Shown in pieces: positions 1-40,637 of a stretch of DNA of 40,637 nucleotides. The position numbers and the translations under genes are program-made. Within the stretch, counting starts at the first letter, position 1, and each line of letters begins with the position of its first letter. Below the pieces are notes generated by a model that worked only from the letters and a program-made list of their open reading frames with translations, had not been told where the DNA came from and did no database searches. Origin of the DNA: Bacteroidales bacterium (GTDB lineage: Bacteria; Bacteroidota; Bacteroidia; Bacteroidales; P3); contig JAGCUZ010000021.1 in NCBI GenBank assembly GCA_017962615.1, positions 1 through 40,637 on the forward strand, written 5' to 3'.

Positions 1-512
1 CGGTGTTCCCGCTGTTGGCTGTGGCTATCACCCCGATACTCGGCAACTATGTTGACCACAAAGGCAAGGCTGCGACTATGCTGATGCTTGGTTCGATACT
101 GCTTGTTGTGTGCCACCTTACCTTTGCATTCATACTGCCTGCCTTCAAGGGCAATGCAGTGGGCGGCGCTGTAGTGGCTTATGTCACCATACTCGTGCTG
201 GGCGCAAGCTTCTCGCTGGTGCCTGCAGCACTTTGGCCATCGGTGCCCAAACTGGTTGACGAGAAGATTATCGGCTCGGCCTACGCTGCTATATTCTGGA
301 TTCAGAACATCGGCCTGGGCCTGTTCCCGGCCCTTATAGGCATAGTGCTCAACAAGACCAACGTGGAAGGCACAGCCGCACACGAGCTCGACTACACATG
401 GGCTCTCGTCATGCTGGCTGCCCTCGGCATCGCTGCCATGTTGATTTCGGTATACCTCAAGGCTGTGGACAAGAAGAAAGGCTACGGCCTCGAAGAACCG
501 AATATTAAGTAA
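1..512 (+). CDS. MFS transporter, C-terminal part (5' truncated by window edge)
   Basis: The reading frame is open from the first bases and stops at TAA 510-512, so only about the last 170 residues are present. The piece is very hydrophobic, with four to five probable membrane helices separated by short polar loops. The loop Asn-Tyr-Val-Asp-His-Lys-Gly-Lys resembles the G-x(3)-D-x(2)-G-(R/K) loop of major facilitator superfamily carriers, and the tail is short and charged (Lys-rich, cytoplasmic). The protein sits in the inner membrane. The substrate cannot be inferred from this half. A strong hairpin follows about 60 bases after the stop. Confidence 0.75.
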   Translation, partial: VFPLLAVAITPILGNYVDHKGKAATMLMLGSILLVVCHLTFAFILPAFKGNAVGGAVVAYVTILVLGASFSLVPAALWPSVPKLVDEKIIGSAYAAIFWIQNIGLGLFPALIGIVLNKTNVEGTAAHELDYTWALVMLAALGIAAMLISVYLKAVDKKKGYGLEEPNIK

Positions 513-629
513 TAACTTTAGTTTTAAGTCATTAGTTTTAAGTTCTAAGTGACTGACGCAGTTGAATAACAAATGGAGCCGTTATCGGCTCCATTTGCAT
601 AATTTATCAACGTATATAACAAAACAACA
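513..629. repeat. Composite AT-rich intergenic spacer, copy A
   Basis: The spacer has a modular order: TTAAGT/TTCTAAGT-type repeats, then CTGACGC (553-559), then a hairpin with GGAGCC/GGCTCC arms (571-596), then a TATCAAC motif near 606. The same order recurs at 5727-5862 between unrelated genes. No promoter of the TAnnTTTG type is evident before the next gene. Confidence 0.5.
571..596 (+). terminator. Hairpin after MFS gene, probable terminator
   Basis: A perfect 10-bp stem (AAATGGAGCC / GGCTCCATTT) encloses a 6-base loop. It ends in TTT with no longer U-run, so termination is probable but not certain. It lies between two plus-strand genes. Confidence 0.5.
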
Positions 630-1970
630 ATGAGAAAGAAATCTTTGATACTTCTGTCGTTAATGACGTTGTGTATTGCGGCGTGGGCACAGGATGGCAA
701 AGCCACGCGCACAGGCTGGACGTTTGGCGTGTTGCCAAGTGTGGCGTACGATGCCGACCTTGGTTTGCAATACGGTGCGCTCACCAACATATATTATTTC
801 GGCGACGGCAGTACATACCCCGAGTATTTGCATTCCTTCTACGCCGAGGCGGCTTATACCACAATGAACTACGGCTTGTTCAGGCTGAGCTATGACTCGA
901 AATACCTGATAAAGAACCACCGCCTAAGCGTTGACCTCACTTACCTGCCCGACAAGATGTGCGACTTCTATGGCTTCAACGGCTACCAGACGGTGTATCA
1001 CCCCGAATGGACCGACGCTTCGAACGCGGCTTACAAGACTCGCGCCTACTACAAGATGCAGCGCGACCTTTTCAGACTGTGTGCCGACTTGCAGGGTACG
1101 GTGCAGGGGTATTGGAAATGGAACGCGGGTGTCGGCGTGCTGAGCTACGCAGTGGGTCCAGTGGATGTTGAGGGCCTCAACAAAAACAAGAAGCCTGAGA
1201 AACAGCTGCCCGACACCACCACGCTCTACGAGCAGTACGTGAAATGGGGTTTAGTAAGTCAGTCTGAGAAGAACGGCGGCACGCATCCCTACGTGCACGG
1301 CGGCCTCACCTACGACAGCCGTGACCGACAGCAGAACCCGCGTCATGGCATACACGCCGACGCATTTCTGCACTACACTGTAGCCTTCGGCGATATGAGC
1401 GAGTACAACAGCTTGAAGTTCAACGCCACGTGGCGCCACTACCTGCCAATACTGCCGAACCGTCTGACGTTGGCCTACCGCTTCGGCACTCAGCTTGAGG
1501 TGGCGGGACACAGTCCGTTTTACGTCAACACCTACCTCAACCAGCTCTACATGCAGCGTGTGCTTTATGAGGGACTGGGCGGCGCCAACTCGTGCCGCGG
1601 CATCATGCGCAACCGCATCCTTGCCGACGGCTTTGCTTACGGCAACATTGAACTGCGTATGCAACTGGTTCATTTCAAGGTGGGCAAGGAGAACTTCTAT
1701 ATAGGAATCAATCCCTTTATGGATGGCGGAATGGTGGTGCAAGAGCGCGACATGGACATGACGTATTTCGGTAGCACCGACGAACTCGTCCCTGTCGACA
1801 AGATTGACATGAATGCCGACATCAATGCCTTGCATCTTGCCGCGGGATGCGGCTTGAAGGTGGCCATGAACGACAACTTCGTGCTGAGCGTGGACTGGGC
1901 TCGTGCCCTCGATGCCCGCGACAATGCCAAGAACAGCAACCTCTACATCAAGATGGGGTATATGTTCTAG
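630..1970 (+). CDS. Omp85-type (BamA/TamA-like) outer-membrane beta-barrel, no POTRA domains
   Basis: A 446-residue protein with a signal peptide (about residues 1-21, ending Trp-Ala-Gln). The mature part goes straight into alternating aromatic strands. Around residue 322 it has Ser-Cys-Arg-Gly-Ile followed by Asn-Ile-Glu-Leu-Arg, matching the Arg-Gly loop and following strand of the Omp85 surface-antigen barrel. It ends in Phe, the usual terminal residue for BAM recognition. BamA and TamA carry several POTRA domains and are about twice as long; here there is room only for the barrel. Barrel-only Omp85 relatives are known in Bacteroidota and have no agreed substrate. The ATG at 630 is chosen because the signal peptide starts there. 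Confidence 0.75.
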   Translation: MRKKSLILLSLMTLCIAAWAQDGKATRTGWTFGVLPSVAYDADLGLQYGALTNIYYFGDGSTYPEYLHSFYAEAAYTTMNYGLFRLSYDSKYLIKNHRLSVDLTYLPDKMCDFYGFNGYQTVYHPEWTDASNAAYKTRAYYKMQRDLFRLCADLQGTVQGYWKWNAGVGVLSYAVGPVDVEGLNKNKKPEKQLPDTTTLYEQYVKWGLVSQSEKNGGTHPYVHGGLTYDSRDRQQNPRHGIHADAFLHYTVAFGDMSEYNSLKFNATWRHYLPILPNRLTLAYRFGTQLEVAGHSPFYVNTYLNQLYMQRVLYEGLGGANSCRGIMRNRILADGFAYGNIELRMQLVHFKVGKENFYIGINPFMDGGMVVQERDMDMTYFGSTDELVPVDKIDMNADINALHLAAGCGLKVAMNDNFVLSVDWARALDARDNAKNSNLYIKMGYMF

Positions 1971-2037
1971 AATGTGTGGATAAGTTTGATGTTGATAAGT
2001 TAAATGTTGATATGACAAACTGATAAGCATATTAACG

Positions 2038-2069
2038 TATCAACCTATCAACGTATCCACCTATCAACA
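2038..2069. repeat. Four tandem 8-bp units (TATCAACN)
   Basis: Four head-to-tail octamers: TATCAACC, TATCAACG, TATCCACC, TATCAACA. Several reverse-complement TTGATA motifs lie just upstream (1986-2012), so the region could fold back. It is directly upstream of the short-chain dehydrogenase start. Similar TATCAAC motifs occur near 606 and at 5825-5856. Confidence 0.6.
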
Positions 2070-2082
2070 AATAATCATACCT

Positions 2083-2898
2083 ATGGACAGATGGGCTTTG
2101 GTGACGGGTGCCACGTCGGGCATGGGGTGGGAGTATACCTGCCAGTTGGCGGCGAAGGGCTGCAATGTGCTGATGGTGTCGAACCAGGCCGAAGCCCTCG
2201 CCAGTCAGCCAGCCGAAGTGAGTGGGCGATACGGCGTGCAGGTTGTGGGCCGTTATGCCGACCTCGCCGAGCCGTCGTCGGCACGCGAGCTGTACGACTG
2301 GTGCGCATCGCAAGGCATGGAGATAGACCTGCTGGTGTGCAATGCCGGCATGTTCTTCTTCGGCGAGCTCTCGCCCGCGTTGCACGGCAAGGCCGAGGCG
2401 ATGCTTCAGCTGCATGTGATGACCACGTCGCGTCTGTGTATGCTCTTTGCCGAAGATATGAAACGCCGTCGCAGGGGGCATATAATTGTCGTGTCGTCGC
2501 TCACGGCAAGTATCGTGGCTCCAGGCATCACGGTCTACTCTGCCACGAAGGCTTATCTTAAGACCTTCTCGAAGTCGCTCTACTACGAGCTGCGCCCTTA
2601 TGGCGTCGGGGTTACCACTGTGGTGCCGGGTGCCATAGCCACGCCGCTCTACGGCATGAAACCCTCGTTTGAGAGGGTAGCCCTTGCAGTGGGGTTGATA
2701 CGCAAGCCCCGATGGCTGGTACGTCGTGCCCTGCGCGGCATGCGTTGCGGCCGCAGTGTGGTGCGTCCCGGCGCGCTCAACTACCTGTTGCCGCTGCTTG
2801 TGGGCTTGCTTCCCAAGGCCTTGGAGACAAGGATATGGATGTCATTGGGCTCGCTTGCCAAACAGCCGCAGCACAGCGTAGAGGATGGCGAGCGATGA
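2083..2898 (+). CDS. Short-chain dehydrogenase/reductase (SDR), classical type
   Basis: A 271-residue NAD(P)-dependent oxidoreductase with a Rossmann fold. Visible are the cofactor loop Thr-Gly-Ala-Thr-Ser-Gly-Met-Gly (8-15), the Asn-Ala-Gly motif (87-89), the catalytic serine in Val-Val-Ser-Ser (138-139) and the active-site Tyr152-x3-Lys156 (Tyr-Ser-Ala-Thr-Lys). Length and motif spacing are those of classical SDRs. Its C-terminal part is hydrophobic, as in acyl/ketone-reducing members that touch membranes, but the substrate cannot be assigned. Its last 57 bases overlap the 3' end of the convergent nhaC-type gene. Translation starts at ATG 2083, right after the TATCAAC octamer array. Confidence 0.85.
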   Translation: MDRWALVTGATSGMGWEYTCQLAAKGCNVLMVSNQAEALASQPAEVSGRYGVQVVGRYADLAEPSSARELYDWCASQGMEIDLLVCNAGMFFFGELSPALHGKAEAMLQLHVMTTSRLCMLFAEDMKRRRRGHIIVVSSLTASIVAPGITVYSATKAYLKTFSKSLYYELRPYGVGVTTVVPGAIATPLYGMKPSFERVALAVGLIRKPRWLVRRALRGMRCGRSVVRPGALNYLLPLLVGLLPKALETRIWMSLGSLAKQPQHSVEDGER

Positions 2899-4413
2899 GA
2901 CAAGCGTGATGACTGGGCTGATGCCCAGGCTCGACGGCAGTATGCCTGCCAGCAACGCCACGGCACCGACGAGGGCGGCATAGGGCATCTGTGTGCGCAC
3001 ATGCGCTAGATGGTCGCATCCGCTGGCGGTGGAACTCATTATCGTGGTGTCGGATATTGGTGAGCAATGGTCGCCGAAGACTGCTCCGGCCAGTACCGAC
3101 GACACCACTATGTAGAACAGCCGCATGGCCTCGGCAGCCGGTGTGCCCGACGAGTCGCACAGTGCCCATGTGGCTGGCAGTACGAGTGGATAGAGTATAG
3201 CCATGGTGCCCCACGACGTGCCGGTCGAGAAGCCTATGAGGAATGCCAGCACGAAGGTGATGGCGGGCACGAGTACGGGCGGCATCGACCATTGCACGAG
3301 TAGCTGCGACAGGAACTCGGCGGTATGCATCTCTTTGGCGACGAGCGATATCGACCAGGCCATGGTGAGTATCACCACGGCTGGTAGCATGGTCTTGAAT
3401 CCCTCTACAACCTCCTGCATCAGCTTGCCGAATCGGTGCTTGCGACGGCACAGCGTAATGGCTATGGCGGTGAGCAGCGAGGCGGTCGACGACCACAGCA
3501 GTGCAAGGTACGAGTTGGCGTTGCCTACGGTAGTCGACAGCTTGGCGAACAGCGGCGCATCTTTGCTCCACCGTGCCGCGTCGTATCCAGTAAAGACAAG
3601 GCCTGCCACGGTGCCGGCAATGAGTACCGCCATGGGCAGCAGGGCGTCTATTGCGTGTGCAGAGTCTTTGTTGGCTGTGTCCTGACTGGCGGTGCTGTCC
3701 GCTTCGCTGTGGCGGGCTGCATTCTCGGCTTTGAGCATGGGCCCGAAGTCGCGCCGTGTTATTATCAGCATCACCACGAAGGCCAGCGTCAGCAGGGGGT
3801 AGAAGCTGTAAGGCAGCGAATGGATGAATACCGAGTAGGCCGAGGTGTCGAGTCCGATGTTGTCGATGCCGTCCTGTATATACGACAGCTCGGCACCTAT
3901 CCATGTGGTTACGAAGGCTATGGCAACCATTGGTGCCGACGTGGAGTCGACGAGGTAGGCCAGCTTCTCGCGCGACACGCGCAGCTTGTCGGTCACAGGC
4001 CGCATGGTGTTGCCCACTACGAGGGTGGCGGCATAGTCGTCGAAGAATATGAATATGCTCAGCAGGAACGTGGCCAGCTGTGCCGACCGCGGGGTGCGTG
4101 CCCTCTTCGAGAGCCACGCCACAATGCTGTGCATGCCGCCGTTGATTGACACTATGCGCACCATGGCGCCTATAAGCAGCGTGAAGAGGATGATGTACAG
4201 GTGGTCGGGGTCGTTGAGTGCGCCGAGTATGTAGGTGTCCACGGTGCGCAGCAGCCCGGTGCCGGCAGCGCCAAGGATGCCGTGGCCAGCGTAGTAGGCC
4301 ATGATGCAGGCGCCCGACAGCACGCCGAGAAACAACGATGCCAGCACCTCTCTGAAGACGAGGGCGCAGACTATGGCTATCAGCGGGGGTAATATGGACA
4401 ACCACAACGGCAT
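2842..4413 (-). CDS. NhaC-family Na+/H+ antiporter
   Basis: A 523-residue, highly hydrophobic inner-membrane protein with about 12 predicted helices. The polar segment Phe-Phe-Asp-Asp-Tyr-Ala (near 120), Gly-Thr-Ser-Trp-Gly-Thr-Met and the late Gly-Asp-His-Cys-Ser-Pro-Ile-Ser-Asp-Thr motif are characteristic of the NhaC/ArsB-like ion antiporter fold, which exchanges sodium (in some relatives amino-acid pairs such as malate/lactate or arginine/ornithine) for protons. It starts 22 bases after the tyrS stop on the same strand, so the two are probably cotranscribed. Its 3' end overlaps the SDR gene by 57 bases. Exact substrate is inferred only at family level. Confidence 0.85.
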   Translation of the reverse strand: MPLWLSILPPLIAIVCALVFREVLASLFLGVLSGACIMAYYAGHGILGAAGTGLLRTVDTYILGALNDPDHLYIILFTLLIGAMVRIVSINGGMHSIVAWLSKRARTPRSAQLATFLLSIFIFFDDYAATLVVGNTMRPVTDKLRVSREKLAYLVDSTSAPMVAIAFVTTWIGAELSYIQDGIDNIGLDTSAYSVFIHSLPYSFYPLLTLAFVVMLIITRRDFGPMLKAENAARHSEADSTASQDTANKDSAHAIDALLPMAVLIAGTVAGLVFTGYDAARWSKDAPLFAKLSTTVGNANSYLALLWSSTASLLTAIAITLCRRKHRFGKLMQEVVEGFKTMLPAVVILTMAWSISLVAKEMHTAEFLSQLLVQWSMPPVLVPAITFVLAFLIGFSTGTSWGTMAILYPLVLPATWALCDSSGTPAAEAMRLFYIVVSSVLAGAVFGDHCSPISDTTIMSSTASGCDHLAHVRTQMPYAALVGAVALLAGILPSSLGISPVITLVSSLAILYAVLRLFGKRAQ

Positions 4414-4435
4414 TGCCTGTCGGTGTGCCGGATGG

Positions 4436-5716
4436 CTATTCTACATTGATTATATAATAGTTCTTCTTGCCTTTCTGTATGAGGATGCATCCGCAGGGCA
4501 GCACGTCGCGGCTGCTGATGGTGCAGGCTTCGCCAACCTTGTTCTTGTTGACGGATATGGAGTTCTGCTTCAGCTCGCGGCGTATCTCGCCTTTCGAGGC
4601 GAACATGCCGGTCTCGGCGGCCAGGTCGATAAGGCTCACGCCGTCGCCCTCCAACTGTCCGCGGCTCACGTTGAACTGCGGCACGCCCTCGAACACGCTC
4701 AGCAGGGTGCCTTTGTCGAGGTTGCTCAGCTGCTCGGTGGTGCCTTTGCCGAAGAGGAGCTCCGAGGCAGCCACGGCGCCTTCGTATTCCTTTTCGCCGT
4801 GCACGCGGCAGGTGATGTCTTTTGCCAGGGCTTTCTGCAGTATGCGGCTCTCGGGACGCTGTGCGTGCTCCTGCTCCAGCGCCTCAATTTCTTCTTTGCT
4901 CAGGAGGGTGAAGATGCGTATGTATTTCACGGTGTCGACATCCGAGCAGTTGAGCCAGAACTGGTAGAACTTGTAGGGGCTGGTCTTCTTGGGGTCGAGC
5001 CACACGTTGCCGCCTTCGGTCTTGCCAAACTTGGTGCCGTCGGCTTTGGTGATGAGGGGGCAGGTGAGGGCGTAGGCCTCGCCGCCTTCCATGCGGCGTA
5101 TCAGCTCGGTGCCGGTGGTTATGTTGCCCCACTGGTCGGAGCCGCCCATCTGCAGGCGGCAGCCTTTGGTGCGGTAGAGGGTCAGGTAGTCGAAGCCTTG
5201 CAGCAGCTGGTAGCTGAACTCGGTGAACGAGATGCCGGTCTCCATGCGTTTCTGCACGGAGTCTTTGGCCATCATGTAGTTGACGGTGATGTGCTTGCCC
5301 ACGTCGCGTATGAAGTCGAGGAACAGGTAATCCTTCATCCAGTCGTAGTTGTTGACTATCTCGGCGCCGTTGACGGGGTTGTCGAAGTCGAGGAAGCGCG
5401 ACAGCTGCTGCCTGATGCAGTCAACGTTGTGCTGCACCTCTTCGATGGTGAGGAGCTTGCGCTCGGCGGCTTTGAACGAGGGGTCGCCTATCATGCCTGT
5501 GGCTCCGCCCACCAGCGCCAGAGGCTTGTGCCCGGCCATCTGCACGTGCTTGAGCAGCATGATCGACACGAGGTGCCCTATATGCAGCGAGTCGGCCGTG
5601 GGGTCGATGCCCACGTAGGCGGTGGTTACCTCTTTGTTGAGTTGTTCTTCGGTTCCGGGCATGATGTTGTGTATCATGCCGCGCCATTGCAGTTCCTTGA
5701 CGAGATTGGTATTCAT
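4436..5716 (-). CDS. tyrS: Tyrosyl-tRNA synthetase
   Basis: A 426-residue class I aminoacyl-tRNA synthetase charging tRNA-Tyr. The ATP-binding His-Ile-Gly-His motif is at 45-48, and the second signature appears as Lys-Phe-Gly-Lys-Thr (229-233), the TyrRS version of KMSKS. Gly-Gly-Ser-Asp-Gln-Trp-Gly-Asn (191-198) is the tyrosine-site region. A C-terminal S4-like RNA-binding domain (about 360-426) completes the bacterial architecture. Length is standard. It is first in a probable two-gene unit with the NhaC antiporter. No TAnnTTTG promoter is obvious in the AT-rich repeat upstream. Confidence 0.97.
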
Positions 5717-5726
5717 GGGTGATATA

Positions 5727-5862
5727 GTTCTAAGTTTTTAGTTATTAGTTCTAAGTCTTAAGTGGCTGACGCGTGTTTTGTTCTCCGCTACGCTATCGAA
5801 AGAGCCACTGGCTCTTTCTTCACATATCAACGGATAAACATATCAACTTATCAACATAAATT
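5727..5862. repeat. Composite AT-rich intergenic spacer, copy B
   Basis: It repeats the module order of the spacer at 513-629: TTCTAAGT-like repeats, GGCTGACGC (5763-5771), a perfect 9-bp hairpin GAAAGAGCC/GGCTCTTTC (5798-5818, loop of three), then three TATCAAC motifs (5825-5856). It lies between the tyrS start and the end of the next minus-strand gene, so its orientation relative to transcription is opposite to copy A. Confidence 0.5.
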
Positions 5863-5875
5863 TTACGTGCCAAAA

Positions 5876-5912
5876 AAAAGAGGTACCGCGGTAGGCCGCT
5901 GGTACCTCTTTT
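5876..5912 (-). terminator. Strong intrinsic terminator of the beta-propeller gene
   Basis: Twelve-base arms AAAAGAGGTACC / GGTACCTCTTTT enclose an inner GCGG/CCGC stem with a four-base loop and a single bulge. The minus-strand transcript runs into a U-run (eight T on that strand from 5879 down). It sits 15 bases past the stop codon at 5928. Confidence 0.85.
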
Positions 5913-5927
5913 GGTAAAGTGTTGATT

Positions 5928-8900
5928 TTATTTGACAATCAGCTTAGAGGTGGCTGTGTTGCGGCCGATGTTGACGTTGACCAGATACACGCCGGGGGCG
6001 TAGTTGGTGCAGTCGAGCTTCATCTGGTGGGTGCCTTCGGTAAGGGTGCCCATGTTGTTGCTGTACACCTTGCGGCCGTTCATGTCGTAGATGTTGACCA
6101 CAGCGTTGCCGGCGTCGGCCACGGCGATGTCAAGCATGGTGACGTTGGCGGCGGGGTTGGGGTACACCTTCACGCTGTTGTTGCCGGTCTGTGCCACGCG
6201 GATGCCCTGGTAGTCGGCTTCGCTGACAATCTCGTTAACGGTGTCGGTGACATATTTCATGTCCATGAAGATGCCGCGTCCGTAGGTGGCGAAGTAGAGT
6301 GCGTTGGGATATTTGGTCTTGGCGAAGACGTAGCGCTCGGTGTTGATACCGGTGTGGGTCTCGAAGCTTTGCGACTGAAGGTTGCGGGTCTGCTGACGTA
6401 TCTGCATCACGGGTACGCCGTCAAAGGCGCCGTAGGGCTGCCATGAGGGTGTGCCGTTGAAGGATGCGGCGCTGGCGGTGAACACGCCGTTCTCGGTTCC
6501 AACATACACCTCGCCGGTGGTGTGCTCAACGAGGGCGCAGTACACGGGCATGTCGGCCGTGAAGTGGCTGGCACCGTGGGTGAGCGACTTGGCGCTGACG
6601 TTGCGCGACACTTTGTTGTTGGCGTTCTTTACATAATATATATTGGGGGTGCCGGTGGTGTCGAAGCCGCCGAGGGTAATGATGAGGTTGTCGGTGTTGG
6701 CACGCGGGTCGAAAACCATTGAGGTTACGGGGCGGTGCAGCCACGGACTTCCGTTGAACAGGATGGTGTCGAAGAGGGTTATACGCATCATGCCGTCCCA
6801 GTCTTTGCAGAACTCAAGCTGGCTGTTGCAGAGCTGTATGTCGTTGGGGTTGGCGGCGGTGATGTTGTACACGCGTATGATGAAGCTCTCGCCGGTGGTG
6901 TCGTTGACGACGTTGATGAAGATGGCGTCGCCGTCGTTCGATACGGCCATGGCGTGGGTGTGGTAGTCGTAGTCGCATTCATAGAGGGTGTTCCATATCA
7001 TCATGCGGCTCTGGTTGGGCTCGCTCTCGCTCCACACCTTGCGGTGGTCGGTTGGAGTGGCGGTCATGAAGACGCCCTTCTTGTTATTGGTGCGCGAGCC
7101 GCTGACGAACATACGGTTGGCTATGGGGTTGAGCACGCGGTGCTGCATTTCGTCCTTGACGGTGAAGTTGTGGTCGAAGGTGTAGCGGAAGGGGTAGTTG
7201 AGGTGGGCGGGGCTGGGCACTATGACCTGGTCGCCACTGCGCACCTGGAAGTTGGAGTTGATGGGCATAGCCTCGTTGTTGCGGTAGATGACGCCGAGGG
7301 TGTCGATGGTGAAGGTGAGGCTGTCGGCGAAGCTGGTGTTATTGACGGTCTCCCAAAGCAGCGACTGTGCCACGGCGTTGGGTGCGGCGAGTTTGTCGGA
7401 GGTGAAAGCGCTGGCCTGTGTCCAGGTCTGGGTGTTGGTATAGTCGGCATAGTCGGCATAGGCGCGGCCGTAGCCCTTCTCCGATGAGCAGATTATCTCG
7501 CGGCGGTTCTGCGGCTTGAACTGCTGGAACATGGAGGCTTCGACCTGGCCGCCGTTGCCGTTCCACAGTATGTTGGCCATGTGGTTGCGACGGCTGCTGT
7601 TGTCGTACCAGGTGTTGTTGATGTCGCCGCCGTCGTGGGCCATACGCGACTGTATGAAGGGGCAGCTGTTGTCGTGGGCACCGGCTATCACCGAGCCGTC
7701 GGGGGCGACGGCGAGGCCGACAACCTGTGTGATGTTGAGGCCTTTGTTGAGGCTGGTGAAGGCGCTGCTCTCACCGTAGCCGGCAAAGATGCCGCCGTCG
7801 GTGGCGAGGAGGTAGCCAAGCTGCTGACCCATCACGAAAGGAGTGATGGCGTGGATGCCCGAGTGCACAAACATGCCGTTGGGATATACCATGCCCATGT
7901 AGTTGCCGGCGTTGAGCTCAGCCTCGCTGTAGGAGAGCTTGTTCCACTGGTAGTAGGAGTTCTCGACATAGCCCTGACCTACCCAGAGGGTGGCACCGCC
8001 CACGAAGATGCGCTTGTGGTTGGTGGGGTCGACGGCGATGGCGCAGTTGAGCCAGCCGTTGTTCTCGGCGTTGAAGGGGGCTATGGTCGAGGTGGTGAGC
8101 TTTATCCAGCTCTGCTGGTCGTGGGTCAGGTACACGCCGTTGAGGACGCCCAGGGTGTCGGCAACCACAGCGTAGAGATAGGTGCGGTCGGAGTGGGCCG
8201 AAGCCAGCTCGATGCGCACGGCGGTGCTGAAGCTGCTGTTGCTCGAGCTGATGTCAACAGGCTGCGAGGCACCGGTAACGTTGCCAATCTTGAACAGCTT
8301 GTTGCCCGAGGTGAAGAACAGCATGTTGTCGTTCGACACAATCTCGATGTCCTGCACAGGGCCGTCATACACCTTGGTGGCGCGGCTCCAGTCGCTCTCC
8401 GAGGCTATATCCCAGCGGAAGAGGCCCTTGGTGGTGCCGGCGTAGAAGTAGGTGTGGCCGTTGCGCTCCAGGCAGGCCAGACGGTTGATGTAGGTCCAGT
8501 CAGCGTTGCTCTGGGGGTTGGTGGCTGCGATGAGGGCGAAGGCACCGGTGGCGGGGTTGTAGGTGAAGAGGCCGCGACCCTTGGGCGCCATCACTCTGTC
8601 GTTGACACCGTGGTCCACATAACCCTCGCCGGTGGCGATGTAAATAATACCGTCGGAAGTCTGCAGCAGGTCGGTCACGGGCAGGGTCACCTGAGCACCG
8701 CCGATGGTGCAGGGAACGAACTCCCACGGCTCGGCGGCGAGCTCCCACGACGCGGAGTTGACCACTTTCTTGTAAAGACCTCCGGCCACGCCGCCGGTGT
8801 ACAGCGTTCTGCTGTTTTGGTCAATCAGGACAGCGCGTGTGCGTCCCGCGATATTGTCAGGCCCGATTTCTATCAAATCGTTATGGTAATTGGCCTTTGT

Positions 8901-8975
8901 CTGGGCCGTCACCACGCCTGTCGAACACAGTAATGTTGCAAGAAACAGTCCGATTAGTACTCGTCTACTTTTCAT
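5928..8975 (-). CDS. Large secreted beta-propeller protein with T9SS type A sorting domain
   Basis: A 1015-residue protein with a signal peptide (about 1-25). The body is built of repeated short beta units rich in Gly, Asp, Trp and Thr, such as Gly-Gly-Val-Ala-Gly-Gly-Leu-Tyr, Thr-Lys-Gly-Leu-Phe-Arg-Trp-Asp and Thr-Asp-Gly-Gly-Ile-Phe-Ala-Gly. This pattern matches sortilin/BNR-like beta-propellers. Residues about 935-1015 form a T9SS type A tail: a Tyr-Pro-Asn-Pro start, Ile-Tyr-Asp-Met-Asn-Gly-Arg in the middle, Pro-Gly-Val-Tyr-Leu-Val, and a lysine-ended last strand. T9SS exports such proteins across the outer membrane and often anchors them to the surface. No catalytic motif was recognised. 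A promoter at 9029-9036 and a terminator at 5876-5912 make it monocistronic. Confidence 0.85.
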   Translation of the reverse strand: MKSRRVLIGLFLATLLCSTGVVTAQTKANYHNDLIEIGPDNIAGRTRAVLIDQNSRTLYTGGVAGGLYKKVVNSASWELAAEPWEFVPCTIGGAQVTLPVTDLLQTSDGIIYIATGEGYVDHGVNDRVMAPKGRGLFTYNPATGAFALIAATNPQSNADWTYINRLACLERNGHTYFYAGTTKGLFRWDIASESDWSRATKVYDGPVQDIEIVSNDNMLFFTSGNKLFKIGNVTGASQPVDISSSNSSFSTAVRIELASAHSDRTYLYAVVADTLGVLNGVYLTHDQQSWIKLTTSTIAPFNAENNGWLNCAIAVDPTNHKRIFVGGATLWVGQGYVENSYYQWNKLSYSEAELNAGNYMGMVYPNGMFVHSGIHAITPFVMGQQLGYLLATDGGIFAGYGESSAFTSLNKGLNITQVVGLAVAPDGSVIAGAHDNSCPFIQSRMAHDGGDINNTWYDNSSRRNHMANILWNGNGGQVEASMFQQFKPQNRREIICSSEKGYGRAYADYADYTNTQTWTQASAFTSDKLAAPNAVAQSLLWETVNNTSFADSLTFTIDTLGVIYRNNEAMPINSNFQVRSGDQVIVPSPAHLNYPFRYTFDHNFTVKDEMQHRVLNPIANRMFVSGSRTNNKKGVFMTATPTDHRKVWSESEPNQSRMMIWNTLYECDYDYHTHAMAVSNDGDAIFINVVNDTTGESFIIRVYNITAANPNDIQLCNSQLEFCKDWDGMMRITLFDTILFNGSPWLHRPVTSMVFDPRANTDNLIITLGGFDTTGTPNIYYVKNANNKVSRNVSAKSLTHGASHFTADMPVYCALVEHTTGEVYVGTENGVFTASAASFNGTPSWQPYGAFDGVPVMQIRQQTRNLQSQSFETHTGINTERYVFAKTKYPNALYFATYGRGIFMDMKYVTDTVNEIVSEADYQGIRVAQTGNNSVKVYPNPAANVTMLDIAVADAGNAVVNIYDMNGRKVYSNNMGTLTEGTHQMKLDCTNYAPGVYLVNVNIGRNTATSKLIVK

Positions 8976-9028
8976 AAGTTTTTATTAATTAATTAGATAT
9001 TTATTTCTACGATAAACTTTCAAAGTAG

Positions 9029-9036
9029 CAAAGATA
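9029..9036 (-). promoter_or_regulatory. TAnnTTTG -7 element for the beta-propeller gene
   Basis: TATCTTTG on the minus strand. Expected start of transcription is about 9022, giving a leader of roughly 47 bases. Confidence 0.65.
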
Positions 9037-9114
9037 CTATTTTTTTTTGTATTGTAGAAACTTTTTTATTAACGTATTGTATATTTGTACATATTTTCTT
9101 CTCATTTTGCACCA

Positions 9115-9161
9115 TTTTTGCACCACAATACAGCTCTGTTTTTGTGCCATAATACAACTCT
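9115..9161. repeat. Imperfect 23-bp tandem repeat (period 24)
   Basis: Two units beginning TTTTTG and ending CTCT are separated by one base; a further partial TTTTGCACC unit lies just upstream near 9106. It is in gene-free DNA behind the beta-propeller promoter. Confidence 0.55.
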
Positions 9162-9344
9162 CGTCTGGTTGAATTTCGCCCTAACATTATATTTTGGAAA
9201 GGCGAAGTCCAAAGTACAATTATTTTCTTGAAGACGGTTTTTGTGTCGTCAGGTACGCGACTATGGATTTTCTGCCGTCAATCTGTCTCCGGTTGGTCGT
9301 TTATACATCACCATATTTTGTGGTTCATTTACCCCCGATTCAAA

Positions 9345-9520
9345 CCTTTCTGCACCCAAAATCACCCCCGTTTTCCATCCCCTCGGCGAACGTGATATAG
9401 GGTACATTTAGAGAAGGTATAGAGATGATAAAGAGTTGGTCCCACCAACTCCTTATCAACTATATACTTACGATTTACTTTCTATATACCAAAATCGGGG
9501 TGTTGTGCAATTTTGAAACG
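9345..9520 (+). repeat. Dispersed palindromic intergenic repeat, copy 1
   Basis: This segment matches 39170-39345 in the same orientation. Shared landmarks are CCCCTCGGCGAAC, then TATAGGGTACATTTAGAGAA, then the inverted repeat (here 9422-9460, imperfect left arm), then TATATACTTACGATTTAC, then CTATATACCAAAATCGGGGT, then GCAATTTTGAA. The palindrome contains GAGTTGGT CCC ACCAACTC. No protein is credible here. The element begins about 370 bases upstream of the prs promoter region's end, with the G-rich tract in between. Confidence 0.8.
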
Positions 9521-9604
9521 GGCTTCGTTTTGTGGTGTTTGTGGTTGATTATGAGGTGGTTCACGGCGTGGTTTGCGCCTGGGGGCTCCGTTGCAGGATT
9601 GAAC

Positions 9605-9740
9605 GGTTTTTGAGTGGTTTTTGAGTGTTTTTTGAGGACCGTTTTGGGGTGGTGCGGGGGAGGGGAGAGGGACGGGTGGATGGTGGGGTGGAGGGTGGGC
9701 CGTGGCGACCGGCTTCGGGGAGGGGTGACGGGGGGCGGTT
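9605..9740 (+). other. G-rich, C-poor tract with G-quadruplex potential
   Basis: First come three near-tandem units of GTTTTTGAGT type (9605-9638), then many G runs of three to six (for example at 9646-9649, 9656-9660, 9662-9665, 9684-9687, 9717-9725 and 9730-9735). The strand asymmetry is extreme and unlike the neighbouring genes. It lies between repeat copy 1 and the prs promoter. No gene is supported in 8976-9871. Confidence 0.6.
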
Positions 9741-9809
9741 TGCGGATGCCGTTGCGGCGGCGTTTGACAAAAATATGAAGATTTATATTGCTGAATCGAA
9801 AAAAAAATG

Positions 9810-9817
9810 TACTTTTG
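9810..9817 (+). promoter_or_regulatory. -7 element of prs
   Basis: TACTTTTG followed by CA. Predicted start near 9823, leader about 49 bases. Confidence 0.7.
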
Positions 9818-9871
9818 CAAGCGAATAATAAAGAGATATTTTTATAAAAAGACACAAATAAATCACTAATA

Positions 9872-10852
9872 ATGAGTATGGAAAAGACGGACAAGGTCTT
9901 TATTTTCTCGGGCCGTGCAACGGAGAATTTGGCGCGGCGCGTGGCTGAAATCTACGGAACGGAGCTCGGAAAGTCGGTAGTGTTCCAGTATGCCGACGGC
10001 GAATTCCAGCCTTCTTACGAGCAGTCGATTCGCGGAGGCGTGGTGTTCATCATCCAGTCGACGATGCCGCCCACCGACAACCTCTTCGAGCTGCTTATGA
10101 TGGTTGACGCCGCCAAGAGGGCTTCGGCGCAGAAGATTATCGCCGTGGTGCCTTACTACGGCTTTGCCCGTCAGGACCGCAAGGACAAGCCGCATGTGCC
10201 TATAGCATCGAAGCTTATAGCCGACATGCTGATGGCTGCGGGCGTGGACCGCGTCATAACCATGGACCTGCATGCCGACCAGATACAGGGTTTCTTCAAC
10301 ATACCGGTTGACCACCTGTACGGCTCGTCGCTCTTCATGCCTTACATCCGCGAGAAGTTCGAGCCCGAGGATGTGATGTTTGCAAGCCCCGACATGGGCG
10401 GCAGCAAGCGTGCGGGCATGTATGCCAAGACGCTTAACAACAGTTTCTGCATCTGCTACAAGCACCGCAACAAGCCCAACGAGATTGCCGAGATGCGCCT
10501 GATTGGCGACGTGAGGGACAAGAACGTGATACTGCTTGACGACATCATCGACACGGGCAGCACCATCTGCAAGGCCGCGGGCATCATCATGGAGAACGGT
10601 GCCAAGAGCGTGCGCGCCATGATTACGCACCCCGTGCTGAGCGGCAACGCGATAGACAAGATTGAGGCGTCGTGCCTCGAGGAGTTGGTGGTGAGCGACA
10701 CCATACCGCTGAAACGCGAGTCGCCGAAGATTCACGTGCTGCCGTGCGACTGGCTGCTGGCCGAGGCGATACGCAGGGTGGTGAACTATGAGTCGCTCGA
10801 CTACCTGTACGAGACTACCATTCATCACAAGGGCGTCATACACAAGCTGTGA
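9872..10852 (+). CDS. prs: Ribose-phosphate pyrophosphokinase
   Basis: A 326-residue cytoplasmic enzyme making PRPP from ribose 5-phosphate and ATP for nucleotide, histidine, tryptophan and NAD synthesis. Features are the N-terminal Phe-Ser-Gly-Arg-Ala-Thr segment, Tyr-Tyr-Gly-Phe-Ala-Arg-Gln-Asp-Arg-Lys (ATP loop), Asp-Leu-His-Ala-Asp-Gln-Ile-Gln-Gly-Phe-Phe, and the PRPP loop Asp-Asp-Ile-Ile-Asp-Thr-Gly-Ser-Thr (about 222-230). Length is slightly longer than the usual 310-320. Two close ATGs exist (9872 and 9878); the first is used. rplY follows after 60 bases without a visible terminator, so they may share a transcript. Confidence 0.96.
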   Translation: MSMEKTDKVFIFSGRATENLARRVAEIYGTELGKSVVFQYADGEFQPSYEQSIRGGVVFIIQSTMPPTDNLFELLMMVDAAKRASAQKIIAVVPYYGFARQDRKDKPHVPIASKLIADMLMAAGVDRVITMDLHADQIQGFFNIPVDHLYGSSLFMPYIREKFEPEDVMFASPDMGGSKRAGMYAKTLNNSFCICYKHRNKPNEIAEMRLIGDVRDKNVILLDDIIDTGSTICKAAGIIMENGAKSVRAMITHPVLSGNAIDKIEASCLEELVVSDTIPLKRESPKIHVLPCDWLLAEAIRRVVNYESLDYLYETTIHHKGVIHKL

Positions 10853-10912
10853 TGCCGCAGGATTTGACATTTTTTAACCAACAATATCTATTAACTTCAA
10901 AATCAAACAAAA

Positions 10913-11503
10913 ATGAGAGTAGTATCAATGAGCGGTTCTCTTCGCGAGAACGTAGGGAAAAAGGATGCTAAGGCGTTGCGTCGCGACGACATGGTTCCGT
11001 GCGTCATGTACGGCAAGGCCGACCAGAAGATGTTTGCGGTGCCGCAGACTGCCTTCCAGAAGATTCTCTTCAACCCGGAGCCCTGCTTCGTGGAAATCAA
11101 CGTTGGCGGCGAGAAGCACATGGCCATGCTGAAGGACATTCAGTTCCACCCTGTGACCGATAACGTGTACCATGCCGACTTCTACGAGCTGAGCGACGAC
11201 AAGACCATCGTTATGTCGATACCTGTGCACACCACCGGCACGTCGGTGGGCGTGAGGAAGGGCGGCAAGCTTGCCTACAAGCAGAAACGCCTCAAGGTGA
11301 AGGCTCTGCCGGCCAACATGCCGAGCGAGATTCTGGTCGACATCACCAAGCTCGACATAGCGCAGCGCGTGAAGGTGCAGGACATTGCAGCCGAGAATTA
11401 CACCATCCTCAACCCCAAGAGCAGCGAGGTCGTTGTTGTTAACAGCACCCGTGCCGCCGCCACTGCCGAGAGCAGCGCCGAGGGTGAGGCAGCAGCTGAA
11501 TAA
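10913..11503 (+). CDS. rplY: 50S ribosomal protein L25, CTC/TL5 form
   Basis: A 196-residue 5S-rRNA-binding ribosomal protein. The N-terminal L25 domain contains Arg-Glu-Asn-Val-Gly-Lys-Lys-Asp-Ala-Lys and Val-Pro-Cys-Val-Met-Tyr-Gly; a second beta domain (about 95-185) follows, as in the general stress protein CTC of many bacteria, and the end is Ala/Glu-rich. Length fits the long form, not the 94-residue E. coli form. It lies 60 bases behind prs and ends at a strong terminator (11537-11571). Confidence 0.94.
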   Translation: MRVVSMSGSLRENVGKKDAKALRRDDMVPCVMYGKADQKMFAVPQTAFQKILFNPEPCFVEINVGGEKHMAMLKDIQFHPVTDNVYHADFYELSDDKTIVMSIPVHTTGTSVGVRKGGKLAYKQKRLKVKALPANMPSEILVDITKLDIAQRVKVQDIAAENYTILNPKSSEVVVVNSTRAAATAESSAEGEAAAE

Positions 11504-11536
11504 CAGCCAGATGTTTTTCTCAACAATAAAGAATCA

Positions 11537-11571
11537 GAATACGATGTTGGCCCCGGGTCAACATCGTATTC
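11537..11571 (+). terminator. Intrinsic terminator after rplY
   Basis: A perfect 13-bp stem (GAATACGATGTTG with its complement) and 9-base loop, followed by TCTTTT. Beyond it, 11580-11720 is AT-rich with repeated TTAATTG motifs and no gene. Confidence 0.85.
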
Positions 11572-11726
11572 TCTTTTGTATTAACGTGTAAAACTCGTTA
11601 AGACTGTTTTACGTTAATTGCCGTTAATTGACCATTAATTAGTTCTCAAAAAGAATCATTGCTGAAAAATTAACGGATAATTATACGGTAATTAATGTTT
11701 CAAAATAATTTAATGCTGATAACGCT

Positions 11727-12599
11727 TTGAAATCAGGTTTTGTCAATATCATAGGCAACCCCAACGTGGGCAAGTCCACGCTGATGAACGCCTTGGTGGG
11801 GGAGAGGCTCTCCATAATAACAAGCAAGGCGCAGACCACGCGCCACCGCATCATGGGCATCGTCAACGGCGACGATTTCCAGATAGTGTACACCGACACG
11901 CCGGGCATCGTCAACCCGCACTACAAGCTGCACGAGAGCATGATGGGCTTTGTGCAGGGGGCGTTGCAGGACGCCGACCTGTTTCTGATGGTTACCGAGA
12001 TGGGCGAGCGCTTCAAGAACGAGGAGGTGCTGCGCAAGGTTATTGCCAGCGAGGTGCCCGTGATACTGGTCATCAACAAGATAGACCTGTCGAACCAGGC
12101 GGCGGTGACCGAGATGGTCGACTACTGGCAGAAGGAGATACCGCGTGCGCTGGTGGTGCCGTGCTCGGCAACCGAGGGCTTCAACGTCGACGTAATCTTC
12201 AAAGCCATCCTGGAGCGGCTGCCCGAAAATCCGCCCTATTTCCCGCCCGACGAGCTGACCGACAGGTCGATGCGCTTCTTCGTGAGCGAGATAATACGCG
12301 AGAAGATATTGCTTAACTACCAGAAGGAGATACCCTACAGTTGCGAGGTGTGCGTGGAGAGCTACGAGGAGGGCGAGGGGCTGGACCGCATCCGCGCCGT
12401 CATCTTCGTTGAGCGCGACTCGCAGAAGGGCATCATCATAGGCCACAAAGGGCAGTCGCTGAAGCGTATAGGCATCGAGGCCCGCAAGGATATCGAGGCC
12501 TTTACGGGCAAACGCTGCTTCCTGAGCCTTTACGTTAAGGTGCTAAAAGAATGGCGCAACAACGAGAAGGTGCTGCGCCAGTTTGGCTACGAGGCATAG
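11727..12599 (+). CDS. era: GTPase Era
   Basis: A 290-residue GTPase that binds 16S rRNA and helps 30S maturation. G1 is Gly-Asn-Pro-Asn-Val-Gly-Lys-Ser (10-17), G3 Asp-Thr-Pro-Gly (57-60), G4 Asn-Lys-Ile-Asp (117-120), and the KH domain (about 205-285) has Gly-His-Lys-Gly-Gln-Ser. The start must be TTG at 11727: an in-frame TAA is at 11706-11708, and the codons between contain no ATG or GTG. A nearby ATG (11713) is out of frame. Homologues begin with the same Lys-(Ala/Ser)-Gly-Phe-Val, which supports this start. No clear promoter was seen in the AT-rich DNA before it. Confidence 0.96.
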   Translation: MKSGFVNIIGNPNVGKSTLMNALVGERLSIITSKAQTTRHRIMGIVNGDDFQIVYTDTPGIVNPHYKLHESMMGFVQGALQDADLFLMVTEMGERFKNEEVLRKVIASEVPVILVINKIDLSNQAAVTEMVDYWQKEIPRALVVPCSATEGFNVDVIFKAILERLPENPPYFPPDELTDRSMRFFVSEIIREKILLNYQKEIPYSCEVCVESYEEGEGLDRIRAVIFVERDSQKGIIIGHKGQSLKRIGIEARKDIEAFTGKRCFLSLYVKVLKEWRNNEKVLRQFGYEA

Positions 12600-12627
12600 C
12601 CGCGAGGGCTGTGCCGGCTATTGTAGG

Positions 12628-13425
12628 TTAGAAATACTCTAACTTGCGCTCGATGATGTACTGCGGGTCCATCTTGTCGCCGTCGAGGCTGTATTCCACT
12701 TTGCGTACCCAGTTGCCGCGGCTGTCGTAGTCGTAGCGGTAGAGGGTGAAGAATACCTCGGGCTCGTCCTCGGTGTAGTCGTAGAGGGTTTGCGACACAG
12801 CCTGGCGGTGCTTGTCGTACTCGAAGCGCCACTCCTGTATCTTGCGGTCGCCGCGGTCGTAGACGAGGGTTTTCTGTATGGTGCCGTCGGGGTTGTACAG
12901 GTACACCTCGCGCTTGAAGATGTTGTTGTACTGGTCGTTGTAGCTGAGCTGCGAGATGCGGCCCTGGTCGTCGTACTTGTAGTTGGTGCGGCTTTCCACC
13001 TGTCGCTCGGCATCCTCTACATATATCTCGCGTAGGATGTTCTGCGAGGTGTAGTTGTAGTAGGTGCGCCCTATCACTTTCTCGTTGTTGTCGACGATAT
13101 GCTCGAGGGTGCAGAGCCCAAAGCCGTCGTGTTTGTAGCGTGTGCGGAAGATGATGTCCTCTTCGGTGGAGAGGTAGGTCATGCTCCGGCGCTGTCCGCG
13201 GCTGTTGTATACGGTCTCAATACGCTCGAGCGCGTCGCCTTTCTTCATGTGGTCGTTGTCGACGACCACGGCCTCGTAGGTGACTTGCAGCACCCTCTTC
13301 ACCTGTCCCACGTAGCCGTCGGTGACAGCGTCGGGGGTATACTCCTTTTGGGTTAGGTTTTGGGCCTGTGCAACGCCGCAAAGAAGAACCATAAGCCCCA
13401 CAAGAAACAGAGGTTTGTATTGCAT
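12628..13425 (-). CDS. Secreted YD/RHS-repeat-like protein, function unknown
   Basis: A 265-residue protein with a signal peptide (about 1-21, ending Ala-Gln-Ala-Gln). The mature chain is a series of short beta units of the type Tyr-Lys-Tyr-Asp-Asp-Gln-Gly-Arg-Ile, Tyr-Asn-Pro-Asp-Gly-Thr-Ile and Tyr-Asp-Ser-Arg-Gly-Asn-Trp, resembling single RHS/YD repeats. It is too short to form a full RHS shell and has no toxin domain. Small proteins of this kind occur in Bacteroidota without assigned role. It has its own promoter (13491-13498) and is convergent with era. Confidence 0.75.
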   Translation of the reverse strand: MQYKPLFLVGLMVLLCGVAQAQNLTQKEYTPDAVTDGYVGQVKRVLQVTYEAVVVDNDHMKKGDALERIETVYNSRGQRRSMTYLSTEEDIIFRTRYKHDGFGLCTLEHIVDNNEKVIGRTYYNYTSQNILREIYVEDAERQVESRTNYKYDDQGRISQLSYNDQYNNIFKREVYLYNPDGTIQKTLVYDRGDRKIQEWRFEYDKHRQAVSQTLYDYTEDEPEVFFTLYRYDYDSRGNWVRKVEYSLDGDKMDPQYIIERKLEYF

Positions 13426-13490
13426 AGTGTTCTGAATGTTTGTGTGTTGTGTGATATTTACGATAGAAACAGTGTATACGTATGAAAGTT

Positions 13491-13498
13491 CAAAATTA
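13491..13498 (-). promoter_or_regulatory. -7 element of the YD-repeat-like gene
   Basis: TAATTTTG on the minus strand, about 65 bases before the start codon. It is divergent with the promoter at 13551-13558. Confidence 0.65.
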
Positions 13499-13550
13499 CG
13501 ATTTTTTCTTGAAATGGAAAAATAATTCCGTCTGTACGGGCTTTTTTTTT

Positions 13551-13558
13551 TAATTTTG
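13551..13558 (+). promoter_or_regulatory. -7 element of the SSS symporter-rnz unit
   Basis: TAATTTTG followed by CA, with expected transcription start near 13564 and ATG at 13585. Confidence 0.7.
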
Positions 13559-13584
13559 CAACACTCAATGTACGCATATAAGGA

Positions 13585-15081
13585 ATGGAAAAAATCATCC
13601 TAATTTGTTTTGTCCTATATACTTGTTTGCTGTTCGGGGTTACGTTGCTGACCTCGCGGAAGGCCAACAACGACGTGTTTTTCCGCGGAGGGCGCAAGTC
13701 GCCGTGGCCTGTTGTGGCCTACGGAATGGTGGGGGCGTCGCTGAGCGGCGTCACATTCATGTCGGTGCCGGGCGGCGTGTACTACGGAGGCTTCACCTAC
13801 ATGCCGCTGGTGTTCGGCTATGTGATAGGGTACGCTGTTATCGCGCTGTTGCTGCTGCCGTTGTATTACCGTCTGAAAGTCACGTCAATATACACCTACC
13901 TTGAACAGCGCTTCGGGCGCGACTCCGAGCGCACCGGCGCCATCTGCTTCATCGTTTCGAGGCTGCTGGGGTCGGCACTGCGCATGTACCTGGTGGTCTT
14001 TGTTTTATATGAGTTCGTCTTCAGGTCGTGGGGCATCCCGTTCTGGGTTCCGGCAATAGTCTTCATACTGCTGATACTGCTCTACACGTTTCGCGGCGGC
14101 ATCAAGACCATAGTGTGGACCGACACCCTGCAGACCACTTTCCTGCTGCTGGCGGCGGCGGTGACAGTGGTGGCCATACTGCGCAACCTCGACATCTCGA
14201 TGGGCGAGCTGCTGCGCAGGGCTTCCGAACAGGGCTACACGCGCATGTTTGAGACCGATGTGTCGCACAGTAAATACTACTGGAAACAGATTGTGGCGGG
14301 CGCGTTCATCACCATAACCATGACGGGCCTCGACCAAGACATGATGCAGAAGAACCTCACCTGCAGGTCGCTGCGTGCCGCTCAGAAGAACGTGATGACC
14401 TCGTCGATGCTGTTCATCGTGGTGAACATGCTGTTTCTGTGCCTCGGCGCCGCCCTCGTATACTATGCCGACGTGACGGGCTTCGCGCTCGAGGTTAATG
14501 CGGCCGGCAACGTGGTGGGTGACAAGATATTCCCGTCGATAGCCTTCTCGTTCAGCGGCTTCACGGCCGTGGTCTTCGTGCTGGGCATGGTGGCGGCGGG
14601 CTATTCGAGCGCCGACGGCACGCTCACGGCACTGACGACGACCTTCTGCTACGACTTCCTGCACTTCGACAAGAACGCCTCCGACGCCGACGAGCAGCGG
14701 CGTCAGGTGCGCACGCGTAAGTGGGTGCATGTTGGCTTTGCCATGCTCTACCTGCTGGTTATCATAGCCTTCAAGCCGTTCCACACGCAGTCGCTCATAG
14801 ACACGCTCTTCGACGTGGCGGGCTACACCTACGGGCCGCTGCTGGGCATGTACTCCTTCGGCCTCTTCACGCGCCGCAGCGTGGGGTGCAACGACAGGTG
14901 GGTGCCGCTGGTATGCATCGCCTGCCCGGTGATATGCTACGTGCTGAAGATGAATTCGGAACAATGGTTCAACGGGTTCCGGTTCGGCTTCGAGATACTG
15001 CTGCTCAACGGCCTGCTGACCTTCCTTGGGCTGCTGTTGCTGTCGCACAAGACCTGCGACGCGGAGCCTGCTGCAAATTAA
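13585..15081 (+). CDS. Sodium:solute symporter (SSS family)
   Basis: A 498-residue inner-membrane protein with about 13 hydrophobic helices. The N-terminal Phe-Phe-Arg-Gly-Gly-Arg-Lys-Ser-Pro-Trp and Gly-Ala-Ser-Leu-Ser-Gly-Val-Thr-Phe are typical of SSS carriers. The helix with Ala-Gly-Tyr-Ser-Ser-Ala-Asp-Gly-Thr-Leu-Thr-Ala holds the sodium-binding Ser/Thr residues of the LeuT-like fold. The solute is unknown; sequence cannot separate sugar, sialate and carboxylate members. rnz starts 30 bases after the stop, so the two genes are probably cotranscribed from 13551-13558. Confidence 0.9.
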   Translation: MEKIILICFVLYTCLLFGVTLLTSRKANNDVFFRGGRKSPWPVVAYGMVGASLSGVTFMSVPGGVYYGGFTYMPLVFGYVIGYAVIALLLLPLYYRLKVTSIYTYLEQRFGRDSERTGAICFIVSRLLGSALRMYLVVFVLYEFVFRSWGIPFWVPAIVFILLILLYTFRGGIKTIVWTDTLQTTFLLLAAAVTVVAILRNLDISMGELLRRASEQGYTRMFETDVSHSKYYWKQIVAGAFITITMTGLDQDMMQKNLTCRSLRAAQKNVMTSSMLFIVVNMLFLCLGAALVYYADVTGFALEVNAAGNVVGDKIFPSIAFSFSGFTAVVFVLGMVAAGYSSADGTLTALTTTFCYDFLHFDKNASDADEQRRQVRTRKWVHVGFAMLYLLVIIAFKPFHTQSLIDTLFDVAGYTYGPLLGMYSFGLFTRRSVGCNDRWVPLVCIACPVICYVLKMNSEQWFNGFRFGFEILLLNGLLTFLGLLLLSHKTCDAEPAAN

Positions 15082-15111
15082 TCGTTTACCAAAGCCAACT
15101 GTCACGACAAT

Positions 15112-16023
15112 ATGAACTTCCTGGTTACTCCTTTGGGCTGCGGGGCCGCCACGCCGGCGCTGGGTCGCCACTGCAGCAGTCAGATAATCAACATCGACGG
15201 CTTCAAGATAATGCTCGACTGCGGCGAGGGCACGCAGGAGCAGATACGCCGCTACCATCAAAGGATGCAGTCGATATCGACGATATTCATATCGCACCTG
15301 CACGGCGACCATATCTTCGGGCTGCCCGGGCTGCTGTCGTCGATGCACCTGTGCGGCCGCAAGGAACCCATCAACATCTTTGCGCCGAGCGGACTCAAGG
15401 CTGCGCTCGAGATGTTTCTCGACACCTCGTCGGTGCGGCTGCAGTACGAGATTGTGTTCCATGAACTTGAGGTGGAGGAGCCTACGGTGGTGTTCGACAA
15501 CCAGAAGTGCTGCGTAATTGCTTTCCCGCTCTACCACTCGGTGCCCACGATAGGCTACATGATAGAAGGACGCGAGCTGCGTCCCAGGCTGCGCCCGGGC
15601 GTGAAGCAGTCGCTGCAGCTTACCGACCAGGATATACAGAGTCTGATGGTGGGCAACGATTACACCGACGCTGAAGGCAATGTGCACAGTAATGCCGACC
15701 TGCTTGTGCCGCCCGGCGACGGCAAGCGGTACGCCTACTGCTGCGACACCGCCTACAACGAGGCTTTGCTTGACGTGCTCGAAGGGGTGGACCTGCTTTG
15801 CGTTGACAGCACCTTTGCCGAGGACATGGTGCAGATGGCCGCCGAGAAGCAGCACTGCACGGCCGGCCAGGCGGCGCTGCTGGCGCAGAAAGCCAACGCC
15901 AAGAAGTTGCTGCTCACCCATTTCAGCGCCCGCTACAAAGACCTCGGCGTGCTGCTCGGCGAGGCCCGCTCGCTTTTCGCAGAGACCTACCTCGCCGCCG
16001 AAGGCGAAATGGTGAAACTGTGA
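15112..16023 (+). CDS. rnz: Ribonuclease Z
   Basis: A 303-residue zinc endonuclease that removes 3' trailers from tRNA precursors. The metallo-beta-lactamase motif His62-x-His64-x-Asp66-His67 is intact. Further metal ligands are expected in the Tyr-Cys-Cys-Asp-Thr-Ala segment and the late Leu-Leu-Thr-His-Phe-Ser-Ala-Arg-Tyr motif, and Pro-Leu-Tyr-His-Ser matches the family. Length is usual for tRNase Z short form. tRNA-Pro in this window has no encoded CCA, so 3' trimming before CCA addition is needed. A hairpin terminator follows at 16066-16088. Confidence 0.94.
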   Translation: MNFLVTPLGCGAATPALGRHCSSQIINIDGFKIMLDCGEGTQEQIRRYHQRMQSISTIFISHLHGDHIFGLPGLLSSMHLCGRKEPINIFAPSGLKAALEMFLDTSSVRLQYEIVFHELEVEEPTVVFDNQKCCVIAFPLYHSVPTIGYMIEGRELRPRLRPGVKQSLQLTDQDIQSLMVGNDYTDAEGNVHSNADLLVPPGDGKRYAYCCDTAYNEALLDVLEGVDLLCVDSTFAEDMVQMAAEKQHCTAGQAALLAQKANAKKLLLTHFSARYKDLGVLLGEARSLFAETYLAAEGEMVKL

Positions 16024-16065
16024 AACTGCTTGTGACTTAGCCTAAAAGGCACGGTTTTCTTAGTG

Positions 16066-16088
16066 CTGGCAAAAATATTTTTTGCCAG
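16066..16088 (+). terminator. Hairpin terminator after rnz
   Basis: CTGGCAAAAA and its complement form a stem around a very short loop, with the T-run inside the 3' arm. It is 43 bases past the rnz stop and just upstream of the next promoter. Confidence 0.65.
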
Positions 16089-16103
16089 TTCGATTTTTAT
16101 TCG

Positions 16104-16111
16104 TAATTTTG
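16104..16111 (+). promoter_or_regulatory. -7 element of the structured RNA / CsgG-like operon
   Basis: TAATTTTG followed by CA. Transcription should begin near 16117, exactly at the base of the first hairpin. The next start codon is 300 bases further on, an unusually long leader if it is only a UTR. Confidence 0.7.
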
Positions 16112-16116
16112 CACTC

Positions 16117-16322
16117 GCAAACGGGGAGAAATCCGTTTGCCGAGAAAGCGCATTTTCGCTATATTCCTCGGATGTGAACTTCGACAACTCACAGAGTTAA
16201 TACAGGAATAATGGGAAGATGATTGCTCACGTTGATGTATATGTTACATCCAATGTGGAGCAATTCACAAGAACCTTTTATTATTGTATTACAGGGAGTC
16301 GAAGCCCTACATCCGAATAATA
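16117..16322 (+). ncRNA. Rod-like structured RNA, candidate 6S-type RNA
   Basis: The RNA starts with a perfect hairpin (16117-16124 with 16133-16140). A nested rod follows: 16169-16175 with 16309-16315; 16179-16185 with 16298-16304; 16207-16212 with 16280-16285; and a terminal hairpin from 16222-16228/16258-16264 extended inward by a second paired block. Between the second and third stems is a large asymmetric internal loop (16186-16206 / 16286-16297). One long rod with a central bubble is the shape of 6S RNA, which mimics an open promoter and binds RNA polymerase. Bacteroidales have a structured RNA class (Bacteroidales-1) linked to 6S RNA; assignment to it is inference. The 3' end is uncertain: no U-run is visible before the gene at 16424, so the RNA may also be the operon leader. 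Confidence 0.5.
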
Positions 16323-16423
16323 GGGTAGATGGATGGCTCCACTTTCTTCGTTGTTGGTCACTCTACGTCGAGCCTGCGTAAACGACAGTATTGAAATTAT
16401 TAACTTCAAAACAATATCAAACA

Positions 16424-16870
16424 ATGAAGAAACTGCTATTTTTCAGCATGATGTGCCTGATGGCACTGACGATGAGCGCCCAAAAATGCGCTGTTCTTGA
16501 CTTCCAGCTCGGCACCAACGTGACCGCCGAGGAGGTGGAAGCCATCTCCTACAACTTCCGCACCAATTTCTATCCGGCCAACTACAACGTGATAGAGATT
16601 GAGCGCGTAAACAAGGTTATAGACGGCTTCGACTATGACAAAACCAGCATGACAAAACAGCAGCTGACCGAGGTGGGCCGCAAGCTTGAGGCCAAGATTA
16701 TGGTGGTTGGCACACTTAACAAGTTTATGGACGAATACAGTGTTGATGTGCAGGTTATCGATGTCTCTACCGGCGTTACCATCGCATCCGAAGGCGACAC
16801 TTTCCAAAAGTCGGAGTACCGTCGAGAGATAAAGAACATCGCGCAGCGTCTTGTCTATAAAATAGAATAG
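16424..16870 (+). CDS. Small secreted CsgG/LpoB-like protein, paralogue 1
   Basis: A 148-residue protein with a signal peptide (1-19, ending Met-Ser-Ala-Gln). The mature chain starts Lys-Cys-Ala-Val-Leu-Asp-Phe, the first strand of the CsgG/LpoB/FlgO type alpha-beta fold. It continues with Asn-Phe-Arg-Thr (helix), Val-Ile-Glu-x-Glu-Arg-Val-Asn, Val-Gly-Arg-Lys-Leu-Glu-Ala, Val-Val-Gly-Thr-Leu, and Val-Gln-Val-Ile-Asp-Val-Ser-Thr-Gly. This order matches CsgG-like domains, which are periplasmic or outer-membrane-linked. CsgG itself has an extra pore segment and is longer, so a curli pore is not implied. ATG 16424 is chosen over TTG 16391 because the signal peptide begins there. Three related genes follow. 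Confidence 0.8.
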   Translation: MKKLLFFSMMCLMALTMSAQKCAVLDFQLGTNVTAEEVEAISYNFRTNFYPANYNVIEIERVNKVIDGFDYDKTSMTKQQLTEVGRKLEAKIMVVGTLNKFMDEYSVDVQVIDVSTGVTIASEGDTFQKSEYRREIKNIAQRLVYKIE

Positions 16871-16880
16871 GTGTAGAACC

Positions 16881-17330
16881 ATGAAAACAAAGTTGTTTTT
16901 TTTTGCTGCGCTCTGCATGGCCACTCTGACCGTGCAGGCGCAGAAATACGCTGTGCTTGAGTTCGAGACAGGCTCGAAGATCGACACAGAGGAGGCCGAG
17001 AACATCACCCACCTCTTCCTTACCAACTTCCATCCTGCGAGGTATAGCGAAATCGACCGCCAGCGTGTCAACAGCGCCATCAGCGAACTCGGCTTTCCTG
17101 CGACAGGCCTCGACCATCAGCAGCTCACCAAGCTCGGTCGCATGCTGGAGGCGTCGTTCATAGTGGTAGGCTCCATGAGCGAGAAGTCGGGCGAATACAG
17201 CGTTGACGTGCAGGCTATCGACATCTCCACCGGCACCACTGTTGCCACCGCAGGCGATACCTTCAAGAAATCCAAATGCCGCAAAAAAGTCATATCAATA
17301 GCCGGCAAGCTGGCCGGGAAAATAAAATAG
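16881..17330 (+). CDS. Small secreted CsgG/LpoB-like protein, paralogue 2
   Basis: A 149-residue protein, signal peptide 1-21 (ending Val-Gln-Ala-Gln). It is colinear with paralogue 1 and shares Ala-Val-Leu-(Asp/Glu)-Phe, the Arg-Val-Asn segment, Leu-Gly-Arg-x-Leu-Glu-Ala, Val-Val-Gly-Ser, Glu-Tyr-Ser-Val-Asp-Val-Gln, Asp-Ile-Ser-Thr-Gly and the closing Gly-Asp-Thr-Phe-x-Lys-Ser block. It is the most diverged of the four (Lys-Tyr instead of Lys-Cys at the mature start). It begins 10 bases after the preceding stop, so cotranslation or at least cotranscription is likely. It has no lipobox. Confidence 0.78.
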   Translation: MKTKLFFFAALCMATLTVQAQKYAVLEFETGSKIDTEEAENITHLFLTNFHPARYSEIDRQRVNSAISELGFPATGLDHQQLTKLGRMLEASFIVVGSMSEKSGEYSVDVQAIDISTGTTVATAGDTFKKSKCRKKVISIAGKLAGKIK

Positions 17331-17337
17331 TCATGAG

Positions 17338-18258
17338 ATGAAAAAAACAATCTTAATCATTGCCATGTTTGTGGCAGCCTTTGCCGCGCAGGCACAGAGA
17401 TGCGTGGTGCTCAACTTCCAGATTGGTGACAATGTTACAGCAGAGGAGGTTGAGGCGGTATCTTATGAATTCCGTTCCACGTTCAATCCCTCATGCTACA
17501 CTGTCGAGGAAAAGTTCAAGGTGAACCGAGTGCTTAGCGACCTTGGCTTCAATGCCACCGCCATGAGCAAAGAACAGATACGCAAGCTTGGACGTGAGAT
17601 GACGGCCACCGTAGTTGTCCATGGCTCCTTGAGCAAGTATATGGATGAATACACTTTGGATGTCAATGTGATGGATGTTTCTACGGGCACCACCAGTGTC
17701 AACAAAAACGAGACCTTCCAGAAGTCCGAATACCGTGCTCGCACGCGGGCGGTGTCGCAAGGTATAGTCACGAATTTGTGCAATTCCTCGTCAGCTGCTT
17801 CTACTTCGAGTGCTAGTTATAGTTATGGTTCCACTGCGGCGAAGCCAGCTGTACCGGCGGGCTACACCGACCTCGGATTACCAAGCGGCACATTGTGGAA
17901 AAACTTCAACGCCACAGGCTTCTACACCTACGATGAGGCCGTTTCGCAGTTTGGCAAGCGCCTCCCGACAAAAGAGCAGTGGGAGGAGTTGAAAGCCGAG
18001 TGCCAGTGGAGTTGGACCGGCAATGGCTACAAGGTCACAGGTCTTAATGGCAATTCCATCACGCTGCCCGCCTCGAGCTGGCGCGATTGCAGCGGAAGCG
18101 TCCTCCTCGTGGTCGTGGGGTCCAACGGCCGCTATTGGTCCTCCACGCCCAGTGGCTCAGACGACGCGTGGTACCTCTACTTCCTTTCGGACGGAGTGAG
18201 TATGTACAATTGGAGCCGTTGCAAAGGCTTCTCCGTCCGGCTTGTCTACCATCAATAA
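17338..18258 (+). CDS. CsgG/LpoB-like protein, paralogue 3, fused to a FISUMP/DUF1566-type C-lectin-like domain
   Basis: A 306-residue protein with signal peptide 1-19 (ending Ala-Gln-Ala-Gln). Residues about 20-148 are the family domain (Val-Val-Leu-Asn-Phe, Val-Thr-Ala-Glu-Glu-Val-Glu-Ala, Asp-Val-Ser-Thr-Gly-Thr, Phe-Gln-Lys-Ser-Glu-Tyr-Arg). A Ser/Ala-rich linker (about 149-175) leads to a C-terminal module starting Asp-Leu-Gly-Leu-Pro-Ser-Gly-Thr-Leu-Trp, with Leu-Pro-Thr-Lys-Glu-Gln-Trp-Glu-Glu-Leu, Arg-Tyr-Trp-Ser-Ser-Thr and Gly-Phe-Ser-Val-Arg-Leu-Val. That is the FISUMP/DUF1566 pattern, a C-type-lectin-like fold often found in surface binding proteins. It starts 7 bases after paralogue 2. 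No reverse transcriptase or template repeat for a diversity-generating element was seen nearby. Confidence 0.78.
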   Translation: MKKTILIIAMFVAAFAAQAQRCVVLNFQIGDNVTAEEVEAVSYEFRSTFNPSCYTVEEKFKVNRVLSDLGFNATAMSKEQIRKLGREMTATVVVHGSLSKYMDEYTLDVNVMDVSTGTTSVNKNETFQKSEYRARTRAVSQGIVTNLCNSSSAASTSSASYSYGSTAAKPAVPAGYTDLGLPSGTLWKNFNATGFYTYDEAVSQFGKRLPTKEQWEELKAECQWSWTGNGYKVTGLNGNSITLPASSWRDCSGSVLLVVVGSNGRYWSSTPSGSDDAWYLYFLSDGVSMYNWSRCKGFSVRLVYHQ

Positions 18259-18298
18259 TTGTACACATTAGAGCTCAATCACAAGGCATTCTTTTATT

Positions 18299-18363
18299 GG
18301 TCAGGATGTCCGCTCGTCAAGCTCGCGGGGCATACCACGGGCCTTTGGTCCGACAGCCTGACC
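18299..18363 (+). other. Intercistronic inverted repeat between paralogues 3 and 4
   Basis: GGTCAGG (18299-18305) and CCTGACC (18357-18363) bracket a GC-rich 51-base interior. The 131-base gap is far longer than the other gaps in the operon (10 and 7 bases). It could attenuate or process the transcript; there is no U-run. Confidence 0.35.
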
Positions 18364-18389
18364 TGCAAAAAATCAAAAAAACAAATACA

Positions 18390-18902
18390 ATGAAGAAAAT
18401 AGGTTTTATTTCAGTTGTTTTGCTTATGGCATTATGCCTGTCGTCATGTTGTGCTCGACGTGCCGAAGTTTCGGGCACTTCCAACGGTTCGGGCAGTACA
18501 CATGGTTCAATCAAAGGGAAATGTGCCGTGTTGGATTTCCAGACGGGTACAAACGTGACAGCCGAGGAGGCTGAGGCCATCACCTACAATTTCCGCACGG
18601 GCTTCTATCCGTCGTGCTATAAAGTGATTGAGGCGGCCCGCGTCAATAGTGCTGTCGATGCACTTGGTTACAGCAAGACTTGCATGACGAAAGAGCAGTT
18701 GTGTGAGGTGGGGCGCAAGTTGGAGGCCAACTTGGTTGTGGTTGGTACAGTGAACAAACTTATGGACGAGTACAGTGTCGACGTCCAGGTTGTCAACGTC
18801 TCCAAGGGAACCACTGTGGCCTCGCAGGGCGACACCTTCCAAAAGTCCAACTATCGCACCGGTGCAAAATCCATTGCGCAGAAACTCGCCAATAAGCTGT
18901 AA
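18390..18902 (+). CDS. CsgG/LpoB-like lipoprotein, paralogue 4
   Basis: A 170-residue protein and the only lipoprotein form of the family here: Leu-Ser-Ser-Cys (residues 17-20) fits a signal-peptidase II site, followed by a Ser/Gly-rich tether (about 28-41). The domain then starts Lys-Cys-Ala-Val-Leu-Asp-Phe and tracks paralogue 1 closely (Thr-Asn-Val-Thr-Ala-Glu-Glu, Asn-Phe-Arg-Thr, Met-Thr-Lys-Glu-Gln-Leu, Val-Gly-Arg-Lys-Leu-Glu-Ala, Met-Asp-Glu-Tyr-Ser-Val-Asp-Val-Gln-Val). ATG 18390 is chosen by the signal peptide; longer in-frame upstream sequence overlaps paralogue 3 and is not credible. LpoB, the E. coli activator of PBP1b, is also a lipoprotein with this fold. Confidence 0.8.
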   Translation: MKKIGFISVVLLMALCLSSCCARRAEVSGTSNGSGSTHGSIKGKCAVLDFQTGTNVTAEEAEAITYNFRTGFYPSCYKVIEAARVNSAVDALGYSKTCMTKEQLCEVGRKLEANLVVVGTVNKLMDEYSVDVQVVNVSKGTTVASQGDTFQKSNYRTGAKSIAQKLANKL

Positions 18903-18956
18903 AAACAGTATGCGCGGCGCAGCGCGCACGGCCAATGCCATAGGCATTACGAAAAG

Positions 18957-18988
18957 AAAAGCCCGTTCCTGTAAAGGGAACGGGCTTT
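18957..18988 (+). terminator. Terminator of the CsgG-like operon
   Basis: AAAAGCCCGTTCC / GGAACGGGCTTT stem with a seven-base loop, ending in TTT. Two smaller perfect hairpins precede it: TGCGCG/CGCGCA (18910-18927) and AATGCC/GGCATT (18934-18948). Confidence 0.75.
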
Positions 18989-19010
18989 GTTGTGTGTAGC
19001 TTTGCGAGCC

Positions 19011-19346
19011 TTAAAGGACTGCGGCCACTCGGCGGGTAAACAGCGACTCTCGGCGGCTGTTCTGCTGCCGCTCTACCTCGCGCTGGGCTATGACAAGGCA
19101 ATCGTGCTCGTAATGGAATTGCCTGCGCATCCAGAAATCATAAGGGATGCCTAACTCTTTTTCCAATGCCATTGCAATGGGAACGGTGAAACTGCGCTTG
19201 CCCTTTATCAGCTCGTTCATATGGCTTGGCAGAATGCCAATCTTTGCGGCGAGGTCTTTCTGCTTTATTCCGCGTTCTTTCAACTCCTCGTTGAGGGTCT
19301 CGCCTGGATGTACCGCGCGGAAGCCTGTAATTCTATCTCCGTCCAT
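19011..19346 (-). CDS. higA: HigA-family antitoxin (XRE helix-turn-helix)
   Basis: A 111-residue DNA-binding antitoxin. The N-terminal His-Pro-Gly-Glu-Thr-Leu motif is the hallmark of HigA/VapI-type proteins. The helix-turn-helix runs Ile-Lys-Gln-Lys-Asp-Leu-Ala-Ala-Lys-Ile-Gly to Met-Asn-Glu-Leu-Ile-Lys-Gly-Lys-Arg, and Ala-Leu-Glu-Lys-Glu-Leu-Gly-Ile-Pro follows. The start is placed at ATG 19344-19346, overlapping the toxin stop by 14 bases; the longer frame reaching 19418 would run deep inside the toxin gene. HigA neutralises HigB and represses the pair. The gene is more AT-rich than its neighbours, which suggests transfer. Confidence 0.85.
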   Translation of the reverse strand: MDGDRITGFRAVHPGETLNEELKERGIKQKDLAAKIGILPSHMNELIKGKRSFTVPIAMALEKELGIPYDFWMRRQFHYEHDCLVIAQREVERQQNSRRESLFTRRVAAVL

Positions 19347-19647
19347 AGTGTGTATCGTCCATTTCGATGATTGATATTTCAATACCGTCATTGTATTCTC
19401 GGAACAGCAATCTCTCAACCCTGCCGTTCATCACTCTCACGGAACTCATTCCTACTTTTTTCAACCGCTCATAATGCATATAACTCAACAATCGGAGGTC
19501 TGAGGTTTTTGCAACATCACGCATATCGTCATATACGCGGTCAAGAGCTGTGAGAAACTTGCTGTCTCGCTCGTATTTCTTGTATTTTCTGCTTTTGTGC
19601 TTTAATACAAGCTGTTCTAATTCAGTGTCTTCAAATGTTACGTTCAT
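19333..19647 (-). CDS. higB: HigB-family toxin (RelE-like mRNA interferase)
   Basis: A 104-residue basic protein of the RelE/HigB fold, expected to cleave mRNA on the ribosome. The N-terminal Asn-Val-Thr-Phe-Glu-Asp strand, the Leu-x-x-Leu helix with Lys-Tyr-x-Lys-Tyr, the strand Ser-Ser-Val-Arg-Val-Met-Asn-Gly-Arg-Val-Glu-Arg-Leu-Leu-Phe-Arg, and the final Met-Asp-Asp-Thr-His-Tyr-Gly are all in HigB order. Toxin before antitoxin is the usual higBA arrangement. ATG 19645-19647 is preferred to ATG 19657-19659 because the -7 element (19662-19669) places transcription start near 19655, inside or past the first ATG; the chimeric relative at 39636 also begins at this Met. Confidence 0.85.
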   Translation of the reverse strand: MNVTFEDTELEQLVLKHKSRKYKKYERDSKFLTALDRVYDDMRDVAKTSDLRLLSYMHYERLKKVGMSSVRVMNGRVERLLFREYNDGIEISIIEMDDTHYGRR

Positions 19648-19661
19648 TGCGTTTGTCATTG

Positions 19662-19669
19662 CAAATATA
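19662..19669 (-). promoter_or_regulatory. -7 element of higBA
   Basis: TATATTTG on the minus strand, followed by CA. Predicted leader is about 8 bases. Confidence 0.65.
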
Positions 19670-19675
19670 CAAAAT

Positions 19676-19695
19676 AATTCTAAATTATGGGAATT
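19676..19695. promoter_or_regulatory. Possible HigA operator
   Basis: AATTC and GAATT half-sites are separated by 10 bases and lie where the -33 region of the higBA promoter should be. This is where an autorepressor would bind. Short arms make this tentative. Confidence 0.3.
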
Positions 19696-19748
19696 TTTTG
19701 CTCTGTAATCGAAAAACGCTGCTATATCAAGAAAAATGTGTAAATTTG

Positions 19749-19756
19749 TACCTTTG
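19749..19756 (+). promoter_or_regulatory. -7 element of secA
   Basis: TACCTTTG; expected transcription start near 19763 and a leader of about 97 bases. Confidence 0.65.
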
Positions 19757-19859
19757 TAGTCACAATGCGTGAAGTGCGCAATTGGTTGTGCACGAGACGT
19801 ATTGATATGACTGCGATATTAACAATTTGTCTTTAATATATTAAAACAACATTCACTAT

Positions 19860-23147
<3,288 letters not shown>

Positions 23148-23189
23148 CAAACAGTAGTGGCGGCTTTACCGCCACTACATGGCATAATA

Positions 23190-23221
23190 AAAAGGCGTTA
23201 CAGTTGTCTGTAACGCCTTTT
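23190..23221. terminator. Bidirectional terminator between secA and PepSY-like gene
   Basis: A perfect 14-bp stem (AAAAGGCGTTACAG with its complement), loop TTGT, and T-runs on both strands. A second 9-bp hairpin (TAGTGGCGG/CCGCCACTA) lies just before it at 23155-23177. Confidence 0.9.
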
Positions 23222-23242
23222 CTGTGTGGTATGACTATGTCC

Positions 23243-23707
23243 TTATTCGAGGGTGATGGCGTCGATGAACTTGCCGGTAACCTCGAAGTTGAGCAGCATG
23301 GGCTCTTTGCCTTTCTTCTTGGTGATGAGCACCTGATAGGTCATCTTGCCCTTAAGGTCAAGAGCATACAGCTCCTTGATCTTGAACTTGGGATAGTCTT
23401 TGCTGACGGTGTCCTGGATGGCCTTGGGGTAATATTTGGGCTCGATGTAATAGCGAGTCTCACTGCCTCTGGGCGAGAAACGGTACACCTGCTTGGTGCC
23501 GTTGCTGTTGGTGAAGGTGGCGTCGTAGATCATCGAGTCCACCATGGTCCAACTGACATTCATCACCTCGGGCGACTTGCGCTGGAAGTCTTTGACATAA
23601 CGCTCGGGTACATCTTTCTCCGACACGCTCTTTACCTTGTTCTTTTGGGCGTATACGGCGCTCTGTCCGAGCATCAAAACGGCGATAATGATGGCTATTC
23701 TTTTCAT
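23243..23707 (-). CDS. Secreted PepSY-like (DUF2874-type) protein
   Basis: A 154-residue protein with a signal peptide (1-20, ending Tyr-Ala-Gln). The mature chain shows the beta-lactamase-inhibitor-like/PepSY-like pattern common in Bacteroidota: Val-Pro-Glu-Arg-Tyr-Val-Lys-Asp-Phe, Val-Ser-Trp, a beta strand with Tyr-Asp-Ala-Thr-Phe, Tyr-Tyr-Pro-Lys-Ala-Ile-Gln-Asp and Tyr-Pro-x-Phe-Lys-Ile-Lys. Proteins of this type are periplasmic and of unknown role. The start is set at ATG 23705-23707, where the signal peptide begins. Promoter at 23751-23758; it converges with secA. Confidence 0.75.
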   Translation of the reverse strand: MKRIAIIIAVLMLGQSAVYAQKNKVKSVSEKDVPERYVKDFQRKSPEVMNVSWTMVDSMIYDATFTNSNGTKQVYRFSPRGSETRYYIEPKYYPKAIQDTVSKDYPKFKIKELYALDLKGKMTYQVLITKKKGKEPMLLNFEVTGKFIDAITLE

Positions 23708-23750
23708 AATCTTTGCTTTATAGTGTTCTGTATAAATATGTTTTATTGTG

Positions 23751-23758
23751 CAAAAGTA
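23751..23758 (-). promoter_or_regulatory. -7 element of the PepSY-like gene
   Basis: TACTTTTG on the minus strand, followed by CA; leader about 37 bases. Confidence 0.65.
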
Positions 23759-23857
23759 CAAAAAGTTTCTATTAAGTGCAAATATTTTTATTGTCGGTGC
23801 AGGTTAAAAGTATATCCTATAGAAGCCTACTGCGTGTTGTACAGTCGTTTACGGGGT

Positions 23858-24574
23858 CTATACAATCCCTTTCTTCAGCACTTCTTTGAGCACGTTCTCC
23901 CCGTCGTGTATCACCTGCAGCGACCAATACAGCTTCAACTGCACTTGGTCTTCTTCGCTGAGCCGCCAGTTTATCGCAGGATTGGCGCGCATCTTCTCTG
24001 TGAGGTAGAAGAGCGACAAGGCTGCGCATACGCTTATGTTGAAGCTCTCGGTGAAGCCGTACATGGGCACCTTGACGTATCCGTCGGCATGCTCCACGGC
24101 CTGCTGTGTAAGTCCGGTCAGCTCGGTGCCGAACACCAGCGCGGTGGGCTTCGTGATGTCGAGGTCGGTAATCATCGTGTCGTTCTCGTGCGGCAGCGTG
24201 GCTATTATCTGGTAGCCACGCTCGTGCAGCGTGTTGTATACCGAAAGGATGTCGGGGTATTTGTAATAGTCTACCCATTTGTCCGAGCCCATCGACACGT
24301 CGGAGTTTGGCGCGTAATGGTTGCGGCTCTCCACCACATGCACGTCCTGCACGCCGAAGCAGTCGCACGACCGCAGCACCGCACTGGCGTTGTGCGATTG
24401 GAACACGTCTTCGAGCACCACGCAGATATGGCGCGTGCGGTTGCGTACAAGTCGGTCGAACAGTTGGCGTTTATTGTCGCTGTAGAACTCGCTGAGCTTG
24501 TCGTACAGCCTCTCTTTCCCGCTTTTGTCCAAGTGGGCGAATAGGCTCTTCCTTTCTTCTGTTATCTCTGGCAT
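23858..24574 (-). CDS. trmH: TrmH-family (SpoU) RNA 2'-O-methyltransferase, probably tRNA Gm18
   Basis: A 238-residue SPOUT enzyme that transfers methyl from S-adenosylmethionine to RNA ribose. Motif 1 is Asn-Ala-Ser-Ala-Val-Leu-Arg-Ser-Cys-Asp-Cys-Phe-Gly; motif 2 is Leu-Val-Phe-Gly-Thr-Glu-Leu-Thr-Gly-Leu; motif 3 is Val-Pro-Met-Tyr-Gly-Phe-Thr-Glu-Ser-Phe-Asn-Ile-Ser. These form the trefoil-knot cofactor site. The N-terminal Arg-x-x-Arg-Ile helix and C-terminal helices flank it as in TrmH. It is the last gene of the minus-strand run from 28993, 37 bases after the glycosyltransferase. Confidence 0.88.
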   Translation of the reverse strand: MPEITEERKSLFAHLDKSGKERLYDKLSEFYSDNKRQLFDRLVRNRTRHICVVLEDVFQSHNASAVLRSCDCFGVQDVHVVESRNHYAPNSDVSMGSDKWVDYYKYPDILSVYNTLHERGYQIIATLPHENDTMITDLDITKPTALVFGTELTGLTQQAVEHADGYVKVPMYGFTESFNISVCAALSLFYLTEKMRANPAINWRLSEEDQVQLKLYWSLQVIHDGENVLKEVLKKGIV

Positions 24575-24611
24575 TGTCTTGTAAGTCTTATTAATATGGT
24601 AGAATAGGGGA

Positions 24612-25403
24612 CTACCACACCGTGTCGAAGTTCTCTTTCTCTCTTACCGTCTCGTCGCGCTGCCATTCCAGCACCTTGGCATATTTCAGGTAGCTGTTGT
24701 TGGCCACGGCCAGCGACAGCGTCAACCCGTCAATGCCGCCCAGCACCCCTCCGCGCAGGAAATAGTTCGACAGGAAGGCGCCCACGCCGTGCAGCACAGG
24801 CGTCAGCGCGTTGACTCTGCGGCCTTGCAGGTACAGTATCTTGGCCCCTCGCGTACTGTAGTTCCTCTCGGGTTTGGCAAACAGCTCGCCAATGTTGCGG
24901 TAGCGGTAGTGCAGCAGGTCGGCCTTGATGCGTTTGGTGTTGACGGTCGGCACCGACGAGTGCTGTTTCACATCCCTGAACCTCAGCTTGCTGTGCCGGT
25001 ATATGCGCACCAGGTAGTCGGGGTACCAGCCGCAGGCTTTTATCCAACGGCTGCCCACCATGTTGCGGCGCCTCACGGCAAAGCCGTCGTAGGGAGTGGC
25101 GTCGAAGTCGGTGTTGTTTATGAACTCTACAAGCTCGGGCGTGAGCCGCTCGTCGGCGTCGATGCTTATCACCCAGTCGTTGTGCACATGCTTCAGCGCC
25201 ACGTTCTTCTGTATGCCGTCGCCCAGGTAGGGCTGCACCACCAACGTGGCACCTGCCTGCTCGGCTTTGCGCACTGTGTCGTCGGTGCTGCACGAGTCCA
25301 CCACAACCACCTCGTTGCACACCTGTCGCAGCGATGCAATCACAGCCTCGATGTTGTGCTCTTCGTTCAGCGTGGTGACGATTCCTGATATTCTCTTTTC
25401 CAT
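24612..25403 (-). CDS. Family 2 glycosyltransferase (WaaE/KdtX-like)
   Basis: A 263-residue GT-A enzyme. The N-terminus has Ile-Val-Thr-Thr-Leu-Asn-Glu-Glu (nucleotide-sugar entry) and Val-Val-Asp-Ser-Cys-Ser-Thr-Asp-Asp-Thr. The metal-binding Asp82-Ala-Asp84 lies in Ser-Ile-Asp-Ala-Asp-Glu-Arg. The Tyr-Pro-Asp-Tyr-Leu-Val-Arg-Ile-Tyr-Arg and His-Tyr-Arg-Tyr-Arg segments match the WaaE/KdtX group that decorates the lipopolysaccharide core. A hydrophobic stretch near 205-240 suggests membrane contact. The start is ATG 25401-25403; it lies 8 bases after the tatD stop, so the two are tightly coupled. The exact sugar and acceptor are unknown. Confidence 0.85.
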   Translation of the reverse strand: MEKRISGIVTTLNEEHNIEAVIASLRQVCNEVVVVDSCSTDDTVRKAEQAGATLVVQPYLGDGIQKNVALKHVHNDWVISIDADERLTPELVEFINNTDFDATPYDGFAVRRRNMVGSRWIKACGWYPDYLVRIYRHSKLRFRDVKQHSSVPTVNTKRIKADLLHYRYRNIGELFAKPERNYSTRGAKILYLQGRRVNALTPVLHGVGAFLSNYFLRGGVLGGIDGLTLSLAVANNSYLKYAKVLEWQRDETVREKENFDTVW

Positions 25404-25411
25404 AATGGTTG

Positions 25412-26026
25412 TCAGTCGTTGTGTGGCATAAATAACGCGGCATACACCTCCTTTATTGCGTCGGCCAGCTCTTCCACCGTGTTGTGTAGTATGTCGGCGG
25501 CGGCCTCGTACACCTGTCTTATGCCGCAGGTGTCCATGTCGGTCTCCAGTAGCAGACGGCTGGCGCCGAGCCATGCCACTGTGTTGCGCACCTTCTCTCT
25601 GCGGCTGTCGAGCAGTGCGGCGCCTATCGACACCTGTATGCCTGCCCGCAGCAGCTCCGCGGCCTGCCGGCTGTTGCCTATAAATCCGTGCACCACCCAC
25701 GGCTGCCTGGCCCTCTTGCCGTCAGCGCCTCGCCATGTGTGTCGTATGCGCAGCAGCTCCTCCTGAGCCCTCACGCAGTGCACCACCACGGGTTTGCGCA
25801 GCCGTTCGGCTATCGCTATCTGCCATTCGAAGGCCTCTCTCTGCAACTCGCGGTCGGTCGTGCAGCAGTAGTCCAGCCCGCATTCTCCCACCATCTCGGC
25901 CTCTTCGAAGGCTGCAAGGGGTGTGTCGCGGTAGCTGTCGCTGAGGTGCCAGGGGTGTAGACCAAAAGCGCGGGGGGTGACGACACCCTCCGCGACTTTG
26001 GTGTGTGTGTGGAAGTCTATAAGCAT
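25412..26026 (-). CDS. TatD-family metal-dependent hydrolase
   Basis: A 204-residue TIM-barrel hydrolase, shorter than the usual 255-265 residues. The metal motif Asp-Phe-His-Thr-His (4-8), Gly-Glu-Cys-Gly-Leu-Asp, Val-Val-His-Cys-Val-Arg, Val-Val-His-Gly-Phe-Ile-Gly-Asn and Glu-Thr-Asp-Met-Asp are all present in order, so the catalytic set looks complete and the shortening is in loops. Family members are 3'-5' DNA/RNA exonucleases or uncharacterised. It is the middle gene of the kce-to-trmH run, 21 bases from the deiminase gene and 8 from the glycosyltransferase. Confidence 0.85.
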   Translation of the reverse strand: MLIDFHTHTKVAEGVVTPRAFGLHPWHLSDSYRDTPLAAFEEAEMVGECGLDYCCTTDRELQREAFEWQIAIAERLRKPVVVHCVRAQEELLRIRHTWRGADGKRARQPWVVHGFIGNSRQAAELLRAGIQVSIGAALLDSRREKVRNTVAWLGASRLLLETDMDTCGIRQVYEAAADILHNTVEELADAIKEVYAALFMPHND

Positions 26027-26047
26027 CCTCGTCGGTGCTTGCTGTAC

Positions 26048-28141
26048 TTACTGCACCACTATGCGGCGCACCGTGCGTGTGCCGTCGTTGGCGGTAAACA
26101 CCACGCTGTACACGCCTTTGTGCAGTTTCTGTGTGTCGATGGTATAGACGATGTCGCCGCTGACGGTCAGCTGCGACTGGTGCACGGTCTGACCAGCCAT
26201 GTCTACCACCTGCACCGTGTACCGGCTTCCCTCGGCCATGGCAATGCGCACATGCGCCAATCCGTTGCTCGGGTTGGGGTAGAACTCTCCGAAAGCTTCG
26301 GCCTCCTCAGGCGCTGCTATGGCGGCTTCGTCGTTGTGACCCAGGTAGAATGTGTAGTATCCGCCCTGGCCTGCCGTCATCGGCTTGGTGATGGTCTTGC
26401 CGTTGTTGCTCGTGGCGCTGATGTAGTATTCGATGGTGGTGTACTGTTCGCCTACGGTTATGCCCGAGGTGGGTATGCTGCCGCTGTAGCTGTTGTCGCT
26501 GCCTGCGGTCAGGGCAACCTCGTTCCATGTGCCGCCGTCAACGCGGTACACAACCTTGGCGCTCTGTATGCCGCTGCGGTTGGTGATGGTGGCGGTGATG
26601 GGTGCGTCGGTGTTGTAATAGGCGTTCTCGGTGTTGCCGGTAATCGACGGGTGCAGTATCCTCACGGGGTTCTCGGCGGGTATCTGCTTGGTGATGCAGT
26701 GTATGGCGCCGCCGCTGCCGTCAAAGCTCGCCACGTTGATGGGGTAGATGGTATAGCCCGGATAGGCGGCCTTCAGCGTGTCGATGCGGCGCTTGTCCCA
26801 CTGCGAGCTCGGCTCGCCGTTCACCACGTTCGAGAAGCAGGGCTGCACTATCACGTTGTTGACAAACGTGTGGTTGCTGTAGGTACGGGTGTAGTTGTCG
26901 TTGTACGACGCCTGTGTTGTGAAGTATCCGCCGTTGTTGGTGCGGGGAAACGGTATGTAATGCTTCTTGTATTTGTTGCCGAACACGCTGGTGTACGAGC
27001 ACATCGAGTCGATGTTCTTCGCCGCCGTCTTGTAGTCGGTCCAGCTACTGTAGCGCTCGGGGAACTTCGAGAATACAAACTCGTTCTCGTCCCACATGTC
27101 GGCGTACAGGTCTATGTGGCCCGTGCCGCCGTCGTAGCGGAACTGCGGCAGCACATAGGTGGCGCGGGTGCCTATCATGCGCTTCAGCGAGTCGCGCACC
27201 GCTGCGTTGCTTATGCTGCGTTTCGTCGTGTAGCGTATGCTGCTCTCGTTGCTGCCATCCCATGTCATCTGGCCGTAAGAGTCTGAGTTGTTCGAGTATA
27301 TGGCGTTGCTCGATATGCACATGCCTGTGCCGTCAACCAGGCAGTTGCCGCCTTCCCATTCTATGGTGGTCTCCCAGTTGGGTATGCCCATTTGGGCCTC
27401 TATGGCGTAGGGCAGCGAGTCGTCGAGGGCTCTGCCCGGGTAGTACATGAAGTCGAGCATTCCCACGCTGTCCTGGTCGCCGTAGTAGAAGCATATAGGG
27501 CCGCAGTCGCGGTACCAGAACGAGTTGCCGTACGATTGTATCCAGCGGTAGCGGGTCATAGGCATGCCCAGCCGCGTCATGACGCGCTTGATAATCAGCG
27601 TGTCGCTGTACTGCCACACGTTCACCCACGCCTCGGCGTTGCCTTGCTGTATGGCGTTGATGAGGTTGGCAAAGACAAGCATGAAGCTCGTGCCGCTGGT
27701 GTCGGGCACTCCCACTATGGGACCGAAGTCGTAGCTGTTGTCGTTCATGTAGTCGTTGGCCGTGCGGTAGTAGTAGCCCACGCCGCTGAAGTAGGGCTCG
27801 GCATACTGGCTGGTCAGCGCGGCGCCGTCCACCAGCGGGTGACAGTCGTAAGGCCATGTCACGCATATAGCCTGAACCTCTTCCCATTCGCCGGGAAACC
27901 AGCGGTTGGCGGGCAGCGAGCCCGACGTGCTACCCTTGGCTGCACCTTTGGTGTCGGGCGTGGCGCTCATCCTCTCGGCCCATTTGGGGTTGATGGCCGG
28001 CACGCGTGGGTTGCGCTGCAGCATCAGCTCCTCGCGTACTGTGCGCAACGGCTCCTGCGCCGTCTTGCCGTTCTTCTGCGCCTGCATGGCTCCGCACACA
28101 AGCATGGCAGCTGCGAATATAGCTATTCTTATTGTTTTCAT
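26048..28141 (-). CDS. Secreted agmatine/peptidyl-arginine deiminase-family protein with T9SS sorting domain
   Basis: A 697-residue protein with a signal peptide (1-21). The deiminase domain (about 80-500) belongs to the family that hydrolyses guanidino groups of arginine or agmatine to citrulline or carbamoylputrescine plus ammonia. Candidate catalytic residues are Asp212 in Tyr-Arg-Asp-Cys-Gly-Pro, Glu263 in Glu-Gly-Gly-Asn, His342 and Asp344 in Gly-Thr-Gly-His-Ile-Asp, and Cys482 in Gly-Gly-Ala-Ile-His-Cys. The same His-x-Asp and late Cys layout is known for Porphyromonas gingivalis PPAD. An Ig-like beta module (about 505-600) and a T9SS type A tail (from Tyr-Pro-Asn-Pro at 621 to 697) follow. 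Export to the outer surface means the substrate is extracellular, for example agmatine or protein arginines. kce is 22 bases upstream, tatD 21 bases downstream. Confidence 0.85.
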   Translation of the reverse strand: MKTIRIAIFAAAMLVCGAMQAQKNGKTAQEPLRTVREELMLQRNPRVPAINPKWAERMSATPDTKGAAKGSTSGSLPANRWFPGEWEEVQAICVTWPYDCHPLVDGAALTSQYAEPYFSGVGYYYRTANDYMNDNSYDFGPIVGVPDTSGTSFMLVFANLINAIQQGNAEAWVNVWQYSDTLIIKRVMTRLGMPMTRYRWIQSYGNSFWYRDCGPICFYYGDQDSVGMLDFMYYPGRALDDSLPYAIEAQMGIPNWETTIEWEGGNCLVDGTGMCISSNAIYSNNSDSYGQMTWDGSNESSIRYTTKRSISNAAVRDSLKRMIGTRATYVLPQFRYDGGTGHIDLYADMWDENEFVFSKFPERYSSWTDYKTAAKNIDSMCSYTSVFGNKYKKHYIPFPRTNNGGYFTTQASYNDNYTRTYSNHTFVNNVIVQPCFSNVVNGEPSSQWDKRRIDTLKAAYPGYTIYPINVASFDGSGGAIHCITKQIPAENPVRILHPSITGNTENAYYNTDAPITATITNRSGIQSAKVVYRVDGGTWNEVALTAGSDNSYSGSIPTSGITVGEQYTTIEYYISATSNNGKTITKPMTAGQGGYYTFYLGHNDEAAIAAPEEAEAFGEFYPNPSNGLAHVRIAMAEGSRYTVQVVDMAGQTVHQSQLTVSGDIVYTIDTQKLHKGVYSVVFTANDGTRTVRRIVVQ

Positions 28142-28162
28142 AGTCGACGGATTGTTTCTTGT

Positions 28163-28993
28163 TTATCTCTTATTCAGCGACAGTATCTCGCGGGCCTCGT
28201 CGCTCGTGGCCACCTGGCGGCCCAGCAGCTTGGCCATGCGCACCACCTTGTCAACCAGCTCGCCGTTGCTCTTGGCCAGCACGCCGCGCTCCAGGTACAG
28301 GTTGTCCTCGAAGCCCACGCGCACGTTGCCGCCCATCACTATGGCGGGAGCGGCCAGCGTGAAGGCGTGGCGGCCTATGCCCGTGGCAGTCCACGTGCTG
28401 CCTGCCGGTATGTTCTTCACCAGCCAGCACAGGTTGTCCACCGTGGCGGGCGTGCAGCCCGGCACACCGAGCACGAAGTTGAACTGCATCGGAGCCCCAG
28501 GCACCTCGCCCTTGCGGGCCATGGTGAGGATGGTGTCCAGATGTCCCATCTCGAAGCACTCGTATTCGGGCTTAATGCCTCTTTCTATCATGCGTTTGCC
28601 AAAGGCGCGCATCGTCGGCATGGTGTTGTCGAATATCTCGTCGCCGAAGTTGCAGGTGCCGCAGTCCAGCGTCGCCATCTCGGGTATCGGCGTCGTGTTG
28701 GTCGAGTCCAGACGATCGTCGGGAGTCATGCCGACGGCACCGCCCGTCGAGGGGATGAGTATCACGTTCGGACAGGCCTTCAGTATGGCCTCGGTGCACT
28801 CCTGGAAGCGCTCGTGGCTCTGGGTCGGGGTGCCGTCGTCGTGGCGCACATGCAGGTGCACTATGGCTGCTCCGGCGTCCACGGCCGACTTGGCCTCGCG
28901 CACTATCTCTTCAACGGTATAAGGCACATTGGGGTTCTGCTCTTTGGTGACTTCTGCGCCGCAGATGGCGGCGGTAATGATAAGTTTCTCCAT
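28163..28993 (-). CDS. kce: Beta-keto acid cleavage enzyme (Kce/BKACE, DUF849 family)
   Basis: A 276-residue TIM-barrel enzyme that exchanges a beta-keto acid with acetyl-CoA to give acetoacetate and a new acyl-CoA. The type member cleaves 3-keto-5-aminohexanoate in lysine fermentation. The zinc ligands His46 and His48 lie in Val-His-Leu-His-Val-Arg, and Thr-Gly-Gly (Ser-Thr-Gly-Gly-Ala), Phe-Glu-Met-Gly-His and Gly-Gly-Asn-Val-Arg-Val-Gly-Phe-Glu-Asp are family hallmarks. No other lysine-fermentation gene (kal, kdd, kam) is in the window, so the substrate is open. It is the first gene of the operon, with its promoter at 29065-29072. Confidence 0.87.
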   Translation of the reverse strand: MEKLIITAAICGAEVTKEQNPNVPYTVEEIVREAKSAVDAGAAIVHLHVRHDDGTPTQSHERFQECTEAILKACPNVILIPSTGGAVGMTPDDRLDSTNTTPIPEMATLDCGTCNFGDEIFDNTMPTMRAFGKRMIERGIKPEYECFEMGHLDTILTMARKGEVPGAPMQFNFVLGVPGCTPATVDNLCWLVKNIPAGSTWTATGIGRHAFTLAAPAIVMGGNVRVGFEDNLYLERGVLAKSNGELVDKVVRMAKLLGRQVATSDEAREILSLNKR

Positions 28994-29064
28994 TGTTGTA
29001 TTATGTTTTATTTGTTTGTAATTCAGTTAACAGCACAACGGCTCCACGCCGTCTGTCGGTGATG

Positions 29065-29072
29065 CAAAGATA
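29065..29072 (-). promoter_or_regulatory. -7 element of the kce operon
   Basis: TATCTTTG on the minus strand, followed by CA; leader about 65 bases. The only clear promoter for the five genes down to 23858. Confidence 0.7.
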
Positions 29073-29238
29073 CACAAAAAAAACGACATGGCGGCTCTTT
29101 TCGGTCGCCGTTTTACATTATTTACCACCAATGTTCGGCACTTACAGCGGTTAGCGACAATAAGAGAAGCACCGCTTAGCGAGTCAGCGAAGCGACCTAA
29201 ATTAACGGCCAATTAATGTTAATTTAACATTAAATACG

Positions 29239-29922
29239 TTAAATATTGCTCATCAGTCGTTCCACCACCTCGGCGACACCCTTCGTGGCCACCTCCTTTA
29301 TGAAAGTCACCTTGCGGCTCACCGGCACCTCCTTCGGGTCCACCACGTAGCACGCCGCCTCGCGCGGCACGTAGTGTATCAGCCCCGCCGCGGGGTACAC
29401 CGCCATCGACGTGCCCACCACTATGAATATGTCGGCCTCCTCGCACATCGCCGCCGCAGGCTCTATGTTGGGCACCGCCTCGCCAAACCACACTATGTGC
29501 GGCCTCAGCTGTGTGCCGTCGGGAGCCAGGTCGCCAATCTTGATGTCGCGGTTGCCTATCTCCACTATCAGGTCGGGGTTCACGTCCGAGCGGCCCTTGC
29601 TCAGTTCGCCGTGCAGGTGCAGCACGTGGCGGCTGCCCGCGCATTCGTGCAGGTCGTCGATGTTCTGCGTTATTATCTGCACGTCGTAGCGCTCTTCGAG
29701 GCGCACTAGCTGACGGTGAGCCTCGTTGGGCTCCACAGCGAAGAGCTGCCTGCGACGCTCGTTGTAGAAGTTGAGTACCAGCTCGGGGTTGCGTTCGTAG
29801 GCCTCGTGGGTCGCCACGTCCTCCACGCGGTAATGCTCCCACAGCCCGTCCGAGTCGCGGAATGTCGATATCCCGCTCTCCGCACTTATCCCCGCCCCAG
29901 TCAATACAACTATTCTCTTCAT
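29239..29922 (-). CDS. cobB: NAD-dependent sirtuin deacylase (class III, CobB/SIRT5-like)
   Basis: A 227-residue protein that removes acyl groups from lysines using NAD. Gly-Ala-Gly-Ile-Ser (9-13), Gln-Asn-Ile-Asp (86-89) and the catalytic His104 in His-Leu-His-Gly-Glu are intact. Tyr53 and Arg56 in Phe-Tyr-Asn-Glu-Arg-Arg match the Tyr-x-x-Arg pair that confers desuccinylase activity in CobB and SIRT5. The four zinc cysteines expected after His104 are missing; the segment Ser-Lys-Gly-Arg-Ser-Asp to Leu-Arg-Pro-His has none. ATG 29920-29922 is chosen, as sirtuins start just before the Val-Leu-Thr-Gly strand. An AT-rich palindrome follows its stop. Confidence 0.9.
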   Translation of the reverse strand: MKRIVVLTGAGISAESGISTFRDSDGLWEHYRVEDVATHEAYERNPELVLNFYNERRRQLFAVEPNEAHRQLVRLEERYDVQIITQNIDDLHECAGSRHVLHLHGELSKGRSDVNPDLIVEIGNRDIKIGDLAPDGTQLRPHIVWFGEAVPNIEPAAAMCEEADIFIVVGTSMAVYPAAGLIHYVPREAACYVVDPKEVPVSRKVTFIKEVATKGVAEVVERLMSNI

Positions 29923-30071
29923 AACTATATAATTGTTTATTTGTTGTCTATACAAACGTAACTGTAAAATTACGCATTTCTATCCATATAAACGTAAAAA
30001 ACTACCCTTTTGTCACGCCATACCCTGAAAAAAGTTATTAACAACACCCCAATTCCATAAGTGTTTTTCGC

Positions 30072-30121
30072 AAAAGTGGCTCGAAAAAGTGTATAAGACC
30101 TACAAAAAGTGGCTCGAAAAA
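30072..30121. repeat. Direct repeat of 17 bp, period 33
   Basis: AAAAGTGGCTCGAAAAA occurs at 30072-30088 and 30105-30121. It is in the divergent gap between the sirtuin gene and the tRNA (29923-30461). That gap holds no credible gene, only this repeat, AT-rich DNA and the tRNA promoter. Confidence 0.65.
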
Positions 30122-30386
30122 ATGTAATGATATTGTCTGTAGAGGCCGTGTTTCCTAGAAAATTGGTTTGTGCGGTTTTTAAGCAGATTTAAGAGGGTAA
30201 CAATCGCTCAAACGATTTGATGATGTGAACGGTTTCTTGCGATGGCATGTTGTAGGTCGTGGATGCCTTGGGTGTGGAAGAGCCGCATAAAAATATTTTG
30301 GTCCTTATACCGTTGTCAATCAACGTGACAAGGGGCTGTGGCGGTGGCTGTGGTAAAAAAAATATTGCCATTTCAAAAAAAAGTCG

Positions 30387-30394
30387 TACTTTTG
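30387..30394 (+). promoter_or_regulatory. -7 element of tRNA-Pro
   Basis: TACTTTTG followed by CA; predicted 5' leader of about 60 bases before the mature tRNA. Confidence 0.65.
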
Positions 30395-30461
30395 CAAATG
30401 TTTTCAAGGGTTATGTGAGTGATGAAAATCCTTGCAAAAGTCTGAAAACAAAACGTTTGCT

Positions 30462-30535
30462 CGGGGCGTGGCGCAGTTGGCTAGCGCACTTGCATGGGGT
30501 GCAAGGGGTCGAAAGTTCGAGTCTTTTCGCCCCGA
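30462..30535 (+). tRNA. tRNA-Pro (anticodon GGG)
   Basis: Acceptor stem CGGGGCG/CGCCCCG pairs fully, with C1-G72 as is typical for bacterial tRNA-Pro and A73 as discriminator. The anticodon arm CTTGC-ATGGGGT-GCAAG puts GGG at positions 34-36. The T arm GAAAG-TTCGAGT-CTTTT is standard with one G-U pair. The next bases are CGA, so CCA is not encoded and must be added after 3' trimming. It reads CCC (and CCU) proline codons. Confidence 0.93.
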
Positions 30536-30562
30536 CGAAGGTAAAAGTTTCATGTTTTTTGT

Positions 30563-30601
30563 CAGAGTTGCCATTGTATCAACAGTGGCAACTCTGTTTT
30601 T
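30563..30601 (+). terminator. Intrinsic terminator after tRNA-Pro
   Basis: A perfect 11-bp stem CAGAGTTGCCA / TGGCAACTCTG with a 12-base loop, followed by five T. Confidence 0.85.
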
Positions 30602-30727
30602 AGTACGTATGTCAGCCAGGGCAACTCCGTGTAATCTACGCCGTTCCGTTGCCAGGGGGAAGAATAATAGCCCTTGCCACAAAATAGTTTCCGTCAAATC
30701 GCGTTAACCAATAAAAACACAACAACG

Positions 30728-31816
30728 ATGCGTATACATAAGATTTTAATCACGACCGTTATGGTCGTTTGCACCATGTTCCTCTCGTCGGCCTGCGGCA
30801 ACGCCCAGGTGAAGTACGTCGATTTCTCCGATGTGGCCGGGCAGACCATCGACGCCGTGGTGCATATCAAGACCGAGATGACCAAGCTCACGCCGCTCTA
30901 CCAGTCGTTTTTCGGCATGATTATCGACCGTGGCGTGCAGCGTCAGGTGTACAGCGCCTACGGCTCGGGCGTCATCATCAGCGCCGACGGCTACATAGTG
31001 ACCAACAACCACGTGGTGCAGGACGCCGAGAAGATCAGCGTTACCCTCAACGACAAGCGCACGCTCTCGGCTCGCCTCGTGGGACACGACCCCGCCACCG
31101 ACCTCGCCCTGATAAAGATAGAGGCCGCCGACCTGCAGTATATTCCCTTTGGCAACAGCGACGCCGTGCGTATCGGCGAGCCCGTGCTGGCCATCGGCAA
31201 CCCGTTCAACCTCACGTCGACTGTGACGTCGGGCATCGTGAGCGCCAAGGCCCGCAACGTGAACATCATAGCCAACCCGGGAGGGCAGGAGAGCCCCATC
31301 GAGTCGTTCCTGCAGACCGATGCCGCCGTGAACAGCGGCAACAGCGGCGGCGCCCTGGTCAACGCGCAGGCGCAGCTCATCGGCATCGTGACGGCCATCG
31401 CCTCGGGCGACGGCTACTACACGGGCTACAGCTTCGCCATACCGAGCAACCTGGCGCGCAAGGTGGTGGGCGACCTGCGCGCGTACGGCTTCGTGCAACG
31501 CGCCTACCTCGGCGTCAACGTGGCCGAGATGGACAGCCGCCTGGCCAACCAATACGGCAAGAAGACCCTGAAAGGCGTGTATATAGGCCGCGTCATACCC
31601 AACTGCGCGGCTGCCAACGCCAACATGCAGAGCGGCGACGTGATACTGAGTATCAACGACGTGGAGATTAACAGCTACGCCGAGATGATGGAGGAGATAG
31701 GCAAGTTCTCGCCAGGCGACAAGGTGACGGTGGTCTTCGAGCGCGACAACCAGCGCCACAGCGTCAAGGTGACGCTCCTCAACTCCAAAGGCACCACCGA
31801 CCTTATACGCCGGTAG
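30728..31816 (+). CDS. HtrA/DegP-like serine protease with one PDZ domain
   Basis: A 362-residue envelope protease for misfolded proteins. The triad is His95 (Asn-Asn-His-Val-Val), Asp125 (Ala-Thr-Asp-Leu-Ala-Leu) and Ser206 (Gly-Asn-Ser-Gly-Gly). One PDZ domain occupies about 255-345, with Gly-Val-Tyr-Ile-Gly and Gly-Asp-Val-Ile-Leu-Ser-Ile-Asn. With one PDZ it resembles DegS in layout; DegP has two. The N-terminus is a signal peptide ending Ser-Ser-Ala-Cys-Gly; the Cys could be lipidated, but Ser at the -3 position makes the lipobox weak. ATG 30728 is chosen by the signal peptide. No TAnnTTTG promoter was seen between the tRNA terminator and the start. Confidence 0.9.
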   Translation: MRIHKILITTVMVVCTMFLSSACGNAQVKYVDFSDVAGQTIDAVVHIKTEMTKLTPLYQSFFGMIIDRGVQRQVYSAYGSGVIISADGYIVTNNHVVQDAEKISVTLNDKRTLSARLVGHDPATDLALIKIEAADLQYIPFGNSDAVRIGEPVLAIGNPFNLTSTVTSGIVSAKARNVNIIANPGGQESPIESFLQTDAAVNSGNSGGALVNAQAQLIGIVTAIASGDGYYTGYSFAIPSNLARKVVGDLRAYGFVQRAYLGVNVAEMDSRLANQYGKKTLKGVYIGRVIPNCAAANANMQSGDVILSINDVEINSYAEMMEEIGKFSPGDKVTVVFERDNQRHSVKVTLLNSKGTTDLIRR

Positions 31817-31829
31817 CGGGTTTTCAGCA

Positions 31830-31858
31830 CGTGGTTAAATATAATATGTTTAACCACG
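31830..31858. terminator. Hairpin between convergent htrA-like and BspA-like genes
   Basis: A perfect 10-bp stem CGTGGTTAAA / TTTAACCACG with a 9-base loop, placed 14 bases after one stop and 17 before the other. Confidence 0.7.
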
Positions 31859-31874
31859 AATCCTGCGCAATACG

Positions 31875-33929
31875 CTATCGCACAAGGATTTTGTGCGTAA
31901 CGGGGCCTGCCTGTATAAGGTATACTCCGGGATTGCTTACGGTTACTGACAGCAGTCCGTGTTGTTGCTTTCCTGTCAGGATTGTGCGTCCCGCGATGTC
32001 GCACACACGCACGCTCTCGCCGTCGAGGCCGTCGACACAGACGCGCCGCCCTTCGCTCCATACGTGCAGCGTGGCGGTGCGACACTCTGCGTCGGGCTCT
32101 ATCGCGTCGCCGTCGCATCTTATGTTGGTGAAGCTCCGCCACCCGTCGGCTTCGCGGTACGCCTCCTTCGACTCGCAGGGAACAACGACGGGTATGCTGT
32201 CGCTCACGCCATAGAACGCGCCGTCGCCTACCGTGGGCGGCACCGTGGGCAGCGAGGTGAGGCTCCGCAGGCCGTTGCAGCCGCTGAATGCGTCGTCGCC
32301 TATGTGGGTAATCCTCTCAGGAACCACCATGGCTGTCAAGCCGCTGCAGTCCTGAAAGGTGCCTGCCGATATGGATGCCACCGTTGTGGGCAGCATCACC
32401 GACTCCAAGGCGCAGCAGCCTGCAAAGGCGCGGTTGCCTATATACGTGACACCCTCGGGCACGACCACCGTGCCGCCAAGGCTGCTGCAGCCTGCAAAGG
32501 GATTGTTGCCTATGGTGATTACCGAGGCGGGTATGCTTATCGACGTCAGGCCGCTGCAATCCATGAACAGCCCGTTGCATATATGGTTGATTGATTGGGT
32601 CATGCTGACGGCTGTCAAGCCGCTGCATCCTGCGAAGGCCGAGTCGGCCAGCGACGCCGTAGACATCGGCAGGTCGAGCAGCCCCGTGAATCCGCTGCAG
32701 CCCATAAACGCCCTTACGCCTATGGCTCCCACGCCGTCGGGTATGGTCAGCGTGCCTGTAAAGCCGCACGCCTCGAAGACGTGGTTGCCCACCGCCGTCA
32801 GGTTGCGCGACAGGGTGAGCGTCCCGCTAAAGCCGCTGCAATGGGCAAAAGCTCCGTCGCCCACCGCCGTGACGGCATCGGGTAGGGTGAGCGAACCGGC
32901 AAGCCCCCGGCAGCCCCTGAACGCCGCCGCGCCGATGAGCTGCACCGAGTCGCCTATCGTCAGCGACGTGAAGCCCTCGCAGTCGGCAAAGGCATGGTGG
33001 TCGATGGCCGTCACCGAGGCGGGTATGGTCAGTGCGCCGGCGGCTAAGCGGCAGTCCATAAAGGCCGAGTCGCCTATGTGTGCCACCGTGCTGCCTATGG
33101 TCACCGCGGCGATGCCGCTGCAGTTCATGAATGCCGCGTCGCCTATGACTGTCAGCCGGTCGGGTATCGACAAGGCTCCGGTTATGCCGCCGCAGTTGCT
33201 GAAGGCATGGTGGCCCAGATGGGTGAGCGCAGCGGGCAGAACGAGGCGGCCGGTGATGCCGCCGCAGTCGCGGAATGCGTTGTGTCCGATGCTGACTACA
33301 GTGCCGGGCAAGGCTACCGCCGTCAGCCCGCTGCAGCCACGGAAGGCGCCGTCACCTATGGCCGTCACCCCGTTGGGTATCATCGTGTTGCGGCAGCCTG
33401 CTATGAGCACGCCCGTCGCCGTGTGTATTATGGCGTTGCTGCCGTTGCGGCTGTCGTACACCGCATTGCCGCCATCCACCGTTATCGACGCGAGGCTGAC
33501 GCAGTAGGAGAGGGCCTCTCCGCAGACGGTGTCCACGTTGCGCCCTATGGCGATGGCTGTCAGGCCGCTGCAATGGCTGAAGGCGAATTCGCCTATCGAT
33601 GTCACGGTGTCGCCTACGGTCACCGCCGTGAGTCCGCTGCAGCCGTAGAATGCAGAGCTGCCCACCGCCGTGACGGCGTAGGTCGTTCCGCCGTGGCTCA
33701 CCGTGCCGGGTATCGTCAATGTCCCTGTGGGCATGGCGTAGCCGTCCCATGCCGAGGGCGTGAAGCCCAGCGGACCGTCGACCGACACCCTGTTGTCGGT
33801 CGTGTTAAGTATGGTGTAATATAGCGTCTGCCCCGACGGTGCTACGGCACTGAAGTCGTAGGCCGAAGCCAGCGACGGCATCGCTGTAACTATAATCAAA
33901 ACAAGGAGTTTTGTAAGCAGGCGTTTCAT
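31875..33929 (-). CDS. BspA-like leucine-rich repeat (LRR_5) protein with T9SS-type tail
   Basis: A 684-residue protein with a signal peptide (about 1-23). About 20 repeats of roughly 23 residues follow, with the pattern Val-Thr-x-Ile-Gly-x-x-Ala-Phe-x-x-Cys-Ser-Gly-Leu-Thr. This is the TpLRR/BspA class, whose members bind host proteins or other bacteria. The last about 70 residues (Val-Cys-Asp-Ile-Ala-Gly-Arg, Pro-Gly-Val-Tyr-Leu-Ile, Lys-Ile-Leu-Val-Arg) look like a T9SS type A sorting domain, so surface export is expected. ATG 33927-33929 is chosen by the signal peptide; the frame open to 34256 runs into the U32 gene. The high copy similarity makes slippage or recombination between repeats possible. 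U32 gene upstream is 11 bases away, so it may be cotranscribed. Confidence 0.87.
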   Translation of the reverse strand: MKRLLTKLLVLIIVTAMPSLASAYDFSAVAPSGQTLYYTILNTTDNRVSVDGPLGFTPSAWDGYAMPTGTLTIPGTVSHGGTTYAVTAVGSSAFYGCSGLTAVTVGDTVTSIGEFAFSHCSGLTAIAIGRNVDTVCGEALSYCVSLASITVDGGNAVYDSRNGSNAIIHTATGVLIAGCRNTMIPNGVTAIGDGAFRGCSGLTAVALPGTVVSIGHNAFRDCGGITGRLVLPAALTHLGHHAFSNCGGITGALSIPDRLTVIGDAAFMNCSGIAAVTIGSTVAHIGDSAFMDCRLAAGALTIPASVTAIDHHAFADCEGFTSLTIGDSVQLIGAAAFRGCRGLAGSLTLPDAVTAVGDGAFAHCSGFSGTLTLSRNLTAVGNHVFEACGFTGTLTIPDGVGAIGVRAFMGCSGFTGLLDLPMSTASLADSAFAGCSGLTAVSMTQSINHICNGLFMDCSGLTSISIPASVITIGNNPFAGCSSLGGTVVVPEGVTYIGNRAFAGCCALESVMLPTTVASISAGTFQDCSGLTAMVVPERITHIGDDAFSGCNGLRSLTSLPTVPPTVGDGAFYGVSDSIPVVVPCESKEAYREADGWRSFTNIRCDGDAIEPDAECRTATLHVWSEGRRVCVDGLDGESVRVCDIAGRTILTGKQQHGLLSVTVSNPGVYLIQAGPVTHKILVR

Positions 33930-33940
33930 GAGTGTTTGCC

Positions 33941-35188
33941 TCAGAATTCGTCCACCACGGTGTCCACGCGGTAGAACTTGTCGCCTCGGTGCAGCGGCTG
34001 GTCGGTCTTGATGCTGAACACGTCGCCCTGCTTCACCTGCTCCACATCCTCCGCACCGTCGCCCAGGCGTAAGGCCTCCACTGTTCCGCTGTACACCCCC
34101 GTGGTGCTTCCCGTAACCATGTAGCGGTCGCCCACGGTGAGGCTCTCCCTCGTCTCGAGCTTCACCTCGGCCACGCACGGGCGGTTGTAGTAGTTGGTTA
34201 TCTTGCCAAGGTACACCTTGTTCTCGGTGGCTTGCGAGCCGTAGCGTTCGCTCCATTCGCCCATGGTGCGTCCCATGTAGTAGCCGTCCCAGAAGCCTCG
34301 GTTGAACACCGTGCGCAGCCGAGCCGTCCAGTCGGCAATGCGCTCAGGCGTGTACTCGCCGGCGGCGATGGCCGCGACGGCCTCTTTGTAGCACTCCACC
34401 ACGGTCTTCACGTAGTCGGCGCTCCGCCCGCGCCCCTCTATCTTCAGCACCCGCACACCGGCCTTGGCTATCTTGTCGAGGAAACCTATGGTGCACAGGT
34501 CTTTGGGCGACATGATATACTTGTTGTCGATCTCCAACTCCATGCCGGTCTCCACGTCCTTCACGAGGTATTCGTGGCGGCACAGCTGCAGGCAGGCGCC
34601 GCGGTTGGCGCTGTGGTTGTACGCGTCGAGGCTCAGGTAGCACTTGCCGCTCACCGACATGCACAGCGCCCCGTGGGCAAACACCTCTATCTGTACAAGT
34701 TCGCCCTTGGGCCCGCGTATGTCGTTGTCGTGTATGAACTGCGTAATCTCGGCCACCTGGATCAGCGGCAGCTCGCGAGCCGTGACCATCACGTCGGCAA
34801 ACTGCGCGTAGTAGCGCACCGCCTCCACGTTCGAGATGTTGCACTGCGTGGATATGTGCACCTCGAGCCCTATCTGGTTGGCGTAGGCTATCACGGCCAT
34901 GTCCGACGCTATCACCGCGTCCACGCCGCCGCGCAGGGCGGCGTCGAGTATGGTGCGCATCTCCTCAAGCTCGTGGTTGTATATTATCGTGTTGACAGTC
35001 AGGTATGTCCGCATGTTGTGGGCATGAGCCGAGGCGCACACGCGCTCTATGTCGGCAACGGTGAAGTTGTTGGCCGACCGCGCACGCATGTTAAGGTTGC
35101 CCACGCCGAAATACACCGAGCCCGCACCGGCCTGTATGGCTGCCGCAAGGCTCTCGTACGACCCCACAGGGGCCATTATCTCCATCAT
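33941..35188 (-). CDS. U32-family peptidase-like protein (YegQ/TrhP-type)
   Basis: A 415-residue protein. The family signature is clear: Glu-Val-Phe-Ala-His-Gly-Ala-Leu-Cys-Met-Ser-Val-Ser-Gly-Lys-Cys-Tyr-Leu-Ser, followed by Arg-Gly-Ala-Cys-x-Gln-x-Cys-Arg; these cysteines are candidates for an iron-sulfur centre. The C-terminal part is a small beta barrel. Members once called collagenases include TrhP and RlhA, which hydroxylate tRNA or 23S rRNA using prephenate; that role is the better guess here. ATG 35186-35188 is chosen: it overlaps the upstream TGA as ATGA, a translational-coupling arrangement. A GTG six bases earlier is also possible. Confidence 0.87.
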   Translation of the reverse strand: MMEIMAPVGSYESLAAAIQAGAGSVYFGVGNLNMRARSANNFTVADIERVCASAHAHNMRTYLTVNTIIYNHELEEMRTILDAALRGGVDAVIASDMAVIAYANQIGLEVHISTQCNISNVEAVRYYAQFADVMVTARELPLIQVAEITQFIHDNDIRGPKGELVQIEVFAHGALCMSVSGKCYLSLDAYNHSANRGACLQLCRHEYLVKDVETGMELEIDNKYIMSPKDLCTIGFLDKIAKAGVRVLKIEGRGRSADYVKTVVECYKEAVAAIAAGEYTPERIADWTARLRTVFNRGFWDGYYMGRTMGEWSERYGSQATENKVYLGKITNYYNRPCVAEVKLETRESLTVGDRYMVTGSTTGVYSGTVEALRLGDGAEDVEQVKQGDVFSIKTDQPLHRGDKFYRVDTVVDEF

Positions 35189-36165
35189 TTCCACTTGCTT
35201 TTGTTGTTGGTCTTGTGCGGTGCCGGATGGCGTTTGTACAGGTCGAGGATGGTGAAGTTGGTGTACGGCGTGCGGTACAGCGCGGCATCCTCGCAGGTCA
35301 TGTCGTAGAACATGGTGCGTCCGCCAAGCGCGGCGTCAACAAAGGCCGTGAACTCGTCGAGGGTGTGGCTCAGGTAGGTGGCCGCCTCGTGGCCGCGGTC
35401 TTTGTAGCGCATTATCCAATGGCTGTAGTGCCGCTTGTCGAAGGTCTTGGCAAGCACGTGCGAGCCGTTCAGCGACGAATGCAACGAGCCTCTCAGCCTG
35501 CGGTAGTTCACTATGCGGTCCTTCGTGCCGTGCACGAAGCAGGTGGGTGCCGGCGGCAGGCTGTATTTCAGCTGTCCGTTGCGGCAGTAAACGGCTCCGG
35601 CATACGATATTATGGCCGAGGGTGCGAACTCGTCGGGCAGGTTGTCCACAATCGACAGGTGGTTGGTGCGGCAGTAGTCCAGCTGCAGCACGGTGATGGC
35701 TCCCGAACTGGCTCCGGTAAGCACTATGTTCTCGCGGTCTATGTCGAGCGCCACGGCGTGGTCCCACACGTAGGCTATGGCCGAGGCGCAGTCCTCGACG
35801 GCCATGGCTATGGCCTCCTCAAACAGGCGGTGCGCCTTGAGCAGCTTCACCGTGTCGAAGTTCACCGTGCGCAGGCGCAGACGGTAGTCTATCGAGATTA
35901 CCGTGAAGCCCCGCTCGGCAAGCATAGTGCAGTCCTGCGTCGACGTTCGGTTGTTGCGCGAGCCCTCCTTGAAGCCGCCGCCGAAGACGTATATCACGCA
36001 CGCCTTGTCCTCGCGCGGCTGCTGCGGACGGTACACGTCGAGCTTAAGCTTCGTGCTTCCGCGCTCGGCATATACATAACTCTCCACTTCCTGGCAGCAG
36101 GCGCTGCCAAAGCCTGCCATCATGCAGGCTGCCAATAACAATATCTTGCTGACGGTTCTTTTCAT
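35185..36165 (-). CDS. Secreted alpha/beta-hydrolase (esterase/lipase-like)
   Basis: A 326-residue protein with a signal peptide (about 1-24); Cys residues near 23-24 are possible lipidation sites but the lipobox is poor. The oxyanion segment Phe-Gly-Gly-Gly-Phe (61-65), nucleophile Ser153 in Gly-Ala-Ser-Ser-Gly, acid Asp216 in His-Gly-Thr-Lys-Asp and base His259 in Arg-Gly-His-Glu form a full triad. It resembles the BD-FAE/carboxylesterase branch acting on acyl or feruloyl esters of glycans, but the substrate is not determined. The C-terminal end is basic. It shares an ATGA junction with the U32 gene. Confidence 0.82.
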   Translation of the reverse strand: MKRTVSKILLLAACMMAGFGSACCQEVESYVYAERGSTKLKLDVYRPQQPREDKACVIYVFGGGFKEGSRNNRTSTQDCTMLAERGFTVISIDYRLRLRTVNFDTVKLLKAHRLFEEAIAMAVEDCASAIAYVWDHAVALDIDRENIVLTGASSGAITVLQLDYCRTNHLSIVDNLPDEFAPSAIISYAGAVYCRNGQLKYSLPPAPTCFVHGTKDRIVNYRRLRGSLHSSLNGSHVLAKTFDKRHYSHWIMRYKDRGHEAATYLSHTLDEFTAFVDAALGGRTMFYDMTCEDAALYRTPYTNFTILDLYKRHPAPHKTNNKSKWK

Positions 36166-36169
36166 GGTG

Positions 36170-36177
36170 CAAATTTA
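36170..36177 (-). promoter_or_regulatory. -7 element of the esterase-U32 unit
   Basis: TAAATTTG on the minus strand, followed by CA. The ATG (36163-36165) begins only four bases past the element, so the transcript would be leaderless or nearly so. Confidence 0.55.
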
Positions 36178-36313
36178 CGCAAAAAAAATGAATTCGCACG
36201 CCCACGCGCGAAAATATTTTGTCTATGCGGTCAGTATCAGGCAGTAAGAACCTTGCCCGACTGCTGCTGCAACGCCTCCCGATGCCCGCTCGGGGCATAC
36301 TGATTCTTGAAAA

Positions 36314-37399
36314 TCATGCATGGTTGTCGTGGCACGCATGGCAGTGGCATGTCGCGCCGCCGCACTCCCCGTCGTGGTGCTCATGCTTGTGGAAAGCCCT
36401 CGCTACCAACGATATCGCCAGCAGTGCAATCAGCAGGCACGAGCATATAGTGCCGAACACGTTATGCGTTGGCTCCTCAAGCCCGCAGCAGCCGGCGTGG
36501 CCGCTAACGGCACCTATGTTCGCCCCTATGCCCAAAGCGTTGACCAGCAGGCCGAAAAGCACCGAGAACACCACTATCACCGACAGGTATATTGCCGTGA
36601 AACGGCTACCCATGGCCTTCTTCACCACGAGTATCGACCCCAGGTTGACGGCCGGTCCGGCCATGAGCATCACCAGTGCCGCCCCAGGCGACACGCCTTT
36701 CATTATCAGTGCCGCCGCCACGGGTATGCTGCCAGTGGAGCATATATACATCGGTACCGCAATGACAAGCACTGCAAGCATTTGCAGCAGCGGCTGCGAC
36801 CCGAAGGTGAGGAAGAACTCGTCGGGCACGGCCACGTTTATCAGCGCCGCCAGCAGCAGGCCCACCACGAGGCGCGGCCCTATGTCCTGCAGCATGTCGA
36901 CGTAGGCGTAGCGCAGCACGCGCCATAGGCGGCAGCCCTTCTCGGCCTCCTGCGCCGCAGCCTCATGGCTGTGCGCCTCGTCGCTGCCGCGCATCAGGCG
37001 GTTCACCAACAGGCCGCCGCACACGCCTGTGACCAGCGCAGCCACAGGCCGCACCACGGCAAAGCCGAGCCCCATCAGCGAGAAGGTGGCGAGGATGGAG
37101 TCTATGCCCGTCTGCGGCGTGGCTATGAGGAACGACGCCACGGCTCCGTTCGACGCGTTCTCCTTCTTAAGCCCTACGGCTGTGGGCGTTACGCCACACG
37201 AGCACAGCGGCAGCGGTATGCCGAGCAACGCGGCCCACACCACCGACAGCTTGTTGTCGCGCGACAGGTAGCGGGCGTAGAACCGCCCGGGCACATACAC
37301 GTGCAGCACCCCGGCAATGAAGAATCCCAGCAGCAGATACGGGCTCATGGCGTTGACAACGGCCAGCAGCGACACGAGGAAATTTTGTATATCGGTCAT
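36314..37399 (-). CDS. SO_0444-family permease, probable Cu/Zn or other metal efflux
   Basis: A 361-residue inner-membrane protein of the DUF318/YraQ permease family with about 9-10 helices. The first half has Pro-Leu-Cys-Ser-Cys-Gly-Val-Thr-Pro, the second Ile-Cys-Ser-Thr-Gly-Ser-Ile-Pro, the paired substrate motifs of the family. The tail (about 335-361) is packed with metal ligands: His-Lys-His-Glu-His-His, then Cys-His-Cys-His-Ala-Cys-His. Related proteins export copper/zinc or organoarsenicals. It has its own promoter, overlapped by a palindrome at 37474-37493 that also faces the divergent DUF4491 gene. A hairpin (about 36281-36297) follows its stop. Confidence 0.85.
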   Translation of the reverse strand: MTDIQNFLVSLLAVVNAMSPYLLLGFFIAGVLHVYVPGRFYARYLSRDNKLSVVWAALLGIPLPLCSCGVTPTAVGLKKENASNGAVASFLIATPQTGIDSILATFSLMGLGFAVVRPVAALVTGVCGGLLVNRLMRGSDEAHSHEAAAQEAEKGCRLWRVLRYAYVDMLQDIGPRLVVGLLLAALINVAVPDEFFLTFGSQPLLQMLAVLVIAVPMYICSTGSIPVAAALIMKGVSPGAALVMLMAGPAVNLGSILVVKKAMGSRFTAIYLSVIVVFSVLFGLLVNALGIGANIGAVSGHAGCCGLEEPTHNVFGTICSCLLIALLAISLVARAFHKHEHHDGECGGATCHCHACHDNHA

Positions 37400-37444
37400 A
37401 ATATCAGTTTGTTGTTGTGTTTTGTGTTGTTAATGTTCACTTTG

Positions 37445-37452
37445 CAAAAGTA
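37445..37452 (-). promoter_or_regulatory. -7 element of the metal permease gene
   Basis: TACTTTTG on the minus strand, followed by CA; leader about 39 bases. Confidence 0.7.
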
Positions 37453-37473
37453 CGCATATTCCGCAACACGGAA

Positions 37474-37493
37474 AATCACTAATAATAGTGATT
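37474..37493. promoter_or_regulatory. Perfect palindromic operator candidate between divergent promoters
   Basis: Arms AATCACTA and TAGTGATT with a 4-base centre. It overlaps the expected -33 region of both the minus-strand promoter (37445-37452) and the plus-strand promoter (37515-37522). Outer CCGC...GCGG pairs extend the symmetry. Confidence 0.5.
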
Positions 37494-37514
37494 GTGCGGC
37501 AAAATAGTTAGTCG

Positions 37515-37522
37515 TAACTTTG
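37515..37522 (+). promoter_or_regulatory. -7 element of the DUF4491 gene
   Basis: TAACTTTG followed by CA; expected transcription start near 37528. Confidence 0.7.
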
Positions 37523-37582
37523 CATTTCGAACTGAACCTTTTGTTTTTCAGGCAAAACATTGAAATCAAATATATTGGCTAT

Positions 37583-37870
37583 ATGAATATTCACGGACTT
37601 ATCATCGGGGCCGCCACATTTCTGTGCATCGGCGTGTTCCATCCCATCGTTATCAAAGCCGAATACCATTGGGGCACAGGCTGTTGGTGGCTGTTTCTTC
37701 TTGCAGGCCTCGGCTGCGTGGTAGGCTCGCTGTTGGTCTCAGGTACGGTGCCGTCAACCCTGCTGGGCGTGGTGGCCTTCTCGTGCTTCTGGTCTATCTA
37801 CGAGCTCTTCGAGCAGCGCAAACGCGTCGAGCGAGGTTGGTTTCCCCGCAACCCCAAGCGCGGCACGTGA
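37583..37870 (+). CDS. DUF4491 small membrane protein
   Basis: A 95-residue protein with about three membrane helices, beginning Met-Asn-Ile-His-Gly-Leu-Ile-Ile-Gly and containing Phe-His-Pro-Ile-Val-Ile-Lys-Ala-Glu-Tyr, the conserved core of DUF4491 in Bacteroidota. The C-terminus has Glu-Gln-Arg-Lys-Arg-Val and a basic end (Asn-Pro-Lys-Arg), likely cytoplasmic. Function is unknown. ATG 37583 is preferred over the upstream frame from 37520 because transcription starts after the latter. It is divergent from the permease across a shared palindrome. Confidence 0.85.
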   Translation: MNIHGLIIGAATFLCIGVFHPIVIKAEYHWGTGCWWLFLLAGLGCVVGSLLVSGTVPSTLLGVVAFSCFWSIYELFEQRKRVERGWFPRNPKRGT

Positions 37871-37894
37871 CCACCGTCGGCATGCAGCGTACCA

Positions 37895-37992
37895 GCGTCC
37901 CGACAGGGACGCGATATGCATAACACCGTATAAGCCGTTGGCGCAATGCGGTGATGCAAACCCACTCTCACCCTGCGTCCCGACAGGGACGC
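37895..37992 (+). repeat. Short palindromic repeat pair GCGTCCC-GACA-GGGACGC, period 80
   Basis: Two identical 18-base hairpin units lie at 37895-37912 and 37975-37992. Between them is a third hairpin, CACCGTAT / ATGCGGTG (37924-37931, 37946-37953). The set looks like a repeated intergenic element before the flavodoxin gene. Confidence 0.7.
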
Positions 37993-38081
37993 GACAATGC
38001 GGCATGCGAACGCCGAAAATACTATCGTATACTAAAACCCGCGCACATGCGTTATTACGGCAAACAAAATCCTTTACGAAC

Positions 38082-38912
38082 ATGAAAACATTCAAAGTCA
38101 TGCTGACAATCGCAGCAGTGGCGCTCGCTGCCACCTCGTGCGCCCCCAAGCAGGAGGCGCCGAAAGTCCTGGTCCTCTATTACTCTCAGACCTCCAACAC
38201 CAAGGCGGTGGCCGAAGAGATTGCCTCGCGCCTCGGCGCCGACATCGAGGAGATAGTCCCCGTGAAGCCCTTCGACGGCGACTTCATGGCCACCATCGAG
38301 CGTTGCAAGCAGGAGCGCGAGCAAGGCACAGCCACCGAAATACAGCCCCTCAAGGCCGACTTGGCGCAGTACGACGTGGTTTTCATAGGCTATCCCGTAT
38401 GGTTTGGCACCTATGCGCCGCCCGTGGCCACGTTCCTCTCACAGGCCGACCTGAGCGGCAAGCGCGTCGTGCCCTTCTGCACCTTCGGTAGCGGCGGACT
38501 CGAGTCGAGCGTCAAAGACCTCGCCGAGTGTCAGCCCGACGCCAAGATAATGCCCGGCTACGGCGTACGCGCCGCACGCATGGACAAGATGCCCGCCGAG
38601 GTGGAGCAGTTCCTCATAGCCAACGGCTTCATCGAAGGCGAATATGTCGAGCCCGAGCCCTTCTCCGAGCAGCACCCCGTGAGCGATGAAGAGACGGCCG
38701 TCTTCGATGCCGCCGTCGACGGCTACCCGATGCTCAACGCCAAAGCCACCGCCGTGGCCTCGCGCGCCATCCCAGGCGGCACCGAGTACATGTTCACCGC
38801 CGTCGACCAGCCCCGCGCCGACAAGCCCGATATGCCGCCCGCCGGCGAGCTGACGGTCTACGTCACCGTGGCTGACACCTCAGCCCCGGTCTTCACCAAG
38901 GTAATCCGCTAA
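38082..38912 (+). CDS. Flavodoxin-like lipoprotein
   Basis: A 276-residue protein. Leu-Ala-Ala-Thr-Ser-Cys (Cys20) ends a lipoprotein signal peptide. The flavodoxin fold then begins Val-Leu-Val-Leu-Tyr-Tyr-Ser-Gln-Thr-Ser-Asn-Thr, with the FMN phosphate loop at 35-40. The Tyr-Pro-Val-Trp-Phe-Gly-Thr-Tyr segment and Phe-Cys-Thr-Phe-Gly-Ser-Gly-Gly-Leu match flavin-ring loops of the flavodoxin_4 type. A C-terminal extension of about 90 residues (from about 185) has no recognised domain. Flavodoxins are normally cytoplasmic, so FMN loading outside the inner membrane is the open point. ATG 38082 is set by the signal peptide. Terminator at 39009-39050. Confidence 0.85.
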   Translation: MKTFKVMLTIAAVALAATSCAPKQEAPKVLVLYYSQTSNTKAVAEEIASRLGADIEEIVPVKPFDGDFMATIERCKQEREQGTATEIQPLKADLAQYDVVFIGYPVWFGTYAPPVATFLSQADLSGKRVVPFCTFGSGGLESSVKDLAECQPDAKIMPGYGVRAARMDKMPAEVEQFLIANGFIEGEYVEPEPFSEQHPVSDEETAVFDAAVDGYPMLNAKATAVASRAIPGGTEYMFTAVDQPRADKPDMPPAGELTVYVTVADTSAPVFTKVIR

Positions 38913-39008
38913 CAGTCAGTGGTAGGCACCGGACGCACCCCGTCCGCCCGTAATCCCGCCTGACAAAGCCGGCAGACCCTCATTGGTCTGCAATAATCCT
39001 CCCCCCGA

Positions 39009-39050
39009 CACTCCGAGCGAGCTCTCCAGCCCCCGCTCGGAGTGTTTTTT
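39009..39050 (+). terminator. Intrinsic terminator after the flavodoxin gene
   Basis: A perfect 11-bp stem CACTCCGAGCG / CGCTCGGAGTG with a 14-base loop and six T. A smaller hairpin GCAGACC/GGTCTGC is at 38972-38991. Confidence 0.9.
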
Positions 39051-39169
39051 CATCCCGTCCCGTATTGTTAAAGCATTCACTTACCCCAATTCCAAATCCT
39101 CCCAACAGTCCATCCTACACCCACTAAAACTCTCCTCCAAATCCACCCCCAACAGCCCCAAAATAGACT

Positions 39170-39345
39170 CAAAACAACCCCCCGTTTCACCTATTTCCCA
39201 CCCCCTCGGCGAACTAAATATAGGGTACATTTAGAGAAGATATATAGTTGATAAGGAGTTGGTCCCACCAACTCCTTATCAACTATATACTTACGATTTA
39301 CGTTCTATATACCAAAATCGGGGTCGGTTGCAATTTTGAACGCGA
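39170..39345 (+). repeat. Dispersed palindromic intergenic repeat, copy 2
   Basis: Second copy of the element at 9345-9520, same orientation. Its palindrome is perfect: 39241-39263 pairs with 39267-39289 base for base (23 bp) around the loop CCC. Upstream (39084-39190) the top strand is C-rich and nearly free of G; downstream it becomes G-rich and C-poor. The gap 38913-39635 holds no gene; it has the terminator, this repeat and the promoter at 39592. Confidence 0.85.
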
Positions 39346-39591
39346 TTTAAAATGTGTTGGTAAGTGGTTGGGATAAAGTAGAATACAGAGATGCTTCGTG
39401 CTAATTTTCCTAAAAATGCCTTGGGACGGTTTTGCGGTTTTGAAGAGGCTTTTTTGACCACTTACGGCGACATGTTCGAGGTGGTGAAATCGTGCCGATG
39501 AAACCTCTCTGTAATCCGGCGTCGCAGCCGCCGAAACGGACCATATTTCCGCCTGTGTCAAAATTTATTTCGCCATGTCGTAAAAAGTTAG

Positions 39592-39599
39592 TATCTTTG
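39592..39599 (+). promoter_or_regulatory. -7 element of the HigB-HigA chimera
   Basis: TATCTTTG followed by CA. Expected transcription start near 39606, 30 bases before ATG 39636, which rules out the longer frame from 39492. Confidence 0.7.
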
Positions 39600-39635
39600 C
39601 AGTCGAAAATAGGATTCATCATTTGGGGTAATAAT

Positions 39636-40022
39636 ATGAACGTCACATTCGAAGATACGGCACTGGAAGAGTTGTACCTACAAGGTAAGATGAGAAAAAC
39701 GCACCCGGGTGAGTTGGTGCGCGACGAGTTGCGTGAGCGTGGGCTGACACAGCGTCAGCTGGCTGCCATGGCAGGGTTGAAGCCTACGGTGATAAGTGAG
39801 GTGGTGCGCGCACAACGCAGTGTGACCGAGGAGATTGCTGCCTCGTTGGAGAAGGCTTTAGGGATACCCGCGGCGATGTGGATGAACCTGCAGTCGCAGT
39901 ACGACCATGATACCGCGGCAATGAATGTAAAGCGTGAGAACGTGGTTGTCACCATCCCCGTAAGCGACCGAAACCTGCTGCGCGACTTGTCCCATAAGTT
40001 TGGCTGGGTTTGTATGCTGTAA
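39636..40022 (+). CDS. HigA-family antitoxin with a HigB-toxin-like N-terminus (chimera)
   Basis: A 128-residue protein. Residues 1-18 read like the start of a HigB toxin: the first eight match the intact toxin of this window (19333-19647) in seven positions, and Leu-Glu-x-Leu-x-Leu follows in both. At residue 19 the sequence changes to a complete HigA: Arg-Lys-Thr-His-Pro-Gly-Glu-Leu, then a helix-turn-helix (Leu-Thr-Gln-Arg-Gln-Leu-Ala-Ala to Glu-Val-Val-Arg-Ala-Gln-Arg) and Leu-Glu-Lys-Ala-Leu-Gly-Ile-Pro. The frame is continuous. An internal ATG at 39690 would give a normal 110-residue HigA. No toxin gene adjoins it, so it is an orphan regulator or antitoxin. Its promoter supports the chimeric start. 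Confidence 0.82.
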   Translation: MNVTFEDTALEELYLQGKMRKTHPGELVRDELRERGLTQRQLAAMAGLKPTVISEVVRAQRSVTEEIAASLEKALGIPAAMWMNLQSQYDHDTAAMNVKRENVVVTIPVSDRNLLRDLSHKFGWVCML

Positions 40023-40115
40023 ATTTGTTGTGCTTAGACTTTGCGAGATATATCCTGTTGAACCTGTTGCTTTTGAAGATAATATTTAATACCTAAAAAT
40101 AATTAGAAAAAACCT

Positions 40116-40637
40116 ATGAGCGTTATCAAACCTTTCAAGGGCTTTCGCCCGCCCGTCGACATAGTCGAGAAACTGGCTTCGCGTCCTTACGACGTGCTTA
40201 ACTCCGAAGAGGCTCGCGTTGAGTGCGAGGGCAACCCCTACAGCCTGCTCCATGTGACCAAGGCCGAGATTGACCTGCCCAAGGGCACCGACGAGCACTC
40301 GCCCGAAGTGTACCTGCAGGTGGTGAAGAACTACAACCTGTACAAGGACCTCGGATGGCTGGTGAAGTATGATGAGGAGAAACTCTACATCTACGCCCAG
40401 AGCATGAATCCCAAGGACGCCAACGCCAAGTGGCAGTACGGCATCGTGGCCTGCGCCTACAGCGAGGACTATGTGAACAAAATGATCCAGAAGCACGAGC
40501 TGACCCGCAAGGACAAGGAAGAGGACCGCATGAAACATGTGCGCATCACCAACGCCAACGTGGAGTCGGTGTTCTTCGCCTATCCTGCCGTGGCCCGCAT
40601 CGACGAGATCGTGGCCGGCATCACCGCCAAGAAGCCC
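40116..40637 (+). CDS. DUF1015 family protein, N-terminal part (3' truncated by window edge)
   Basis: An open frame starts at ATG 40116 and runs 174 codons to the window end with no stop. It begins Val-Ile-Lys-Pro-Phe-Lys-Gly-Phe-Arg-Pro, with Ala-Ser-Arg-Pro-Tyr-Asp-Val-Leu, Asn-Pro-Tyr-Ser-Leu-Leu-His-Val, and Tyr-Gly-Ile-Val-Ala-Cys-Ala, the conserved start of DUF1015. Full members have about 410-420 residues. In Bacteroidota this gene often follows serine-synthesis genes, but here it follows the chimeric antitoxin. Biochemical role is unknown. Confidence 0.88.
   Translation, partial: MSVIKPFKGFRPPVDIVEKLASRPYDVLNSEEARVECEGNPYSLLHVTKAEIDLPKGTDEHSPEVYLQVVKNYNLYKDLGWLVKYDEEKLYIYAQSMNPKDANAKWQYGIVACAYSEDYVNKMIQKHELTRKDKEEDRMKHVRITNANVESVFFAYPAVARIDEIVAGITAKKP

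Follow-up and report, generated by a model that had tools for sequence, protein, structure and literature searches.

The window, a 40,637-nucleotide stretch of DNA from an uncultured gut bacterium (genome G000, with an assembly that is 67% complete), has four adjacent genes on the forward strand, the third of which continues into a domain of another kind. The features are:

16424..16870, + strand: gene 1, a 148-aa secreted paralogue of FlgO/CsgG type; FlgO (PF17680) above cut-off
16881..17330, + strand: gene 2, a divergent 149-aa secreted paralogue of FlgO/CsgG type; FlgO above cut-off
17338..18258, + strand: gene 3, FlgO-like domain, linker and variable domain; paralogy of 35-47% to genes 1, 2 and 4
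about 17338-17790, + strand: FlgO-like domain of gene 3; paralogy to genes 1, 2 and 4
17860-18258, + strand: C-terminal FISUMP/C-type-lectin-like variable domain of gene 3; homology to the target protein of a diversity-generating retroelement (DGR) in genome G161
18073..18243, + strand: variable region (VR)-like part of gene 3 that is alignable to the G161 template repeat; adenine-biased mismatches
18231..18246, + strand: IMH-like 3' end of the gene 3 VR, a 16-mer; five lectin-domain genes of G000, not linked to one another, have the identical sequence
18257..18280, + strand: 24-bp inverted repeat that is seen after related VRs, decayed here; 5/8 arm pairs
18390..18902, + strand: gene 4, a 170-aa lipoprotein paralogue of FlgO/CsgG type with a Ser/Gly tether; lipobox LSSC by eye

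A tandem of FlgO-like paralogues

The similarity among genes 1-4 is far above chance and marks them as paralogues. Gene 3 has matches to genes 1, 4, and 2 with E=2e-40, 1e-36, and 8e-28 (47, 46, and 35% identity), and the identities of gene 1 with genes 2, 3, and 4 are 49, 46, and 67%. The sequence-only reading had proposed four adjacent paralogues with a common domain of about 125 residues, and both the pairwise matches and FlgO/CsgG/LpoB-type profiles bear this out. Its division into three secreted proteins and one lipoprotein also holds by eye: the leaders of genes 1-3 end in Ala-x-Ala-like sites (signal-peptidase-I-like), while in that of gene 4 a Ser/Gly-rich stretch comes after Leu-Ser-Ser-Cys. 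The intergenic gaps are 10, 7, and 131 bp in order; the first two had been given correctly, but the third was omitted. A dispersed repeat of ~31 bp sits between genes 3 and 4, and a search of 15900-19900 against Rfam gave 0 matches.

The CsgG/LpoB-like family claimed earlier is supported by sequence profiles, with FlgO as the member that exceeds its cut-off. Against the FlgO cut-off of 22.6 bits, gene 1 scores 27.5, gene 2 scores 25.1, and gene 4 is just under at 21.7, while a FlgO match is not listed for gene 3 in the Pfam search. The two profiles named for checking gave matches below cut-off: CsgG (PF03783) in gene 1 and LpoB (PF13036) in gene 4 (16.0 bits), none of the four genes being over the LpoB cut-off. 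A CsgG-type secretion pore was rejected, as gene 1, at 12.3 bits, stays below the cut-off of 20.8 and matches only a fragment of the profile (38/210 positions). Two FlgO-like profiles, A1 and A6, are homologous (hhalign probability 99.1). By profile, the FlgO, CsgG, and LpoB families of Pfam have the same domain of ~125 residues; unlike these named families, the scaffold in the window is multiplied in tandem and fused to a variable lectin-type domain.

Several copies together, which the sequence-only reading expected in a second genome, were found more widely: among the matches listed, two or more FlgO-like matches lie in different frames within some 3 kb of each other in 12 of 120 genus genomes, including G000 (the listed lengths being used to tell frames apart, and six of the 12 genomes coming from the second match list alone). 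Gene 1 is 80% identical to gene a of the related genome G039, and likewise 80% to gene a of L190, another locus with FlgO-like genes a, b, and c. In the tree, gene 4 groups weakly (85/65) with the lipoproteins encoded by the b genes of G039 and L190, gene 2 is on a long branch, and gene 3 is not grouped with the lectin-bearing c genes. A trio of secreted, lipoprotein, and lectin-bearing members is present in G039 and L190 also, in another gene order, and this recurrence would agree with one joint complex. A phage origin of the operon was considered and rejected: a search with the FlgO-like alignment A2 gave no relative among viral contigs, and the flanks look chromosomal by eye (SecA, for example). 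The lectin domain, unlike alignment A2, has relatives on viral contigs.

The variable domain of gene 3

The extra domain that had been noticed in the third gene is C-terminal and is joined to the FlgO-like part by a Ser/Ala-rich linker. It is matched by the FISUMP/Fib_succ_major and Lcl_C profiles, both below cut-off, and PDB profile searches gave no credible match; from the sub-threshold profiles and the homology to the G161 target, the head is predicted to be a lectin fold. G161 is another species of the window's genus, with a DGR and a template repeat. At codon positions 1 and 2, the gene 3 VR mismatches this template at 23/41 template adenines and 6/69 other sites (p=8.4e-8), some divergence at non-adenine sites being expected with a template from another species. 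The upstream half of the domain, used as a control, has no such bias (5/45 vs 10/91, p=0.6). The same test gave p<=2.2e-4 in 12 other genes, including G161's own target, with control p of 0.18-0.85 in 12/12; the C47 copy of G000, for which the analysis had no clean frame, was left out of these counts. The extra domain of gene 3 appears from these alignments to derive from a DGR variable domain. The binding head predicted earlier is real, but its origin in such a domain had been missed.

An IMH-like 3' end followed by a hairpin or cruciform has been described as a feature of DGR targets (part of PMC3240598). The IMH-like 16-mer has five exact copies in G000, where its reversed control has 0, and 0 copies in the 68 further genomes of the genus that were searched. 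The 24-bp inverted repeat has at least 7/8 pairs in register at 13 of the 20 flanks examined, gene 3's flank being among the 20; the predicted fold after gene 3 is -0.8 kcal/mol, against -15.2 for the copy at C57. Gene 3 has the 16-mer followed by a hairpin decayed to 5/8 pairs, and is therefore not filed as an active DGR target.

Other lectin-domain copies in G000 (C57, C65, C62, and C47) include two that look rewritten. C57 and C65 differ at 21/44 template-adenine sites and 3/121 others (p=1.3e-11), and at third codon positions there are 2/58 differences within the VR and 32/69 upstream (p=1.2e-8); because third positions are near-identical in the VR and not upstream, the two VRs appear to have been overwritten from a common template. 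In three comparisons of gene 3 with other G000 copies, 16-20/58 third positions differ in the VR and 32-33/68 upstream (p=0.03 for the contrast with C57); the gene 3 VR is weakly homogenised with the other copies. Searches of the 67%-complete G000 assembly gave no match to RVT_1, and no template repeat was seen.

These observations give nearly even odds to the view that gene 3 is a retired target, which was formerly diversified or was copied from a variable gene and now has a fixed, constant head. The decayed hairpin, the weak homogenisation, a two-codon insertion within the VR, altered residues after it, and the lack of a reverse transcriptase (RT) and a template in the assembly all favour retirement. 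On the other hand, the 16-mer of gene 3 is still intact, two further VRs of G000 seem to have been overwritten from a single template, and an assembly that is only 67% complete may lack the RT.

DGRs with FlgO-like targets in related genomes

In three related genomes (G039, G038, and G162), a DGR reverse transcriptase lies next to FlgO-like genes that are fused to FGE-type domains. All mismatches between template and VR are at template adenines: 16/16 in G039, 17/17 in G038, and 17/17 and 16/16 in G162, where one template corresponds to a pair of FlgO-FGE fusions with a VR each. The DGR loci with FlgO-like targets have ORFs for an RT and for an HRDC-like accessory protein (Pfam RVT_1 and HRDC for G039), and G039 also encodes secreted and lipoprotein FlgO-like paralogues. 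The motifs GxxxSQ and YxDD, which we take to be meaningful for the RTs of DGRs, are found in 4/4 RTs checked (G039, G038, G161, and G162). With RT, accessory gene, template, and adenine-only VR mismatches, G039, G038, and G162 have DGRs with a FlgO-like target. The scan of RT neighbourhoods covered the 18 genomes of the first match list, the 10 genomes found only in the second list being outside it, and an RT was near a FlgO-like gene in 3/18, in stretches mostly of about 5 kb a side; for L126, a second place in G124, the scan covered repeat pairs only. Fourteen DGR loci were examined for their targets; those of L133, L139, L104, and L147 are unclassified, the chosen ORF being uninformative.

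The variable domains belong to families already known from DGRs. DGR targets described from human microbiomes have FISUMP (Fib_succ_major/DUF1566) or FGE-sulfatase domains, and one of them, predicted to be a lipoprotein, combines Mfa2 with Fib_succ_major (PMC4159848); the C-terminal variable domains are of the same two families here, but the N-terminal scaffold is of FlgO/CsgG/LpoB type and has tandem paralogues. The DGR of Treponema denticola has FGE-type targets, an HRDC accessory gene, and targets remote from the RT, and strains without a complete DGR keep target remnants (PMC4891356, in part); the present case resembles it in these four traits, while a FlgO-like scaffold is not mentioned in that part of the description. 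Tip pilins of Bacteroides type V pili are also diversified by DGRs, as cited in a review (PMC12632263). In both cases the DGR would rewrite that portion of an envelope structure which probably contacts the ligand; the scaffold differs, and the assembly here is proposed from sequence. For the 24 main DGR target clusters, it is reported that 71% of target sequences have no recognised domain other than in the variable region (PMC8144416, in part).

A putative envelope assembly with a DGR-derived head

The operon probably encodes a FlgO/CsgG/LpoB-type set of envelope proteins, of which gene 3 displays a C-type-lectin-like head of DGR origin (probability about 0.78). The earlier interpretation as a whole is partly supported: its family assignment is backed by profiles, and the tandem recurs, whose absence from a second genome was one of the two results that would have refuted it. 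Genes 1 and 2 would provide soluble subunits, gene 4 a membrane-anchored lipoprotein, and gene 3 the bearer of the lectin head. The variable codons of this head would descend from Asn-type (AAY) template codons; adenine-specific mutagenic retrohoming would rewrite these codons and so re-draw the ligand-binding face while the scaffold remains constant. The paralogues may co-assemble, the lipoprotein may tether the assembly to the outer membrane, and the head may bind extracellular ligands such as glycans. Oligomers are known in the FlgO/CsgG/LpoB-type family, and hetero-oligomerisation of the four paralogues is plausible. An acidic signal is a criterion for the surface export of lipoproteins; by eye, none was seen in the lipoproteins here, and no anchor is visible in the secreted paralogues. 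The fullest form of the model remains doubtful: a hetero-oligomeric envelope receptor of CsgG/LpoB fold, in which one subunit type has a DGR-hypermutated lectin head, each cell lineage showing many copies of one newly evolved binding specificity and the set being modular through scaffold duplication and FISUMP/FGE exchange.

An envelope regulator like LpoB or FlgO, which contacts either a wall synthase or an appendage of the cell surface and has a head that binds peptidoglycan or glycan with diversification being incidental, is improbable. Such a role is suggested by the FlgO scores of genes 1 and 2, which exceed the cut-off, and by one of the G162 fusions, which scores 27.4 against the Pfam LpoB cut-off of 22.3. 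However, a partner synthase or flagellar gene was not noticed by eye among the ORFs at 14000-22000, the secreted members have no visible anchors, and the targeting of this scaffold type by DGRs in three genomes argues for variable binding and against a constant partner. Ordinary paralogous lectin domains shaped by positive selection or recombination, with no retroelement, are strongly disfavoured: the window's assembly lacks an RT and the many FISUMP-like copies in the genus could recombine, but the adenine restriction is against a G161 template that is itself beside an RT, C57 and C65 are almost unchanged outside template-adenine sites, and the copies have a common IMH-like end and 24-bp hairpin.

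An envelope protein set with a DGR-derived head in gene 3 offers a named scaffold, in tandem and at times beside DGRs, and with it a concrete hypothesis for how Bacteroidales may display hypermutated lectins. A FlgO-like scaffold with a DGR-type head, recurring in related species, could provide an evolvable receptor.

The operon of the window

Four adjacent genes on the + strand at 16424-18902, with gaps of 10, 7, and 131 bp, have the layout claimed in the sequence-only reading, and its grouping of all four as mutual paralogues of the FlgO/CsgG/LpoB type is borne out by sequence and profile comparison. For the Pfam FlgO model, genes 1 and 2 score above the curated cut-off, gene 4 falls slightly below it, and gene 3 is not listed. 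The order is secreted (gene 1), secreted (gene 2), lectin-bearing (gene 3), and lipoprotein (gene 4), the leaders and lipoboxes of FlgO-like proteins having been assigned by eye. The assembly that contains the window (G000) comprises 2.0 Mb in 71 contigs and is 67% complete. Nine named relatives matched by a FlgO-like alignment (A2) belong to assemblies of uncultured Bacteroidales, Bacteroidia, or Bacteroidaceae; for three, the source is a ruminant gut site (roe deer rumen, sheep rectum, and goat omasum). Between genes 3 and 4 lies a dispersed repeat of about 31 bp (18308-18339), with copies 90-94% identical in unrelated surroundings on contigs C63, C26, and C32 (L006, L007, and L008).

Origin and present state of the gene 3 lectin domain

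The C-terminal FISUMP/C-type-lectin-like domain of gene 3 is related to domains encoded at four other, unlinked loci in G000:

17860-18258, + strand: C-terminal domain of gene 3
L012, 1411-1893: lectin-domain relative
L013, 1351-1896: lectin-domain relative
L014, 1363-1920: lectin-domain relative
L018 (contig C47): lectin-domain relative

The N-termini of the four relatives differ greatly (by eye, one is just a leader, one a zinc-ribbon/membrane protein, one a lipoprotein, and the one at C47 belongs to a larger protein), as if these genes were a dispersed set of targets served in trans by a diversity-generating retroelement (DGR).

A search with the inferred template pattern reached a locus in another species of the genus (G161), where contig C77 encodes a reverse transcriptase (RT) together with an accessory ORF (E = 7e-4 with the Avd model NF033474, under the cut-off) and has a template repeat; the target protein at this locus has a lectin domain homologous to the one in gene 3. 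Between this template and its own variable repeat (VR), 15 of 18 mismatches are at template adenines. When gene 3 is compared with the same template, from the other species, mismatches at codon positions 1 and 2 fall on 23 of 41 adenines and 6 of 69 other bases (p = 8e-8). The bias was found in all 13 genes tested, G161's own target among them (p from 1e-13 to 2e-4; the C47 copy was left out of the counts), and in none of 12 control comparisons of the upstream half of the lectin domain with the G161 gene (p = 0.18-0.85). Two other G000 copies, on contigs C57 and C65, differ from each other at 21 of 44 template-adenine sites versus 3 of 121 others (p = 1.3e-11), while their third codon positions differ at 2 of 58 in the VR and 32 of 69 upstream (p = 1.2e-8). 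This is the trace that overwriting from a shared template would be expected to leave and, because the two VRs look overwritten in this way, we infer past DGR activity in the lineage of the window's genome.

The end of the domain and the sequence just after it recall a DGR target site. An identical 16-mer stands near the end of all five G000 copies (five exact occurrences); with up to two mismatches it occurs eight times in G000 versus four for a reversed control, and no exact copy was found in a search of 68 further genomes of the genus. A longer, 22-base form (up to two mismatches) is present in 12 of 120 genus genomes. A 24-bp inverted repeat comes after many of the lectin-domain copies, and 13 of the 20 distinct flanks examined retain 7 or 8 of its 8 pairs in register; in phage BPP-1, efficient retrohoming is reported to need a 24-bp inverted-repeat stretch (hairpin/cruciform) directly downstream of the VR (PMC3240598). 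In G043 (L093, about 5243-5266), the inner part of this repeat runs in the reverse-complement orientation relative to the other copies, as would follow from a flip of the hairpin.

Whether gene 3 is still a target is a separate matter. That it is no longer diversified and its head now fixed is a reading to which we give slightly less than even odds; it concerns the present state and is compatible with a DGR origin of the head. Neither an RT nor a template repeat was found in the 67%-complete assembly, the gene 3 hairpin has decayed to 5 of 8 pairs, and a two-codon insertion lies inside the VR. The VR also shows only weak homogenisation with three other G000 copies: third positions differ at 16, 16, and 20 of 58, and upstream at 32, 33, and 32 of 68 in the same comparisons (p = 0.03, VR versus upstream, for the first).

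On 34 viral contigs (L232-L265) there are RTs 34-48% identical to that of G161; the G161 accessory model also finds an ORF on 26 of these contigs, and FISUMP-like matches are present on many. Because of these matches, the G161 type of DGR may be shared with phages. A 770-amino acid protein on a 235-kb viral contig (L266, 4069-6381) ends in a domain 52% identical to the gene 3 lectin domain.

FlgO-like proteins beside DGRs in relatives

In G039, a secreted FlgO-like gene (a), a lipoprotein FlgO-like gene (b), and a FlgO-FGE fusion (c) are immediately followed by an HRDC accessory ORF and an RT; the 3' end of the RT overlaps the template. The template/VR pair is 121 bp with 16 of 16 mismatches at template adenines. 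A roe deer rumen sequence (L189) has the same genes and template/VR pair. The DGR target of G038, a FlgO-FGE fusion adjoining a second FlgO-like gene, has 17 of 17 mismatches at template adenines, and in G162 one template repeat is matched by two VRs in two tandem FlgO-FGE fusions (17 of 17 and 16 of 16; L184, 3289-3420, 4974-5104, and 6548-6679). Judged from these loci, the FlgO-like scaffold is a recurrent partner of DGRs. An adenine-biased template/VR pair was found at 14 genus loci, with an RT at each of the 13 checked (all but L147); the ten classified targets are three FlgO-like (G038, G039, and G162), five phage-type by eye, and two short lectin-domain proteins without FlgO. Scanned with models from one or three DGR RTs, over stretches of mostly about 5 kb per side, 3 of the 18 genomes with matches to FlgO-like profile A1 have an RT near the FlgO-like gene.

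Other arrangements also occur. G055 (L187, 4242-10562) has five tandem FlgO-like genes, three with FGE-type domains and two with other C-terminal domains; the frames of two FGE copies appear disrupted. Two proteins (L095, 4585-5136; L109, 713-1255) pass directly from the first 35 or so FlgO-like residues to the lectin domain and are probably remnants of a fusion or deletion. In G038, two ORFs that precede the FlgO-like genes (L132, 8542-9917) resemble LPP20/FlgP-type lipoproteins by eye, which recalls the FlgO-FlgP pairing.

The order in sequence L190 is that of G039: secreted (a), lipoprotein (b), lectin-bearing (c). In the tree, gene 1 falls in a group of seven sequences (97/97) with genes 2 and 4, both a proteins, and both b lipoproteins. 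By path, gene 1 is nearest to the two a proteins; gene 4 weakly joins the two b proteins (85/65), and gene 2 has a long branch. The c proteins pair (82/84); gene 3 stays outside that pair, its long branch placed next to the group of seven (87/74). Because of these groupings the secreted type and the lipoprotein type appear to predate the species; gene 3 adds no such support. The conserved composition is compatible with parts working together in a putative assembly.

Distribution and novelty

FlgO-like genes were found in at least 18 of 120 genus genomes with A1 (E ≤ 1e-8), at least 24 with profile A6 (E ≤ 1e-10), and at least 28 with either, up to about 30 candidates per genome being scored. 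The survey proposed for the tandem located it in further genomes: at least 12 of the 120, G000 included, have two or more FlgO-like matches that lie in separate frames inside a stretch of about 3 kb. Among 393 genomes drawn from the order, with up to 9 candidates scored per genome, at least three match A1 at E ≤ 1e-12 (G000, G086 weakly, and G337); G337, from another family, has a FlgO-FISUMP fusion (L201, 6150-7469). In this sample the FlgO-like form thus appears rare yet present outside the genus.

FISUMP and FGE domains are already described as DGR targets (PMC4159848); earlier work also covers modular targets whose N-termini mostly lack annotation (PMC8144416), DGR-diversified pilus tips in Bacteroides (PMC12632263), and remote targets (PMC4891356). 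In the open-licence PMC literature, no paper joining "diversity-generating retroelement" (hyphenated) with CsgG was found, and among the papers listed (12 of 117) that combine any two of the terms DGR, FlgO, LpoB, TolB, curli, and Fib_succ_major, only PMC4159848 includes DGR, together with Fib_succ_major. The mutation engine is ordinary; as far as these searches go, the novelty lies in the FlgO/CsgG/LpoB scaffold and in an operon that combines tandem copies of it with more than one kind of anchoring.
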